Below, in pieces: positions 1 to 64,000 of a stretch of 64,000 bases of DNA. The notes beneath the pieces were generated by a model. That model did not search any database, was not told the DNA's origin, and saw only the letters and a list, made by a program, of their open reading frames with translations. The stretch's first letter is position 1. Every line of letters begins with the position of its first letter. The stretch lies in the NCBI GenBank assembly GCA_902586125.1, contig CACIGI010000003.1, forward strand, positions 21,407-85,406, given 5' to 3'. A program made the translations under genes and the position numbers. Origin of the DNA: an uncultured Pelagibacteraceae bacterium (lineage in GTDB: Bacteria > Pseudomonadota > Alphaproteobacteria > Pelagibacterales > Pelagibacteraceae).

Positions 1-374
1 TTTGTAATGGCTTTTAAATTTCTCATTAGTCCAAGTTTAGAACTATCTGAAATAGCAATATGTAAAGTTTTTCCATCAATCTTGAAAGGTGCTACGAAAT
101 TAATTTTTATATAATTTGATGGTAAAACTGCTTTTATGTCATCTGTGACTTCAACTTTTTTTAAATCAACAGTATCTAAATTTTGCTCTTTGATTAATAG
201 ATTTATTATTTTTTGTTCATCTGTAAGCTTCAATTCAAAGATAGCATCAATTTGAGATTTATTACTCTCAGTGCTTACTTTTTTTATATTTATTAAATCT
301 TTTCCTGATATGATATCGTTATCAATTAAGACATTGACTAAGTTGATTTCACTTTCTCTACTTATTTTTAACAT
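1..374 (-). CDS. Type IV pilus/type II secretion assembly ATPase, N-terminal part (runs off window)
   Basis: This gene is absent from the ORF track because it is cut by the window edge. Translating from the ATG at 374 gives an open frame starting MLKISRESEINLVNVLID, with no stop before base 1. The visible ~124 residues look like the N-terminal domain of GspE/PilB-type secretion ATPases (a helical bundle, then a segment like LPSNYIKINFVAPFKIDGKTL). The ATPase core lies outside the window. Its ATG shares a base with the TAA of the secretin gene (TAATG), so the two are probably translationally coupled. Being last after pilMNOPQ suggests the PilB-type extension motor. An MshE/GspE paralogue is the alternative. 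Confidence 0.72.
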   Translation of the reverse strand, partial: MLKISRESEINLVNVLIDNDIISGKDLINIKKVSTESNKSQIDAIFELKLTDEQKIINLLIKEQNLDTVDLKKVEVTDDIKAVLPSNYIKINFVAPFKIDGKTLHIAISDSSKLGLMRNLKAIT

Positions 375-1927
375 TATAAGATCCTTGGAGCTATAAATAC
401 CAATAGTTCATTCATAGTATCAGCTTTAGAAGTACCTTTAAATAGGCCCCCTACTATTGGCGCATTGCTTACACCAGGAACTCCTCTCTTAAGGTCAGAA
501 ATTTGGTTTTTCTTTATTCCACCTATTACTACAATATCACCATCAGCAACTAATAATTTAGTATTAATTTCCATTGTGTTTATACCAGGAGTGCCGGGGG
601 TTGATCTGTTTGGAGTGTCGTTATTTACTACGATTTTCAACATAACGTTCCCATCTCCAATAATATTAGGTGTAACCGTAAGTTTTAGAGCAGCATCAGC
701 AAATGTATCAGCACCTTCTCCTCCAGACACGGGTATTTGTTCCCCTTGTTTAATACTGGCAGTTTGATTGTCTAGGGTAAACAATTTTGGATTAGAAACT
801 GTTCTTCCTAACCCTTGAGATTCCAACGCATCTAGTTCAATTTTTAATACTGCTGAGCCAGTTGCTTTTAAAATACCTATTCCACTTGTAGCACCAGCGG
901 TTCCAAAACTAAAAAGATTATCTGGTCCTGCTCCAGAAGAAAAAGATGCTGAGTTCGAAGAAATTTCTCCCGTGCTATCAAAAGGTCCACCAACTGTACT
1001 ACCGCCTATAGTACCACCAATTCTCTCACCATTTCGAGTGTAGACTGCGCCCATTTTTTTTCCTAAAGCTTTTTCAAAAGATGAGGTCGCCTCTACAATA
1101 AAAGCCTCAATTAATACTTGTTTAGTTCTTTTATCTATTTCTCTTATAACCTTATCAACAATATCTAAATCTTTCTCTTTACCTCTAACAATTATTGATC
1201 TCGTTGTTTTTTCTTCAGTAACCTGGATAGGCATAAAACTTGCACCTGAACCAACAGATGTAAATAATTCTGTAATTGTTGCTTTAGCTTCTGCCGGAGA
1301 AATATAATATAATCTAAATATTTCTGAAATTATAGGTTCTACAGAGTCCTCAAGTTCAACTTTCTTTTTAACTGCTGACGCCCTTGCTGATTTATAACTT
1401 TCTTGTGATGTTAAATTAGAGGGAGTTGATACTCTTATAATATTACTTGCAACATCAATGTCTGCTGCGTAACTTTTTAAATCTAAAAGAGCATTAAATG
1501 CTTTATCCCAAGGAACATTTTCTAGCTCTGCACTCACAGCTCCAGCAACTTCCTCACCAACTAATATATTAATATTGCCAATCTCAGCCATTAGTGCCAT
1601 CGCTTCTTTATAATCAAGATTTTGAAATTTGAATGAAACGTTTTGTTTTAAAGACTCAAAATCCTCAGAAATTAATAAATAATTTCTTTCTTTAACTGAG
1701 GATAATTGTTTTCTTTTTTTTAGTTTTATAACATCGCCTTCGATAGGAATTGGTCCCATTTCAGCACTTTTCTCCAATTCTTTTTTTCCTAATTCTTTAA
1801 CATCAGTTTTGATCAGAGGTGTGTCATGCTTAAATACCTTTTTTTTAGCCATTTTATCAGCACAGCCTGTCAACAATAAGATTAAAAAAGGAATTAATAG
1901 GTAGGATGTTTTATTTTTAAACTTCAT
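374..1927 (-). CDS. pilQ: PilQ-type outer-membrane secretin (lipoprotein)
   Basis: This forms the outer-membrane ring through which the type IV pilus passes. The N-terminus is a lipoprotein signal with lipobox LLTGC (Cys22). An STN-like domain follows at about residues 95-170 (FKFQNLDYKEAMALMAEIG, then ELENVPWDKAFNALL), then an N1-type domain at about 200-275 (SIIVRGKEKDLDIVDKVI). The C-terminal secretin domain runs from about 275 to the end, with the typical GIKKN and ELLVFIAPRIL endings. At 517 aa it is shorter than many PilQ proteins because the N-terminal AMIN repeats are missing, so it resembles MshL/PilQ short forms. It lies 3 nt after the pilP-like gene and overlaps the downstream ATPase start. 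PilQ rather than MshL is preferred because of the pilMNOP order. Confidence 0.9.
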   Translation of the reverse strand: MKFKNKTSYLLIPFLILLLTGCADKMAKKKVFKHDTPLIKTDVKELGKKELEKSAEMGPIPIEGDVIKLKKRKQLSSVKERNYLLISEDFESLKQNVSFKFQNLDYKEAMALMAEIGNINILVGEEVAGAVSAELENVPWDKAFNALLDLKSYAADIDVASNIIRVSTPSNLTSQESYKSARASAVKKKVELEDSVEPIISEIFRLYYISPAEAKATITELFTSVGSGASFMPIQVTEEKTTRSIIVRGKEKDLDIVDKVIREIDKRTKQVLIEAFIVEATSSFEKALGKKMGAVYTRNGERIGGTIGGSTVGGPFDSTGEISSNSASFSSGAGPDNLFSFGTAGATSGIGILKATGSAVLKIELDALESQGLGRTVSNPKLFTLDNQTASIKQGEQIPVSGGEGADTFADAALKLTVTPNIIGDGNVMLKIVVNNDTPNRSTPGTPGINTMEINTKLLVADGDIVVIGGIKKNQISDLKRGVPGVSNAPIVGGLFKGTSKADTMNELLVFIAPRIL

Positions 1928-1930
1928 AAA

Positions 1931-2434
1931 TTAAAAACTTCTCTCAGTAATTTGATTTTTAAAATTTATTACTAGTAACGATTCACTATTCTTTTCAAAA
2001 ACTGCTTCTTTGTTATTGATTGCAACTAATTTTATTCCTGGGCTTAATTCCTCAAACAAGCTTACAGTGATAATGTCTCCGCCTGCATTTACTAAAGATA
2101 CAAACCCGCCATTTTTTTCAGACTTCATAACTCCCACAAGTTTAAATTTATATAAACTCATTTCATTCTGAGCCTCTTTTGGGTCGTTGGTCAATATAGC
2201 ACCTCCTGTTAAAGAACTATCACCAACAAAAGGATCATTTAGCGGAAGTGGTTCTTCTTTACTTATCTCAGACGATATGTTTGCTTGTGATTTTGCTTGC
2301 TTCTCTTTAATTTTTTGATTTATCTCTTTAGCTTTATCTAAAATATTTTGTTCTGTATCATGGCTATCAGCCATTGATGTATTTGAGATCAACATAAAGA
2401 ATAAAGAGATAAAGAATATTTTAAAAAAATTCAT
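1931..2434 (-). CDS. pilP: PilP-like periplasmic pilus assembly protein
   Basis: This probably links the inner-membrane PilNO complex to the PilQ secretin. The first ~22 residues form a Sec signal peptide (hydrophobic FFISLFFMLIS, ending SMA|DS). Unlike classical PilP, no lipobox cysteine is seen. A lysine/glutamine-rich stretch follows, then a DPFVGDS segment and a C-terminal beta domain (YKFKLVGVMKSEKNGGFVSL) resembling the PilP/GspC homology region. At 167 aa it is of normal PilP size. Its start overlaps the end of the pilO-like gene by 14 nt, and pilQ follows after 3 nt. The call rests on the homology-region pattern and on position, since PilP sequences diverge strongly. Confidence 0.78.
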   Translation of the reverse strand: MNFFKIFFISLFFMLISNTSMADSHDTEQNILDKAKEINQKIKEKQAKSQANISSEISKEEPLPLNDPFVGDSSLTGGAILTNDPKEAQNEMSLYKFKLVGVMKSEKNGGFVSLVNAGGDIITVSLFEELSPGIKLVAINNKEAVFEKNSESLLVINFKNQITERSF

Positions 2435-3107
2435 CAGGTAAACCCACTATTGTTAATGTTCCTCTCACTTTTATCGCTCCAGTTGAATCTCCTTTTACCA
2501 CCTGTATAGACTCTTTGTCAAAGTTTAACATCTTATTGGATAGCGAGAGAGCTCTTTTAAATTTAATATATCCAATAAAATTGCCATCAATTTCAAAAGT
2601 AACGGGAATTAAATAATAAGCGACATTCTTTTTATTAATAGTTTGATTTGTTTTATTTGATTTAGCTTTTTTTCCATCTGCCTTAGCTAAAGCTTCAGTT
2701 TTCATAACCCTTTTAATCTCTTTTTTCTCAATTTTTGAGATGACTAAATCATTTTGTCCTGCAAAAACACTCAATGTTTGGTAAAGACCCTCTACCTCAG
2801 CTTTTGAATGAAACAGACTAGAATACTTTTCGTATTCTGGTTTAAGTGTTTTAATTCTTGCTTTCATTTTTTTAACATCATTAACAAACTGAACAGTCTC
2901 TAATTTCTTTTTATTCATATCATCTAACTTGGCTTTTCTCGAATTAACCATGGGATTTAGAACAGCGTAATAAATGATTAAAAACAAAACAACAGCACCA
3001 AAAATAATTCCAATTTTTGTTACTAATTTTTTGTTTGCTAATAATTTTGTAATCTGTTCTTTGACGTCAGACATATTTATGTTTTTTAAATCAATATTCA
3101 TTGCCAT
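2421..3107 (-). CDS. pilO: PilO-like inner-membrane alignment protein
   Basis: This is a bitopic inner-membrane protein that pairs with PilN in the alignment subcomplex of the pilus machine. It has a short cytoplasmic tail and one transmembrane segment at about residues 32-50 (IGIIFGAVVLFLIIYYAVL). A lysine-rich coiled-coil stretch follows (RKAKLDDMNKKKLETVQFVNDVKKM), then a PilO-type ferredoxin-like periplasmic domain (LYQTLSVFAGQNDLVISKIE; VTFEIDGNFIGYIKFKRALS). At 228 aa it has the usual size. It lies 2 nt after the PilM-PilN fusion. Sequence identity in this family is low, so the name depends partly on gene order. Confidence 0.82.
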   Translation of the reverse strand: MAMNIDLKNINMSDVKEQITKLLANKKLVTKIGIIFGAVVLFLIIYYAVLNPMVNSRKAKLDDMNKKKLETVQFVNDVKKMKARIKTLKPEYEKYSSLFHSKAEVEGLYQTLSVFAGQNDLVISKIEKKEIKRVMKTEALAKADGKKAKSNKTNQTINKKNVAYYLIPVTFEIDGNFIGYIKFKRALSLSNKMLNFDKESIQVVKGDSTGAIKVRGTLTIVGLPDEFF

Positions 3108-3109
3108 AA

Positions 3110-5584
3110 TTAGCCTCTCTTAATTTTAACTATTACTCTAAAACCTTTCATTGTTGCAGTGCCTGCTCTACCTTTAGGTAACCGCATCGATGATAAAGAT
3201 GCTTGCTCAATTAAATTTTGCTTACCGAGATTATCTATAAACTTTAAAATATCTTGATCACTCGCCGCTACGCCTTGGACTATTAAATTTCGACTACCAT
3301 CATAATCAACCTTATCAAATCTAACTCTATTAGGTACACTCGATGCAACTTGAGCTAAAATTCTATAAGTTAATTCTTTATTCGAGCTCAAAGATTTACT
3401 TAACTTTAACGATGTATTAATTAGACCAAGTTCTTTTGATACTATTTTTTTTTCTTGAACTATTTTTGTGTGATCAGCTTTAACAATTTCGTATTGTTTT
3501 AACTTAGAATTGTATGAAAAAATATTCCAAAAAGATAAGCCAAATAAAACCAAATATATTCCAGCTACAGCAGCTGTAATTCCTTTAAAAGCAAATCCAG
3601 AAATAGCCTTCATCTTTTTTTGCTTCATTACACTTGATCTATCAGGTAATAGGTTGATGTTTTTTACAGCGGTTACGAATTTATAGTAACCAAAAACGTC
3701 CAGTTTTCTAAAAGCTAAACCAACAGCTGTTGATAGAAAAGATCTATCTGCTTTACTATCTAAAGTTTGTTGATATTGACTTGGAATTTTTAATCCTTCT
3801 GTTGGATCAAATGTATTAAAACCAACATTCATCAAACTTTTTCTGAAGCTCCCTAAATATTCCTCAAGATTCTCAATATCAGAAACTACTCTAATATTTC
3901 TTATTCTTTTTTCGTATTTTGTCTCAAAATCTTGTATCGCTTGTTTAACTTGAGTTACATATCTTCTTACTAAACCCTCTTTTTCTTCAGCATCCTGTGA
4001 CTCTTGCAATATTTTTCTATCTTGCCCTCTAATGAAAATGTCAGTGATTATGGGATTATTATCATAGAGTATCATTAAATAATTTTCATCTAAACCAAAC
4101 TCTAAAACTGCAGTTAAATTTGCATCTTCTGGCTTATTTGCTAGTTGATTTGACTGATCTACTGCAGATTTTAATGCAAAACACTTAACATCAATAATAA
4201 CTGGATTTAATCCTGCATTTTTTATTATTGAGGTGTAACTGTTTATATCGGTTAGTTTTGATGCAACGAATAATATATCCATTGTATTATCTTTTTCATT
4301 TCTATTAATCACTTGGTGAAAAATAGAATAATCTTCTAAATTGTCAGTAAGTTGAACTAAATTTTCCCATAATGAGTTTGTTTCAATAGCTTTATTTAAT
4401 TCATCATCTTTCATGAGAGGTGCAGTCACAACTCTTATAATTGCACTTGTTACAGGAATTGAAATTGCAACATTTGGTGATGAAATCTTATATTTTTGAA
4501 TTGCAAGACTAAGTTCCTCTGAAAATTTATCAGCATTTTCAATTGGAGTGCTGTCATCTGTAATATTAACAGGATGTATATAAAGCTTATCTAGTACCCA
4601 TTGGTTAGCTTTATTACTTGAAACTTGAACCAATCTTATTTCTTTGTTAGCAAGTTCAACACCTAATATTTCCTCACCTTGTACACTTGATTTTCCCAAT
4701 TTAGATTTTAAAAAATTTTCAAACTTTGATTTAAAACTACCTAATTTAGATTTATTAAAAGTTTTTTTATTTGATTTGTTTGCAAATGAAGGTTTACTTA
4801 TTTTAATCTCTTTTAATTTTCCAAAAATATTAGAGAGTTTTCCTTTTAATTGATCTTGTTTACTTTGTTCAGCGTTTTCGCTTTCAGTAACCGGAGAGAC
4901 TTGTGTTTGTGTTTGGTTTGAGGTGGTATCAATTGTCGTCTTTACCTCATCTGATACTGTTGTTGTATCTTGAGGTTCTTGTATGTTCTCTAATGTTGAA
5001 ATATTTTCATCTAAATCACTTTGATTTTCATTAATTTGGTTATCATTAATTTGATTTTTTAATTTTTCACTTTCTTTTTGAACATCGTCATACCATTTTT
5101 CTAAAATTGGAATTGCTTCATCTAAATTAGTTGTGCCTGAAGATGAAATTTTTTGTTTTCCGTCAATATAAAGTCTACCAACCCAATTTTTTGACTTCAA
5201 TTCGCCCTTATATTTATCTTGTCTAACATAAATGTGTAATCGGCCATCTTTTTTATGTATTACTTGGTGACTAGAACTAGCCTCTTCGTCTTTTTTTTCA
5301 CTTAGAGCATCTGAGCTTTGATTTTCGTTAGCACCCTGTGGGTCTGTGTCATTATTTTTAGAGACAGGGTCTTGATTTTCATCTTTTTTTTCGTTTGAAG
5401 CCTCAAAAACATTTGTTTGATCATTGTTTTGATCAACATTTTGATTTTCATTTTTTAAATTATCATCAGAGGAGATTTTTACACTCTCAGATTGAGAGGT
5501 TTCATCAACTAGAGGTTGATTTTCTGAATTACCCTCAGTTGAGTCCTGATTTATATTTTTTTTATCGTCGTCTTGATCGTTCAT
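3110..5584 (-). CDS. pilM/pilN: PilM-PilN fusion with N-terminal acidic tail and integrase-arm/AP2-like module
   Basis: Two pilus genes appear fused. Residues ~1-108 are an Asp/Glu/Asn/Gln/Ser-rich, probably disordered tail. Residues ~116-175 form a compact beta-beta-beta-alpha-like module (GRLHIYVRQ; WVGRLYIDGKQKISSSGTTN; LDEAIPILEKWYDDV) that resembles integrase arm-binding or AP2 DNA-binding folds. A low-complexity linker follows. An actin-like PilM domain spans about 305-640 (LGVELANKEIRLVQVSS). PilN begins at INLLPDR (~646), with a membrane helix at ~670-692 (AAVAGIYLVLFGLSFWNIF), then a coiled coil and a periplasmic domain. In standard operons PilM is cytoplasmic and binds the INLLP tail of PilN; here that contact is made covalent. 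The ORF track begins at TTG 5590, but the ATG at 5584 (MNDQDDD) is more likely. The DNA-binding reading is inference. Confidence 0.85.
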   Translation of the reverse strand: MNDQDDDKKNINQDSTEGNSENQPLVDETSQSESVKISSDDNLKNENQNVDQNNDQTNVFEASNEKKDENQDPVSKNNDTDPQGANENQSSDALSEKKDEEASSSHQVIHKKDGRLHIYVRQDKYKGELKSKNWVGRLYIDGKQKISSSGTTNLDEAIPILEKWYDDVQKESEKLKNQINDNQINENQSDLDENISTLENIQEPQDTTTVSDEVKTTIDTTSNQTQTQVSPVTESENAEQSKQDQLKGKLSNIFGKLKEIKISKPSFANKSNKKTFNKSKLGSFKSKFENFLKSKLGKSSVQGEEILGVELANKEIRLVQVSSNKANQWVLDKLYIHPVNITDDSTPIENADKFSEELSLAIQKYKISSPNVAISIPVTSAIIRVVTAPLMKDDELNKAIETNSLWENLVQLTDNLEDYSIFHQVINRNEKDNTMDILFVASKLTDINSYTSIIKNAGLNPVIIDVKCFALKSAVDQSNQLANKPEDANLTAVLEFGLDENYLMILYDNNPIITDIFIRGQDRKILQESQDAEEKEGLVRRYVTQVKQAIQDFETKYEKRIRNIRVVSDIENLEEYLGSFRKSLMNVGFNTFDPTEGLKIPSQYQQTLDSKADRSFLSTAVGLAFRKLDVFGYYKFVTAVKNINLLPDRSSVMKQKKMKAISGFAFKGITAAVAGIYLVLFGLSFWNIFSYNSKLKQYEIVKADHTKIVQEKKIVSKELGLINTSLKLSKSLSSNKELTYRILAQVASSVPNRVRFDKVDYDGSRNLIVQGVAASDQDILKFIDNLGKQNLIEQASLSSMRLPKGRAGTATMKGFRVIVKIKRG

Positions 5585-5605
5585 ATCCAATATAAATATA
5601 TTTTC

Positions 5606-5659
5606 TCTAACACAATTTTACGAATCTCTAACACAAATTTACAATTAAGTCTAACACAA
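5606..5659. repeat. Repeat cluster A: three copies of TCTAACACAA
   Basis: Exact copies lie at 5606-5615, 5627-5636 and 5650-5659, all in the same orientation. Start-to-start spacings are 21 and 23 bp, close to two DNA helical turns. The first two also share the extension TCTC before TAACACAA. The cluster sits just upstream of the PilM-PilN start codon. On the minus strand the nearest copy reads TTGTGTTAGAG and is followed by an AT-rich stretch that could hold a -10 element, so a bound protein could block or assist RNA polymerase there. Confidence 0.85.
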
Positions 5660-5775
5660 AAATATTTATTATGTTCAAAATGGGCTAAAAAATTTAAAAA
5701 GCTAGTAAAATAGGCATTTTTTATAATTTATAAATTTTAAGTAGAAATATATAAACCTAGTAATTTTCAATTTTC

Positions 5776-5831
5776 TCTAACACAAACATGTTAAATGAAA
5801 TTGTGTTAGAGTAAATTTGATTTGTGTTAGA
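5776..5831. repeat. Repeat cluster B: one forward and two inverted copies
   Basis: TCTAACACAA lies at 5776-5785 and its reverse complement TTGTGTTAGA at 5801-5810 and 5822-5831. The first two form a head-to-head inverted pair (starts 25 bp apart). The last two are direct repeats 21 bp apart and share the longer string TTGTGTTAGAGTAAATTT. The orientation switch falls in the middle of the whole array. Confidence 0.85.
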
Positions 5832-5907
5832 GTAAATTTTATTTTTTTATATTTAAATAAGTCAATAAAATCAACAAAAATGTATTTTTGTCTAAAATTT
5901 ATATATT

Positions 5908-5937
5908 TTGTGTTAGAGTATAATTTTTTGTGTTAGA
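5908..5937. repeat. Repeat cluster C: two copies of TTGTGTTAGA
   Basis: Exact copies lie at 5908-5917 and 5928-5937, 20 bp apart and in the same orientation. Both are preceded by T-runs and followed by GA- or GT-containing AT-rich sequence. Together with clusters A and B this makes eight copies, four in each orientation, arranged nearly symmetrically around about 5793. Confidence 0.85.
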
Positions 5938-6134
5938 GATAATTTTAAAATATAAATTACAATAAAATTTTAATATCAAAAATTCTCAAGAGGCTATTTT
6001 TTACAAAATTTTTCTATTTCTAGCAAAAATTGATTAATTTTTTATAAAATTTAATATTTTTTCACTTTAAAAGTGTAAATAATAATAAAAATTAAATTTT
6101 TTCATCGTGATAGAAAAAATTATTAAATTTAATA

Positions 6135-6437
6135 TTAATTTGGGTTACCTTTTATATCAGTTGTTAATTCTTGATAGATCAAAACAGAGATTGTGTTTAA
6201 ATTTTCTATAACTCTCTCAAAGTCCCATGACAAATCAACATTATTACAATTGAGTTCTCTAAAATAATATACTTCTGTTAATGGAATAGCTGGTTTAATT
6301 TCCGATGCTATAATATTTAATTGCTTAGTTCTTTTTTCAATCGTGAAATTATACCTACAAACATTTGAAGTTGCCCAATACATAAGTGAAATAATAATAA
6401 TTGAAATAAATATCATTACTTTACTTATTCCAAACAT
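6135..6437 (-). CDS. Small membrane-anchored protein of unknown function in the pilus locus
   Basis: This gene is not recognised. The 100-aa product has one N-terminal hydrophobic segment at about residues 6-24 (KVMIFISIIIISLMYWATS). A soluble, probably periplasmic part follows, with two cysteines (SNVCRYNF and ELNCNNVD) that could form a disulfide. It starts 11 nt after the stop of the GAF-SpoIIE phosphatase, so the two are probably co-transcribed. It is the last gene before the repeat-rich non-coding block. It lacks the prepilin G/FxxxE motif, so it is not an obvious pilin. Confidence 0.6.
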   Translation of the reverse strand: MFGISKVMIFISIIIISLMYWATSNVCRYNFTIEKRTKQLNIIASEIKPAIPLTEVYYFRELNCNNVDLSWDFERVIENLNTISVLIYQELTTDIKGNPN

Positions 6438-6448
6438 AAATTAATAAC

Positions 6449-7798
6449 TTAATCCCCGTCAACAACTACAATGGTTAAGTCATCTTTTTGTATTCGACCT
6501 GATTTAATTATATCTTCAACAATTTTATTTAACCTTTCATGATTTGGAACTTGTTGATACTTTTTTATATAATTTTTAAAACCTTCAGACTCCAACATAT
6601 CTCCTTTTGAATTTTTAATTTCAGTAATACCATCGGTAAAAATATACATTGAGCTTTCTTGAAAACTAAATTTTGTTTCTTTAAATTTAAATTTTGGTGC
6701 AATTCCTAATGGTGGTCCAGCTTCTTCAAAATTAGAAAAATTTCCATCCTTAGTATAAATTAATGGATGTTCATGTCCTGCATTCGCTAAAGTTAACTCT
6801 TTTTTATTTCTGTCGTAAATTCCAATTAACATTGTTACAAACATACCTCTTGATGTTGTCTCACAAATTTCAGAATTCAAAATGTTTAATAATTCTGCTG
6901 CAGAAAAATTTGTTTTACTTAAACACCTATATAAGCTTGATGCCTTTGACATTAATAATGAAGATTTAATTCCTTTGCCTGATACATCAGCAACACCAAA
7001 ACCAAAAACTTCTTTAGATAATTCTGCAAAATTATAAAAATCTCCTGAAACAACTTTGGCTGGTATATTTATTCCTGCTATAGGGAAATTTTGCTTTTTA
7101 TTTTGTGACAATAAAGTTTTTTGAATCTCACCAACAATTTCAATTTCTTTCTGCATTCTGTTCTTATCTATTAAATCTTTTGCCATTTTTGCATTATTAA
7201 TTGCTAAAGCTGCTGGTCCAGACAAAGTTTCCAATAACTTTCTATCGTTCTCTTCGAAAAGTTTATTATTTGTTTTTTTATTTAAACAATGGATAACTCC
7301 AATACATTCATCTGAAACAATTAATGGAGAACACAATACTGAATACGTTGTGAAATTTGTTTTGTTATCTAAATCAAAATAAAATTCAGCAATTTCTCTT
7401 ACATCTTTTCTTACATCGCCAACTCTTATACATTTTTTCATCACTGCAGCTTTGCCCATCACACCTTGTGTTATAGGAATTTCAAAATCCTCAAGGTAAG
7501 CTTGATGTTTTGAAGCAATACATTGGAAGGATTGATTTTTTTCATCTATTAGAAAAATGTTTGCTGCTTGTGCATTAATTCTTTTTATAATTAGCTCTAA
7601 AGAATTGTTTAAGGTCTCCTTCAAATCAAGAGACTTTGCAAACTCTTGATTCATTTTAGTCACTAGCTCCAAATCTTTACTACTAGTGTCGTCTATTTTG
7701 ATAGTTTCCTTTTTTTTTGCGCCAAAAAACATGTTATTTATAAATTGATATTCGTTATTTTTTTGATAATTTTGAAGTTGATGGAAGTCATTATTCAT
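6449..7798 (-). CDS. GAF-domain SpoIIE/RsbU-type PP2C serine phosphatase
   Basis: This is a predicted signal-responsive Ser/Thr phosphatase. A GAF domain spans roughly residues 55-200 of the shortened protein (LNNSLELIIKRINAQAANIFLID; GVMGKAAVMKK; SPLIVSDECIGVIHCLNKK). The C-terminal PP2C/SpoIIE domain has the metal-ligand segments GDFYNF, GVADVSGKGIKSSLLM, NAGHEHPLIY, FTDGITEIKN and the terminal DDLTIVVV. Such enzymes usually act on anti-anti-sigma or STAS proteins; no kinase or STAS partner is seen in this window. The ORF track begins at a TTG at 7882, but the ATG at 7798 (MNNDFHQLQ) is preferred and a later Met (MFFGAKKK) is possible. Its place inside the pilus cluster suggests control of pilus activity, which is inference. 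Confidence 0.85.
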   Translation of the reverse strand: MNNDFHQLQNYQKNNEYQFINNMFFGAKKKETIKIDDTSSKDLELVTKMNQEFAKSLDLKETLNNSLELIIKRINAQAANIFLIDEKNQSFQCIASKHQAYLEDFEIPITQGVMGKAAVMKKCIRVGDVRKDVREIAEFYFDLDNKTNFTTYSVLCSPLIVSDECIGVIHCLNKKTNNKLFEENDRKLLETLSGPAALAINNAKMAKDLIDKNRMQKEIEIVGEIQKTLLSQNKKQNFPIAGINIPAKVVSGDFYNFAELSKEVFGFGVADVSGKGIKSSLLMSKASSLYRCLSKTNFSAAELLNILNSEICETTSRGMFVTMLIGIYDRNKKELTLANAGHEHPLIYTKDGNFSNFEEAGPPLGIAPKFKFKETKFSFQESSMYIFTDGITEIKNSKGDMLESEGFKNYIKKYQQVPNHERLNKIVEDIIKSGRIQKDDLTIVVVDGD

Positions 7799-7809
7799 GC
7801 GCCTAATTT

Positions 7810-7866
7810 CTATCTGCACCTGTCTGATGCAATGATGTTCATACAATACTGCATAAATGGGCTCAT
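7810..7866 (-). CDS. Possible 18-codon leader ORF ahead of the phosphatase
   Basis: On the minus strand GAGAGGAAAATTCT is followed by ATG at 7866, giving an ideally spaced Shine-Dalgarno site. The reading frame MSPFMQYCMNIIASDRCR ends with TAG at 7812-7810. The phosphatase ATG (7798) lies 11 nt further on and has only a weak ribosome site. The short ORF could therefore couple translation, or the GAGAGG could serve the TTG start listed in the ORF track. It is too short to judge by coding statistics. Confidence 0.25.
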   Translation of the reverse strand: MSPFMQYCMNIIASDRCR

Positions 7867-7897
7867 AGAATTTTCCTCTCAAATTAAACTATAAATT

Positions 7898-8662
7898 GTG
7901 TTCTATATTATAGTATTTATCTTTGGAAGTATATGGGGGAGTTTTAGCAACGTATGTATTCACAGAATCCCTGATAATATTAGTGTTATCTCTGATCGTT
8001 CATATTGTCCTTCATGTAAAAAACTTATTAAATGGTATGACAACATTCCTTTATTATCTTTTATAATACTAAAAGCAAAATGTAGAGGTTGTTCAGCTAA
8101 GATAAAGACTAAATATTTTATTATAGAGTTAATCTCGGCATTGAGTTTCGTATTAATATTTCATGTTTACGGTATATCATTAACCACACTTTTATTATTT
8201 ATTTTGAGTATTTGTTTTATAATTATTTTCTTCATAGATTTAAAACACTTTATAATACCAAATGAAATAACATATCCATTAATGATAATCGGTTTTTTAA
8301 AGTCGTTCGATCCTAATTTAAATTTACACTTGTTTCCAAACTTTATTAATTCATTAATTGGTGGAATTTTTGGCTTTACGATAATCTGGTTAATAATTTT
8401 TATTTATAAAAAATTAAGAAACAAAGATGGTATGGGATTAGGAGATGCAAAATTACTTTCTGCAATTGGTTTTTGGTTTGGGTGGGTTTCGATACCTTTT
8501 ATTATTTTTTTTTCATCGGCAATTGCTCTATTAAGTGTAGTTCCTGATTTAATTAAAAAAAAGAAACAACTTTCGTCACAGATACCTTTCGGTCCTTATT
8601 TAATAATTGGAAATTTAGTTTTTCTTTTCTTAATCAATCCAATAAAGATCTTTATTAATTAA
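7898..8662 (+). CDS. pilD: Type IV prepilin peptidase/N-methyltransferase
   Basis: This inner-membrane aspartyl protease cleaves the leader of prepilins and methylates the new N-terminus. It is a polytopic 254-aa protein. It shows GSFSNVCIHRIP near the N-terminus, the cytoplasmic two-CxxC loop (CPSCKKLIKWYDNIPLLSF; CRGC), and both catalytic aspartate motifs: IDLKHFIIPNE and GMGLGDAKLL. The start is a GTG at 7898 with no clear Shine-Dalgarno site. It is divergent from the phosphatase and convergent with pilY1, whose stop codon overlaps its own. Its substrates include the four prepilin-like proteins encoded at 14.1-17.5 kb. Confidence 0.95.
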   Translation: MFYIIVFIFGSIWGSFSNVCIHRIPDNISVISDRSYCPSCKKLIKWYDNIPLLSFIILKAKCRGCSAKIKTKYFIIELISALSFVLIFHVYGISLTTLLLFILSICFIIIFFIDLKHFIIPNEITYPLMIIGFLKSFDPNLNLHLFPNFINSLIGGIFGFTIIWLIIFIYKKLRNKDGMGLGDAKLLSAIGFWFGWVSIPFIIFFSSAIALLSVVPDLIKKKKQLSSQIPFGPYLIIGNLVFLFLINPIKIFIN

Positions 8663-11600
8663 AAACCAGTATCTCTCCAGCCACCTTGATTAGTTAGAAC
8701 TTCACCAGGTATAGATAAAATTGAATATAAAGTATCTTCATTCTCACTTGGTCCAGCAACGTTAGCAAATAATTGATCTCCAAATATAACTAATTCAGAT
8801 AAAACACCGTCTCTTACAAAAGTACAAGTTTGTACTTGAGCTTCCTTACCTTTAACAAGTTTATGAGAATTGTCTGTTCCACATTCATCATCATGAACAC
8901 AAATAAATGCCTTACCAATAGCACATTTGTTTGATCCCGAGGGTGGTTCGTAAACAGGATAATAAACTTGTCCTTTAAATAAAGTCGGAGGTGCAGAAGC
9001 TTTTCTAAAATTATTATCGTTATCAGTTCTTAGATCACCTACTGCGGGTTTATTGGCCTCTGTAAATTCTCCAGCAGCTACTGCTTCGGCAATCTCTGAC
9101 GCAGAATAAAACTCATCGGGTCTATCTAAATGATAAACCCAACCACTTTCTGTACTAGGACACAAATCCCCTGTTTCATCTTCTGTAACATCTGAACATA
9201 CAGCAAGATCGTCGATAGACATGGCCAGATTAGCTCCATTGTGAGCTATCTCTGAAAAAGTATCAGAAGTTGGTTCTGGAACAGTAACAGTATTTAAATG
9301 TCTAAATAAAGGATAGTCACGATCTCGAATGCCGTACAAAATATTATCCATCCCTCGAGTTTTATCCCCAAGTGCATTAAAGTCTCCTGTGCCTCCAAAT
9401 AACCAAAAGTCCTTAGTTTCTAAACCTATTCCTGCATCCATTGAAAAAAATGAGTATCTTCTATTTACCGAACTAGCATTCAACCTAAATAAAGTAGTCT
9501 GATCAAAAAAATTTGCACTATCTGTACAACAGTCTGTTAGATTTATTTTTGTAATTTTACCTTCTCTATCGTTTATATAAACCATTGCTCCTTTCCAAGG
9601 AATTCCAAAAGCTGTATCAGGAGTGATAACAACTGGTGTAGTAGGTACAGCATTATTAATGTCACTGCCATTATCTGTGGTAATCCCACTATTTCCAAAC
9701 GATACTCCTGATGGATGAGTATCAACAATTGTTATTGGTCCATTGTTATATTCATGACCATAAATCCTTCCTGGGTTAGCCATATCACTTAAATCAACCA
9801 AATATACTGCAGAGCCAGTGCATGAATTACTTGATGACATACCAGCACCCATAATTGCCACATATTTATCTGTTGATGTCCCACCAGCATCAGAGGTCAG
9901 GCCCAGTGTATCAGAGGGTAGCCTAACAATTCTAGGCGTTGACCAAGTTTCACCTAATTTACTATAATCATATTGAGTATCATCAATTGATGTTGCTTGG
10001 CATGATGTTTGAATAAAAATATTATCACCTTCTACTTGGGTTACATTGCCTTGCGCATCTGTTATTTCTTGGTCACCTCGATTAATGACCTTGTCCTCAT
10101 TAAATGTAATTACAAACTCTCCATTAACCATTCTTGCCTCTGAGAAATCGAGTGGTTCGAACGCTCCATTTTTTAGTTCAGTAACATTTAATAAAGCCTT
10201 ATCGATTGCCACATTATTTGGCGTATTTAATTGAATGTCTTTAAAAGTGAAAGTTGTACCCTCAAAACAGGAATTGGTTCCATTAGTTTTAAAGTTTTGA
10301 CCTAATGCAGCTAACTCGGTTTGGGTTTGACATGCTTGAATATTGTCTCGGTTAGTGGTTGTAGCCGAGTCGGTGCCACCATCTGCAGCAGCAGCTGTAT
10401 TATAATTATTAAGAGCAGTAACTCCTTCTTCTGATTGACCTAAAGAGGCAGAGCCTGAGGAGTATTCATAAGATGTGATAAGTCCATCGCTATCTACTCT
10501 ATAAACTACGTTATTGATATAATCATTATAGACTGTAAACATGTGTAGAGGTCCAAGTCCATTTTCTACAATTGGATTAGTTACATCGAGAACTGTAAAT
10601 CCTGATCCACCTCGCCCAAATGGAACGAATAATATTGTATGCCAGTCTTCTGTGGTACTAATAGTTCCATCAGGTTCTAAACCTTTTATAAACACATCAT
10701 GTACGACTGGTGAGCCATCTACTCCAAATATTGCGTTACTTCCTCCTTTGTCACCTCCTACTCTCCCGTCAAGAGCAGAATTTATTAGTGTGGGTAATTT
10801 TCCAATTAACACTGGAGGAAGAAATGCCCATTCCTCTTGTCCAGTTTCTGCATTAAATGCATGTAACAATCCACTATTCGAACCTGCATAAACAACGCTT
10901 CTTCTGTTTTGATGAGAATTTATAAATCCTTGGTAATTATTTATTGTTCTAAAATAAGCTTCTTCATTTTGTGCATCGAATTCAACACTGGCATTTGGTG
11001 CACCAATTTCAATCAATTGAGAATGGTATATGTCACCAAGAACATGATCTCTTAATTCTACTGTGCCTTGTGGGTTAGTTGTGCAATCTCCATCATAATC
11101 AAAAAAATCTTGTCCTGCTAAAAAACGGAAAAGTCCCCTTGCTTCATCGATTGTCGTATCCAGTCCACCACAGGTTGAGCTTGTTGTATGATAATTTGAA
11201 AGCCGAAAACCTAACATTTCCATTTCAGGGATTAAGAGCTCAGCATTATCATCATTTAGATTGTCCCAATTACCAATATAACCACCATCTGCGTCCGGAA
11301 TTACAGTCCATAAATTTCTCGAATCATCTCCACTATAATCGGCGCTTCCAGAAGATTGTAGGCGTACTTGTTCAGCTGCATTCCAATTCCCAGGAAAGTT
11401 TGGGTCGTGAGCCACTCTTCCATCTGCAAATAATCTTTTTCTTAAAATAGTCCCTTTCCATTCACCATATTGTTCATATTCAAATTGTGCTTGATATAAA
11501 GAACCTCCTTGCTCAATAGTCGCTGTAATTGATGGCGCGGTAAATGACAATCGTTCTGCAACGATTTGTCTGATTTTCTGTTGAAGCACAGTTTGAAGTT

Positions 11601-13551
11601 CTTCAGGTGTCGCTGCAACGATTGTAGGCTCGCAGTCTGCATCTCCAGCTTGAGCACATGAACCTGCTACTGCTAATTCGTCAAATGATGTCATTCCTTC
11701 TGCTCTAATTCCATTTCCATACGCAACAAATAACGTTTTAATACCCTTGCCTCTTAGGGCCTCAAGTCTTGCCGCAGTTCGACCTCTATTATTACTACTT
11801 GGTAATCCAGTTTTCTTCTGCATTCCATCACCAATAACAATTACATAATTCAACTGACAGTCAGAATCTTCGTCAAGAGGTGAAACATCACCTGTAAAAT
11901 AATCATGAGCAATTTGAGAAAACGCCTCTGAGTCGGTTCCAAAACTTGTTCTAATATTCCTCACGATTGGGATGGCTCTTGTAGATCCCTCGGGTCCAAT
12001 ACCAACATTTAAACAAGAGTTTGAAGTGCATATTCTGCTTCTACCATTTGGATGATTGCCGACCCATCCTCCATAATAATTACATGGATTATTATCATTA
12101 TGACAATGACCACCACCCCTACCTCTTGGTGGTCTGACTGTTCTTCCTAGGTTTCTTTCACCAGCATTCCAATGACCAAAACCAAATTGAGCACCAGTAT
12201 TTAATGTACTATCTGAGAATATTGAAATAATAGCCTTTTTTGCTCCTTCCAATCTCGAAAAAAGAGTTCCTCCATATTGAATTTGCCATGCAGTGTCCTC
12301 TGTTCCATCAGCAAAATCTGCTAATGTAAGTTCATCAACATAACCAGCATGACTAAATATAAGTCTATTATTGGATATATTCATTGCTCCAAGACCATTA
12401 GTTATTCTAATCGATCCAGCAGCAAGTGTGCCTGCATCGATAGCATCTCCAGCAGCATCGACATTTGCAGAGGAACTGTCAGTTCCAGCTTCGACTGTAG
12501 CAGTACAAGTAGTGTCTGATGTCCAGCTTACATTTTGTATTTTTCTTTGTCGATTACCTCCAACATACATCACATCATTATCGTTTGGAGAGATATCAAA
12601 CATAGTCGTAAATGTAACCTGGTTTCCTGTAGCGTTTGCTCTTCCTCGACAAAATCTCGTCGACGCACCTCTCATAACTTTGACTGTTCCTTGGTCTCTT
12701 GTTGGATATCCATAAACATTTCCATCATCAGCAAAATAAATCATGGATGAGTTATTATTTAATCTTAATCGAGAGGCATCAAAAACTCTTGACCAAACAT
12801 TATTTCTACTTCTTCTGCCAGCAGATCTTACGCAGTCACCTTCATCAAGGTTACAAGTCATTATGTAAGCATTTCTTCCATCTCTCCCATAGATAGCAAT
12901 AACATTGTTGTTGTTGGCATCTACACTCATATCAAAACCTCTAATTTGAGTTCCACGTCTACCACCTCCAGGCTTTATCGCTAATCGACATTGAAAATTT
13001 GAGTCAAGAGCAAAAACTGCTGTATTATTATTATTGGGTTGGTATTGACCTACAAATAAAAGTGTTTCATTATTTATATTAGTTCCACCGATAGTGACAT
13101 TGCTTAAATAAAATGCCCCATGTAACATTCTGTTTGTCGATATATTTGAGTTTTGACTTATATTACCTCTTTGATTAATTCCCCAATCACAACTTCGATC
13201 AGTATTTCCATTAGCCCACCAAGTTCTAGCCTCATATGTGGCACCATTGTCTCTAGTTCCTGTAATATTTGTTCTTACTCCATTAGAATTAATTAGAAAT
13301 AAACCTCCATCACGTTTGCTTGCTGCTGTGAGATATCTATCTCCTGTTGTAGGATTTACTGTGATTGAGGTAATATTAGGCAAACCATCTCCAATTTTAT
13401 TATCCATACTATTAGAACTATCTAATAAAATTAAAATATTTGCTTTTACATCTCCTTCACCTGAACCTGGTGGTAAAGGCTTTGCTTTTATCGGTTGACC
13501 AATGCATAGGATCAAAATTAAAAAACTGAATATTTTATAAAAATTTTTCAT
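8659..13551 (-). CDS. pilY1: Giant PilY1-like pilus tip adhesin with split VWA domain
   Basis: This is a predicted secreted tip or adhesin protein that primes pilus assembly. It has a signal peptide (~1-23), then a VWA MIDAS motif NILILLDSSNSM (DxSxS at 44-48). About 380 beta-rich residues then interrupt the VWA fold before it resumes (RLEGAKKAIISIF ~433; YVIVIGDGMQ ~575). The C-terminal half is the classical PilY1 beta-propeller (VVYAGSNSGLLHAFNAETGQEEWAFLPP ~885; GRGGSGFTVLDVTNP). At 1630 aa it is longer than most PilY1 proteins. Cysteines are frequent, and an acidic loop (DYDGDCTTNPQ) could bind calcium. It follows the minor-pilin genes, as in Pseudomonas fimT-pilVWXY1. It overlaps the convergent pilD by 4 nt. 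Confidence 0.92.
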   Translation of the reverse strand: MKNFYKIFSFLILILCIGQPIKAKPLPPGSGEGDVKANILILLDSSNSMDNKIGDGLPNITSITVNPTTGDRYLTAASKRDGGLFLINSNGVRTNITGTRDNGATYEARTWWANGNTDRSCDWGINQRGNISQNSNISTNRMLHGAFYLSNVTIGGTNINNETLLFVGQYQPNNNNTAVFALDSNFQCRLAIKPGGGRRGTQIRGFDMSVDANNNNVIAIYGRDGRNAYIMTCNLDEGDCVRSAGRRSRNNVWSRVFDASRLRLNNNSSMIYFADDGNVYGYPTRDQGTVKVMRGASTRFCRGRANATGNQVTFTTMFDISPNDNDVMYVGGNRQRKIQNVSWTSDTTCTATVEAGTDSSSANVDAAGDAIDAGTLAAGSIRITNGLGAMNISNNRLIFSHAGYVDELTLADFADGTEDTAWQIQYGGTLFSRLEGAKKAIISIFSDSTLNTGAQFGFGHWNAGERNLGRTVRPPRGRGGGHCHNDNNPCNYYGGWVGNHPNGRSRICTSNSCLNVGIGPEGSTRAIPIVRNIRTSFGTDSEAFSQIAHDYFTGDVSPLDEDSDCQLNYVIVIGDGMQKKTGLPSSNNRGRTAARLEALRGKGIKTLFVAYGNGIRAEGMTSFDELAVAGSCAQAGDADCEPTIVAATPEELQTVLQQKIRQIVAERLSFTAPSITATIEQGGSLYQAQFEYEQYGEWKGTILRKRLFADGRVAHDPNFPGNWNAAEQVRLQSSGSADYSGDDSRNLWTVIPDADGGYIGNWDNLNDDNAELLIPEMEMLGFRLSNYHTTSSTCGGLDTTIDEARGLFRFLAGQDFFDYDGDCTTNPQGTVELRDHVLGDIYHSQLIEIGAPNASVEFDAQNEEAYFRTINNYQGFINSHQNRRSVVYAGSNSGLLHAFNAETGQEEWAFLPPVLIGKLPTLINSALDGRVGGDKGGSNAIFGVDGSPVVHDVFIKGLEPDGTISTTEDWHTILFVPFGRGGSGFTVLDVTNPIVENGLGPLHMFTVYNDYINNVVYRVDSDGLITSYEYSSGSASLGQSEEGVTALNNYNTAAAADGGTDSATTTNRDNIQACQTQTELAALGQNFKTNGTNSCFEGTTFTFKDIQLNTPNNVAIDKALLNVTELKNGAFEPLDFSEARMVNGEFVITFNEDKVINRGDQEITDAQGNVTQVEGDNIFIQTSCQATSIDDTQYDYSKLGETWSTPRIVRLPSDTLGLTSDAGGTSTDKYVAIMGAGMSSSNSCTGSAVYLVDLSDMANPGRIYGHEYNNGPITIVDTHPSGVSFGNSGITTDNGSDINNAVPTTPVVITPDTAFGIPWKGAMVYINDREGKITKINLTDCCTDSANFFDQTTLFRLNASSVNRRYSFFSMDAGIGLETKDFWLFGGTGDFNALGDKTRGMDNILYGIRDRDYPLFRHLNTVTVPEPTSDTFSEIAHNGANLAMSIDDLAVCSDVTEDETGDLCPSTESGWVYHLDRPDEFYSASEIAEAVAAGEFTEANKPAVGDLRTDNDNNFRKASAPPTLFKGQVYYPVYEPPSGSNKCAIGKAFICVHDDECGTDNSHKLVKGKEAQVQTCTFVRDGVLSELVIFGDQLFANVAGPSENEDTLYSILSIPGEVLTNQGGWRDTGF

Positions 13552-13563
13552 TTCAAATTTATA

Positions 13564-14082
13564 TTACATCACTTCTATAACTTCAGGTCCAAATAAGTAT
13601 TCTTTAAATTCAGGTTTAGTAATAGTTAGAGTCTCAAAATTGCCTTTAGAGTCACTTACTCGACCATAAATTACGTCAATGCCAAAAGATGCTAGACTTA
13701 TTCCACCTACCCAGTCATCCTCAATAACTTCTTCAGAGACATAGCCCAAGGTATTATTAGCGAAATTAAAAATTTTATTTGTACTAGCCTCACCATAGCC
13801 ACCAATGATTTCGGTTCCAATAATTTTACCTTGTCTAACAAATACTTTGATCGATGAATTGTCTAGCTCAGAGTCTTCACAAAAGCTGAAGCTATCATAT
13901 TCGGTCATAAAAGTTAAGGACTCACCATCCTCATCATTTGGCTCATTTAAAAAGTCATATTTTTCTAAAATATTCGCTACCGGGGTGCCTATCTCCTCTT
14001 TAAGAAACTCACAGGCAGCACTTAAATTAATTGCGCTGATATAAATTGTAAAGGATATTAGAGCAATTAAGATTCTTTTCAT
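13564..14082 (-). CDS. Secreted protein of unknown function between pilX and pilY1
   Basis: No family is recognised. The 172-aa product has a clear Sec signal peptide (MKRILIALISFTIYISAINLSAA, then CEF). The mature part is acidic, with two cysteines (CEFLKEE and SFCEDSE). It contains beta-strand-like repeats such as KVFVRQGKIIGTEIIGGYG. The position of the first Cys after LSAA is not a good lipobox. It lies 12 nt upstream of pilY1 and 70 nt downstream of the pilX-like gene, so it is probably co-expressed with the pilus tip proteins. It lacks the prepilin motif, so a chaperone or accessory role would be a guess. Confidence 0.65.
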   Translation of the reverse strand: MKRILIALISFTIYISAINLSAACEFLKEEIGTPVANILEKYDFLNEPNDEDGESLTFMTEYDSFSFCEDSELDNSSIKVFVRQGKIIGTEIIGGYGEASTNKIFNFANNTLGYVSEEVIEDDWVGGISLASFGIDVIYGRVSDSKGNFETLTITKPEFKEYLFGPEVIEVM

Positions 14083-14152
14083 TACAAAATACTACTAAAT
14101 TTTTAAAAAAAATAAAATTAGACATTTGTGTTAATTAGTGACCATTTTGAGG

Positions 14153-15043
14153 TTAACTTGATAAGATAACTAAGCTTTCTAAGGGAATTAAAATTTCAGG
14201 ATCTGTTGTTAAAAAATCTCCCTCATCCATGCCTTTGGGCATCAAGTATCCACAACCATAAATTCTGTAAGCAGTCCCCTGTCTTTGAGCATTGGTCGCA
14301 GTTTTTTTAAGACTTGTACCAGCCCCTTTAAATTTTGAAGTACCTGCATTTATTGAAAAAAACTCATATCGGTATCTTGACAAATACTCAATCTCTTCAG
14401 CTGCTTCATTAGCAGTCAATCCAACATTAGCACCAGTTCCTATAATTGGAGCAAGTATTTCGCCAAAATTTAAATTAAATTGGTGGCTTGTTACTAAAAC
14501 AATACCTCTTTCTTTAAAATCTCCTTCATAGATAGCATCACGTGCTTCTTGTGTCATTTGTCCTGCGGCTACTAGAGCATCCAATTCAGCTAGATCGTCT
14601 TGGGTCATGTAATGATTTATCTCTCTTATTAAATTCCTGAAACTATTAAAGCATTTAGTTTCTGTGGGTCTAATAAGATTTCTTGGTATTTCTCTTCCAT
14701 CTGTATGTCTTGCAAATTGATCTGCTCCGCCAGCAAGTTCAGTAAGTTCGGTAATATAATTATCATGTAAAGTTATTTCTGTGACATCAGCACCTGGTGC
14801 TAATGGTGGAATATTATTAATTTCTAACCAAGGCCCAAGCATTCGATTTAAAATTTCTTTTTCCGCTTCTTTTAAAGCATGTTCAGCTACATAGAAAGTT
14901 TGCTGATACTGATCGCTTGTGTTATTGCTCTGATGATCGCCTGCAGAAATAACAATTAAACTTCCACCCATTAAAGACATTACTAACAATAAGACAAGTG
15001 ATAAAATTAATGTAAATCCATTTTGATTATTTTTTCTCATCAA
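14153..15043 (-). CDS. pilX: PilX-like minor pilin/pilus assembly protein
   Basis: The N-terminus is prepilin-like: a basic leader MMRKNNQNG and then a hydrophobic helix FTLILSLVLLLVMSLMGGSLIVIS. The conserved Glu5 of pilins is absent, which is typical of PilX/GspK-like initiators. After the helix comes QTFYVAEHALKEAEKEIL, a common PilX signature. The 296-aa length is larger than Pseudomonas PilX (~200 aa). The start overlaps the pilW-like stop by 4 nt. It is predicted to be processed by PilD and to form the tip initiation complex with PilV, PilW, FimT and PilY1. Confidence 0.83.
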   Translation of the reverse strand: MMRKNNQNGFTLILSLVLLLVMSLMGGSLIVISAGDHQSNNTSDQYQQTFYVAEHALKEAEKEILNRMLGPWLEINNIPPLAPGADVTEITLHDNYITELTELAGGADQFARHTDGREIPRNLIRPTETKCFNSFRNLIREINHYMTQDDLAELDALVAAGQMTQEARDAIYEGDFKERGIVLVTSHQFNLNFGEILAPIIGTGANVGLTANEAAEEIEYLSRYRYEFFSINAGTSKFKGAGTSLKKTATNAQRQGTAYRIYGCGYLMPKGMDEGDFLTTDPEILIPLESLVILSS

Positions 15044-15987
15044 TATAAATTATCTCCTACAACATTCCTTGTGTGCACCGTCACAACCACATTATCTCTT
15101 AAATTCCTATCGGTATAATTTTTTATCTGTCTTGAAAATCCACTTAACTCTCTAGGGTTTTCGTTACTTCGATTAAATCTGAAAAATGGTTTCTCAGATC
15201 TAAAAGCAATTCTGATATCAATTGAACTTATTTTGTACAAATTTTCCCTTGACGCGTCTGAATTTAAATTAGGAACAGGAGTTAAAACTCTTCCATCCTT
15301 ATCTAGAGCAATAAATTCAATATCCTCAACATAATCTCTAATCAATTCTCCTCTGTAACACTCTGGGCAATCAAAATTCCATTCCCCCCCTCTTTCATTT
15401 AAAGGTTGTTGCCAACTACTTTTTGACTTATAAATTGCATACCTTAGATTTGTTGCATTTTGCGAATCACCATCAAATTCTGTTTTGGCGAAGTAAGTTA
15501 CCCTATATCTTTTATAAGGTTGAACAAGATCATTTTGATTAAAATCATCATAAACAAAGTGAATTTTATCACAACAAGCATCTACTTGACCTGGAATTAA
15601 ATTATTTTTTTCCTCAGGCGTATAATCATCAGGATTTTCTGGATCATGACCTAGTTTATCCTTTTCAATAATAATTGGATCATGACTTTCTAAAATGCTA
15701 TCCGTTCCAATGAGAAATGTTAAATTACTTTTTTTTGGAAATCCTTTTTCATTATTTCCCAGATAATATTTGTACCCTGCCATTCGAGCATCTCGGATTA
15801 ATAATTCAATTATATCCCTCGAAGAGCGACTTACTTTAGCTTTTTCTAATACTTGGCTATAAGTATTATTTACGATTGAATAAGTAGTATAAATTGCAGC
15901 CATCATAATTGATGATACTATTATTCCAATTAATATTTCAATTAATGTGAGGCCAGTATTTGTTTTAAAAATTTTGTTACTCATCAT
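15040..15987 (-). CDS. pilW: PilW-like minor pilin
   Basis: This prepilin has a class III signal: MMSNKIFKTNTG|LTLIEILIGIIVSSIMMAAIYTTYS, with Gly-1 and Glu5. The segment after the helix (SRSSRDIIELLIRDARMAGYKYY) matches the PilW pattern of R..IE.L.RD.R.AGY. The C-terminal globular part contains three closely placed cysteines (DACCDKIHF) and a CPEC motif, which may form disulfides. At 315 aa it is similar to known PilW proteins. It overlaps neighbours on both sides by 4 nt (ATGA-type), indicating tight translational coupling. Confidence 0.87.
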   Translation of the reverse strand: MMSNKIFKTNTGLTLIEILIGIIVSSIMMAAIYTTYSIVNNTYSQVLEKAKVSRSSRDIIELLIRDARMAGYKYYLGNNEKGFPKKSNLTFLIGTDSILESHDPIIIEKDKLGHDPENPDDYTPEEKNNLIPGQVDACCDKIHFVYDDFNQNDLVQPYKRYRVTYFAKTEFDGDSQNATNLRYAIYKSKSSWQQPLNERGGEWNFDCPECYRGELIRDYVEDIEFIALDKDGRVLTPVPNLNSDASRENLYKISSIDIRIAFRSEKPFFRFNRSNENPRELSGFSRQIKNYTDRNLRDNVVVTVHTRNVVGDNLY

Positions 15988-16724
15988 TGATTTTGATCGT
16001 TTTGATTTTGATCTCCCTGTGCTGGATTTTCAGGATTAGGTGGCCATCTTCTTAATTTATAATCTGCCTGAAAATATACAAACTTTCTTTTCTTTCCATT
16101 ATTTATCTTCATCTCAACTCTTCCAATATAAAGAGGGTCATCAGTAATAGACTCTAATATATTTGGACAGGTATCAGCCCACTTGCAGATCTCAAATATC
16201 GCTAATTTTTTTTGTTCTTGATTGCTTTGGCATTTTAAAAATCTATTTTCCCCAATAATAGAGTTCCATTTGTCCGTTTTATTTCTTATTGCATCTGTCT
16301 TTTGTGTCTCATAAACATTTTCTGTCGTTTGAAGATTGTTTGATGTCGTAGAGGCTGCTGTTGCTTCACAATTAAATTTAGTTTGGGTAGTATCTGGACT
16401 CCAATGATTATCAGTGTCACTAAAATGTTCTACAAATGATGTTAATGATGTCCCATTGAGTGTAGCCTCATTGTACATTGGATTATACATAATATCTTGA
16501 TTATTTGAACTTTGTTGAAAAAATGTATTTCTACTTCCAATTACATCCTCGACTATCATCTCACTAAGATAGTTTGCTTTAGTTCGATCACCTGAACTAT
16601 TAATTGATTGAACTGAAAAGTTTGTCATTTGCAAAATTGCAATAAATCCAACACCAACAACTGCTGTAGAAACAATCGCCTCTAATATGGAAAGTCCAGC
16701 AATCTTATCTTTCTTTTTAATCAT
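15984..16724 (-). CDS. pilV: PilV-like minor pilin
   Basis: The prepilin motif is KIAG|LSILEAIVSTAVVGVGFIAILQM, with Glu5 in the mature helix. NYLSEMIVEDV follows, a region typical of PilV (alanine/serine-rich helix, then a predicted tip domain). The ORF track begins at 16781. The internal ATG at 16724 (MIKKKDKIAG) gives a normal short leader and starts 1 nt after the fimT-like stop, so it is preferred. The protein ends in a Gln/Asn/Asp-rich tail (GDQNQNDQNQ). It is predicted to be cleaved by PilD and to take part in pilus initiation. Confidence 0.85.
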   Translation of the reverse strand: MIKKKDKIAGLSILEAIVSTAVVGVGFIAILQMTNFSVQSINSSGDRTKANYLSEMIVEDVIGSRNTFFQQSSNNQDIMYNPMYNEATLNGTSLTSFVEHFSDTDNHWSPDTTQTKFNCEATAASTTSNNLQTTENVYETQKTDAIRNKTDKWNSIIGENRFLKCQSNQEQKKLAIFEICKWADTCPNILESITDDPLYIGRVEMKINNGKKRKFVYFQADYKLRRWPPNPENPAQGDQNQNDQNQ

Positions 16725-16725
16725 A

Positions 16726-17514
16726 CTATTGTTTGACCCATCCTTGACCTTGTCTCCATTTTTCAAGGTTGATGTTCCCAAACCTTGTCCAATTTATTGC
16801 ATATGTGTAAACTGGATTATTGGCGTCTTCCTCAGAAGGAGGTATTTCACAGACTGCTTCTGTCGTTCTTTTACAAAGAAATAAAACATTATCTGGCGCC
16901 TCTCCTAACATATTAACTTCGTTTTGATCACCCTCTTGTTGTCCCATTCCAGGATTACCTTCTTCTCCCGTTCCATCTCCACATTCATCTCCACCCATAC
17001 ATCCACCAGCACTAAACCATCTTTCGTTTTTACTAAAACAAATCGCTCCAACATTACCTACCCAAGTTGTTGCAAGATTATCGATTTCAATTTGCCTAAC
17101 TTCAATATTGTTTGCGCCTTGACTGGGGTCGTCATCCCAATAATTATTATCTGCAATATTACATCTATCTGGGGGTTCTGGGTTTCCTTCAGTAGCCGCC
17201 GGCCACCAACTACTATCACCATCATTTAACAAACTTCCTAATGTATCTGGTTTCATTCCTTTAGATGTTACTATCAAATTTCCTGCTGTTTCCTCTATAT
17301 GAACCTGTACAAATGCATATTGACCTCTTTGAACTTGAGCATTAATCCCTTCCATCAAGGATTTAATTTTAACAACAGAGCTTCTAACTTCTCTCTCTAC
17401 TCGCCATTTAGAAAATTCTGGGTAGCCTAATCCTGAAATTACTCCAATAATTACCAGGACAATAATTAATTCAAGTATATTGAAACCTTTAATTTTCTCG
17501 TCCTGCACTCGCAT
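16726..17514 (-). CDS. fimT: FimT/GspH-like minor prepilin with unusual acidic, cysteine-containing C-terminus
   Basis: The prepilin signal is IKG|FNILELIIVLVIIGVISGLGYPEFSKW, with Glu5. The segment after the helix (REVRSSVVKIKSLMEGINAQVQRGQY) resembles FimT/GspH. The C-terminal half has clustered Cys, Gly, Asp and Glu residues (SAGGCMGGDECGDGTGEEGNPG), unusual for a minor pilin and possibly a metal-binding or disulfide-linked loop. It overlaps the end of pilT by 26 nt and precedes pilV, pilW, pilX and pilY1, matching the canonical minor-pilin order. No other pilin is in the window, so it could also be a structural subunit. Confidence 0.82.
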   Translation of the reverse strand: MRVQDEKIKGFNILELIIVLVIIGVISGLGYPEFSKWRVEREVRSSVVKIKSLMEGINAQVQRGQYAFVQVHIEETAGNLIVTSKGMKPDTLGSLLNDGDSSWWPAATEGNPEPPDRCNIADNNYWDDDPSQGANNIEVRQIEIDNLATTWVGNVGAICFSKNERWFSAGGCMGGDECGDGTGEEGNPGMGQQEGDQNEVNMLGEAPDNVLFLCKRTTEAVCEIPPSEEDANNPVYTYAINWTRFGNINLEKWRQGQGWVKQ

Positions 17515-18502
17515 CTATTTTTCCTGCTTTTACTAATTCTTCTAAAGATTTAGTCATAGTAATCATACCATCTTTTACAGCAGTTTGCATGATGCTTGGT
17601 ATTTGATGAATTTTAGATTCCCTTATCAAGTTTTGAATTGGAGGTGTACACTTCATCACTTCGAAAGCACCACAACGGCCTTGACCATCTTTAGTTTTAA
17701 GAAGTCTTTGAGTTACTACCATTTTTAGAGAAGTAGAAATCTGTGCTCGGATCTGAGCTTGTTGTTCTGGTGGAAATACGTCAATTATTCTATTTATTGT
17801 GCTTGGTGCCCCACTTGTGTGCAAAGTTCCAAACACTAAGTGACCAGTTTCTGCAGCTGTTAATGCAAGTGAGACTGTTTCTAAATCTCTCATCTCTCCA
17901 ACTAATATCACATCGGGGTCTTCTCGAAGAGCTGCTTTAAGGGCTGTTGCGAACGTTTGGGTTTGTTTTCCAACCTCTCTATGTGAGACAATACTCTTTA
18001 AATCTTTGTGAATAAATTCCACTGGGTCTTCAACTGTTATGATGTTTGAGGTTCTTGTTTTATTTATTTCATTTACAATTGCAGCCAGAGTTGTGGACTT
18101 TCCTGATCCTGTCGGACCAGTTACCAAAACTAAACCTTTGTGCATATCAACAATATCATAGAGCACTTGGGGTAAATCAAATTGATCCATAGAGGGTATT
18201 ACACTTTCAACTCTTCTTAAAACTGCAGCAGGTCCATGAATAGTTTTATAAAAATTCGCTCTAAACCTTAGTCCACTTAAAGTAACAGATGAGTCTAATT
18301 CATGAGTATCCTGAAATCTTTTCATTTCAATTTCATTGCAATTTGTTGATATTAAATCTTGCAGGTCTTGAGCTTTTACTACAACTTCTTGAATTTTATG
18401 AATCTCTCCAGTTTGACGATAAGCTAATGGCCAGCCACTTCTAATATGAAAGTCTGAAATTTTTTTGTTATTTTTTGCTAATTCTTCTAATTTTTCAAAC
18501 AT
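17489..18502 (-). CDS. pilT: PilT twitching/retraction ATPase
   Basis: This hexameric cytoplasmic ATPase powers pilus retraction. The order of motifs is standard: an N-terminal domain (SDFHIRSGWPLAYRQTGEI), Walker A GPTGSGKST, Asp box VEDPVEFIH, Walker B VILVGEMRD, His box GHLVFGTLHTSGA, and PIQNLIRESK near the C-terminus. The last is the PilT AIRNLIRE signature needed for retraction, which separates PilT from PilB. At 337 aa it is near the usual ~345. It is the first gene of the minor-pilin operon; about 70 nt of non-coding sequence upstream may hold its promoter. Confidence 0.95.
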   Translation of the reverse strand: MFEKLEELAKNNKKISDFHIRSGWPLAYRQTGEIHKIQEVVVKAQDLQDLISTNCNEIEMKRFQDTHELDSSVTLSGLRFRANFYKTIHGPAAVLRRVESVIPSMDQFDLPQVLYDIVDMHKGLVLVTGPTGSGKSTTLAAIVNEINKTRTSNIITVEDPVEFIHKDLKSIVSHREVGKQTQTFATALKAALREDPDVILVGEMRDLETVSLALTAAETGHLVFGTLHTSGAPSTINRIIDVFPPEQQAQIRAQISTSLKMVVTQRLLKTKDGQGRCGAFEVMKCTPPIQNLIRESKIHQIPSIMQTAVKDGMITMTKSLEELVKAGKIDASAGREN

Positions 18503-18574
18503 ACTAAATTTTATATATAATTTTAAAAAAAAACAATATCTAGTTATACGATAGCGACCAAAATAGGTAATTAT

Positions 18575-18916
18575 CTAGTATAGAAAGTAATATAATATCC
18601 ATACAATTAAGGAATATTCAAAAAAGTTTTTTGAAAAGATTAATTGTTTTTCGGTAAATTTTGAACTTAAAAATTTACTAAAGAACATAAATCCTAGGTG
18701 GACAATAAAGACTGACATAATAACACCAATTAAAGTAGGCTTTATAGAAAAATTTTTATATCCAAAATAAATTGCTGCTAAAAAAGTCAACCAGGAGACT
18801 TTTGAAATAAATATTTTAAAAATTAAACCTGTTTTTTTACTAAAAATCGATTGTGTTTTTATTAGAGAATAAGACCAAGTAAGACCAATTAAAAAACTTA
18901 TATACTTTAAAATCAT
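18575..18916 (-). CDS. Small polytopic membrane protein of unknown function
   Basis: No family is recognised. The 113-aa product is strongly hydrophobic, with about four predicted membrane segments (ISFLIGLTWSYSLI; VSWLTFLAAIYFGY; LIGVIMSVFIVHLGFMFF; SLIVWILYYFLY) separated by lysine-rich loops. Its ATG overlaps the msrB stop by 4 nt, so it is probably translated with msrB. It ends just before the non-coding gap upstream of pilT. It may mark the end of the msrB transcription unit. Confidence 0.65.
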   Translation of the reverse strand: MILKYISFLIGLTWSYSLIKTQSIFSKKTGLIFKIFISKVSWLTFLAAIYFGYKNFSIKPTLIGVIMSVFIVHLGFMFFSKFLSSKFTEKQLIFSKNFFEYSLIVWILYYFLY

Positions 18917-19287
18917 CTCTTGTCTTTTTCATGAAAAACTAAACAAACTCCATTGTTGCAGTATCTTTTGCCTGTCGGTTGTGGACCATCATCAAAAATA
19001 TGACCATGATGAGCATTACATTTTTTACAATGATACTCTGTTCTAGCATAACCTATTAGGTAATCAGTTTTAGTCTCAAAGACATCTGGTAAAGATTGAA
19101 AAAATGAAGGCCAACCCGACCCACTTTCATATTTTGCTTTTGAATCAAATAATTTTATTCCACAATTAGCACAATGATAACTCCCCTCTCGCTTCTCATT
19201 ATTCAATTCACTACTACCAGCACGCTCTGTGCCATCCTCAAACATTATTAATTTTTGTTCAGCAGTAAGATTAGGATTCTTTATCAT
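18913..19287 (-). CDS. msrB: Peptide-methionine (R)-S-oxide reductase
   Basis: This repairs oxidised methionine (R-sulfoxide) in proteins. The 124-aa MsrB domain has both zinc CxxC motifs (CANC and CKKC), the substrate motif SGSGWPSFFQS, GHIFDDGPQPTGKRYC with the catalytic cysteine, and the following NNGVC. The usual RYCINS is RYCNNG here. The start overlaps the stop of the HDAC-like gene by 4 nt. It may protect against photo-oxidative damage in surface seawater, which is inference from the presumed lifestyle. Confidence 0.93.
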   Translation of the reverse strand: MIKNPNLTAEQKLIMFEDGTERAGSSELNNEKREGSYHCANCGIKLFDSKAKYESGSGWPSFFQSLPDVFETKTDYLIGYARTEYHCKKCNAHHGHIFDDGPQPTGKRYCNNGVCLVFHEKDKR

Positions 19288-20180
19288 TTTAGAAGTTTAG
19301 CACAAGATTGATGTAAAATAGAATGTAATTCAACAAGTTTATCAAAATCTTTATTGTAACCACCACCTAGAACACCACACAAAGGTATACCTTGTGAAAA
19401 AAAATTTTGAGTTACCATTTCATCTCTTTTTTTAATTCCCTCATCTGAAATTTTTAATTTACCTAATCGGTCATTGTGATGGATATCAACTCCGGCAACA
19501 TAAAAAACAAAATCAAAATTTTCTTCGTTAAATTGATTTAAATAAAAATCAAGTATCTTTATATATTGATCATCCTTCATATTATCATCAAGCTCAACAT
19601 CAAGATCACTGATTGATTTTTTTGCTGGATAATTTGATTTTGAATGCATACTAAATGTAAATACATTTTTGTTATTTGCAAAAATATCTGCATTACCATT
19701 TCCTTGATGGACATCTAAATCAACAATTAAAATTCTACCAGCTAAACCACGATCCAATAAGTATTGAGCCGCAACCGCCACATCATTGAATACACAATAA
19801 CCTGCACCCCCATCAAAATTAGCGTGATGACTGCCACCTGCAGTATTACATGCAACACCATTTTTTATTGCAAGCTTTGTGGCTAAAACTGTTCCACCAG
19901 TTGCAACTAATGACCTTTGAATAACACTATCAACTAATGGAAATCCAATTTTCTTAATTGTATTTTGATCTAATGTTTTATTTTTAACGTCCTTAATGTA
20001 TTTTTCTGAATGAACTCTTTTTAAAGTATCCTCAGAGCATGCATAAGGTTTATGAAATTTTCTAATTATCTTTTTATCAATTAAATATTTTGCAAGTTCT
20101 CCAAATTTATTTATAGGGAATTTATGATCATCACCGATTTTTGCAAAATAATCCTCATGATTAACGACTGATAAATCCAT
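19284..20180 (-). CDS. Histone-deacetylase-family (AcuC/HDAC-like) zinc amidohydrolase
   Basis: This is a deacetylase-fold hydrolase. Active-site features visible are SHHANFDGGAGYCVFNDVAVAA (the tandem His plus the GF/GYCxFND loop), the zinc ligands in VDLDVHQGNGNADIF, VAGVDIHHNDRLGKL, and the late loop GVLGGGY. At 298 aa it is a single-domain enzyme. In bacteria such enzymes act on acetylpolyamines, acetylated proteins or other small amides; the substrate cannot be read from sequence. It is nestled between a 2-hydroxyacid dehydrogenase and msrB with near-zero spacing, which suggests a shared transcript. Confidence 0.88.
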   Translation of the reverse strand: MDLSVVNHEDYFAKIGDDHKFPINKFGELAKYLIDKKIIRKFHKPYACSEDTLKRVHSEKYIKDVKNKTLDQNTIKKIGFPLVDSVIQRSLVATGGTVLATKLAIKNGVACNTAGGSHHANFDGGAGYCVFNDVAVAAQYLLDRGLAGRILIVDLDVHQGNGNADIFANNKNVFTFSMHSKSNYPAKKSISDLDVELDDNMKDDQYIKILDFYLNQFNEENFDFVFYVAGVDIHHNDRLGKLKISDEGIKKRDEMVTQNFFSQGIPLCGVLGGGYNKDFDKLVELHSILHQSCAKLLK

Positions 20181-20182
20181 AA

Positions 20183-21133
20183 TTATTCGATTACGCGAAT
20201 TGGCTTACCGCCTACACAGGCTTCCAGTGACTCAATCATTTGATTATAATAGACATTATAATTTTCTGCAGTCACATATCCTAAGTGAGGTGTTAACAAA
20301 GCATTAGGTAAAAATCTTAGTTTATTATTCTCTGGTAAAGGTTCTTTCTCATAAACATCAAGTCCTGCACCTGCAATTACATTTGTAGATAAAGCAATGA
20401 TCAAATCGTCTTCATTAATTATTGGACCTCTTGAGGTGTTGATCAAAAAAGCAGTTTTTTTCATTTTATCTAGTTCTTTCAAAGTAATACAATCTTTATA
20501 TCTTTTACCGCCTTGAACATGAATTGATAAGAAATCAGAATTTTTAATTAAATCTTCCTTAGTGCAAGGCAAAACATCAAGCTCTTTACATTTATCAAGA
20601 TTGAGATTTTCACTCCAAGCCATCACCTCCATACCAAAAGCTTTCCCTATTTTTGCAACTTGAGAACCTACTTTTCCAAGACCAATTAATCCTAGTATTT
20701 TTCCCTTAAGCTCAACACCAACTGTGGTCTGCCAATAACCTTGGTACATATTATCAATTTCCTCTTTAATGTTTCTAGCTAAACCAAGAATTAATGTCCA
20801 AGTTAACTCTGGAGTTGGGTTTAAATTACTTTCAGTTCCACTAACTATAATCTTTCTATTTTTTGTAGCATCCAAGTCTATTGATTTGTTTCTCAAGCCA
20901 CTGGTGATTATAAATTTCAGCTTAGACAAATTTTCTATAATATTTTTTGTAATAGGGGTTCGTTCTCTCATGACTAATAATGCCTCAAAATCAGCTAATT
21001 TGTCTATGACATCAGCCTCATCTTCAAATGGCTCACTAAAAATTTTTATCTCATATTTTCCTGCAAGTTTTTCAAGATCTAAAAATTGTTGAGAAACATT
21101 TTGATAATCATCTAATATTGCAACCTTAAGCAT
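20183..21133 (-). CDS. D-isomer-specific 2-hydroxyacid dehydrogenase
   Basis: This NAD(P)-dependent dehydrogenase belongs to the D-3-phosphoglycerate/D-lactate dehydrogenase superfamily. It has the nucleotide-binding motif GLIGLGKVGSQVAKIGKAFGMEV and the catalytic Arg region INTSRGPIINEDDL. It also has the Glu segment AGLDVYEKEPLP and the catalytic His in LTPHLGYVT. At 316 aa it lacks the C-terminal ACT domain of SerA, so it is not a typical 3-phosphoglycerate dehydrogenase. The substrate is unknown. It overlaps the EamA transporter stop by 8 nt and is 2 nt from the HDAC-like gene. Confidence 0.88.
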   Translation of the reverse strand: MLKVAILDDYQNVSQQFLDLEKLAGKYEIKIFSEPFEDEADVIDKLADFEALLVMRERTPITKNIIENLSKLKFIITSGLRNKSIDLDATKNRKIIVSGTESNLNPTPELTWTLILGLARNIKEEIDNMYQGYWQTTVGVELKGKILGLIGLGKVGSQVAKIGKAFGMEVMAWSENLNLDKCKELDVLPCTKEDLIKNSDFLSIHVQGGKRYKDCITLKELDKMKKTAFLINTSRGPIINEDDLIIALSTNVIAGAGLDVYEKEPLPENNKLRFLPNALLTPHLGYVTAENYNVYYNQMIESLEACVGGKPIRVIE

Positions 21134-22019
21134 TTTTAATCTCCTTATTGGATAAAAATAAACCTAATATAATTAAAATTGCTCCAATCAAGTGAAAAAA
21201 TTGGAATTGTTCATTATAAAAGAATATCGCCATCAAAGTGCTAAATAATGGTATTAAAGATAAAAATATTCCAGCTCGATTTGCCCCAATGATTGAAACA
21301 GCGCCAGCCCAACAATAGTAAGAGCCAATACTTGGAAATATTGCAACATAAGCTAAAATATAAAAAAAATTACTACTCATCTCAATAATTTTGCCTTGTG
21401 TCATATCTAAAATAAATAGAGGTAAAAGAAAAATTAATCCAAATGTGCAAATTATATGGACAAGAGCAAGTAAAGATACTTCAAAGGTTCTTTTTCTCAA
21501 ATATGCAGAATATATTCCCCAAGCAATGATTGCTCCTACCATAAATAAATCGCCTTTGTTAAAATTTAAGGTAAGTAAAATATTTAGATCAAGTTTAGTA
21601 ATAATAGCTAAAATTCCTAAAACTGAAATGACTAATCCAGATATTTGAAAAATATTTGTTTTTTCAATTTTTAATAAAAAACAAACTAAAATTATTGTTA
21701 CAGGTATTGCGGTATTAAAAAGTGATGCATTAATTACTTGAGTGTAATTTAAAGCGTTATAAGTAAAAGAAGTAAATATACATACACTAGTAGAACCTAG
21801 AATAAGAAATAATAATAAATTTTCTTTAATTTGATATTTTAATTTTAATATCTCTTTATAGGTGAAGGGAAGTAATATTATCCATACTAAGCACCACCTT
21901 AAAAATGCGAGTGAGTTGGGAGGTATATTTTCTAAATAAGCAAGCTTTGCTAATGTAAAGTTTCCTGCCCAAAATAATGTTGCACATACTAGCATTATGT
22001 ATGCCTTAGTATTTTGCAT
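21126..22019 (-). CDS. EamA/DMT-family permease
   Basis: This is a drug/metabolite-transporter-superfamily membrane protein of 297 aa with about ten predicted helices in two EamA halves. The first begins IMLVCATLFWAGNFTLAKLAYLENIPPNSLAFLRW. The second begins at about residue 150 with GDLFMVGAIIAWGIYSAYLRKR and ends with the typical HLIGAILIILGLFLSNKEIK. Family members export amino acids, nucleosides or other metabolites; the substrate cannot be assigned. It lies 4 nt after the DadA-like gene, suggesting it works with that amino-acid oxidoreductase. Confidence 0.88.
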   Translation of the reverse strand: MQNTKAYIMLVCATLFWAGNFTLAKLAYLENIPPNSLAFLRWCLVWIILLPFTYKEILKLKYQIKENLLLFLILGSTSVCIFTSFTYNALNYTQVINASLFNTAIPVTIILVCFLLKIEKTNIFQISGLVISVLGILAIITKLDLNILLTLNFNKGDLFMVGAIIAWGIYSAYLRKRTFEVSLLALVHIICTFGLIFLLPLFILDMTQGKIIEMSSNFFYILAYVAIFPSIGSYYCWAGAVSIIGANRAGIFLSLIPLFSTLMAIFFYNEQFQFFHLIGAILIILGLFLSNKEIKNA

Positions 22020-22023
22020 TTGA

Positions 22024-23265
22024 TTAACTAAATCTTACTGAGCTATAAGGATCTAAATTAAGATTTGTGTTTTCTTTAGCTATCATTCCAGAAACAATCT
22101 TTCCAGAAATTGGACCTAATGTCCATCCTAAATGATGATGACCAAAACAATAAAATACATTTTTATAATTCTTTGATGGCCCCATCACAGGTAAAAAATC
22201 AGGAAGTGTAGGTCTAAAACCTAACCATTCATCTTCATGTTCTGGGAGATCACCTAACATATACTTAGCATTACTAATTAAATTTTTAATTCTAGATTTT
22301 GAGAGTGGATTATCTAATCCACCAAACTCTACAGTACCAACTACTCTTAATCCTTGTTCCATAGGGGTAATACCAAATCCTCTATTAGAAAAAATAACAG
22401 GTCTACTTAAAAGATGATCACAATCTTTAAAATGAACATGGTAACCTCTTTCAGTATCAAGCGGAATTCGCTCACCTAAATTATCTGTTAATTTTTTTGA
22501 GAAAGCTCCACAAGCAATGACAATCTTATCAAAAATATATCTTTCGCCATCAGTTACAAAAACTGGTTTTTCTGTATCAAATTCAATATCATTAATATTT
22601 TTCTTTTCAAACTTTCCACCTTTTTTTAAAAATAATTCAAATAATTTAAGTAAGATTTTTTTGGGGTTACGAGCATGCCTTGCGTAAGGGTAATAAACTC
22701 CCGCATGGTAGAAAGGTTTTATATTTGGTTCCAGATCATGGATTTCAGATTTATTTAATAGTTGTTGTTTTACTCCAAGTTCATCTCTTACATTAATTTC
22801 TAATTCTCTACTCTTTAAATCTTTATCATTCCAAATGTAGAGAATACCTTTATTTTCGACAAGACCATCTAAATTAATTTCATCAAAAAGCTCATCATAT
22901 GCAGGTAATGCTAAATCTAAAATTTGATGCATATTTCTAGCGGTATGCATCATTTTATTTTTAGTTGTATTCAAAATAAATTTGAAAAACCAGGGTAACA
23001 TTTTTGGCACATAGTTCCATTTTAGAGCTAGTGGGCCTGTTGAACTCAATAACATCGCAGGCACATCTGCAAGAACATCAGTTCTATTCAATGATAATGA
23101 AGCGTAAGGGGAAAAGTGACCTGCATTTCCGTATGATGCTGCTGGGCTGCCAGGATTATCTCTATCAAAAATAGTAACCCTAAAACCTTTTTTTTGAAGA
23201 AATAAAGCATTGGATACTCCTTGAATACCTGAGCCAACTATTCCGACATGCAAATTTTTACTCAT
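22024..23265 (-). CDS. DadA-like FAD-dependent D-amino-acid dehydrogenase
   Basis: This FAD oxidoreductase of the DAO family probably oxidises a (D-)amino acid at the inner membrane. The N-terminal dinucleotide fold is VGIVGSGIQGVSNALFLQKKGFRVTIFDRD, and the DadA-like SPAASYGNAGHFSPYAS follows. Later come IVIACGAFSKKL and the C-terminal FAD segment WLGFRPTLPDFLPVMGP, then FGHHHLGWTLGP. At 413 aa it has the usual DadA length. No alanine racemase is nearby, so the substrate could be another amino acid. The 49-nt gap upstream separates it from rodA, and it heads the dadA-like - EamA - dehydrogenase - HDAC - msrB string. Confidence 0.87.
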   Translation of the reverse strand: MSKNLHVGIVGSGIQGVSNALFLQKKGFRVTIFDRDNPGSPAASYGNAGHFSPYASLSLNRTDVLADVPAMLLSSTGPLALKWNYVPKMLPWFFKFILNTTKNKMMHTARNMHQILDLALPAYDELFDEINLDGLVENKGILYIWNDKDLKSRELEINVRDELGVKQQLLNKSEIHDLEPNIKPFYHAGVYYPYARHARNPKKILLKLFELFLKKGGKFEKKNINDIEFDTEKPVFVTDGERYIFDKIVIACGAFSKKLTDNLGERIPLDTERGYHVHFKDCDHLLSRPVIFSNRGFGITPMEQGLRVVGTVEFGGLDNPLSKSRIKNLISNAKYMLGDLPEHEDEWLGFRPTLPDFLPVMGPSKNYKNVFYCFGHHHLGWTLGPISGKIVSGMIAKENTNLNLDPYSSVRFS

Positions 23266-23314
23266 AAAAATATATACAATCTATCTGTCAAATAAGTTAA
23301 GCGACAAATTATAC

Positions 23315-24442
23315 TTAGGCAATCATTTGTTGATTGTGAACTCTAGCGCTCATGACAATTCCAAAACCAATCATAGTTGCTAACATTGAAGATCCGCCAT
23401 AAGACATAATTGGTAAAGGAGAGCCAACTATAGGTAGTAAACCTAAAACCATACTCATATTTATGGTAATAAACACAAAGATTGCTGCACCAAAGCTATA
23501 ACAGAAAATCTTTGCAAAATAACTTCTTGAACTAGCTCCGATTGCGACAATTCGATAAATAATAATCGCATAAATTACTAAAAGTATTGCAGAGCCAATA
23601 AATCCAAATTCTTCGGAAAAAAGTGTGAAAATAAAATCTGTATGTTTTTCGGGTAAAAATTCAAGATAACTTTGAGTTCCTTTTAAAAAACCTTTACCAA
23701 ATATACCTCCAGATCCAACAGCTATTTTAGATTGAATAATTTGGTAACCAGCACCCAGAGGATCCTTGTCAGGATTTAGAAATGTTAACACTCTTAATTT
23801 TTGATAGGGTTTCAGGAAAGCTATGACAAAAGGTAAGGAAATTATAAATCCCAAAATAGTATAAATGAAATACTTATAATTTATTCCAGCAAACCATAAT
23901 ACAGCAATGCCACTGATGGCAATTAAGACAGCTGTTCCAAGATCAGGTTGTACAATCACTAATCCCATTGGTAACAAAATAATTATCAAAGAAGTCAGAA
24001 TTGTATAAATTGAATTAACATTTTCTAACTTCATTCGATGAAAAAATTTAGCCAAACAAACAATGATAAATATTTTCATTAATTCTGAGGGCTGTAAATT
24101 TATAAAGTATAAATTAATCCATCTTTGAGACCCTGATGAGGTAATTCCAAATAAATAGGTCCCAACCAATAAACCTATAACTACAACATAAACCAAATAA
24201 CCAATTGAAAACCAGTATTTGATATTGATAAATGACATTACTAGCATCATCAAAGTAAAAACTGCTAATTTAATAAAATGACTTTTAGTGTGAAACTTAA
24301 CTTCCCCGCCGTCTGTAGAATACATGGTTGCTAAACTAATAAAACCAAGTATCAATATACAAACCAACAATATATAATCAAAGTTTCTAAACTTTTGAAA
24401 AAAACCCAGTCTATTTGTTGTTAATCTTGTATGTTGATACAT
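23315..24442 (-). CDS. rodA: RodA rod-shape peptidoglycan glycosyltransferase
   Basis: This SEDS-family polytopic protein polymerises peptidoglycan glycan strands during elongation together with PBP2. It shows SEDS motifs: GSQRWINLYFINLQPSELMKIFIIVCLAKFF, VQPDLGTAVLIAISGIAVLWFAGI, and the C-terminal GLLPIVGSPLPIMSYGGSSML. At 375 aa with about ten helices it has the normal RodA size. It starts directly after the PBP2 gene stop (0-1 nt gap), forming the end of the mre operon. Confidence 0.95.
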   Translation of the reverse strand: MYQHTRLTTNRLGFFQKFRNFDYILLVCILILGFISLATMYSTDGGEVKFHTKSHFIKLAVFTLMMLVMSFINIKYWFSIGYLVYVVVIGLLVGTYLFGITSSGSQRWINLYFINLQPSELMKIFIIVCLAKFFHRMKLENVNSIYTILTSLIIILLPMGLVIVQPDLGTAVLIAISGIAVLWFAGINYKYFIYTILGFIISLPFVIAFLKPYQKLRVLTFLNPDKDPLGAGYQIIQSKIAVGSGGIFGKGFLKGTQSYLEFLPEKHTDFIFTLFSEEFGFIGSAILLVIYAIIIYRIVAIGASSRSYFAKIFCYSFGAAIFVFITINMSMVLGLLPIVGSPLPIMSYGGSSMLATMIGFGIVMSARVHNQQMIA

Positions 24443-26317
24443 CTATATCTCCAAATAATTTTTATTTCTCAATGAATCTCTCATCTTATGTCGATCGATT
24501 ATTAGTTTAAATAGTTTAGTTGCCATTGGAGCGGCTGTTGTGCTTCCATTTCCTCCGTGTTCTACAATTATGCTTAATGCGTATCGAGGATTTTTATATG
24601 GCCCAAAAGCTACATATAAAGCATGATCTCTTTGCTCATATGGTATCTGGAATGTTTTAAGATCAAGCTCTCTTTCTTCTTCCGTAATTTTTTTAACTTG
24701 TGCTGTTCCAGTTTTGCCTGCAAACTGATATTTTGGATTGTCAATTCTCGAACGGTAAGATGTACCCATCACTTCATTTGTCGAGCTAAAAATAGCGTCT
24801 TGAACAATCTTGATATTTTTTGAATTTTTATAAAGTGGTGTAAATTTATCAATTAGCTGATCATTGACTTTATCATCGAGTACAAGATGAGGGTAAATTT
24901 TGTGACCTCCATTTGCAATTTGAGCTGTCATCAAACATAATTGAATTGGAGTAGTTTGAATATAGCCTTGTCCAATTCCTGTTATTATTGTTTCACCTAA
25001 TAGCCATCCTTTGCCAAGAGCATTTTTTTTCCATTGTGTGTTGGGAATTAAACCTTTTTTTTCAATATCAAATAGATCACCAAAAACTTTTTCTCCAAGA
25101 CCAAATTTTTTTGCAGTCTCACTTAATTTATCAACTCCAAGTTTACGAGCAACCTCATAAAAATAAGTGTCACAAGATTGCTTCATCGCATTTCTCAAAT
25201 TCATATAGCCATGACCTTTTTTCTTCCAACAATGATAAGTTTGACCATACATTTCCGTTTTACCAGTGCATTGAACTGTAAAATTAGTATTAACAATTCC
25301 GTTTTCTAACGCAGATAAAGCAACTATTGGTTTAATCGTTGAACCTGGAGAGTAATTACCTTGTAAAGTTTTATTAACTAATGGTTTCATTGGATCATTT
25401 CGAATTAATTCCCAATCATCTTGACTAATGCCAAAAACAAACAAATTTGGATCAAATGATGGTGATGAATGCATTGCAATTACTGCGCCAGTGTAAATAT
25501 CCATTACACAGATAGATCCTGCTTTATCTTTCAGCAACTCATTTGCTAATTTTTGAACTTCGGTATCTATGGTCAGTCTTAAAGTTTTACCTTTTTGACC
25601 TTTTTGAAATTCCAACTGACTAATTCTTCTACCATAGGCATTGACTTCATATCTTTCTATATCATTAGTCCCTATTAATTTTTCCTCAAATGTTTTTTCT
25701 AAACCTACTTTTCCAACTTTTAAACCTGGAACAAAATTCTTTTTTATAGCTTGGGTAGTTTCAATATCGTCTTGGTTTGCCTGACTGACATAGCCTATTA
25801 AATGAGTAAAGTTTTCTTTAAAAGGATAGTTCCTTGAAATCGATATAACAGGTTTAACACCATTTAAATCATATAAATGGTTATTAATCTTCGAAAATTT
25901 TTGCCAACTTAAATTGTCAGAAACAATTAAAGTTTCCCATGGTTTTATTTCATTTTTCTTTTTTAATACTTTTTTAAATTCTATATCTGACAATTCTAGT
26001 AAGTCTTTTAATCGATAAATAACATACCTAAAATCCTCAACTTGTTCTGGTATCACATGGAGTTGATAAGCTTCAAAATTGCCTGCAATGACATTACCAA
26101 AATAATCATGAAATTCTCCCCTGACAGGAGCTAACTTCCATTCTCTAATTCTATTTTTATCCGAAAGAGTTAAATATTTTTTGTTTTCCTTAACTTGTAA
26201 GAAAAATAATCTACTTACAATTCCAATCATTATAAAAAATTTCAAAGAGCCTGTAATGAACATTCTTCTATTAATAGAATTAAGTTTTTTTACATTATCA
26301 CTTGAAGAGTTAATCAT
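24443..26317 (-). CDS. mrdA: Penicillin-binding protein 2 (elongasome transpeptidase)
   Basis: This inner-membrane D,D-transpeptidase cross-links peptidoglycan during rod elongation. It has one N-terminal membrane anchor (SLKFFIMIGIVSRLFFLQV) and a dimerisation domain (REWKLAPVRGEFHDYFGNVIA). The transpeptidase motifs are SxxK in SPGSTIKP, SxN-type SCD in MKQSCDTYFYEVA, and KTG in FAGKTGTAQV. At 624 aa it is full length. It overlaps the mreD stop by 8 nt and abuts rodA, giving the classic mreBCD-mrdA-rodA order. Confidence 0.95.
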   Translation of the reverse strand: MINSSSDNVKKLNSINRRMFITGSLKFFIMIGIVSRLFFLQVKENKKYLTLSDKNRIREWKLAPVRGEFHDYFGNVIAGNFEAYQLHVIPEQVEDFRYVIYRLKDLLELSDIEFKKVLKKKNEIKPWETLIVSDNLSWQKFSKINNHLYDLNGVKPVISISRNYPFKENFTHLIGYVSQANQDDIETTQAIKKNFVPGLKVGKVGLEKTFEEKLIGTNDIERYEVNAYGRRISQLEFQKGQKGKTLRLTIDTEVQKLANELLKDKAGSICVMDIYTGAVIAMHSSPSFDPNLFVFGISQDDWELIRNDPMKPLVNKTLQGNYSPGSTIKPIVALSALENGIVNTNFTVQCTGKTEMYGQTYHCWKKKGHGYMNLRNAMKQSCDTYFYEVARKLGVDKLSETAKKFGLGEKVFGDLFDIEKKGLIPNTQWKKNALGKGWLLGETIITGIGQGYIQTTPIQLCLMTAQIANGGHKIYPHLVLDDKVNDQLIDKFTPLYKNSKNIKIVQDAIFSSTNEVMGTSYRSRIDNPKYQFAGKTGTAQVKKITEEERELDLKTFQIPYEQRDHALYVAFGPYKNPRYALSIIVEHGGNGSTTAAPMATKLFKLIIDRHKMRDSLRNKNYLEI

Positions 26318-26831
26318 TTATACCTTTCATATAATATTTGAATAATGATAAGAAAACTATGTATAATAAAAATGTACAAGTCGTGTTGATCAAATAACTT
26401 ATTAAAACCAAATCATAAGAAAAAAATAGTGTTAAAACTGAGTAATTTAATGAGTTAATCAGACTAATGATAAATAAAAAATAGAACCAATCTTTCATAG
26501 GACTTGGTCTAATTGTGATATTTCTTATATATGCTGTAGCAATACAAATTAAAGTATAGGATAAACTACTAATTCCCAAAGGTAAGCCTACAACAGTATC
26601 ATTCAGCAAGCCCGCAATAAATACAAAAAGATAATCAAAATGTTTAAAATCCTTTAAGGTAAAGAAAAAGATTAGAATAAATGGAAAATTGAAAGAAAAA
26701 TATTCAAGTTGTAGATAATTAAAATCAAATTCATTAAGTACTGAAACAAATAATAAAATTATTGGTAACCAAGTATACAATTTAGATAATGTTCCTTTTG
26801 TTTTTAAATTAGCCACCAGTTCTACCTCCAT
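26310..26831 (-). CDS. mreD: MreD rod-shape membrane protein
   Basis: This is a small (173 aa), very hydrophobic inner-membrane protein with about five helices. It includes FVFIAGLLNDTVVGLPLGISSLSYTL, a recognisable MreD signature with an Asp in the helix. It helps position the elongasome with MreC. The start overlaps the mreC stop by 23 nt, and no alternative Met lies close by, so coupled translation is likely. Sequence conservation in MreD is low, but the order mreC-mreD-mrdA supports the call. Confidence 0.88.
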   Translation of the reverse strand: MEVELVANLKTKGTLSKLYTWLPIILLFVSVLNEFDFNYLQLEYFSFNFPFILIFFFTLKDFKHFDYLFVFIAGLLNDTVVGLPLGISSLSYTLICIATAYIRNITIRPSPMKDWFYFLFIISLINSLNYSVLTLFFSYDLVLISYLINTTCTFLLYIVFLSLFKYYMKGIND

Positions 26832-28038
26832 TCAAAACACAACTCCTATATTCCTCGGTTCCGACATTGAAGCCGTTTGTATTTAAAAAAGATTTTCTAC
26901 ACTTATGACCATGATCTAGATTCAATTTTAAAAATTCTAACTCTTGAGTATCAATATTGAATTGATTGATTTTTTTCTTTTGCGAGAAAATTTCATTCTT
27001 TAAGACCGAAATTTGATTATTCAAATCATTTATTTCAATAATCAAATTTTCATTTTCTTCGATGAATTTTAAATTTGTTTCTTCAATAATTTTAAGTTCA
27101 TCCTCTAAAATTTTTAATTTTGTCTCTTCAAGTTCTTCACTTTTATTTTCAACTGTAACCATATCTGGTGCAACTTCAGGAATTTCAATTTGAGTAATTG
27201 TTTCTGCAAAAACATACTTTAATTGTGTAAAATCGCTGTAGAATTCAACATTATATTTATTTGAAGAACCAATTTTATCAGATCTTAATTTGCCTATTGG
27301 CACTCCACTTTTAAATATTGCTCCGGTGCCTGAGGTATAAACTATACTTTCATCAACTAACTCCTCTGACAAACCTGCTTTGATATATTTAATTTGTCCA
27401 TAATTTTCTCCAGACCCAGTGACGATTGCTTGAATATTCTGAGGTGCAATTGTTACTGGAACATTAGAGTTCAAATCTGATAATAGTAATACCCTAGATG
27501 TCTTATAATTTACCTCAATTACTCGACCAACTAAATACGATTGATCATAAATATTTGTACCTATTTTGATGTCGTCTTTACTACCTTTATTTATGATAAT
27601 ACTTTTTAAAAAAGGGCTATCATGATCAACAATAATTTTTGCTAAAATTTTATTTGAACTTGAAATATAATCATCAATAAGTACCTTCAGTTCTTGATTT
27701 TCATACTGAATAATTTCGTTAGATACAAAATCAGATTTAAGATTGTCTAGTTCGTCTTTATTTTTTTGATATTTATTAAAAAAAGATGTGTATTCAATAA
27801 TATTTATAGCAGAGTTCTTAATAAAGTTTTCTGGCACGGAGACAATAAAAGATGATCGATAAACTACCTCGCTCAATCCGGCTTTCAGGTATCTTACCGC
27901 TTTAAAGTCAAGGTTAGATAAAATAATAATAAATATCGAAATAAATACTAAGGTAAGTAGAGAAAATTTTTGCTGAGTGCTTTTTTTTAAAAAAGCAGAA
28001 CGAATTGCTATTATAAAATCATCTCTGCTAGAGGCCAT
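26809..28038 (-). CDS. mreC: MreC rod-shape scaffold with a long extra coiled-coil and cysteine tail
   Basis: MreC is a bitopic protein that scaffolds the elongation machinery in the periplasm. It has a membrane helix at ~27-43 (FSLLTLVFISIFIIILSNL), a coiled coil and the beta core (AKIIVDHDSPFLKSIIINKGSKDDIKIG; GRVIEVNYKTSRVLLLSDLNSNVPV). After the core it continues with about 110 residues not typical of MreC: a Glu/Lys/Asn coiled coil and a terminal region with two cysteines (HGHKCRKSF; EEYRSCVLNGG). At 409 aa it is longer than most MreC proteins (~280-370). It is 5 nt downstream of mreB and overlaps mreD. Confidence 0.92.
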   Translation of the reverse strand: MASSRDDFIIAIRSAFLKKSTQQKFSLLTLVFISIFIIILSNLDFKAVRYLKAGLSEVVYRSSFIVSVPENFIKNSAINIIEYTSFFNKYQKNKDELDNLKSDFVSNEIIQYENQELKVLIDDYISSSNKILAKIIVDHDSPFLKSIIINKGSKDDIKIGTNIYDQSYLVGRVIEVNYKTSRVLLLSDLNSNVPVTIAPQNIQAIVTGSGENYGQIKYIKAGLSEELVDESIVYTSGTGAIFKSGVPIGKLRSDKIGSSNKYNVEFYSDFTQLKYVFAETITQIEIPEVAPDMVTVENKSEELEETKLKILEDELKIIEETNLKFIEENENLIIEINDLNNQISVLKNEIFSQKKKINQFNIDTQELEFLKLNLDHGHKCRKSFLNTNGFNVGTEEYRSCVLNGGRTGG

Positions 28039-28043
28039 TACTC

Positions 28044-30655
<2,612 letters not shown>

Positions 30656-30667
30656 ATCAAAAATTTT

Positions 30668-30689
30668 ATTATAGAAATATACAATTTCT
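30668..30689 (-). promoter_or_regulatory. Possible leuA promoter/operator with inverted repeat
   Basis: On the minus strand a perfect -10 hexamer TATAAT (30673-30668) lies just after an inverted repeat AGAAAT-N5-ATTTCT (30689-30673). A -35 hexamer at standard spacing is poor, so an activator or weak promoter is possible. It sits in the 87-nt gap between ilvC and the preferred leuA start at 30655. Confidence 0.3.
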
Positions 30690-30742
30690 CGTTTAGATTG
30701 CAAAAATAAAATACTGAATTTGCCTTAATTTGGAACTAAAAT

Positions 30743-32331
<1,589 letters not shown>

Positions 32332-32333
32332 AA

Positions 32334-34100
32334 TTAAACTAGAGCTTTACCTTTACCAGTGATTTTATTTTCATCTTTCTCACTTGGTCCTAATATCATT
32401 TGGTTATGAGGTTTTCCTGATGGAATCATTGGAAAACAATTTTCATTCGGATCTACTCGACAATCAAAAATAACAGGACCATCAAACTCTACCATTTCTC
32501 TAATCTTTTCATCTAATTCATATGGTTTTTCAGCTTTTATACCTTTGCAGCCATAGGCCTCTGCCATTTTTATAAAATCTGGCAAAGCCTCAGTGTAGCT
32601 TTCAGAATAATTTTTTTCATGTAATAATTCTTGCCATTGCCTTACCATTCCCATGTATTGATTATTCAAAATAAAAATTTTAATGGGTAGATTATATTGA
32701 ACTGCTGTAGACATCTCTTGAATTGTCATTAGAACAGAAGCTTCACCTGCAATATCAATAACTAATTTTTTTGGATGAGCTATTTGAACACCAACAGCAG
32801 CAGGTAAACCATATCCCATTGTTCCAAGACCACCAGAAGTCATCCAACGATTTGGCTTATTAAATTTATAATGTTGGGCTGCCCACATTTGATGTTGACC
32901 TACCTCAGTCGTCACATAAGTATCTTTATGTTTGGTAAGTTCATATAGTCTTTGAACTGCATGTTGAGGTTTTATTGTTTCATCACTATTTTTAAAATGA
33001 AGAGAATTTTTTGTTCGCCATTTTTGTATTTGTTCCCACCATTTAGCAATTTGTTGCTTATTAGATTTTTTCAAATCTAAGTTTTTCCTCTTCAAAGTTT
33101 TGTTTATACTTTTTAAAACCTCTTTAACATCACCAACTAACGCTAAATCAACTTTAATGATTTTATTTATTGATGAAGGATCAATATCAATATGAACTTT
33201 TTTTGATTTTGGAGAGAACTCATCAATTTTACCAGTTATTCTATCATCAAATCTTGCACCAATATTTATTAATAAGTCACAATCATGCATTGCATTATTA
33301 GCTTCATAAGTTCCATGCATACCAAGCATGCCTAAAAATTGATTATCATCGCCTGGGTATGCTCCCAGACCTTGCAACGTAGAGGTGATTGGAAAACCTG
33401 TAAGTTCAACAAGTTCTCTTAAAACATTACTTGCCTCTGGTCCAGAATTAATAACGCCACCACCAGAATAAATGACAGGTTTTTTCGATTTATTCATTAA
33501 ACCAATCAAAGTATCAATGTCTTTTTGCAAAAAATGATTTAACGATTTTCCATTTAGTTTTTTTTCAGCTTTAGGTTTTGAATAACCTATTTTAGCAAAC
33601 TGGATATCTTTAGGTATATCAACTAAAACTGGTCCAGGTCTTCCTGTTGTTGCAACTCTAAAAGCCTCATGAAGAGTTTTTGATAAATCTTTAATATCTT
33701 TGACTAACCAATTATGTTTTGTGCATGGTCTTGTAATTCCAGTTGTGTCACATTCCTGAAATGCATCAGTGCCAATTAGATGTGTCGGCACTTGTCCTGA
33801 TATACAAACTAGTGGAACAGAGTCCATATATGCATCTGTTAATGCAGTAACAACATTGGTAGCGCCAGGTCCAGAAGTTACAAGTACAACACCTGGTTTT
33901 CCTGATGATCTGGCATATCCCTCTGCAGCATGTCCTGCTCCTTGTTCATGTCTGACTAAAATATGTTTAATAGTGTTATGATTTTTTAATTCATCATAAA
34001 TTGGTAACACTGCACCACCTGGATAACCAAAAATAAAATCCACTCCTTGATCCTCAAGACATTTGAATACAATTTCAGCACCTGTATATAATTTAGACAT
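32334..34100 (-). CDS. ilvB: Acetolactate synthase catalytic (large) subunit
   Basis: This thiamine-diphosphate enzyme condenses two pyruvates, or pyruvate plus 2-oxobutyrate, for valine/leucine or isoleucine synthesis. It has [15 protein letters not shown], the catalytic Glu region [18 protein letters not shown], and [24 protein letters not shown]. The C-terminal ThDP domain includes [14 protein letters not shown] and [13 protein letters not shown]. The Mg2+/ThDP motif reads [10 protein letters not shown], with Glu where Asp is usual (GDG or GDA). At 588 aa it is full length. It heads ilvB-ilvN-ilvC, with a possible promoter just upstream. Confidence 0.96.
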
Positions 34101-34105
34101 TCATC

Positions 34106-34139
34106 CAATCTAGCTGAAGTTGTGCTTATTGGTCAAGAA
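34106..34139 (-). promoter_or_regulatory. Possible ilvB promoter in the miaA-ilvB gap
   Basis: On the minus strand TTGACC is followed after 18 nt by TAGATT, and the ilvB ATG starts only about 8 nt further on. If used, the transcript would have almost no leader. The 53-nt gap is one of few in this region large enough for a promoter. Confidence 0.3.
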
Positions 34140-34153
34140 TTACTACGTGATAT

Positions 34154-35062
34154 CTAAATTTTTTTTAAAAATTTATTTAGATCCACTGACTTTATTTTGT
34201 TCCAATCCATCATATTGCCTCTGCCCCAAGTAGATTGTCTCTTAGCGTATTGCCTAGTCTTTATTGATATTTTCTCAATTACCTCTGATATTCCTATTTT
34301 TTTCTCGAGATATTCTCTGATTTCTGCAATACCAATTGCCTTTGAGGCAGTTTTAACTCTTGGAACTTTTAATCTTATAAATTTTTTTACCTCTGATATA
34401 GCTCCATTTTTAATCATATCTTTAGTACGATCACTAATTCTCTTAACTAATTCAACTCTTGGATAATCAATGTAAATTTTTAAAAAATCATCATTTTCAT
34501 AATCAGATCGTGTACTTTTAAACCAATCGTAAATTGATATATTTGTAAACAATTTTACCTCATAGGCTCGAATTATTCTTTGAGTGTCTGTAGGTTTAAC
34601 AAAGTTTTTTGATATAGGATCTAACTTTATTAATTCTGAAAAAAACTTCTTTGTTCCAATTTTTTTATGTAACAACCTTATTTTTGATCTTAATCGAATT
34701 GGTATATTTGGAATGTTCACCAAACCCTCTGTTATTGCTTTAAAGTACAGTCCGGTACCACCCACAAGAATAGGTGTCTTATTTCTTTTTTTTATATCTA
34801 GAATTTTTTTATTAACTAATTTTAACCAATCCCCTGAAGAAAAGTTTTTTTTTACACTTTGAAATCCATATAAATGATGGTTAATATTCTTGTAATCCTT
34901 TGGGAGTGGTCTCGCAGATAAAATTTTTAATTCTTTATATACCTGCATGCTATCAGCATTTACAATTTCACCATTAATTTTTTTAGCTAGTTTAATTGCA
35001 AAATTAGATTTTCCAGATGCCGTGGGACCATAAATTAAAATAATCTTGGATTTGGAGTCCAT
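34154..35062 (-). CDS. miaA: tRNA dimethylallyltransferase
   Basis: This transfers a dimethylallyl group to A37 of tRNAs that read UNN codons. It has the P-loop IYGPTASGKSNFAIKLAKKINGEIVNADSMQVYKEL, the prenyl-donor and tRNA region HHLYGF, and PILVGGTGLYFKAITEGL. The later DTQRIIRAYEV and the RQYAKRQSTWGRG anticodon-binding segment are also typical. At 302 aa it has the normal size. It lies 3 nt downstream of the DegP-like protease gene on the same strand. Confidence 0.96.
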   Translation of the reverse strand: MDSKSKIILIYGPTASGKSNFAIKLAKKINGEIVNADSMQVYKELKILSARPLPKDYKNINHHLYGFQSVKKNFSSGDWLKLVNKKILDIKKRNKTPILVGGTGLYFKAITEGLVNIPNIPIRLRSKIRLLHKKIGTKKFFSELIKLDPISKNFVKPTDTQRIIRAYEVKLFTNISIYDWFKSTRSDYENDDFLKIYIDYPRVELVKRISDRTKDMIKNGAISEVKKFIRLKVPRVKTASKAIGIAEIREYLEKKIGISEVIEKISIKTRQYAKRQSTWGRGNMMDWNKIKSVDLNKFLKKI

Positions 35063-35065
35063 TAA

Positions 35066-36469
35066 TTAATCTAATTTAACACCAATATATCGTCTCTGAT
35101 TTTGGCTATTATAAATAACTAATAAAATAGTTTTTTGACTACTATTTAAAACTTGTTCCACTATCTTGTTTAAATCATTTACATTTCTAATTTTTTTCTT
35201 TTGAGCTTCTAGAATGATACTGTTTACTTCAACAGAGCTTATTAAAGGACTATCATTTGCTATTTTAGTGACAACTAATCCAGATGTTTGATTAGGTAAA
35301 TTTCTTGACTTAATATCATCTTTAGTAAGTTGTCTCACAGTCACTTTCAAGTCTTTTATCTCAGTTTCCTTTGGGCCCTCTGTCTTTTCTGAAACTTTAA
35401 AGTCCTCTGAAGTTTCTAATCTTCCAAGAGTGACAATTTTAATAATTTCTTTTTTATCTCTCCAAATTTTTACTTCAACTCTTTTTCCAACCTCTGTTCT
35501 TGCAACAATCATTGGAAGTTCCTTCATCTGATTTATTTTTTTTCCATTAAATTCTAAAATGATATCTCCTGCTTTAACTCCAGCTTTGGCAGATGGACTA
35601 TTTTCTGCAACACTTGCAACCAAAGCACCACGCGGTTTATCTAATTTTTCAACTTCAGCAATTTCTTTTGTAACATCTTGAATTCTTACACCTAACCAAC
35701 CTCTTTTAGTTTCTCCAAACTCTATTAACTGATCAATAACTATTTTTGCACTATTCGAAGGTATTGAAAAACCAATTCCAATTGATCCGTTTCTTCCAAG
35801 TATGGCAGTATTAATTCCTATTACATTTCCATTCATATCAAACAAAGGTCCACCAGAGTTTCCTTGATTGATTGATGCATCAGTCTGAATATAATCTTCG
35901 TATCTAGTTAAACCTATCGATCTATTTCTTGCAGAGATAATTCCCGAGGTTACAGTACCTCCAAGACCAAAAGGATTTCCAATTGCTATGACCCAATCAC
36001 CAATTCTTGCTTTATCAGAGTCTCCAAATTTAACAGGTTTGAACTTTTCATTTGTCTCAAGTTGAAGAACAGCAATATCAGACAATGGATCAGCGCCTAG
36101 AACTTTAGCTTTAACTTCTTTGTCACCTACTCTTATGATAATATCATCGGCATCCTGAATTACATGATTGTTTGTAACAACAATACCTTTCTCATCTATA
36201 ATAAATCCTGAACCCAAAGCTGCTGATGGTCTTTCTTGTGGTGCTCCAAATTCTTTAAACATATCCTCAAATGGTGACCCTGGGGGAAATTGAAAAGGGA
36301 AAGGATTTGTTTGTGTTTTCACTATTGTGGTCGTTGAAATATTAACTACAGATGGCATCAACTCTTCCGCTAAATCAGCAAAAGAACTAGGATGATTTTG
36401 GGCGAATGATTTTAATTGAAGACCTATAATTAAAATAATCGCTGTAAATAACGTATTTATTCTACTCAT
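35066..36469 (-). CDS. degP: DegP/HtrA (Do) family periplasmic serine protease
   Basis: This is a periplasmic quality-control protease or chaperone. The signal peptide is about 1-23 (INTLFTAIILIIGLQLKSFAQ). The trypsin-like triad is visible as His in VVTNNHVIQDAD, Asp in DPLSDIAVLQL and Ser in NQGNSGGPLFD. Two PDZ domains follow, the first at RGWLGVRIQDVTKEIAE and the second shorter and more divergent near the C-terminus. At 467 aa it is typical. It lies in the hflK-hflC-DUF2065-degP string seen in other Proteobacteria, which supports a role in envelope protein turnover. DegQ/MucD are equivalent names. Confidence 0.93.
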   Translation of the reverse strand: MSRINTLFTAIILIIGLQLKSFAQNHPSSFADLAEELMPSVVNISTTTIVKTQTNPFPFQFPPGSPFEDMFKEFGAPQERPSAALGSGFIIDEKGIVVTNNHVIQDADDIIIRVGDKEVKAKVLGADPLSDIAVLQLETNEKFKPVKFGDSDKARIGDWVIAIGNPFGLGGTVTSGIISARNRSIGLTRYEDYIQTDASINQGNSGGPLFDMNGNVIGINTAILGRNGSIGIGFSIPSNSAKIVIDQLIEFGETKRGWLGVRIQDVTKEIAEVEKLDKPRGALVASVAENSPSAKAGVKAGDIILEFNGKKINQMKELPMIVARTEVGKRVEVKIWRDKKEIIKIVTLGRLETSEDFKVSEKTEGPKETEIKDLKVTVRQLTKDDIKSRNLPNQTSGLVVTKIANDSPLISSVEVNSIILEAQKKKIRNVNDLNKIVEQVLNSSQKTILLVIYNSQNQRRYIGVKLD

Positions 36470-36470
36470 T

Positions 36471-36656
36471 TTAGTTTTTCATATAGTAAATAATTATAAA
36501 ACCTAATACTGCAAAGATTAATCCACCTGATCTAAGTTGACTATCTTTTATAAGTTCTAACTTTTTTAACATACTTTTCATTTTTGATGGAAATATGGCA
36601 TATAAAATTCCCTCAATAAACAAGAATAGACCAAAGGCAATGATCAATTCCCTCAT
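36471..36656 (-). CDS. DUF2065-family small membrane protein
   Basis: This is a 61-aa protein with two predicted membrane helices (LIIAFGLFLFIEGILYAIFP and GGLIFAVLGFIIIYYMKN). The central segment SKMKSMLKKLELIKDSQLRSGGLI matches the YjeT/DUF2065 pattern. These proteins are commonly encoded beside hflC and have no established function. It lies between hflC (7 nt) and degP (1 nt), so it is probably part of the same transcript. Confidence 0.82.
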   Translation of the reverse strand: MRELIIAFGLFLFIEGILYAIFPSKMKSMLKKLELIKDSQLRSGGLIFAVLGFIIIYYMKN

Positions 36657-36663
36657 TAAAATT

Positions 36664-37533
36664 CTATTGAGTTTTTGGTTTTATGTTTCCAAAAAATTTA
36701 AAGAACTCGCTATCAGGAGATAATATTAAGGACGTCTCTCCACCGATTAAAGCTTTTTCGTAAGCCTGCATGGCTCTGTAAAAAGCAAAAAATTCTGGAT
36801 CTTGTCCAAAAGCATTAGCGAAAATATTATTTCTTTTACCATCGCCTTCTCCTTTCATAATCTCAGATTTTTTTTGTGCGTCTGCTAAAATAACAGTCAC
36901 TTCTTTGTCAGCAGTTGATGTAATCGTTACCGCCATCTCAGCTCCTTTTGCTCTAAATTCTTTAGCTTCTCTCTCCCTCTCTGTTTGCATTCTTCTAAAG
37001 ATTGCATCACTGTTTGCTTGAGGGAGATCAGCACGTTTAATTCTTACATCTACAATTTCTATACCAAAGTTTTGTGCTTCATTGTTTACACCTTCTTGAA
37101 TTAGAGCCATTTGTTTTGTTCTATCCTCTGATAAAAGCGTTTGTAGTTCTTGCTGACCTAATACGTTCCTAATTCTTGAGTTAATAATTGTTGCTAATCT
37201 AGATCTTGCTACTCTTTCGTTTCCAACTGAAATATAAAACTTAAGAGGATCTACAATTTGAAACCTAGCAAAAGCATCAACAATTAATCTTTTTTGATCT
37301 GACGCAATAACCTCTTCAGGTGGTGTATCTAGATTTAAAATTCTTTTATCTAAAAATACGACGTTTTGAATAAATGGTAATTTAAAGTTTAGTCCAGGTT
37401 TTAATATTATTCTTTTTGGATCACCAAATTGAAGTACTATTGCTTGATTAACTTCTTTGACTACAAATATTGAAAAAAATAATGTTGCTGCAACTAAAAC
37501 GGCTAAACCTGCTATAATTTTTCCTGTTTTCAT
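36664..37533 (-). CDS. hflC: HflC, FtsH-modulating band-7 protein
   Basis: HflC is an SPFH/prohibitin-like membrane protein that forms a complex with HflK around the FtsH protease. It has an N-terminal membrane helix (IIAGLAVLVAATLFFSIFVV) and a band-7 domain (IVLQFGDPKRIILKPGLNFKLPFIQ). A helical region (REREAKEFRAKGAEMAVTITSTADKEVTVILADAQKKSEIMKGEGD) follows, then the C-terminal SEFFKFF. At 289 aa it is standard length. It starts 1 nt after the hflK stop. Confidence 0.95.
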   Translation of the reverse strand: MKTGKIIAGLAVLVAATLFFSIFVVKEVNQAIVLQFGDPKRIILKPGLNFKLPFIQNVVFLDKRILNLDTPPEEVIASDQKRLIVDAFARFQIVDPLKFYISVGNERVARSRLATIINSRIRNVLGQQELQTLLSEDRTKQMALIQEGVNNEAQNFGIEIVDVRIKRADLPQANSDAIFRRMQTEREREAKEFRAKGAEMAVTITSTADKEVTVILADAQKKSEIMKGEGDGKRNNIFANAFGQDPEFFAFYRAMQAYEKALIGGETSLILSPDSEFFKFFGNIKPKTQ

Positions 37534-37534
37534 C

Positions 37535-38644
37535 TTAATTCGTCGCTTTCTTTTTTAATTCTGGTAATGGCAAATATGGAACCACACCTGAGCCAGCATT
37601 TTTCTCAATTATCACTTTATCAATGTCAGCCAATACTTTTTCCATCGTCTCCAAGTACATCCTTTCTTGAGTTACAGATTTTGCTTTTTTATATTCATTA
37701 TAAATAGCTAAGAACCTGCTTGCTTCACCCTCTGCTTTAGCTACAACTTCTTTTTTATAAGCTTCTGCAGCTTGTAAAATCTTTGCTGCTTCTCCCCGCG
37801 CTCTTGGGATTACGTCATTAGCGTATGCTTCAGCTTCATTTTTTGATCTTTCCATGTCAGCCCTGGCAGCTTGCACATCACGAAACGCATCAATTACTTG
37901 ATCAGGTGGATCAGCTTTTTGCGTTTGAACTTGTGTAATTTGAATTCCTGATGTGTATTCGTCTAAAATCTTTTGAATTATTTCTTGTGTATCTGTCTCA
38001 ATTAAAGATCTTCCTTCAGTAAGAATTGGCTGAATATCAGATCTTGCAATTACTTCTCTCATTGCCGTTTCTGCTGCAGCTTTAACAGTTCCTTCTGGGT
38101 CTTGAATTTTAAATAAAAAATTACCGGCATCTTTAATTACCCAAAAAACAGAAAAATCTATGTTCACGATGTTTTCATCACCAGTAAGCATAAGACTTTC
38201 TTGAGGTACATCTGCTACACCTCCTGCAGCTGAAGAAAAACCACTATCTCTCTCCGACCTAAAACCAATATCTATTCGGTTAACCTTTGTAACTTTTGGT
38301 GTTAAAACAGTTTCTACAGGAAAAGGAATATGATAATTCAAACCTGGTTGGGTTGTTTTTACAAACTTTCCAAATCTCAAAACGACACCTTGTTCGTCAG
38401 GAAGTACTCTATAAAGACCACTTGCAAGCCATACAAAACCTAAAATAATTAAAACTAAAACAGCTTGCTTTCCCCCAGATGAACTTCCACCTGGTAAAAA
38501 CTTTTTAATCTTTTCTTGAAACTCTTTGATAATTTTATCTACATCAGGCGGTCTTGGACCTCTTCCAGAACCATTACCACTTCCACCACCACCTGGGGGT
38601 GATCCCCAAGGACTACCACCTCTTTGTTGAAAATCATCAGACAT
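37535..38644 (-). CDS. hflK: HflK, FtsH-modulating band-7 protein
   Basis: This is the partner of HflC in the inner-membrane FtsH regulatory complex. It has the typical Gly/Pro-rich cytoplasmic N-terminus (GGSPWGSPPGGGGSGNGSGRGP) and a membrane helix (AVLVLIILGFVWLASGLY). The band-7 domain starts GVVLRFGKFVKTTQPGLNYHIPFPVE, and a long helix (ARADMERSKNEAEAYANDVIPRARGEAAKILQAAEAYK) follows. At 369 aa it is full length. It is divergent from mrp, separated by 50 nt. Confidence 0.95.
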   Translation of the reverse strand: MSDDFQQRGGSPWGSPPGGGGSGNGSGRGPRPPDVDKIIKEFQEKIKKFLPGGSSSGGKQAVLVLIILGFVWLASGLYRVLPDEQGVVLRFGKFVKTTQPGLNYHIPFPVETVLTPKVTKVNRIDIGFRSERDSGFSSAAGGVADVPQESLMLTGDENIVNIDFSVFWVIKDAGNFLFKIQDPEGTVKAAAETAMREVIARSDIQPILTEGRSLIETDTQEIIQKILDEYTSGIQITQVQTQKADPPDQVIDAFRDVQAARADMERSKNEAEAYANDVIPRARGEAAKILQAAEAYKKEVVAKAEGEASRFLAIYNEYKKAKSVTQERMYLETMEKVLADIDKVIIEKNAGSGVVPYLPLPELKKKATN

Positions 38645-38694
38645 AGACTATCTATATAGTGTCTAATTTGACAAAAACAAGCTAAGATCAAATA

Positions 38695-39519
38695 ATGCAA
38701 GATAAAAAGCCAGAACTAAGTGCCGCAACGAGCAAAGAAAGCGGAAGAAAGATATTCACAAAAAAACCAATTATTGGAACAAAGTTTACTATAGCTATTT
38801 CAAGTGCGAAAGGAGGTGTTGGAAAGTCAACTTTTGCCACTAATCTTGCAATAGCATTAAAACATATCGGATGCAAAGTTGGTTTGTTAGATGCAGATGT
38901 TTATGGACCCTCAATCCCAAAAATGTTTGGTATAAATGAAAAACCTAAAAGTGATGGCCAAAAACTAGATCCTATAATTAAATATGACATTCAGTGTATG
39001 TCTATTGGTTTCCTCACTGATCAACAAACTCCAATGATTTGGAGAGGTCCAATGGTAACCAGTGCAATTAGAACTTTTACCCAAAAAGTAAATTGGAAAG
39101 ATTTAGACTTTATAATTGTGGATATGCCTCCCGGTACAGGGGATACACAATTAACTTTCTCACAAGAAATTAAAATAGACGGAGCAATCATAGTCTCAAC
39201 ACCTCAAGAAGTGGCTTTATTAGATGTAAAAAGAGGAATAAAGATGTTTGATAAGCTAGGGGTAAAAATTTTAGGACTTGTAGACAATATGAGCTATTTT
39301 ATTGGAGATGATAAAAAAAAATATAAAATATTTGGTGAAGGTGGTGTTCGTAAAACCTCAGAGGAATTTAAAAAAGAATTTTTGGGAGAAATACCAATTA
39401 ACTCTGAAATAGGAAAGACAAGTGATAATGGGAAACCAATAGTTGAGGAAGATTCAAATAGTGAAATTTCGAAAATTTATCTAAATTTTGCTAATAAAAT
39501 TAAATCAACTTATCTTTAA
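38695..39519 (+). CDS. mrp: Mrp/ApbC-type iron-sulfur carrier P-loop ATPase
   Basis: This is a MinD/Mrp-family ATPase thought to carry or assemble Fe-S clusters. The deviant Walker A is [20 protein letters not shown]. Also visible are [33 protein letters not shown] and [19 protein letters not shown]. The N-terminal DUF59 domain of longer Mrp proteins is absent; instead there are about 30 variable residues. The usual CxxC after VDNMSYF is replaced by IGDDKKKYK, similar to other alphaproteobacterial Mrp proteins as I recall them. It is convergent with thyX, overlapping its end by 20 nt. Confidence 0.93.
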
Positions 39520-40447
39520 GATTAAAAGCTTCCATCAATTCATTCCATTCTCTTTTTGACAAACCGGAATTTTCTAAATAGACATCTTCGCCTTTAATTA
39601 ATTTTTGTATAACAACATTTCCTTTGGCAGAAACTTCTGTGCCACCAACTCTGTAATCCATAAAAGCTTCATAGGTTGTTGGTACCCACCTTTTTAATGT
39701 ATCCAACATGATGTCAGCATAAACTCTAATTTCATATTGGGCATGACGATCTGCTCTTAATCTTAAAAAATTCATTAAATTTAAAAGATCTGTCTTCCAA
39801 TACCACTGAGTATAAGTATTTAATGTTAAATTCATTCTAGCAAGTTCCCTAGCCAAACCTTTTTTACTATCATCTATAGTAGATCCATCATATCTTTCAT
39901 TAAGCATAGTTTCATAATTGGAATACGTTCTTTCCGCATCATTTTTCAAAAGCTCTAAAACCTCTATTGCTTGAGTTCCCTCAATAACATCTCCCCTTCC
40001 TTGTCTATTACTTGTTGATTGAGCTGCTAAATTTTCAGAAGATGGTAAGTAAAATTCTTTATCTAAAATAGAATATCTTGCAGAATACTCATTAACATTT
40101 GCAGTTCTATGTCTTATCCATTGACGTGCTATAAAAATCGGTAATTTGACGTGATATTTAATTTCACACATTTCAAATGGTGTGCTGTGCCAGTGACGCA
40201 TCAAATATTTTATCAATCCGGCGTCTGTTGATACCTGCTTAGTTCCTTTTCCATAAGAAACTCTTGCAGCTTGAACAATAGACGTGTCATCACCCATATA
40301 ATCAACTACCCTTACAAAACCATGATCTAAAGCTGGTAGTGCCTCATAAAGAATATTTTCCAACTCTGATACCACAACCCTTTTTGTTTTATTACTTTGA
40401 GACTGCTGATTCTTAATTTCCGCAGATTGTTCCTTGGTTAATTTCAT
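39500..40447 (-). CDS. thyX: Flavin-dependent thymidylate synthase
   Basis: This makes dTMP from dUMP using FAD and methylene-tetrahydrofolate. The signature [15 protein letters not shown] is intact (ThyX RHRxxSxNExSxRYS, with Ala replacing the first Ser). [10 protein letters not shown] and [31 protein letters not shown] also fit. The ORF track begins at 40570, but those extra 41 residues translate the tmRNA acceptor piece and promoter on the opposite strand. The ATG at 40447 ([15 protein letters not shown]) is the real start, giving about 315 aa. Its 3' end overlaps mrp convergently. Confidence 0.95.
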
Positions 40448-40455
40448 GATTGTTA

Positions 40456-40483
40456 TTGAATCTCTTGCAATTCCTTTTATATT
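40456..40483 (+). promoter_or_regulatory. Probable ssrA promoter
   Basis: TTGAAT and TATATT are separated by 16 nt, a good sigma-70-like pair. Transcription would start near 40490, immediately before the hairpin GTTGGTTTTCCAAC that begins the tmRNA acceptor piece. It lies between the thyX start codon and the RNA gene. Confidence 0.5.
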
Positions 40484-40488
40484 AATAA

Positions 40489-40755
40489 AGTTGGTTTTCC
40501 AACTATGACGATAAACGAATTTCGTAATAACCATTGCGGACGTGGGGGCAGTACCCACCACCTCCACCAATTACAACTTATGGGGGTGAACTAGATTCGA
40601 CGGGTGACTAAAGGCTATTCTTTCGTTCGGAATTGTTCCTCCGTAAAGGGCTAATTTATAAATGCTAACGAAAGTTACGCAATTGCTGCTTAATTAATTT
40701 TTATTAATTGAGTAAACGGGGTACGGGGCACCTGGCAACAGAACGCCCCCTAAAA
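40489..40755 (+). ncRNA. ssrA: Circularly permuted two-piece tmRNA
   Basis: This RNA rescues stalled ribosomes. The gene order is permuted, as in alphaproteobacteria. The acceptor piece comes first, with T-arm GGACGTGGGGGCAGTACCCAC and 3' end CACCTCCACCA ending at 40569. A short spacer (ATTACAACTTAT) follows. The coding piece then begins at 40582 with GGGGGTGAACTAGATTCGACGGG. The 5' GGGGGTG pairs with CACCTCC across the spacer, forming a full 7-bp acceptor stem with one G-U pair. The tag frame starts at 40664 (GCT AAC GAA ...) and reads ANESYAIAA before TAA at 40691-40693. The 3' part CACCTGGCAACAGAACGCCCC is typical of alphaproteobacterial tmRNA. The outer ends are approximate. Confidence 0.92.
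40664..40693 (+). other. tmRNA proteolysis-tag reading frame
   Basis: The resume codon is GCT and the nine-residue tag is ANESYAIAA, followed by TAA. It keeps the AN... start and the hydrophobic-AA ending expected for recognition by ClpXP-type proteases. It is shorter than the 10-15 residues common elsewhere. Confidence 0.85.
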
Positions 40756-40826
40756 GTATTTTTTGTCGCTTAAAATTTGAAAAAATTATTTAGTAAAATT
40801 TTAATTAAAGGTGTAGGAAAGTTTAA

Positions 40827-42197
40827 ATGAAAATTAAAGTAAATTTTATTTATGTTTTAATAATAGCATTTTTAATTATTTTATTAATTTTAGGTCATCA
40901 AATTAATAAGCAGAATTCTGCATCCAAAAAAAATGAAATTTCAAATATAGTAAATCAACTTAAAACAAGAAATAATCAGCTAGCTAAAATACAAAAAAAT
41001 TTATTCGAAGATGGAAAAAACTTAAATGACATAATTAATAAAAAAGAGATCACTTTTGAAAATGTATTTAAAGATAGAAAACTTGATGGATTAAATAATT
41101 TTTCTTATTCAAAATATTCAACTAAAGATATTTTATTTAATGGTAATCGTGGTGCTACCGGCACAGCATATATTGACTTTTATAATAATGATAAAAATTT
41201 GTTAATCGCAACTTATGATGGAATTTTTGCATTTACTAATCTTAATAACTTAGAAAATTTTGTTAAAATAAACTCAAATATTAATTCAATAATAAAATAT
41301 GATAAATTTTATTTTCATGAACAATATGGCATTAAAGATATTCATATAAATAATAATAAATTGTACGTCTCATACATTGGTGAAAGAAAAGATAATTGTT
41401 ACGATCTTAAAATTATTTTTAGTGAATTGAATGAAAAATTTTTAAATTTTAGTTTGTTTTATCAAACATTAAATTGTGTTGATAAAAATAATAATCATGG
41501 ATTTTGGGCTCACCAAGGTGCAGGTGGAAGAATTGCTAATCTTGATAATTCAAACCTTTTATTTACCACAGGGGACTTTAGAAATAGACCTCTTTCGCAA
41601 GATATTCAAAGTGATTTTGGAAAAATATTAAAAATTAATATACGAAATAAGAAGTCTGAGGTTGTTTCCTTGGGTCATAGAAATCCACAAGGTTTATATT
41701 ACAGCAAAAAATTTGACTTTATTTTATCTACAGAGCATGGACCAAAAGGTGGTGACGAAATCAATATAAATAATAACCCTTTTTTAAAAGTTAAAAATTT
41801 TGGATGGCCAATCTCATCTTATGGAGAACATTATAAAAAAAATTATTCTGAAAAAATATTAAATGAAGCACCATTGAACAAATCTCATAAAAAATTTGGT
41901 TTTGAAGAACCTATTAAATATTTTGATCCATCGATTGGTATCAGTCAGACAATTTCCTTGAATAAAACAGATACAGAATTTTTAATTGGAGCAATGGGAA
42001 ATGAGATTGCCGATCAGGATTTAGGACTTCACTATATCAAGCTAAACGAGAAAAGAGATAAAGTTATAGATCATGATTACTTTTTACTCAATGAAAGAGT
42101 TAGGGATATGGTAGTTTCTAAAGATAAAAAGTTAATTATAATTTTTTTAGAGACCACAAGTTCAATATCAATTTTAAAAAAAATAGCTAATAATTAA
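40827..42197 (+). CDS. Membrane-anchored PQQ-type sugar (aldose/sorbosone) dehydrogenase
   Basis: This belongs to the glucose/sorbosone dehydrogenase beta-propeller family. An N-terminal membrane helix (VLIIAFLIILLILGHQI) anchors it, and a short coiled-coil segment follows. The catalytic propeller has WAHQGAGGRIA, FTTGDFRNRP, LGHRNPQGLYY and STEHGPKGGDEININ, the last being the hallmark of soluble quinoprotein glucose dehydrogenases and YliI. At 456 aa it is slightly longer than soluble family members because of the anchor. No PQQ synthesis genes are in this window, so the cofactor source is unknown. A good ribosome site (AGGAAAG) lies upstream. It is convergent with the FkbM gene. Confidence 0.82.
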   Translation: MKIKVNFIYVLIIAFLIILLILGHQINKQNSASKKNEISNIVNQLKTRNNQLAKIQKNLFEDGKNLNDIINKKEITFENVFKDRKLDGLNNFSYSKYSTKDILFNGNRGATGTAYIDFYNNDKNLLIATYDGIFAFTNLNNLENFVKINSNINSIIKYDKFYFHEQYGIKDIHINNNKLYVSYIGERKDNCYDLKIIFSELNEKFLNFSLFYQTLNCVDKNNNHGFWAHQGAGGRIANLDNSNLLFTTGDFRNRPLSQDIQSDFGKILKINIRNKKSEVVSLGHRNPQGLYYSKKFDFILSTEHGPKGGDEININNNPFLKVKNFGWPISSYGEHYKKNYSEKILNEAPLNKSHKKFGFEEPIKYFDPSIGISQTISLNKTDTEFLIGAMGNEIADQDLGLHYIKLNEKRDKVIDHDYFLLNERVRDMVVSKDKKLIIIFLETTSSISILKKIANN

Positions 42198-42198
42198 A

Positions 42199-42981
42199 TT
42201 AATTTTTAAATGAGATGTGAATTTTAGGTCCTCTTTTATAATTTCTGTAATCTAAACCTTTGATTGGGTAATTCCTTGTTGTTTTTTGTTTTTTTATCCT
42301 AAATTTTTTTGGATTAATTAATGTCATTTCAATTACTTGTGGTATCCCTTTACTATCGACACTACCATAATTATTTGCATTAATATGAATATTTCTTAGC
42401 TTAGATTTGTTTATAAAATCTTTTATTTTTTTTAAATTTTTTTTAAGATTATGAAATTCTATAATCACTAAATTTAGTTTATTAAAATTTTTATTTATTT
42501 CTTTTAAAACCTTATATTCATCACCTTCAATATCTACTTTCAAAACAATATCTTTATTATCTCCGATTGCCTCAGAAATGGTTATTTGATTATCTTGTTT
42601 TGTCTTTATCGAAACAATCTTTTTTAAATAATGTTTATTTTTACCTTTGAAAAAAGTTAAGTATTGCAAAAACTTGAAAACATCTAATATTTGATAAAGT
42701 TTAATTTTTTTCAATAACAATAAGGAAATAAAATCTTTTAAAAATCTATCAGCCCAAAATTTATTATTAACTGAGTGATCAAAAGCTAAAATTTTACAAT
42801 TATTATTATATTCTTGGAATTGTTTTTCAAAACTCCATTCGTCATCAAGTCCACAAGTAATAATTACTTTAGTTTTCCTAATAACACGTTTGTCAATGAC
42901 ATACCCTCCATCCGATTTTCTACCAAGTCTAATTAAATTAGATAAATCTGTGTGATAAGGTTTTAAAAAGGTTGGTAACAT
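42199..42981 (-). CDS. FkbM-family methyltransferase-like protein
   Basis: This is a 260-aa predicted SAM-dependent methyltransferase. Supporting features are the glycine-poor binding region VIITCGLDDEWSFEKQF, ILAFDHSV, and the FkbM-type acidic motif VVLKVDIEGDEYKVLKEI followed by LVIIEFHNL. Such proteins often methylate sugars of surface glycans or lipids. The substrate is unknown, and no glycan gene cluster is seen here. It starts 18 nt downstream of the ppdK stop on the same strand and ends 1 nt from the convergent sugar dehydrogenase. Confidence 0.72.
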   Translation of the reverse strand: MLPTFLKPYHTDLSNLIRLGRKSDGGYVIDKRVIRKTKVIITCGLDDEWSFEKQFQEYNNNCKILAFDHSVNNKFWADRFLKDFISLLLLKKIKLYQILDVFKFLQYLTFFKGKNKHYLKKIVSIKTKQDNQITISEAIGDNKDIVLKVDIEGDEYKVLKEINKNFNKLNLVIIEFHNLKKNLKKIKDFINKSKLRNIHINANNYGSVDSKGIPQVIEMTLINPKKFRIKKQKTTRNYPIKGLDYRNYKRGPKIHISFKN

Positions 42982-42999
42982 TTATAACTTAACTAAATT

Positions 43000-45657
43000 C
43001 TATTTTTTTATTTCAGCCTGGGCTGCAGCCAGTCTTGCTATTGGAACTCTATACGGAGAACATGAAACATAATTAAGACCTATTTGTGAACAGAAATTAA
43101 TGCTCTTTGGATCTCCGCCATGTTCACCACAAATACCTAACTTGATTTTGTTGTTTTGTTTTTTTCCTTTCATAACAGCTATCTCAACTAAATCTTCTAC
43201 TCCTTCATCTATTGAAATAAATGGATCTATTGAAAAAATCTTGTTTTCAATATAATCATTTAAAAATTTTCCACTATCATCTCTACTAATACCAAAAGTG
43301 GTTTGTGTTAAATCGTTGGTTCCAAAGCTAAAAAATTCAGCATGTTTTGCAATATCCTTTGCTTTGATCGCTGCTCTTGGCAGCTCAATCATTGTTCCAA
43401 CTAAAAATTCTATTTTTATTTTATTTTCTTTTTGTACTTTTCTTGCAGTGTTAATCACAAGGTCTTTCATTATTTTAATTTCTGCTTCAGTCGACACAAG
43501 CGGTATCATTATTTCAGGGAATGCAAATTTTTGTTTATCTTTTTTAAGCTCTGATAAAGCTTTAAAAATTGCCTCACATTGCATTTCATAAATTTCAGGA
43601 AATGAGATACCTAATCTACAACCTCTGTGTCCAAGCATTGGATTTTGCTCATGAAGTTCATCAATTCGCGATTTTACCTCTTTAACACTTATGCCAACCA
43701 CTTCTGCAACCTCCGAAATTTCTTTTTCAGATTTTGGGAGAAACTCATGTAATGGAGGATCAAGTAAACGAACTGTAACTGGTAATCCGTGCATAATTTT
43801 GAATATTTTAACAAAATCATTTTTTTGATGTGGTAAAAGCTTCAAGAGTGCTTTTAATCTATCATCTTTAGTTTTAGAAAGTATCATCTCTCGTACAGAA
43901 ATAATTCTTTCTTCATCAAAGAACATGTGCTCCGTTCTGCATAAGCCAATCCCCTCTGCTCCAAAATCTCTTGCAACTTTTGTATCTAAAGGTGTTTCTG
44001 CGTTTGTTCGAACTTTAAGTTTTCTAATATTATCAGCCCAACTCATTAACTTTGAAAAATCACCAGAAATTTCAGGTTTTACTGTTGGTACGCTACCTAA
44101 AATAATTCTTCCAGAGGACCCATCAATTGTGATTATATCGCCCTCTTTAATTTCCACTGTAGCAGTTTTGAAAATTTTTTTTTCATAATCAATATCAATT
44201 TCGCTTGATCCTGAAACACATGGTCTACCCATCCCTCTTGCAACAACAGCTGCATGACTTGTCATTCCTCCTCTAGCAGTCAATATTCCCTTAGCAGCGT
44301 GCATACCCTGAATATCTTCGGGAGAAGTCTCTACTCTAACTAATATTACATCCTGCATCATATTATTAAGTCTTTCAGCCTCTTCAGATGTAAATACCAC
44401 CTTTCCACTAGCAGCTCCTGGTGAGGCAGGTAAACCATTTGCAATTATTTTTATAGAACTTTTTTCATCCAAAGTAGGGTGTAATAATGTATCTAAAGAA
44501 TTTGGATCTATTCTTAAAATTGCTTCTTTTTTTGTAATTAATTTTTCTTTAACCATATCTACAGCTAATTTTACTGCTGATTTAGCAGTCCTTTTACCTG
44601 ACCTGGTTTGTAGTATCCATAATTTTTCATTCTCAACTGTAAATTCTACATCTTGCATATCTTTGTAATGCGCCTCTAACTTTTTTAAAATCTTATGAAG
44701 CTGTAAATAAACTTTTGGCATAGACTCTTCCATAGAAAGTGCCTCGACTTTTGCCTCTCGTTTGGCTTTTTTCGTAATATATTGTGGTGTCCTTGTTCCT
44801 GCTACTACATCCTCTCCTTGAGCATTAATTAAATACTCTCCATAAATATTATTTGATCCGTCTGACGGATTTCTCGTAAAAACAACTCCAGTAGCACAAT
44901 CATTTCCCATATTTCCAAAAACCATAGATTGCACGTTAACTGCTGTGCCCCATTCAGATGGTATATGATTTAACTTTCTATAAATTTTAGCTCTATTACT
45001 TTCCCAAGATAAAAATACTGCACTTATTGCCCCGAATAATTGTTGATAAACATCTTGAGGAAATTCTTTTTTTGTTTTTTCTTTAACAATATTTTTAAAA
45101 TCTTTTATCAAACCATCCCAATCATCTTCATCAAGTTCTGTATCCAGCAAAACCCCTTTGGTTAATTTATAATTTTCTATAAGTTCCTCAAAATGATAAC
45201 TTTCTACTCCAAGAACAACATTTCCATACATTTGAATAAATCTTCTATAACTATCTTTGGCAAATCTTCCGTTAGAGGTTTTGTTGGCTAGTGCTTTGAC
45301 AGTTTTGTCATTTAAACCAAGATTAAGTATTGTATCCATCATACCGGGCATAGATACTCTAGCTCCGGATCTCACAGATAATAAAAGTGGATTTTTTAGA
45401 TCCCCAAATTTTTTTTTTACATCTTTTTCAATTATCTTTAACTCTTTTTTAATTTGATTTATCAATGAAGAATTCAATCTCTTTTTATTTTGGTAAAAAA
45501 GATCACAGACTTTTGTTGAAATTGTAAATCCAGGAGGAACTGGAAGACCCATTCTTCCCATTTCCGATAAATTAGCACCTTTGCCGCCTAAAAAATTTTT
45601 GGGATTTTTAATTTTTTTAGAGTCTTTAGATTTAAAATTTACAATTAACTTATTCAT
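43000..45657 (-). CDS. ppdK: Pyruvate, phosphate dikinase
   Basis: This interconverts pyruvate, ATP and Pi with phosphoenolpyruvate, AMP and PPi. The N-terminal ATP-grasp part has FLGGKGANLSEMGRMGLPVPPGFTIST and LLSVRSGARVSMPGMMDTILNLG. The phosphohistidine motif is GGMTSHAAVVARGMGRPCVSG. The C-terminal PEP barrel has GLCRTEHMFFDEERI and the catalytic Cys in YVSCSPYRVPIARLAAAQ. At 885 aa it is full length. It overlaps the glyS stop by 8 nt. In an organism with a reduced central metabolism it may serve gluconeogenesis, which is inference. Confidence 0.96.
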   Translation of the reverse strand: MNKLIVNFKSKDSKKIKNPKNFLGGKGANLSEMGRMGLPVPPGFTISTKVCDLFYQNKKRLNSSLINQIKKELKIIEKDVKKKFGDLKNPLLLSVRSGARVSMPGMMDTILNLGLNDKTVKALANKTSNGRFAKDSYRRFIQMYGNVVLGVESYHFEELIENYKLTKGVLLDTELDEDDWDGLIKDFKNIVKEKTKKEFPQDVYQQLFGAISAVFLSWESNRAKIYRKLNHIPSEWGTAVNVQSMVFGNMGNDCATGVVFTRNPSDGSNNIYGEYLINAQGEDVVAGTRTPQYITKKAKREAKVEALSMEESMPKVYLQLHKILKKLEAHYKDMQDVEFTVENEKLWILQTRSGKRTAKSAVKLAVDMVKEKLITKKEAILRIDPNSLDTLLHPTLDEKSSIKIIANGLPASPGAASGKVVFTSEEAERLNNMMQDVILVRVETSPEDIQGMHAAKGILTARGGMTSHAAVVARGMGRPCVSGSSEIDIDYEKKIFKTATVEIKEGDIITIDGSSGRIILGSVPTVKPEISGDFSKLMSWADNIRKLKVRTNAETPLDTKVARDFGAEGIGLCRTEHMFFDEERIISVREMILSKTKDDRLKALLKLLPHQKNDFVKIFKIMHGLPVTVRLLDPPLHEFLPKSEKEISEVAEVVGISVKEVKSRIDELHEQNPMLGHRGCRLGISFPEIYEMQCEAIFKALSELKKDKQKFAFPEIMIPLVSTEAEIKIMKDLVINTARKVQKENKIKIEFLVGTMIELPRAAIKAKDIAKHAEFFSFGTNDLTQTTFGISRDDSGKFLNDYIENKIFSIDPFISIDEGVEDLVEIAVMKGKKQNNKIKLGICGEHGGDPKSINFCSQIGLNYVSCSPYRVPIARLAAAQAEIKK

Positions 45658-47722
45658 TATTTGCTTTTAACAATTGAAAATTCATAAAATTTTGAAAGGT
45701 TTTACATAACATATTTATAAGTTCCAAACGATTTTTTCTTAAATCTTCATTATCTTCATTTACTTTGACATTATCAAAAAATTCGAAAACTTCTTTTTTT
45801 GCTCCAGCTAAGACCGATAAGGATTCTTCAAAATTTTCATTATTATCTATATCTGAATAATACTTCTTTATATCAGTAATCTTTTTAAACAAATTTTTTT
45901 CATAATCGCTTTTAAAAATACCAGGATCAGTTGAATTAGTTATTTCAATTTCTTTATTTTCCATTTCACTTTGAAGTATATTAGATGCCCTTTTATAACT
46001 TGACGTTATATCTATACCAATTTGATTATTTATTATTTTATTTACACATCTTGCTTTTTCGAAAGATGAAAACAATTTATTAGTTGAAAAATTTGAAATC
46101 GATGCCTCAATGATATCAAATCGAATATCTTTTTCTTTAAGATAATATCTAAATCTATCTTTTAAGAAATTACTTAAATCTTTTTTTAATTCATCATTTA
46201 CAAGAGTAAAATTTTGTTCTTGATATAAACCAATAGAATAATTCAATAAATCGTTTAATTTTAAATCTTTTTTATTTTCAATTATTATTCTTATTATGCC
46301 GAGCGCCACTCTTCTAAGTGCAAACGGATCTTTTGAACTTGTGGGTTTTTCATCAATCCCAAAAAAACCAACAAGATTATCTATTTTGTCTGTCATCGAT
46401 AAAGCAATACTGAAAGGCTTTTTTGGTACATTTGAATCTAATCCAATCGGTAAATATTGTTCAGTTATTGATAAACAAATATCTTTATCAAAACCTTGTT
46501 GTTCGGAAAAATAGCCTCCCATAATTCCCTGTAATTCAGGAAACTCACTAACTAAATCAGAAGTTAAATCTGTTTTACAAATAGATGCTGATAACTCTAC
46601 TTTTTCTTTGCTAATTAATAATTCATCAGATATCATTCCACCTAATTTTCTCATTCGCTGAACTTTATCAAAATAGGTTCCGAGTCCCTTGAAAAAATTA
46701 ATTCTTTTTAGTTCAGATACCTTTTTTACTAAATTTTGTATTTTATCTTTATTCCAAAAAAATTCTGCATCGCTCAATCTAGCATCAACAACTCTTTGAT
46801 TTCCAAGTTTGATTAAGCCTTTTTGGTCTTTTTTATTTGCAACGAGTAAAAATTGATTTGTAATTTGATTATTTTTATCAATCGTAGGAAAATATTTTTG
46901 ATGTGACTGCATAGTCAAAATAAGTATTTCCTTCGGGATTGACAAAAATTTTTTATCAAAATCACATAGTAAAACGTTTGGACATTCAACTAAATCTACA
47001 ACCTCATCAAATAATTTTAAATTTTCTAAAATAAATAATTTTTTTTTACTTAATATCTTTGTGAATTCCTTTTGAATAATTTGTTTTCTTTTAGTTTGAT
47101 CAACAATCGTTCCATGTATCTTCAAAAATCTTTCATAAGATTTGAAATTTTTAAATACTCTTGTTTTCTCTTCATAATCCTTATCAATAAAAGTCCTATT
47201 AGACGAAGTTAGATGGTAAAATTTAAAATCTATTATTTTTTCATCAAATACTGATAAAATAGACTTTAACGGTCTTGCCCAATTAAGGTTAAATTCACCC
47301 CATTTCATTGATTTTTTCCATTGGTAGCTACCTAAAAGTTTTGGTATTAAATCTTTTAACAAATCTGAAGTGTTCAATGTTTTTGAGGGTGTTTTAAAAA
47401 AGTAGAATTCTCCTTTTTCTGTATCATGTTTAATAAGTTGTTTTTTGTCAATTTTATTTGATCTCAAAAAACCCTCAATTGCTTCTACAGGCGCAATAGT
47501 TTTGGGTCCCTTTATTTCCTCAGATGCAACTTTAATTTTTTTTTGTAAACCCTCAAATACGATAATTACTCTGTTTGGAGTTGATAATGAAAAACTTTTT
47601 TTTGATTTTATAGATTTATTAATAAAATATTCTCTAAATTCCTCTAAAAGTTTTTCACGAAAATTTTTTTGTAAATTGGCTGGAATTTCTTCACTAAATA
47701 ATTCTAAAAAAAATTCTGCCAT
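45650..47722 (-). CDS. glyS: Glycyl-tRNA synthetase beta subunit
   Basis: This is the tRNA-binding subunit of the bacterial heterotetrameric glycyl-tRNA synthetase. The N-terminus is EFFLELFSEEIPANLQKNFREKL (family FLLELGTEELP). Also seen are KSMKWGEFNLNWARPLKSIL, PKEILILTMQSHQKYFPTID and the HD-like region KADLTSDLVSEFPELQGIMGGYF (KTDLTSDLV... here). The ORF track begins at 47755, but the ATG at 47722 (MAEFFLELFSEEIP) starts 1 nt after the glyQ stop and is the family start. At about 690 aa it is full length. Confidence 0.95.
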   Translation of the reverse strand: MAEFFLELFSEEIPANLQKNFREKLLEEFREYFINKSIKSKKSFSLSTPNRVIIVFEGLQKKIKVASEEIKGPKTIAPVEAIEGFLRSNKIDKKQLIKHDTEKGEFYFFKTPSKTLNTSDLLKDLIPKLLGSYQWKKSMKWGEFNLNWARPLKSILSVFDEKIIDFKFYHLTSSNRTFIDKDYEEKTRVFKNFKSYERFLKIHGTIVDQTKRKQIIQKEFTKILSKKKLFILENLKLFDEVVDLVECPNVLLCDFDKKFLSIPKEILILTMQSHQKYFPTIDKNNQITNQFLLVANKKDQKGLIKLGNQRVVDARLSDAEFFWNKDKIQNLVKKVSELKRINFFKGLGTYFDKVQRMRKLGGMISDELLISKEKVELSASICKTDLTSDLVSEFPELQGIMGGYFSEQQGFDKDICLSITEQYLPIGLDSNVPKKPFSIALSMTDKIDNLVGFFGIDEKPTSSKDPFALRRVALGIIRIIIENKKDLKLNDLLNYSIGLYQEQNFTLVNDELKKDLSNFLKDRFRYYLKEKDIRFDIIEASISNFSTNKLFSSFEKARCVNKIINNQIGIDITSSYKRASNILQSEMENKEIEITNSTDPGIFKSDYEKNLFKKITDIKKYYSDIDNNENFEESLSVLAGAKKEVFEFFDNVKVNEDNEDLRKNRLELINMLCKTFQNFMNFQLLKANNE

Positions 47723-47723
47723 T

Positions 47724-48605
47724 TTATATTTGTGTATCAATCCAAATTGAAGCAACAGATTTTGTAATTTCTCTTATACGTCCAATATATTCTGCTCTCT
47801 GAGCAACACTGATAGCCCCTCTTGCATCAAGTATATTAAACACATGACTTGCTTTTAAGCATTGATCATAAGCTGGGAGCGATATTTTTTTATTTATTAA
47901 AGATTTAGCCTCACTTTCGAACATATCAAATATTTTTAACAGATTCGATGTATTAGCATGTTCAAAGTTATAAGCCGAAAATTCTTTCTCCGCTTGATGA
48001 AAAACTTCTCTGTATTCAACATTTTCGTTATTCCATATTAAATCATAAACATTATTTATTTGTTGTGTGAACATACAAATTCTTTCTAAGCCATAAGTAA
48101 TTTCTACTGAAACAGGTTTACATTCAAAGCCAGCCATTTGTTGAAAATATGTAAATTGAGTTATTTCCATCCCATCACACCAAACTTCCCAACCAAGACC
48201 TGCTGCGCCTAAAGTTGGACTTTCCCAATCATCCTCAACAAATCTAATATCATGATTTTTATAATCAATACCGATTGTAGATAAACTATTTAAATAAAGT
48301 TTTTTTATATTTGATGGAGAAGGTTTAATTATAACTTGAAATTGATAATAGTGCTGAAGTCTATTAGGGTTATCTCCATATCTTCCATCAGTCGGTCTTC
48401 TGGAAGGTTGTACATAAGCTGCTTTCCATGGTTTTGGTCCAAGTGACCTAAGAGTTGTAGCTGGATGAAAAGTTCCTGCTCCAACCTCCATATCATATGG
48501 TTGTAAAATTATACAACCATGTTTACTCCAATATTTTTGGAGGTTTAAAATCGTATCCTGAAAAGTTTGAAATTTTGGTTTTTTTTTACTTTTTTTAGAG
48601 GCCAT
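47724..48605 (-). CDS. glyQ: Glycyl-tRNA synthetase alpha subunit
   Basis: This is the catalytic subunit that activates glycine. It shows the highly conserved [63 protein letters not shown]. The next segments are [51 protein letters not shown] and the C-terminal [22 protein letters not shown]. At 293 aa it is full length. Its start overlaps the S49 peptidase stop by 11 nt; glyS follows directly. Confidence 0.97.
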
Positions 48606-49401
48606 ATTTTTGCCAAATAGATTTTTCTTCTAATATATTTGCGACCTGATCGACGTGATCGTTAGATGATGATAATTTCTTACTCAACCAACTTTTAGAT
48701 TTTTCAAATTTTTTGATTATTACATCTTCTCCAAATTTTTCTCTCAACACTTGATTGGCATCACCTATTTCATCGATCAAACCAAGTTCTTTGGATTTAG
48801 TCCCAGACCAAAACTCTCCAGAAAATAACTCAACTTCTGAATTCTTTAGTTTTTCACCTCTACTTTTTTCAACAACATTGATAAAATCTTTATGCAAATC
48901 TAATTGTATATTTTTTAATCTTTCTATATCTTCTTTTTTTTCTTCAAGAAACGGATCGAGAGTGCTTTTATTTTTACCAGCAGTATGAACTCTTCTTTCA
49001 ACTCCAATTTTTTTAATTAACTCTGTAAAACCAAATGATGAATAAATTACACCTATAGATCCAATAATTGAACTAGAGTTTGCATAAATTTCATCACCAG
49101 CACACGCAATCAAATAGCCTCCTGATGCAGCAATATCCTCTGCAAAAACTATTACCTTTTTTTTATTCTTTTTTGCTTGTTGTCTTATAAAATTAAAGAT
49201 TAAGTGTGATTGTACAGGTGATCCACCAGGAGAATTAATTGTAATAGCAACACATGGTGCTTTTTTTACAGAAAAAGCCTTTAAAATTATCTCTTCTTGA
49301 CCTGAAAAATCTATACCTTGTTTAAATTTACCAACGTTTCCGATAACACCAGCTAATTTGATATGAGGAATAATTTTCTTCTTTTTAAAAATTGAGAACA
49401 T
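48595..49401 (-). CDS. S49-family (SppA/SohB-like) serine peptidase
   Basis: This is predicted to be a ClpP-fold peptidase acting on membrane-embedded or signal peptides. It shows [45 protein letters not shown], and the catalytic Ser region [27 protein letters not shown]. Later segments are [10 protein letters not shown] and [20 protein letters not shown]. No N-terminal membrane helix is evident; it starts with [21 protein letters not shown]. At 268 aa it is a single-domain form, shorter than E. coli SppA. It is divergent from the polyprenyl synthase gene. Confidence 0.88.
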
Positions 49402-49421
49402 AACAAAACTTTATAGAATTT

Positions 49422-49449
49422 TTGTATTAATATAAAGACACCTTATAAT
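49422..49449 (+). promoter_or_regulatory. Probable promoter for the polyprenyl synthase gene
   Basis: TTGTAT and a perfect TATAAT are separated by 16 nt within the 113-nt gap between the divergent S49 peptidase and ispB-like genes. Transcription would begin about 60 nt ahead of the ispB ATG at 49515. Nothing else is recognised in this gap. Confidence 0.45.
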
Positions 49450-49514
49450 TGAAGATTTAGGTGCGTCAATTGATAAGTATCAAAAGAAACTTATTACACT
49501 AGTTTGCTCACATT

Positions 49515-50528
49515 ATGGGAAGCGTGATTCAACTTAAAAAACAAATTAATAACTCCTACTTTCAACTCAAAAACTCAGTTGAAAATAAGTTAATGCTTGT
49601 TGAGGAAAAAATTAAATCAAAACTAGACAGTAATGTTGAGTTAGTTAAAAAAATGACAGACTATCATTTAAATACTGGTGGCAAAAGGTTAAGAGCCTTA
49701 TTAACCTTGGGCTCATCAAAGTTATGTGGTTATACAAAAGGCACCAGAGACATAAATTTGGCAGCTTGCGTGGAGCTAATTCATGCTGCAACTTTGATGC
49801 ATGATGATGTTATAGATAATGGTTCAATTAGAAGAGGTAAAAAAACCCCAAATAAAATTTGGGGTAATCACTCATCTGTTCTGGCTGGCGATTATCTTCT
49901 TAGTAGGTGCTTTGAAATGATGGTAGAAGATGGAAATATTGAAGTTTTAAAACTACTATCGTCAACATCATCAATAATTGCTCAAGGTGAAATTTTGCAA
50001 CTCCAGCATAAAGGTGAAGTAGATATGCTTGAAGAAACTTATTTAAAAATAATTTCTTCAAAGACAGCTGAGTTATTTGCTGCTGCAACTAAAGTAGGAG
50101 CAATTTTATCAGAAATGAAAACTAAAGAGAAAGAAGCTTTAGAGTTTTATGGTAGGAATTTAGGTTTAACTTTTCAAATTGCTGATGACACTTTAGATTA
50201 TAATTCAGAATTAAAACTATTTGGAAAAAATATTGGACAAGACTTCTATGAGGGAAAAATTACACTACCAATAATTCTACTGTTTCAAAAAGCTAATAAA
50301 GACGAAAAGGAAACTCTTAAGAAAACCTTTGCAAAAGAAGAGAGAAATCAAAATGATTTAAATTATACTTTATCTTTAATAAAAAAATATGATATTATAA
50401 ATAGTTGTTATCAAAAGGCCAAGCACTATATTAATTTGTCATCAAATTCATTATCGGTATTTAAAGACTCTGAAGAAAAAAATATCCTCGAAAATTTAAC
50501 GTCTTTTAGTTTATCAAGAAATTTTTAG
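49515..50528 (+). CDS. ispB: Octaprenyl/long-chain polyprenyl diphosphate synthase
   Basis: This trans-prenyltransferase makes the long side chain of ubiquinone. It has the first aspartate-rich motif LMHDDVIDNGSIRRGKKTPN and the second IADDTLDYNSELKLFGKNIGQDFYEGKITLPIIL. GGKRLRALLTL near the N-terminus is the allylic binding region. The residue pattern before the first DDxxD (ELIHAATL) lacks the bulky aromatics that stop chains at C15, fitting a long-chain product. At 337 aa it is normal. Chain length (C40-C50) cannot be fixed from sequence. It overlaps pdxH convergently by 4 nt. Confidence 0.9.
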   Translation: MGSVIQLKKQINNSYFQLKNSVENKLMLVEEKIKSKLDSNVELVKKMTDYHLNTGGKRLRALLTLGSSKLCGYTKGTRDINLAACVELIHAATLMHDDVIDNGSIRRGKKTPNKIWGNHSSVLAGDYLLSRCFEMMVEDGNIEVLKLLSSTSSIIAQGEILQLQHKGEVDMLEETYLKIISSKTAELFAAATKVGAILSEMKTKEKEALEFYGRNLGLTFQIADDTLDYNSELKLFGKNIGQDFYEGKITLPIILLFQKANKDEKETLKKTFAKEERNQNDLNYTLSLIKKYDIINSCYQKAKHYINLSSNSLSVFKDSEEKNILENLTSFSLSRNF

Positions 50529-51151
50529 GGACTTAAAAGACTTTTCGTCCAACCACTATTTGCTGTCAATTTATACTTTAGTCTTTCGTGTATTCTATTG
50601 TCTCCATCTAACCAAAATTCTATGCTCGTAGGTTTTAAATTCCAGCCTGACCAATGATTTGGTCTTGGAACATTATTTTGATCTTGGTATTTATTTTTAA
50701 ATTTTTCTAGTGATTTTATCAATTCTTCCCTATTGACTAATTCACTACTTTGTTTTGATGCCCAAGCCCCAATTCTACTTTCGTAAGCTCTAGAATTAAA
50801 ATAATTATCAGCTACCTCATCTTCTACTTGGCTCAAAGTACCTACAATTCTAATTTGCCTAAGCAAACTTTTCCAATGAAAACACATTGTTGCATTAGGG
50901 TTTTCTTTTATTTCGTTTCCTTTCTGACTATTAAGATTAGTATAAAAAATAAATCCATTTTTATCGTAATCTTTAAGAAGAACCATCCTTACTGATGGAA
51001 CGCCTTGTTTTGTTGCAGTTCCAAGAGCTAAAGCATTTGGATCATTAATTTCATTCTTTTTTGCCTCTTCGTACCAACTTTCAAATAATTTAAAAGGATC
51101 ATCTAAATCTAGAAAGCATTTATTAAGCCCTAGTGAGTTTTTTTCATTCAT
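50525..51151 (-). CDS. pdxH: Pyridoxamine 5'-phosphate oxidase
   Basis: This FMN enzyme oxidises pyridoxine or pyridoxamine phosphate to pyridoxal 5'-phosphate. It has PFKLFESWYEEAKKNEINDPNALALGTATKQGVPSVRMVLLKDYDKNGFIFYTN and KENPNATMCFHWKSLLRQIRIVGTLSQ. Further on are SRAYESRIGAWAS and the C-terminal RPNHWSGWNLKPTSIEFWLDGDNRIHERLKY. The ending is WTKSLLSP instead of the usual W...RLxP. At 208 aa it is full length. It is divergent from aroC with 33 nt between them. Confidence 0.95.
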   Translation of the reverse strand: MNEKNSLGLNKCFLDLDDPFKLFESWYEEAKKNEINDPNALALGTATKQGVPSVRMVLLKDYDKNGFIFYTNLNSQKGNEIKENPNATMCFHWKSLLRQIRIVGTLSQVEDEVADNYFNSRAYESRIGAWASKQSSELVNREELIKSLEKFKNKYQDQNNVPRPNHWSGWNLKPTSIEFWLDGDNRIHERLKYKLTANSGWTKSLLSP

Positions 51152-51184
51152 AATTTTAACAAAATAATCTATACAATATAAATA

Positions 51185-52267
51185 ATGTCATTTAATACTT
51201 TTGGAAAGGTTTTTCGTTTCACTACATGGGGAGAATCTCATGGTCCTGCAATTGGTTGTATAATAGATGGTTGTCCGCCACTAATAAACCTCAATGATCG
51301 AGATATTCAAATGGAACTTAACAAAAGAAAACCTGGTCAATCTAAATTTACTACTCAAAGAAAAGAGAGTGATAAAGTAGAGATTCTTTCAGGAGTCTTT
51401 GAAGGTAAAACGACTGGAACTCCAATCTCTTTACTAATTTATAACGAGGATATGCGCTCAAAAGATTATAGTGATATTAAGGATAAATTCAGACCAGGTC
51501 ATGCTGATTTCACTTACTTTAAAAAGTACGGCATTAGAGATTATAGAGGTGGTGGAAGATCTTCTGCGCGAGAGACTGCTTCTAGAGTTGCAGCAGGAGC
51601 GGTAGCAAAAAAAGTTTTGGAAAAAAAATTAGGTAAGAAATTTAAAATTTCTGGCGCAGTCACACAACTTGGAATTCTTGGGTGCGATACAAACAAGTGG
51701 GATGATAAGATAATTTATAAAAATCCGTTTTTTTGTCCTGATAAATCAATGCTTAAAATCTGGGAAAAATATCTTTTAAGTATTAGAAAGGCAGGTTCAT
51801 CTTGTGGTGCCATAATTGAAATTAGAGCTAATGGTATTCCTGCAGGATTGGGGGCACCAATTTACTCAAAATTAGACTCTGATATTGCATCTGCAATGAT
51901 GAGTATTAATGCTGTAAAAGGAGTTAATATTGGCTCTGGAATGAATTCCGCTCAATTGTCCGGAGAAGAAAATTCAGATGAAATTTCAAAATCAAAAAAT
52001 AAATTAAAGTTTAACTCAAATAATGCAGGTGGAATTCTTGGTGGCATCTCCTCTGGTCAACAAATAATTGTTTCATTTGCTGTAAAGCCTACATCATCAA
52101 TTTTAAAGAGCAGAAAGACAATTAATAAATTTGGAAAAAATACTAGCATATCTGTTAAGGGAAGACATGATCCGTGTGTTGGAATTAGAGCAGTTCCAGT
52201 GGGTGAAGCTATGCTATCATGCGTTTTACTTGATCATTATTTATTGAATCAAGCCCAATGTGGATAA
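51185..52267 (+). CDS. aroC: Chorismate synthase
   Basis: This FMN-dependent enzyme converts EPSP to chorismate in aromatic biosynthesis. The three family signatures are present: [19 protein letters not shown], the mid-region [25 protein letters not shown], and [17 protein letters not shown] near the end. [22 protein letters not shown] is also characteristic. At 360 aa it is full length. It is convergent with dxs, with a 5-nt gap, so there is little space for a terminator. Confidence 0.97.
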
Positions 52268-52272
52268 TCACT

Positions 52273-54186
52273 TTATTTTTGTTTTTGTAAAATAATATTT
52301 GAATTTAAAACATCTAAAATTTGTTCTTCAATAGAAATGCTATCTAAATTTGCGAGTTTATACATGTTTTCAGGTTTGTCTTGATCAATAAAAATATCTG
52401 GAAGTTTCATCGATCTAAATTTTAAATTTGAGTCCATTAGTCCCTTTTTTGTTAAAAAATCAATCACATGAGAACCGAATCCACCAATTGACCCCTCCTC
52501 AATAGTTACAATTGCCTCGTGTGTTGTTGCTAATTGCCATATCAAATTTTCATCCAATGGTTTGGCAAATCTTGCATCCACTATTGTGATATTAACACCT
52601 TTTTTTTTTAAATTTTCTGATGCCCTTAAACTTTCACTTAATCTTGCACCAAAGTTTATTAAAGCTAACTTTTTTCCATCTTGAATAATTCTTGATTTAC
52701 CAATCTCTATCTTTTCATTAATTGATGGCAATATTGATCCGATACCACTCCCTCTTGGATATCTGAATGCACAGGGTCTATCATTAATTTCTGTAGAAGT
52801 ATTAATCATTCTTACCAACTCGGCCTCATCACTTGCAGCCATTACAATAAAATTTGGTAGTGTTGCTAAATAAGTCGTGTCAAAACTACCAGCGTGTGTA
52901 GGTCCATCAGCTCCAACTAATCCTGCTCTATCTATTGCAAATCTTACAGGTAAACTCTGAATTGCAACATCATGAACGACTTGATCATATGCTCTCTGAA
53001 GAAATGTTGAGTAAATTGCTGCATAAGGTTTGTAATTTTCAGTCGCTAAACCAGCTGCAAACGTAACAGCATGTTGTTCAGCAATACCAACATCATAAGT
53101 TCTATCTGGAAATTCTTTTCTAAAATTGCTTAATCCAGTTCCATCTGGCATTGCAGCTGTTATTGCAATTATTTTACTATCTTTTTTTGCGTGTTGTATC
53201 AGAGTATCAGCAAAAACTTTAGTGTATGATGGTACTTTATTGGAACTTTTTTCCTGTTCTCCAGTCTTTACATTAAATTTGGAGACCCCATGATAATGAT
53301 CTTTTGCCTCTTCAGCAAAAGAATAGCCTTTTCCTTTTTTTGTTTTTATATGAATTAATATAGGACCTTGGTGTTTTGAGTCTCTTGCATTTCTTAAAAT
53401 TGGAATCAATGAGGAAAGGTCATGGCCATCTATAGGACCAATATAATAGAAACCTAATGAACTAAATAAAGTTCCACCGGTTACAGCTGATCTTAATAAA
53501 TCTTCAGCTTTACCCGCTTTTGCACTAAATCTTTTTGAAAATGCTGATGTAATTAATTTTATAGTTTCTCTTAGACTAAAATAAATTTTACCAGAAAAAA
53601 TTTTAGCTAAATATGTTCCCATTGCTCCGACAGGCCTTGCAATTGACATGTCGTTATCATTCAATATCACAATCATTTTAGTCTTAGAGGCACCTGCGTT
53701 ATTCATGGCCTCATAAGCCATACCTGCACTTATTGCACCATCACCAATCACTGCTATAACATTCTCTGATTTTTTTGACAATTTATTTGCCTCCGCAATT
53801 CCCAAAGCTGATGAAATTGAGGTAGAACTATGCGCAGCTCCGAAAGGATCATATTCACTTTCTAAACGCCTAGTAAATCCTGAGAGACCCCCTCCTTGCC
53901 GAAGTGTTCTTATTTTATCTTTTCTTCCTGTTAAAATTTTATGTGGATAACATTGGTGTCCTACATCCCAAATTAATTTATCACTTGGTGTGTTAAAAAT
54001 ATAATGTAATGCTACGCTTAATTCTACTACACCTAAACTAGCACCCAAATGTCCTCCAGTAACTGATACTGCATCGATCATTTCCTCTCTTAATTCATCA
54101 GCAACCTTTTGCAGTTTTGTTTCAGGAACTTTTTTTAAGTCTGATGGAAAATTAATCTGATCTAAAAATTCGTAATTTTTTTTCAT
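52273..54186 (-). CDS. dxs: 1-deoxy-D-xylulose-5-phosphate synthase
   Basis: This thiamine-diphosphate enzyme performs the first step of the MEP isoprenoid pathway from pyruvate and glyceraldehyde 3-phosphate. It shows [45 protein letters not shown] and the ThDP motif [37 protein letters not shown] and [15 protein letters not shown] follow. At 637 aa it is full length. It overlaps the ispA stop by 4 nt. The xseB-ispA-dxs order is classical, linking isoprenoid precursor supply with farnesyl diphosphate synthesis. Confidence 0.97.
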
Positions 54187-55055
54187 TTATTTCTATTTAA
54201 AATATAATTTAGAGTTTCGGTTAAATTCTTAGATTTTGGTCCATACTTTTTTAACTTAGTATTTATTTTTAAAATTAGTTTATTTGCATATTTAATAGTA
54301 TTTTTATCTCCCAGTAAACTAATAAGAGTTGCTTTACCTTTTTTCTTATCTTTTCCAGTTTTTTTTCCAGCAGCAGAAAGACTTCCATTATAATCAATTA
54401 AATCGTCAGCAACTTGAAATAGTAATCCTATATCAGCTCCAATATTTTCAAATTTTTGGATATCTTTTTTACTTTTGTTCTTTAAAATTAGTGGAGCTAC
54501 ACAACAAAAACTAAACAGTTTTCCAGTTTTTTTTATTTCCATTTCAATTATTTTTTTTTCTGAAATTTTCTTATGTTCATAGCTAAGATCTAAATATTGA
54601 CCACCAGCAATCCCGAGATGTCCAGAACTCTCAGAAATTTTATTAATTAATCTAATTTTTGTTTTTTCATTGACATTTAAACCTTTGTGACTCAAAATTT
54701 CGAATGCCATAGTTAAGAGTGAGTTTCCAGCAAGAACAGCTGTAGACTCTCCAAATTTGATATGAGTAGAAGGCTTACCTCGTCTTATTAAATCATCATC
54801 CATACATGGTAAATCGTCATGAATAAGTGAATAAGCATGAATACATTCAACAGCAGCACCAATAATTAGTAAGGTTTTATAATTTAAGTTAAATATTGAA
54901 CCAACATCAACTAGTATTTTTGATCTTATTTTTTTACCACCCGAAAATAATCCATATTGCATTGGGACAATCAGTTCTGATTTTTTTTGCTTTTTAATAA
55001 ATCTTTTTAAAAAAATATTTGTGTCTTTAGCAATTTTATTTAGTTTTTTTTGCAT
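54183..55055 (-). CDS. ispA: Farnesyl diphosphate synthase (IspA-type)
   Basis: This short-chain prenyltransferase makes C15 farnesyl diphosphate. The first aspartate motif is [30 protein letters not shown], with the two-residue insert typical of bacterial FPP synthases. The second is [49 protein letters not shown] and [10 protein letters not shown] also match. At 290 aa it is normal. It overlaps xseB by 20 nt and dxs by 4 nt. Confidence 0.95.
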
Positions 55056-55290
55056 TATTTTTTGAGGTTATCTTGGATATATTATTTTTAGTTGTTGTAT
55101 TAATATCAGTAACTTTTTTTTTAAATTTTTTCTCGATGATATTGTTAAGTTTTATCAAATTTTGATATTTTTCAATTGAATTTTGTAAATCTTTTTGACT
55201 TTCTAAATCCTCAATTATCTTATTAGCTTCGAGAGTTAATTCCTCCAGAGACGAAGATTCATAATCATTTGGTAAATCTTTATCTTTCAT
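55036..55290 (-). CDS. xseB: Exodeoxyribonuclease VII small subunit
   Basis: XseB is the small helical subunit of the ExoVII single-strand DNA nuclease. The 84-aa product shows SSLEELTLEANKIIEDLESQKDLQNSIEKYQNLIKL, close to the family pattern (fEeal.eLe.iv..Le.g.l.LeesL..yeeG..L). The C-terminal Lys/Asn/Thr tail is low complexity. The gene order xseB-ispA-dxs strongly supports the call. The large subunit XseA is not in this window. Confidence 0.85.
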   Translation of the reverse strand: MKDKDLPNDYESSSLEELTLEANKIIEDLESQKDLQNSIEKYQNLIKLNNIIEKKFKKKVTDINTTTKNNISKITSKNNAKKTK

Positions 55291-55310
55291 ATAATACTCT
55301 CAGATAATAC

Positions 55311-56258
55311 ATGAAAATTAATCTTGCAAATATTAAAAAAGCAAAAAAACTTCTATATAAAAGGGAGTGTATTGCTATACCAACAGAGACAGTTTATGGT
55401 TTGGCGGGTAATGCCTACTCAGACCAAGCCTGTCAAAAAATATATAAACTTAAAAAAAGACCAAAAAATAACCCGCTAATAGTTCATTATCTGAATATTC
55501 AAAGTTTGAAAAAAGATTGTCATTTAAACAATGACTTTATTAGATTATATAAAAAATTTTGTCCTGGTCCTTTAACATTTATCCTAAATCTTAAAAAATC
55601 ATCAAAAATTTCAAAAATAATTACAAATAAAAAGAATACATTAGCTGTAAGATTTCCACGGCACTCAGTCACAAGAAGATTACTTAAAATTTTAGAATTT
55701 CCTTTAGCGGCTCCAAGTGCTAATCCCTCATCTAGAGTTAGTGCTGTTACATCCAATGATGTAAAAGAAGATTTTGGGAAAAAAATTAAGTACATACTAG
55801 AGGGTGGGAAATCATCTATCGGTGTAGAATCAACAATTATTGATCTTAGAAAGAATCCTAAAATCTTAAGATTGGGTGGTTTAAATATTTCAACTATTCA
55901 AAAAATACTAAGAAAAAAAATAACAATAAATAACAAGCCTTCAAAAATCGTTTCACCAGGACAACTTAAGATTCATTATTCACCAGGTTTGCCCATCAGA
56001 CTTAATGCAAAAAATATTCATCAAGATGAAGCATACTTGTTGATTAGAAAGAAAAAAGTAAGTAAATCAAATTATTATTTTTTGTCAAAAAAAGGAAATC
56101 TAAAAGAAGCTGCAAAAAATTTATATTCTACTTTGAGGAAAATTAAAAAAAAGAAATATAGCTCGATTGCAGTATGTAAAATTCCTGATAGAGGATATGG
56201 TAAAACTATTAATGATAGATTATTAAGAGCATCAAGATTCAATGAAAAAACCACTTGA
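55311..56258 (+). CDS. Threonylcarbamoyl-AMP synthase (Sua5 type)
   Basis: This makes threonylcarbamoyl-AMP for the t6A37 tRNA modification. The N-terminal YrdC domain shows ECIAIPTETVYGLAGNAYSDQACQKIYKLKKRPKNNPLIVH, PGPLTFIL, LAVRFPRH and PLAAPSANPSSRVSAVT. The C-terminal Sua5 domain begins with SPGQLKIHYSPGLPIRL, the Sua5-specific linker motif. At 315 aa it is the long two-domain Sua5 form. It overlaps the downstream ABC ATPase start by 17 nt and is divergent from xseB with a 20-nt gap. Confidence 0.93.
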   Translation: MKINLANIKKAKKLLYKRECIAIPTETVYGLAGNAYSDQACQKIYKLKKRPKNNPLIVHYLNIQSLKKDCHLNNDFIRLYKKFCPGPLTFILNLKKSSKISKIITNKKNTLAVRFPRHSVTRRLLKILEFPLAAPSANPSSRVSAVTSNDVKEDFGKKIKYILEGGKSSIGVESTIIDLRKNPKILRLGGLNISTIQKILRKKITINNKPSKIVSPGQLKIHYSPGLPIRLNAKNIHQDEAYLLIRKKKVSKSNYYFLSKKGNLKEAAKNLYSTLRKIKKKKYSSIAVCKIPDRGYGKTINDRLLRASRFNEKTT

Positions 56259-56970
56259 AGTAATAGGATTATCAAAAACTTATAATACAAAAGAAGCAGT
56301 AAAAGACGTTTCTTTTAAAGTAAATCAAAATGAAATTATTGGTATACTTGGTCCTAATGGTTGTGGAAAAACTACTACAATCGGAATGATTTTAGGTTTA
56401 TTAAAACCATCAAAAGGAAAAGTTTTAATAAATGGTGTCGAAATTGAAAACCAACGTGTAGATTTATTAAATCAATTAAATTTTATATCACCGTATATAG
56501 AGTTGCCTAAAAAATTGACAGTTAGACAAAATTTAGAAGTTTATGGGAGGCTTTATGATGTGAACAAACATAAGGCAAAAATTGAATATCTGTGTGAAAA
56601 ATTAAGACTCTACGAATTCATAGATAAATTAACCGGAGAGTTGTCATCTGGTCAAAAAAATAGGGTTAGTCTTGCAAAGTCAATAATTAATAATCCAAAA
56701 GTTTTACTTCTTGATGAACCTACTGCATCACTTGATCCTGAAACAGGTGATTTTGTCAGAAGTTTTTTAGAGGAATATCAACAGGAAAATAAAACATCAA
56801 TTCTATTAGCATCACATAATATGGCAGAGGTAGAGAGACTATGTTCTTCAGTTTTAATGATGAATAAAGGATCGATTATTGATGAGGGTAGACCGGAGGA
56901 ATTAATTAAAAAACATGGAAGAAAAAATATGGAAGAAGTTTTTTTAAAACTTACAAGGGAAAAAGTATGA
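56242..56970 (+). CDS. ABC-2-type exporter ATP-binding subunit
   Basis: This is the nucleotide-binding protein of an ABC exporter. It has Walker A GPNGCGKTTT, Q-loop NFISPYIELPKKLTVRQNLEVYGRLY, signature LSSGQKNRVSLAKSIIN, Walker B KVLLLDEPTASLDPE and H-loop LLASHNMAEVE. At 242 aa it is a single NBD. It is translationally coupled to its permease (4-nt overlap) and overlaps the Sua5 gene. It resembles the NodI/DrrA/CcmA-like subfamily; the substrate cannot be told from sequence. Confidence 0.92.
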   Translation: MKKPLEVIGLSKTYNTKEAVKDVSFKVNQNEIIGILGPNGCGKTTTIGMILGLLKPSKGKVLINGVEIENQRVDLLNQLNFISPYIELPKKLTVRQNLEVYGRLYDVNKHKAKIEYLCEKLRLYEFIDKLTGELSSGQKNRVSLAKSIINNPKVLLLDEPTASLDPETGDFVRSFLEEYQQENKTSILLASHNMAEVERLCSSVLMMNKGSIIDEGRPEELIKKHGRKNMEEVFLKLTREKV

Positions 56971-57758
56971 ATTTCAATAAAATGTATGGTCTTTTCCTTA
57001 GACATTTTTATTTAATTAAAAGTTCTTTACCAAGAATTTTGGATTTAATTTATTGGCCGACAATTCAAATAATTTTATGGGGTTTTATCTCAAAGTTCTT
57101 TTCAATACATAGTGACTACTATAGCAATACTTTGGGAGTAATTTTAACGTGTGCAATACTTTATGATATTCTTTTTAGATCGAGCATTAGTTTTAACATG
57201 CTTTTTTTAGAGGAAATCTGGAGTAGAAATTTCACAAATTTGTTTATAGCTCCCCTTAAGCTTAAAGAAATTATTGTTTCATTAATTTTTACAGCTTTGA
57301 TAAGGACTTTAATAGGATTGGTCCCTGCGATAATGCTAACCTCTCCTCTATTTGGTGTATCAATTTTAAAATTGGGATTACCACTTTTATTCCTATTTCT
57401 AAGTTTATATCTTTTTGGTATAACACTTGGGTTGTTTGTAAGTTCAGGACTAATTAGATTTGGTCCATCATTTGAAAATATTGCGTGGTCGTCCTTATTT
57501 TTGCTAGCTCCTTTGGGATGCATATATTATCCAATAGAAATTCTACCAGAATTATTTCAATATATAGCAAAAGGTTTACCCCTTGTTTATATTTTCGATG
57601 AGACCAGAAACATACTTTTAAATGGGTCGATTGATTATACAAATTTGAAACAAGCATATTTATTAAACATGATCTATTTAATCATTGGAATAGTTCTATT
57701 TTATTTATCTTTTTTGAGAGCTCGAATTAAAGGAACATTAATTAACATGGGTGAATAA
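56967..57758 (+). CDS. ABC-2-type exporter permease subunit
   Basis: This is a 263-aa membrane protein with about six helices, partner of the ATPase encoded just upstream. It has an ABC-2 pattern: LDLIYWPTIQIILWGFISKFFS near the N-terminus, FLEEIWSRNFTNLFIAPLKLKEI, and LFLLAPLGCIYYPIEILPELFQYIAKGLPLVYIFDETRNILL (the ABC-2 signature segment). It is NodJ-like in layout. It ends 1 nt before the convergent tRNA-Arg gene. Substrate unknown. Confidence 0.88.
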   Translation: MNFNKMYGLFLRHFYLIKSSLPRILDLIYWPTIQIILWGFISKFFSIHSDYYSNTLGVILTCAILYDILFRSSISFNMLFLEEIWSRNFTNLFIAPLKLKEIIVSLIFTALIRTLIGLVPAIMLTSPLFGVSILKLGLPLLFLFLSLYLFGITLGLFVSSGLIRFGPSFENIAWSSLFLLAPLGCIYYPIEILPELFQYIAKGLPLVYIFDETRNILLNGSIDYTNLKQAYLLNMIYLIIGIVLFYLSFLRARIKGTLINMGE

Positions 57759-57759
57759 T

Positions 57760-57836
57760 TGGTGCGCCTGCTAGGAGTCGAACCCAGAACCTCCTGATCC
57801 GAAGTCAGGCGCTCTATCCAGTTGAGCTACAAGCGC
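57760..57836 (-). tRNA. tRNA-Arg (anticodon TCG)
   Basis: The minus-strand sequence folds as a full cloverleaf. The acceptor strand is GCGCTTG, the D-arm GCTCAACTGGATAGAGC, and the anticodon arm CCTGA-CTTCGGA-TCAGG with anticodon TCG (reads CGA and probably related CGN codons). The T-arm contains GGTTCGACTCC, and the 3' end is CAGGCGC-ACCA with the CCA encoded. The length is 77 nt. The gene is wedged between the ABC permease and rluD, facing both on the other strand. Confidence 0.95.
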
Positions 57837-57859
57837 ATATAATAGTAATATATCATTTT

Positions 57860-58840
57860 ATGAAAAAAAAAATAAATTTGATTGTAAAAGAAAGTAATAA
57901 AAATATGCGTATAGATGTTTTTATTAATAGTAAGGAAAATGAGATAAGTAGAACTAGAATAAAAAACTTAATTTTAAGTAAGAAGCTTAAGATTAATAAT
58001 AAAGTTATTTCAGATCCTGCCAAAAAGGTTTTAAAAGACGATGCTATAGAGTTAATAATTCCAGAGCCTAAAAAAGCTTCTCTGAAACCATTTAAATTTA
58101 AATTAGATATTGTTCATGAGGACAAAGATATAATAGTGCTAAACAAACCAGCAGGTATCGTAATGCATCCCGGTGCTGGGAATTTTGACAATACAATTGT
58201 AAATGCATTAATAGATTACGATAAAGACTCTCTTTCGAGTATTGGTGATGAACTTAGACCAGGAATAGTGCACAGGATAGACAAAAATACATCAGGTTTA
58301 GTTGTCATAGCAAAAAATAATCTATCGCATGAAAACTTATCTAATCAGTTTAATAAACACTCTATAAGAAGAGTTTATCAATTATTAATATGGGGAAAGA
58401 TTAGACCTTCTAAGGGAAAAATTGAAACTTTAATAACACGAAGTTCAAAGAATAGACAAATGATGGAAGTTAGTCGGACTAAAGGAAAAAAAGCAATTAC
58501 CAATTATAGAACTATTGAAATTTTTGAAAATAAACACACACCAACTTTAAGTTTAGTAGAATGCAAACTTGAAACGGGCAGAACCCATCAAATTAGAGTT
58601 CACATGAATTTTTTAGGAAATAGTATTGTTGGTGATGATAAATATAAAAAAAAGTTTAAGAAAATTAAAAATATTAATCCATTGATAGAGCAAAATTTAA
58701 ATAATATTAATAGACAATTTCTTCATGCTAAGACCCTAGGCTTCATTCACCCCACAAAAAGCAAAGAAATGGTTTTCAACTCAAATTTACCTTTAGAACT
58801 TGAGAATATTTTAAAAATACTAAGAAATACTAATAAATAA
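57860..58840 (+). CDS. rluD: Ribosomal large subunit pseudouridine synthase (RluD-type)
   Basis: This isomerises uridines in 23S rRNA helix 69. The N-terminal S4 RNA-binding domain is RIDVFINSKENEISRTRIKNLILSKKLKINNKVI. The catalytic domain has IVLNKPAGIVMHPGAG and the active-site motif GIVHRIDKNTSGLVVIAKN with its essential Asp. Also present are ECKLETGRTHQIRVHMNFLGNSIVGDDKY and the late RQFLHAKTLGFIHP. At 326 aa it is full length. It lies 40 nt upstream of rpoH on the same strand, a neighbour pair found in many alphaproteobacteria. Confidence 0.93.
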   Translation: MKKKINLIVKESNKNMRIDVFINSKENEISRTRIKNLILSKKLKINNKVISDPAKKVLKDDAIELIIPEPKKASLKPFKFKLDIVHEDKDIIVLNKPAGIVMHPGAGNFDNTIVNALIDYDKDSLSSIGDELRPGIVHRIDKNTSGLVVIAKNNLSHENLSNQFNKHSIRRVYQLLIWGKIRPSKGKIETLITRSSKNRQMMEVSRTKGKKAITNYRTIEIFENKHTPTLSLVECKLETGRTHQIRVHMNFLGNSIVGDDKYKKKFKKIKNINPLIEQNLNNINRQFLHAKTLGFIHPTKSKEMVFNSNLPLELENILKILRNTNK

Positions 58841-58844
58841 ATCA

Positions 58845-58872
58845 TTGAAAAATATAAATAATTAATTAGATA
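58845..58872 (+). promoter_or_regulatory. Possible rpoH promoter
   Basis: TTGAAA and TAGATA are separated by 16 nt in the 40-nt gap between rluD and rpoH. The -10 would lie only about 8 nt ahead of the ATG at 58881, so the leader would be very short. If unused, rpoH must be read through from rluD. No long structured leader like the E. coli RNA thermometer fits in this gap. Confidence 0.35.
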
Positions 58873-58880
58873 AATTCATT

Positions 58881-61875
<2,995 letters not shown>

Positions 61876-61876
61876 T

Positions 61877-63202
61877 TTATTTAAATTCTTTTGAAATCAT
61901 TTTTATACATTTTTTAAGCAAAATTTTATTTTCACTCTCACCCATTATTCTTACCTTTGGTTCAGTGCCTGATTTTCTTACAAGAATTCGACCTTGATTT
62001 TTAATTAATTTTTTTGCAATTTTAATGGATCTTTTAACAGAGTAATTTTTAAGTATTTTATCATCTTTTATTTTTATATTTTCTAAAATTTGTGGAATCT
62101 TTTTAAAAACATTAAAAAAATCACTGGCTTTAGTTTTTCTATTCATTGATTTGATAATCTCTAAAGCGACAAGTACACCATCGCCAGTTGTTGCAAATTT
62201 TCCTAAAATAATATGACCCGATTGCTCTCCTCCTAAATTGAACTTTTTCTTTTGCATCAATTCCTTAACATATCTGTCCCCAACATCAGCTCTTAAAAAT
62301 TTAATACCTTTATCTTTTAAAAATTTTTCTAAACCATAGTTTGACATTAAGGTCCCAACAACGCCTCCTTTGAGAATTTTTCTCTTTTTCCATTGTAAAG
62401 CTAATGCTGCGATAATTTGATCACCATCAATTATAGATCCTTTTTCATCACACATTATTATTCTGTCAGCATCTCCATCTAAAGATATACCCAAATCTGC
62501 TTTGAATTTTTTAACATTTCTTTGTAGTTTTTCTGGGAAAGTTGAACCACAATTTTTATTAATATTAAACCCATTTGGTTTGTTGCCTATAACTTTTAAT
62601 TTTGCTCCAAGTGATCTGATTAATTTTGGTGCAGATTTATATCCAGCTCCATTTGCGCAATCTAGAACTACTTTAAAATTATTTAATTTAAAGTTTCTTG
62701 ATAACTTTTTTTTACAAATTTTAATATATTCATCAGTTCCAGTCTCTAGCCTTTGAACCCTTCCTAATTTTTTTGGATTTGATAAGTGTTTTTGAACTTT
62801 GCTATCTATTAAATCTTCAATTTTTTTTTGAATTTTATCAGATAGTTTTAATCCATCAGGACCAAATAACTTTAAACCATTATCATAAAATAAATTGTGT
62901 GAAGCAGTGATCATAATACCAAGATTTGCGTTCATTGATTTTGTCAACATTGCAAGGCCATTAGTCGGCAATGGACCCAGTGTATAAACGTGCATTCCTG
63001 CAGAAGCTAAACCAGAAACTAGCGCAGGTTCTAATGCGTATCCTGAAAGTCTAGTATCTTTAGCAATAATTGCTGTTTGTTTTCTTTTTTTTAAATTTGT
63101 GAAATACTTTCCTGCTGCTAGTCCAAACTTAAAGAACATATCTCCATTAATGTTACCACTATTTACCTGCCCTCTAATTCCATCAGTGCCAAAATACTTC
63201 AT
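61877..63202 (-). CDS. glmM: Phosphoglucosamine mutase
   Basis: This converts glucosamine-6-phosphate to glucosamine-1-phosphate for UDP-GlcNAc and hence peptidoglycan synthesis. It shows YFGTDGIRGQVNSG at the N-terminus and the catalytic phosphoserine loop GIMITASHNLFYDNGLKLFGPDG. The Mg2+ loop is GISLDGDADRIIMCDEKG, the sugar loop GGEQSGHIILG, and the C-terminal phosphate-binding loop RILVRKSGTEPKVRIMGE. At 441 aa it is full length. Its ATG shares a base with the folP stop. Confidence 0.96.
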   Translation of the reverse strand: MKYFGTDGIRGQVNSGNINGDMFFKFGLAAGKYFTNLKKRKQTAIIAKDTRLSGYALEPALVSGLASAGMHVYTLGPLPTNGLAMLTKSMNANLGIMITASHNLFYDNGLKLFGPDGLKLSDKIQKKIEDLIDSKVQKHLSNPKKLGRVQRLETGTDEYIKICKKKLSRNFKLNNFKVVLDCANGAGYKSAPKLIRSLGAKLKVIGNKPNGFNINKNCGSTFPEKLQRNVKKFKADLGISLDGDADRIIMCDEKGSIIDGDQIIAALALQWKKRKILKGGVVGTLMSNYGLEKFLKDKGIKFLRADVGDRYVKELMQKKKFNLGGEQSGHIILGKFATTGDGVLVALEIIKSMNRKTKASDFFNVFKKIPQILENIKIKDDKILKNYSVKRSIKIAKKLIKNQGRILVRKSGTEPKVRIMGESENKILLKKCIKMISKEFK

Positions 63203-64000
63203 TATTTATTTATAAGTGCTTTGAAAACTTTTATAGCTTGATTAACTTCGTTGACATCATGAACTCTCAACATTTGCACACCCTGTAAAATTGCAAAAAT
63301 ACTGCTACTTATTGTTCCCCCAATTCTTAAACAGCTATCATTATTTCCAGATAAATCTTTTATAAATCTTTTTCTGGAAATACCAAGTAGTATAGGCAAA
63401 CCCAAAGAATGGTAAATTGATATATTTTTTATTATCGTCATATTATGTTTCAAATTTTTTCCAAAACCTATACCAGGGTCTAAGATTATATTATTATGAT
63501 AAATTCCATTCTGACGTAAATTATTTAATTTTTCTTCAAAAAAATCGTAAATATCTAATAATACATTTTTATATTTTGGATTTTTTTGCATTACGTCAGG
63601 ATTACCAAGTGAGTGTTGGAGTACGAAAGGTATATTGTACTTTTTTAAAATCTTCATTGAGTTTTTATCAAAATTAAGACCAGAAACATCATTAATTAAT
63701 TTTACTCCTAGTTTAATTCCCTTTTCCATGATTTCTGATTTTCTAGTATCTAGAGATATAAAATTTTTTTTATCAATTAATTTTAAAATATTTTTGAGTC
63801 TATTCCATTCTATTTTTGATTTAATAGCTTTAGATCCAGGTTTAGTGGACTCTGCTCCAATATCAACAAGGTTTGCGCCAGAATTTAAAAGAAAATTTAA
63901 TTGTTTTTTGGCTGATGCATAATTAAAAAATTTTCCACCATCTGAGAAACTGTCTGGAGTAATATTTAAAATACCCATTATTTGAGGAATAGTTTGAAAA
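63202..64000 (-). CDS. folP: Dihydropteroate synthase (5' end beyond window)
   Basis: This joins p-aminobenzoate with the pterin diphosphate in folate synthesis. It shows MGILNITPDSFSDGG, GANLVDIGAESTKPGS, LINDVSGLNFD, IILDPGIGFGKNLKHN and LPILLGISRKRFI, with the C-terminal RVHDVNEVNQAIKVFKAL. The ORF track starts at the Met of MGILN (63978). The frame stays open to the window edge, reading FQTIPQI before that Met, which matches the residues normally preceding it in DHPS. The true start is therefore probably outside the window. Confidence 0.95.
   Translation of the reverse strand, partial: FQTIPQIMGILNITPDSFSDGGKFFNYASAKKQLNFLLNSGANLVDIGAESTKPGSKAIKSKIEWNRLKNILKLIDKKNFISLDTRKSEIMEKGIKLGVKLINDVSGLNFDKNSMKILKKYNIPFVLQHSLGNPDVMQKNPKYKNVLLDIYDFFEEKLNNLRQNGIYHNNIILDPGIGFGKNLKHNMTIIKNISIYHSLGLPILLGISRKRFIKDLSGNNDSCLRIGGTISSSIFAILQGVQMLRVHDVNEVNQAIKVFKALINK

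Follow-up and report, generated by a model that had tools for sequence, protein, structure and literature searches.

A phased 10-mer array upstream of the pil operon in Pelagibacteraceae and a candidate integrase-type DNA-binding domain in its PilM-PilN fusion

SAR11 bacteria count among Earth's most abundant cells, and they carry few regulators and little spare DNA. In such a genome, what purpose might be served by a dense array of short repeats directly in front of a type IV pilus operon, and which protein would recognize it? The question is raised by a stretch of 64,000 nucleotides, here called the window, from an uncultured Pelagibacteraceae bacterium. Together with a protein extension of ~250 residues, the array and its surroundings (~550 bp of intergenic space) form a costly module for a streamlined genome. 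The operon begins with a pilM-pilN fusion, followed by pilO-like, pilP-like and pilQ genes:

3113..5584, reverse strand: pilM-pilN fusion, 824 aa, ATG start; PilM_2 at residues 308-512 and PilN at 742-804 (Pfam)
2421..3107, reverse strand: pilO-like gene, from a weak PilO match below the cut-off and its operon position
1931..2434, reverse strand: pilP-like gene, from position only
374..1927, reverse strand: pilQ secretin (Pfam match)

Close upstream of the operon there is also a gene for a GAF and SpoIIE-phosphatase (RsbU-like) protein (6449-7882, reverse strand), an unusual type of regulator in a streamlined genome.

Layout, conservation and helical phasing of the array

The array lies between a short ORF (6135-6437, reverse strand) and the ATG of the 824-aa ORF. 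An earlier note on this DNA had described eight exact 10-mers in front of the pil operon, four per orientation, in three clusters of near-symmetric layout with neighbors 20-25 bp apart within clusters, and a recount confirmed each of these features. Eight exact copies of TCTAACACAA fall within 5606-5937, four on the forward strand (starting at 5606, 5627, 5650 and 5776) and four on the reverse strand (5801, 5822, 5908 and 5928), grouped as 3 + 3 + 2:

5606..5659, forward strand: proximal cluster, three sites (5606-5615, 5627-5636, 5650-5659) spaced 21 and 23 bp apart
5776..5831, both strands: central cluster, a convergent pair (5776-5785 forward, 5801-5810 reverse) plus 5822-5831 (reverse), 25 and 21 bp apart
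5908..5937, reverse strand: distal cluster, two sites (5908-5917, 5928-5937) 20 bp apart

The proximal cluster starts 22 bp 5′ of the pilM ATG and is conserved in the clade of the window (clade A of the PilM tree below). Outside the array the window contains no TCTAACACAA at all, where dinucleotide shuffles give an expectation of 0.29 per window, and elsewhere in the 977-kb genome the 10-mer occurs at chance level, with three further copies, equal to a reversed-pattern control (three); all three are inside coding ORFs. Paired 8-mer cores, either direct with 9-18 bp between them or convergent within 30 bp, are found genome-wide at this locus only. From the low expectation, the control-level genomic count and the restriction of pairs to one place, we conclude that the array is real and confined to a single locus. 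The exclusion of CRISPR in the earlier note also held up: the 10-mers occur in both orientations with short-to-long spacers, and no cas match was seen among the neighbors examined.

The same array and cluster layout recur at nearly all loci with DNA upstream of pilM among 37 named Pelagibacteraceae loci, and every relative with the same form of pilM has kept both the array and its phasing. Across 333 sites in clade A, the ten bases are 96-100% invariant while the spacers are free; the fuller unit is (C)TCTAACACAA(A), with C at position -1 in 80% of the 333 sites. Within clusters the start-to-start distances are 20-23 bp in relatives, the two convergent sites lie 24-25 or 34-35 bp from each other, and the distances between clusters are 85-87 bp or, across genomes, jump to 116, 127, 138, 149 or 161 bp. 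Same-orientation distances of up to 150 bp follow a 10.6-bp period (mean vector R 0.81); when each distinct distance was counted once, the best period was 10.7 bp, with p = 5e-5 at 10.5 bp in a random-integer test. Spacing in steps of ~10.6 bp would hold the sites on one face of the helix, and these distances argue that selection has kept them there while whole turns were inserted or deleted. Two other layouts were observed upstream of pilM in relatives. In G201 (L114 / L056) the array extends over ~800 bp, and the distance from one site to the next alternates between ~50 and ~90 bp; in G189 (L111) it is partly decayed, with many one-mismatch copies and an extra AT-rich repeat of the ATATATTAGAATCTTTCTAAAG kind.

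Helical phasing points to a protein assembly on duplex DNA and thus speaks against readings in which the repeats act as RNA or as an uptake sequence. Pili can take up DNA, and repeats 5′ of a pil gene could accordingly be a DNA-uptake sequence, or else an iteron, a parS or a repeat acting at the RNA level in a 5′ UTR; to this group of readings we give hardly any weight. The 10-mer is not enriched genome-wide, which argues against an uptake sequence. The parS/iteron-like element proposed in the earlier note is disfavored as well, because the array occupies one locus, its unit is a non-palindromic 10-11-mer as against the 16-bp palindrome of parS, and no replication gene is present among the neighbors examined. 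Searches of Rfam returned nothing above threshold, and both the phasing and the presence of sites in two orientations suit duplex DNA better than an RNA-level repeat. RNA hairpins formed by the inverted copies were considered and dropped, in view of the phasing and of the loss of the array together with a protein domain, to which we now turn.

An integrase-type domain in PilM-PilN and its association with the array

PilM-PilN is longer than a fusion of this kind requires. Its N-terminal extension, the first ~250 residues, consists of acidic linkers of low conservation around one ~60-residue domain:

5066..5266, reverse strand: integrase-type, arm-binding-like domain of PilM, residues ~107-173 (homology, AlphaFold2)

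Within clade A, conservation differs along the chain, pairwise identity being 94% in the domain, 81% in the PilM core, 64% in the PilN part and 13-22% in the linkers; between clades A and C, the domain is 85% identical and the PilM core 54%. An AlphaFold2 model of the domain (pLDDT 86) has a beta-beta-beta-alpha arrangement (E2-5 E10-19 E22-34 E37-42 H48-70). This is the secondary structure of arm-binding domains (PMC8138268), which recognize short arm sites on either side of the core attachment site, as established for lambda Int (PMC8138268). A homologue is the N-terminal domain of an integrase from the SAR11 genome G181 (63% identity). A profile built from the PilM, G181 and viral versions was searched against 240 Alphaproteobacteria and identified four tyrosine recombinases, each with the domain at its N-terminus (E 2e-4 to 0.009); apart from PilM and two PurF matches, which were checked and found to be chance, only recombinases were retrieved. 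Likewise, hhalign against recombinase N-domains gave 94-97% probability (94%, pairwise E 1e-7, for a PilM-only profile). Together, these comparisons argue for homology between the PilM N-domain and the arm-binding domain at the N-terminus of tyrosine recombinases. The domain alone had no significant match in Pfam, PHROGs or PDB sequences, and Foldseek searches of the PDB with two domain models gave no significant match, so that homology and secondary structure are the grounds for assigning the fold. A search of phage GenBank records found no match, and weak domain matches among 297 relatives, to SecD-like, histidine kinase, CoA-transferase and other proteins, turned out on inspection to be chance. 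The recombinase core-binding and catalytic domains are absent from PilM-PilN, which has PilM_2 and PilN instead. With a hydrophobic helix at ~671-689, in the PilN part, the protein carries a DNA-binding-like N-domain and a membrane segment on one chain.

In G181, the domain forms the N-terminus of a tyrosine recombinase of 425 aa (Pfam PF00589 above cut-off; L110:2958-4235, reverse strand) that adjoins a serine-recombinase gene and a tRNA-Leu(caa) gene (2854-2937), with a tRNA-like fragment also visible at ~4350-4395. The flanks of this integrase, ~400 bp in all, contain TCTTACACAA at 2786 and TCTAACACAT at 2813 on the forward strand, and TCTTACACAA at 4274 and TCTTACATAA at 4285 on the reverse strand. 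All four are near-copies of the 10-mer at pil and converge in the same way. The 8-kb locus has seven one-mismatch matches, of which four fall in these flanks, which make up 5% of its length. G181 yielded no pilM, so the domain and the motif pair up here without the pilus gene, and we regard these sites as the strongest independent clue, at the level of sequence, that would tie the domain to the 10-mer.

The domain was also seen in five IMG/VR contigs (L165:4983-5330, L166, L167:1828-2178, L168 and L169), as a ~115-aa protein comprising the domain and a single C-terminal membrane helix, which indicates that membrane attachment of the domain arose elsewhere too. These five records have no 10-mer array, and phage records with the domain contain single 10-mer matches only, at control level. 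Viral contigs with two 10-mers were inspected and proved to hold unrelated repeats.

We then compared the distribution of domain and array. Among 297 relatives, the domain is present in 39 (E < 1e-20) and tandem 10-mers in 36, all 36 falling within the 39; the remaining three are G189 and G210, which have variant arrays, and G181, in which the domain belongs to the integrase. Among 399 Pelagibacter genomes it is present in 73, and in 72 of these it is part of PilM. Every domain-PilM locus with at least 400 bp of upstream DNA (49/49) has 4-8 exact copies of the 10-mer, with a median of 7, whereas pil operons without the domain are without the array (exact copies at 0/40 domain-less PilM loci). 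One genome, G450, was set apart from the class without the domain, since its gene is broken and the upstream DNA still has three exact sites. A PilM-core tree was rooted with order-level outgroups that lack the domain. Domain and array are both present in the basal clade C and in clade A, to which the window belongs, whereas clade B, the sister of A, has neither, and the gap upstream of pilM is ~108 bp in B as compared with ~550 bp in A and ~357 bp in C. Nested within clade B, G084 again has both. Domain and array each change three times on the tree, with no disagreement in 96 rows. These changes represent only two to three independent events, so the association is exact but phylogenetically thin.

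Could the array instead be bound by a separately encoded regulator, the PilM domain binding something else and simply being inherited along with it? Neighboring features that are co-inherited in so few events could give such a pattern. However, the G181 integrase has the domain and near-copies of the 10-mer at its ends where no pilM was found, the array is lost exactly with the domain while the rest of the operon remains, and the genome has no other paired sites, which would be odd for a general regulator; we consider a separate regulator quite unlikely. The nucleation site for a nucleoid protein suggested in the earlier note fares no better, as the array is present at one locus only and follows the integrase-type domain in PilM. 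The pairing of domain and array is, in our assessment, strongly supported by these comparisons, and the protein that binds the array is probably encoded by the adjacent gene, pilM-pilN.

A proposed role for the array in pil expression

Three further elements lie among the clusters:

5668..5686, reverse strand: ACCCAAAATGAGCAT-like block, conserved, directly upstream of the proximal cluster
5695..5715, reverse strand: second copy of element M, degenerate here, between the proximal and the central cluster, from alignment
5855..5875, reverse strand: element M, GTTGATTTTATTGACTTTTTT on the pilM strand, ~21 bp, midway between the distal and central clusters

Element M is fixed at 42/44 bp from its flanking sites in most clade A genomes. 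Its second copy is clear in relatives and inverted in one subclade; in the window, this copy went unscored at up to 6 mismatches. Since its orientation can flip, element M is unlikely to be a promoter. The complement of M combines an A-tract with WATCAA, as in IHF-type sites, without the full IHF consensus, and the genome has three IHF/HU-family genes; M is thus possibly a site for a DNA-bending protein. Domain-less pil loci have only weak M matches, at the shuffled expectation. The ACCCAAAATGAGCAT-like block, on the other hand, has a similar form (by eye in clade B) in domain-less pil loci, and for this reason it is probably part of the basic pil promoter, or else the site of another regulator. 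Sigma-70 scans of the region upstream of pilM performed no better than controls, so the proposal that the sites cover the promoter is one of position.

Based on these results, we consider it fairly probable that the array is a multi-site operator for the operon's own first product, PilM-PilN, which would regulate its own synthesis through an exapted arm-binding domain. We propose that PilM-PilN, the inner-membrane platform protein of the type IV pilus, acquired at its cytoplasmic N-terminus the arm-type domain of a phage or island tyrosine recombinase, joined to it by a linker that is long, acidic and flexible. The domain would recognize arm-type sites of ~10-11 bp, (C)TCTAACACAA, and several PilM-PilN molecules would bind the phased clusters around the pilM promoter region cooperatively. 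They may thereby compact the 350 bp into a folded complex like the one that an integrase builds on its attachment site, with element M as a possible bend, and this complex would cover the promoter region and the pilM start. Occupancy of the array would then repress pilMNOPQ transcription or set its level. Repression is the most likely effect, given that the promoter-like block has clusters on either side of it and that the nearest site ends ~20 bp before the start codon. In this manner the amount or assembly state of the platform would feed back on its own gene, with the trigger and the direction of this feedback being our inference; feedback repression of pilMNOPQ would be the simplest outcome. 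Of the functions raised in the earlier note, the multi-site operator is thus the best-supported, given that the array is conserved and phased, and that part stands; autoregulation is an extension that we infer from the layout. A bolder version, that the pilus platform is wired to the chromosome by an intasome-like complex at the membrane, so that the assembly or mechanical state of the pilus sets transcription, and possibly position, without a separate regulator, is tentative and on balance doubtful.

Repression, activation and mere tethering predict similar anatomy, and the main rival to autoregulation is a membrane tether, in which binding of the domain to the array would anchor the pil locus, and with it part of the chromosome, to the membrane platform, for example to place the machine, to couple it to the nucleoid or to provide a centromere-like handle, any effect on transcription being secondary. 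PilM has an actin-like fold, and such a role would be in keeping with this fold, with the carriage of the domain on a protein anchored by the hydrophobic helix of its PilN part, with the long flexible linkers, which are suitable for a tether, and with the IMG/VR proteins, in which the domain and one C-terminal membrane helix make a membrane-bound DNA-binding domain without a machine. Yet an operator requires just such a single array per genome, placed at its own promoter region near the start codon, whereas a tether has no need of it. Furthermore, pil loci without the module are common, which argues against an essential role in segregation. We therefore regard the tether as unlikely.

Another possibility is that the array is the attP or arm region, live or recently dead, of a mobile element, with the pil locus as an integrating island. 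The layout is compatible with this, in that arm-type sites of either orientation surround a bending-like element, and so is the patchiness of the pil operon: of 399 Pelagibacter genomes, many of which are incomplete, 134 yielded this pilM. However, neither the operon nor the adjacent genes examined include a recombinase, and a recombinase catalytic domain is missing from the PilM fusion. The gene upstream of the array differs between clades while the array stays directly before the pilM start, and both the sites and the domain are under strong purifying selection. An attachment site is for these reasons very improbable.

Should the pairing of domain and array be true, a structural part of the pilus would be its own DNA-binding regulator, assembled from a mobile-element domain and arm-type sites. 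The module is optional among related pil operons, which provides a natural experiment, and a near-invariant domain with invariant sites makes a clean binding test easy.

Relation to known systems

The arrangement beside pilM recalls ParMRC, in which a short-repeat array (parC) beside an actin-like gene is bound by a cognate DNA-binding protein. The pil module resembles these systems (e.g. PMC4911067, PMC9426499) in having a short-repeat array adjoining an actin-like gene; in contrast, its operon has no ribbon-helix-helix ParR, its sites lie in both orientations and on the chromosome, and the actin-like fold and the DNA-binding domain are part of one membrane-anchored chain.

The closest parallel for the domain itself is found in the AB domains and arm sites of tyrosine recombinases such as lambda Int and Tn916 Int (PMC8138268), with which PilM-PilN shares homology and a predicted beta-beta-beta-alpha structure. 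The sites are alike too, being short (~10 bp), phased and in both orientations, and near-identical ones flank the G181 integrase. PilM-PilN differs in having no core-binding or catalytic domain, in its fusion to a pilus protein and in the placement of the array at a promoter region. Exaptation of a tyrosine-recombinase-type DNA-binding domain in a host regulatory protein has been described for the ALOG proteins of plants (PMC3537659). That case involves another recombinase domain in a eukaryote and no membrane machine, whereas the pil case also presents a matching site array.

With regard to regulation, ArnR and ArnR1 of Sulfolobus are membrane-bound one-component regulators of type-IV-pili-type structures (PMC6396743). 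Like these proteins and ToxR/CadC, PilM-PilN is predicted to combine a DNA-binding domain and a membrane segment on one chain, and with ArnR/ArnR1 it further shares a link to pilus-type machinery. It differs from ToxR/CadC and ArnR in that it is a structural platform protein, that its domain derives from an integrase and is not a winged helix, and that it faces about eight sites. In the titles and abstracts seen of open-access papers, no PilM was described as carrying a DNA-binding domain. By analogy with these systems, we propose that the PilM-PilN module is a membrane-bound one-component regulator with an integrase-type multi-site operator complex. Its parts are of known kinds and their combination is new, the new content being the cognate domain in PilM.
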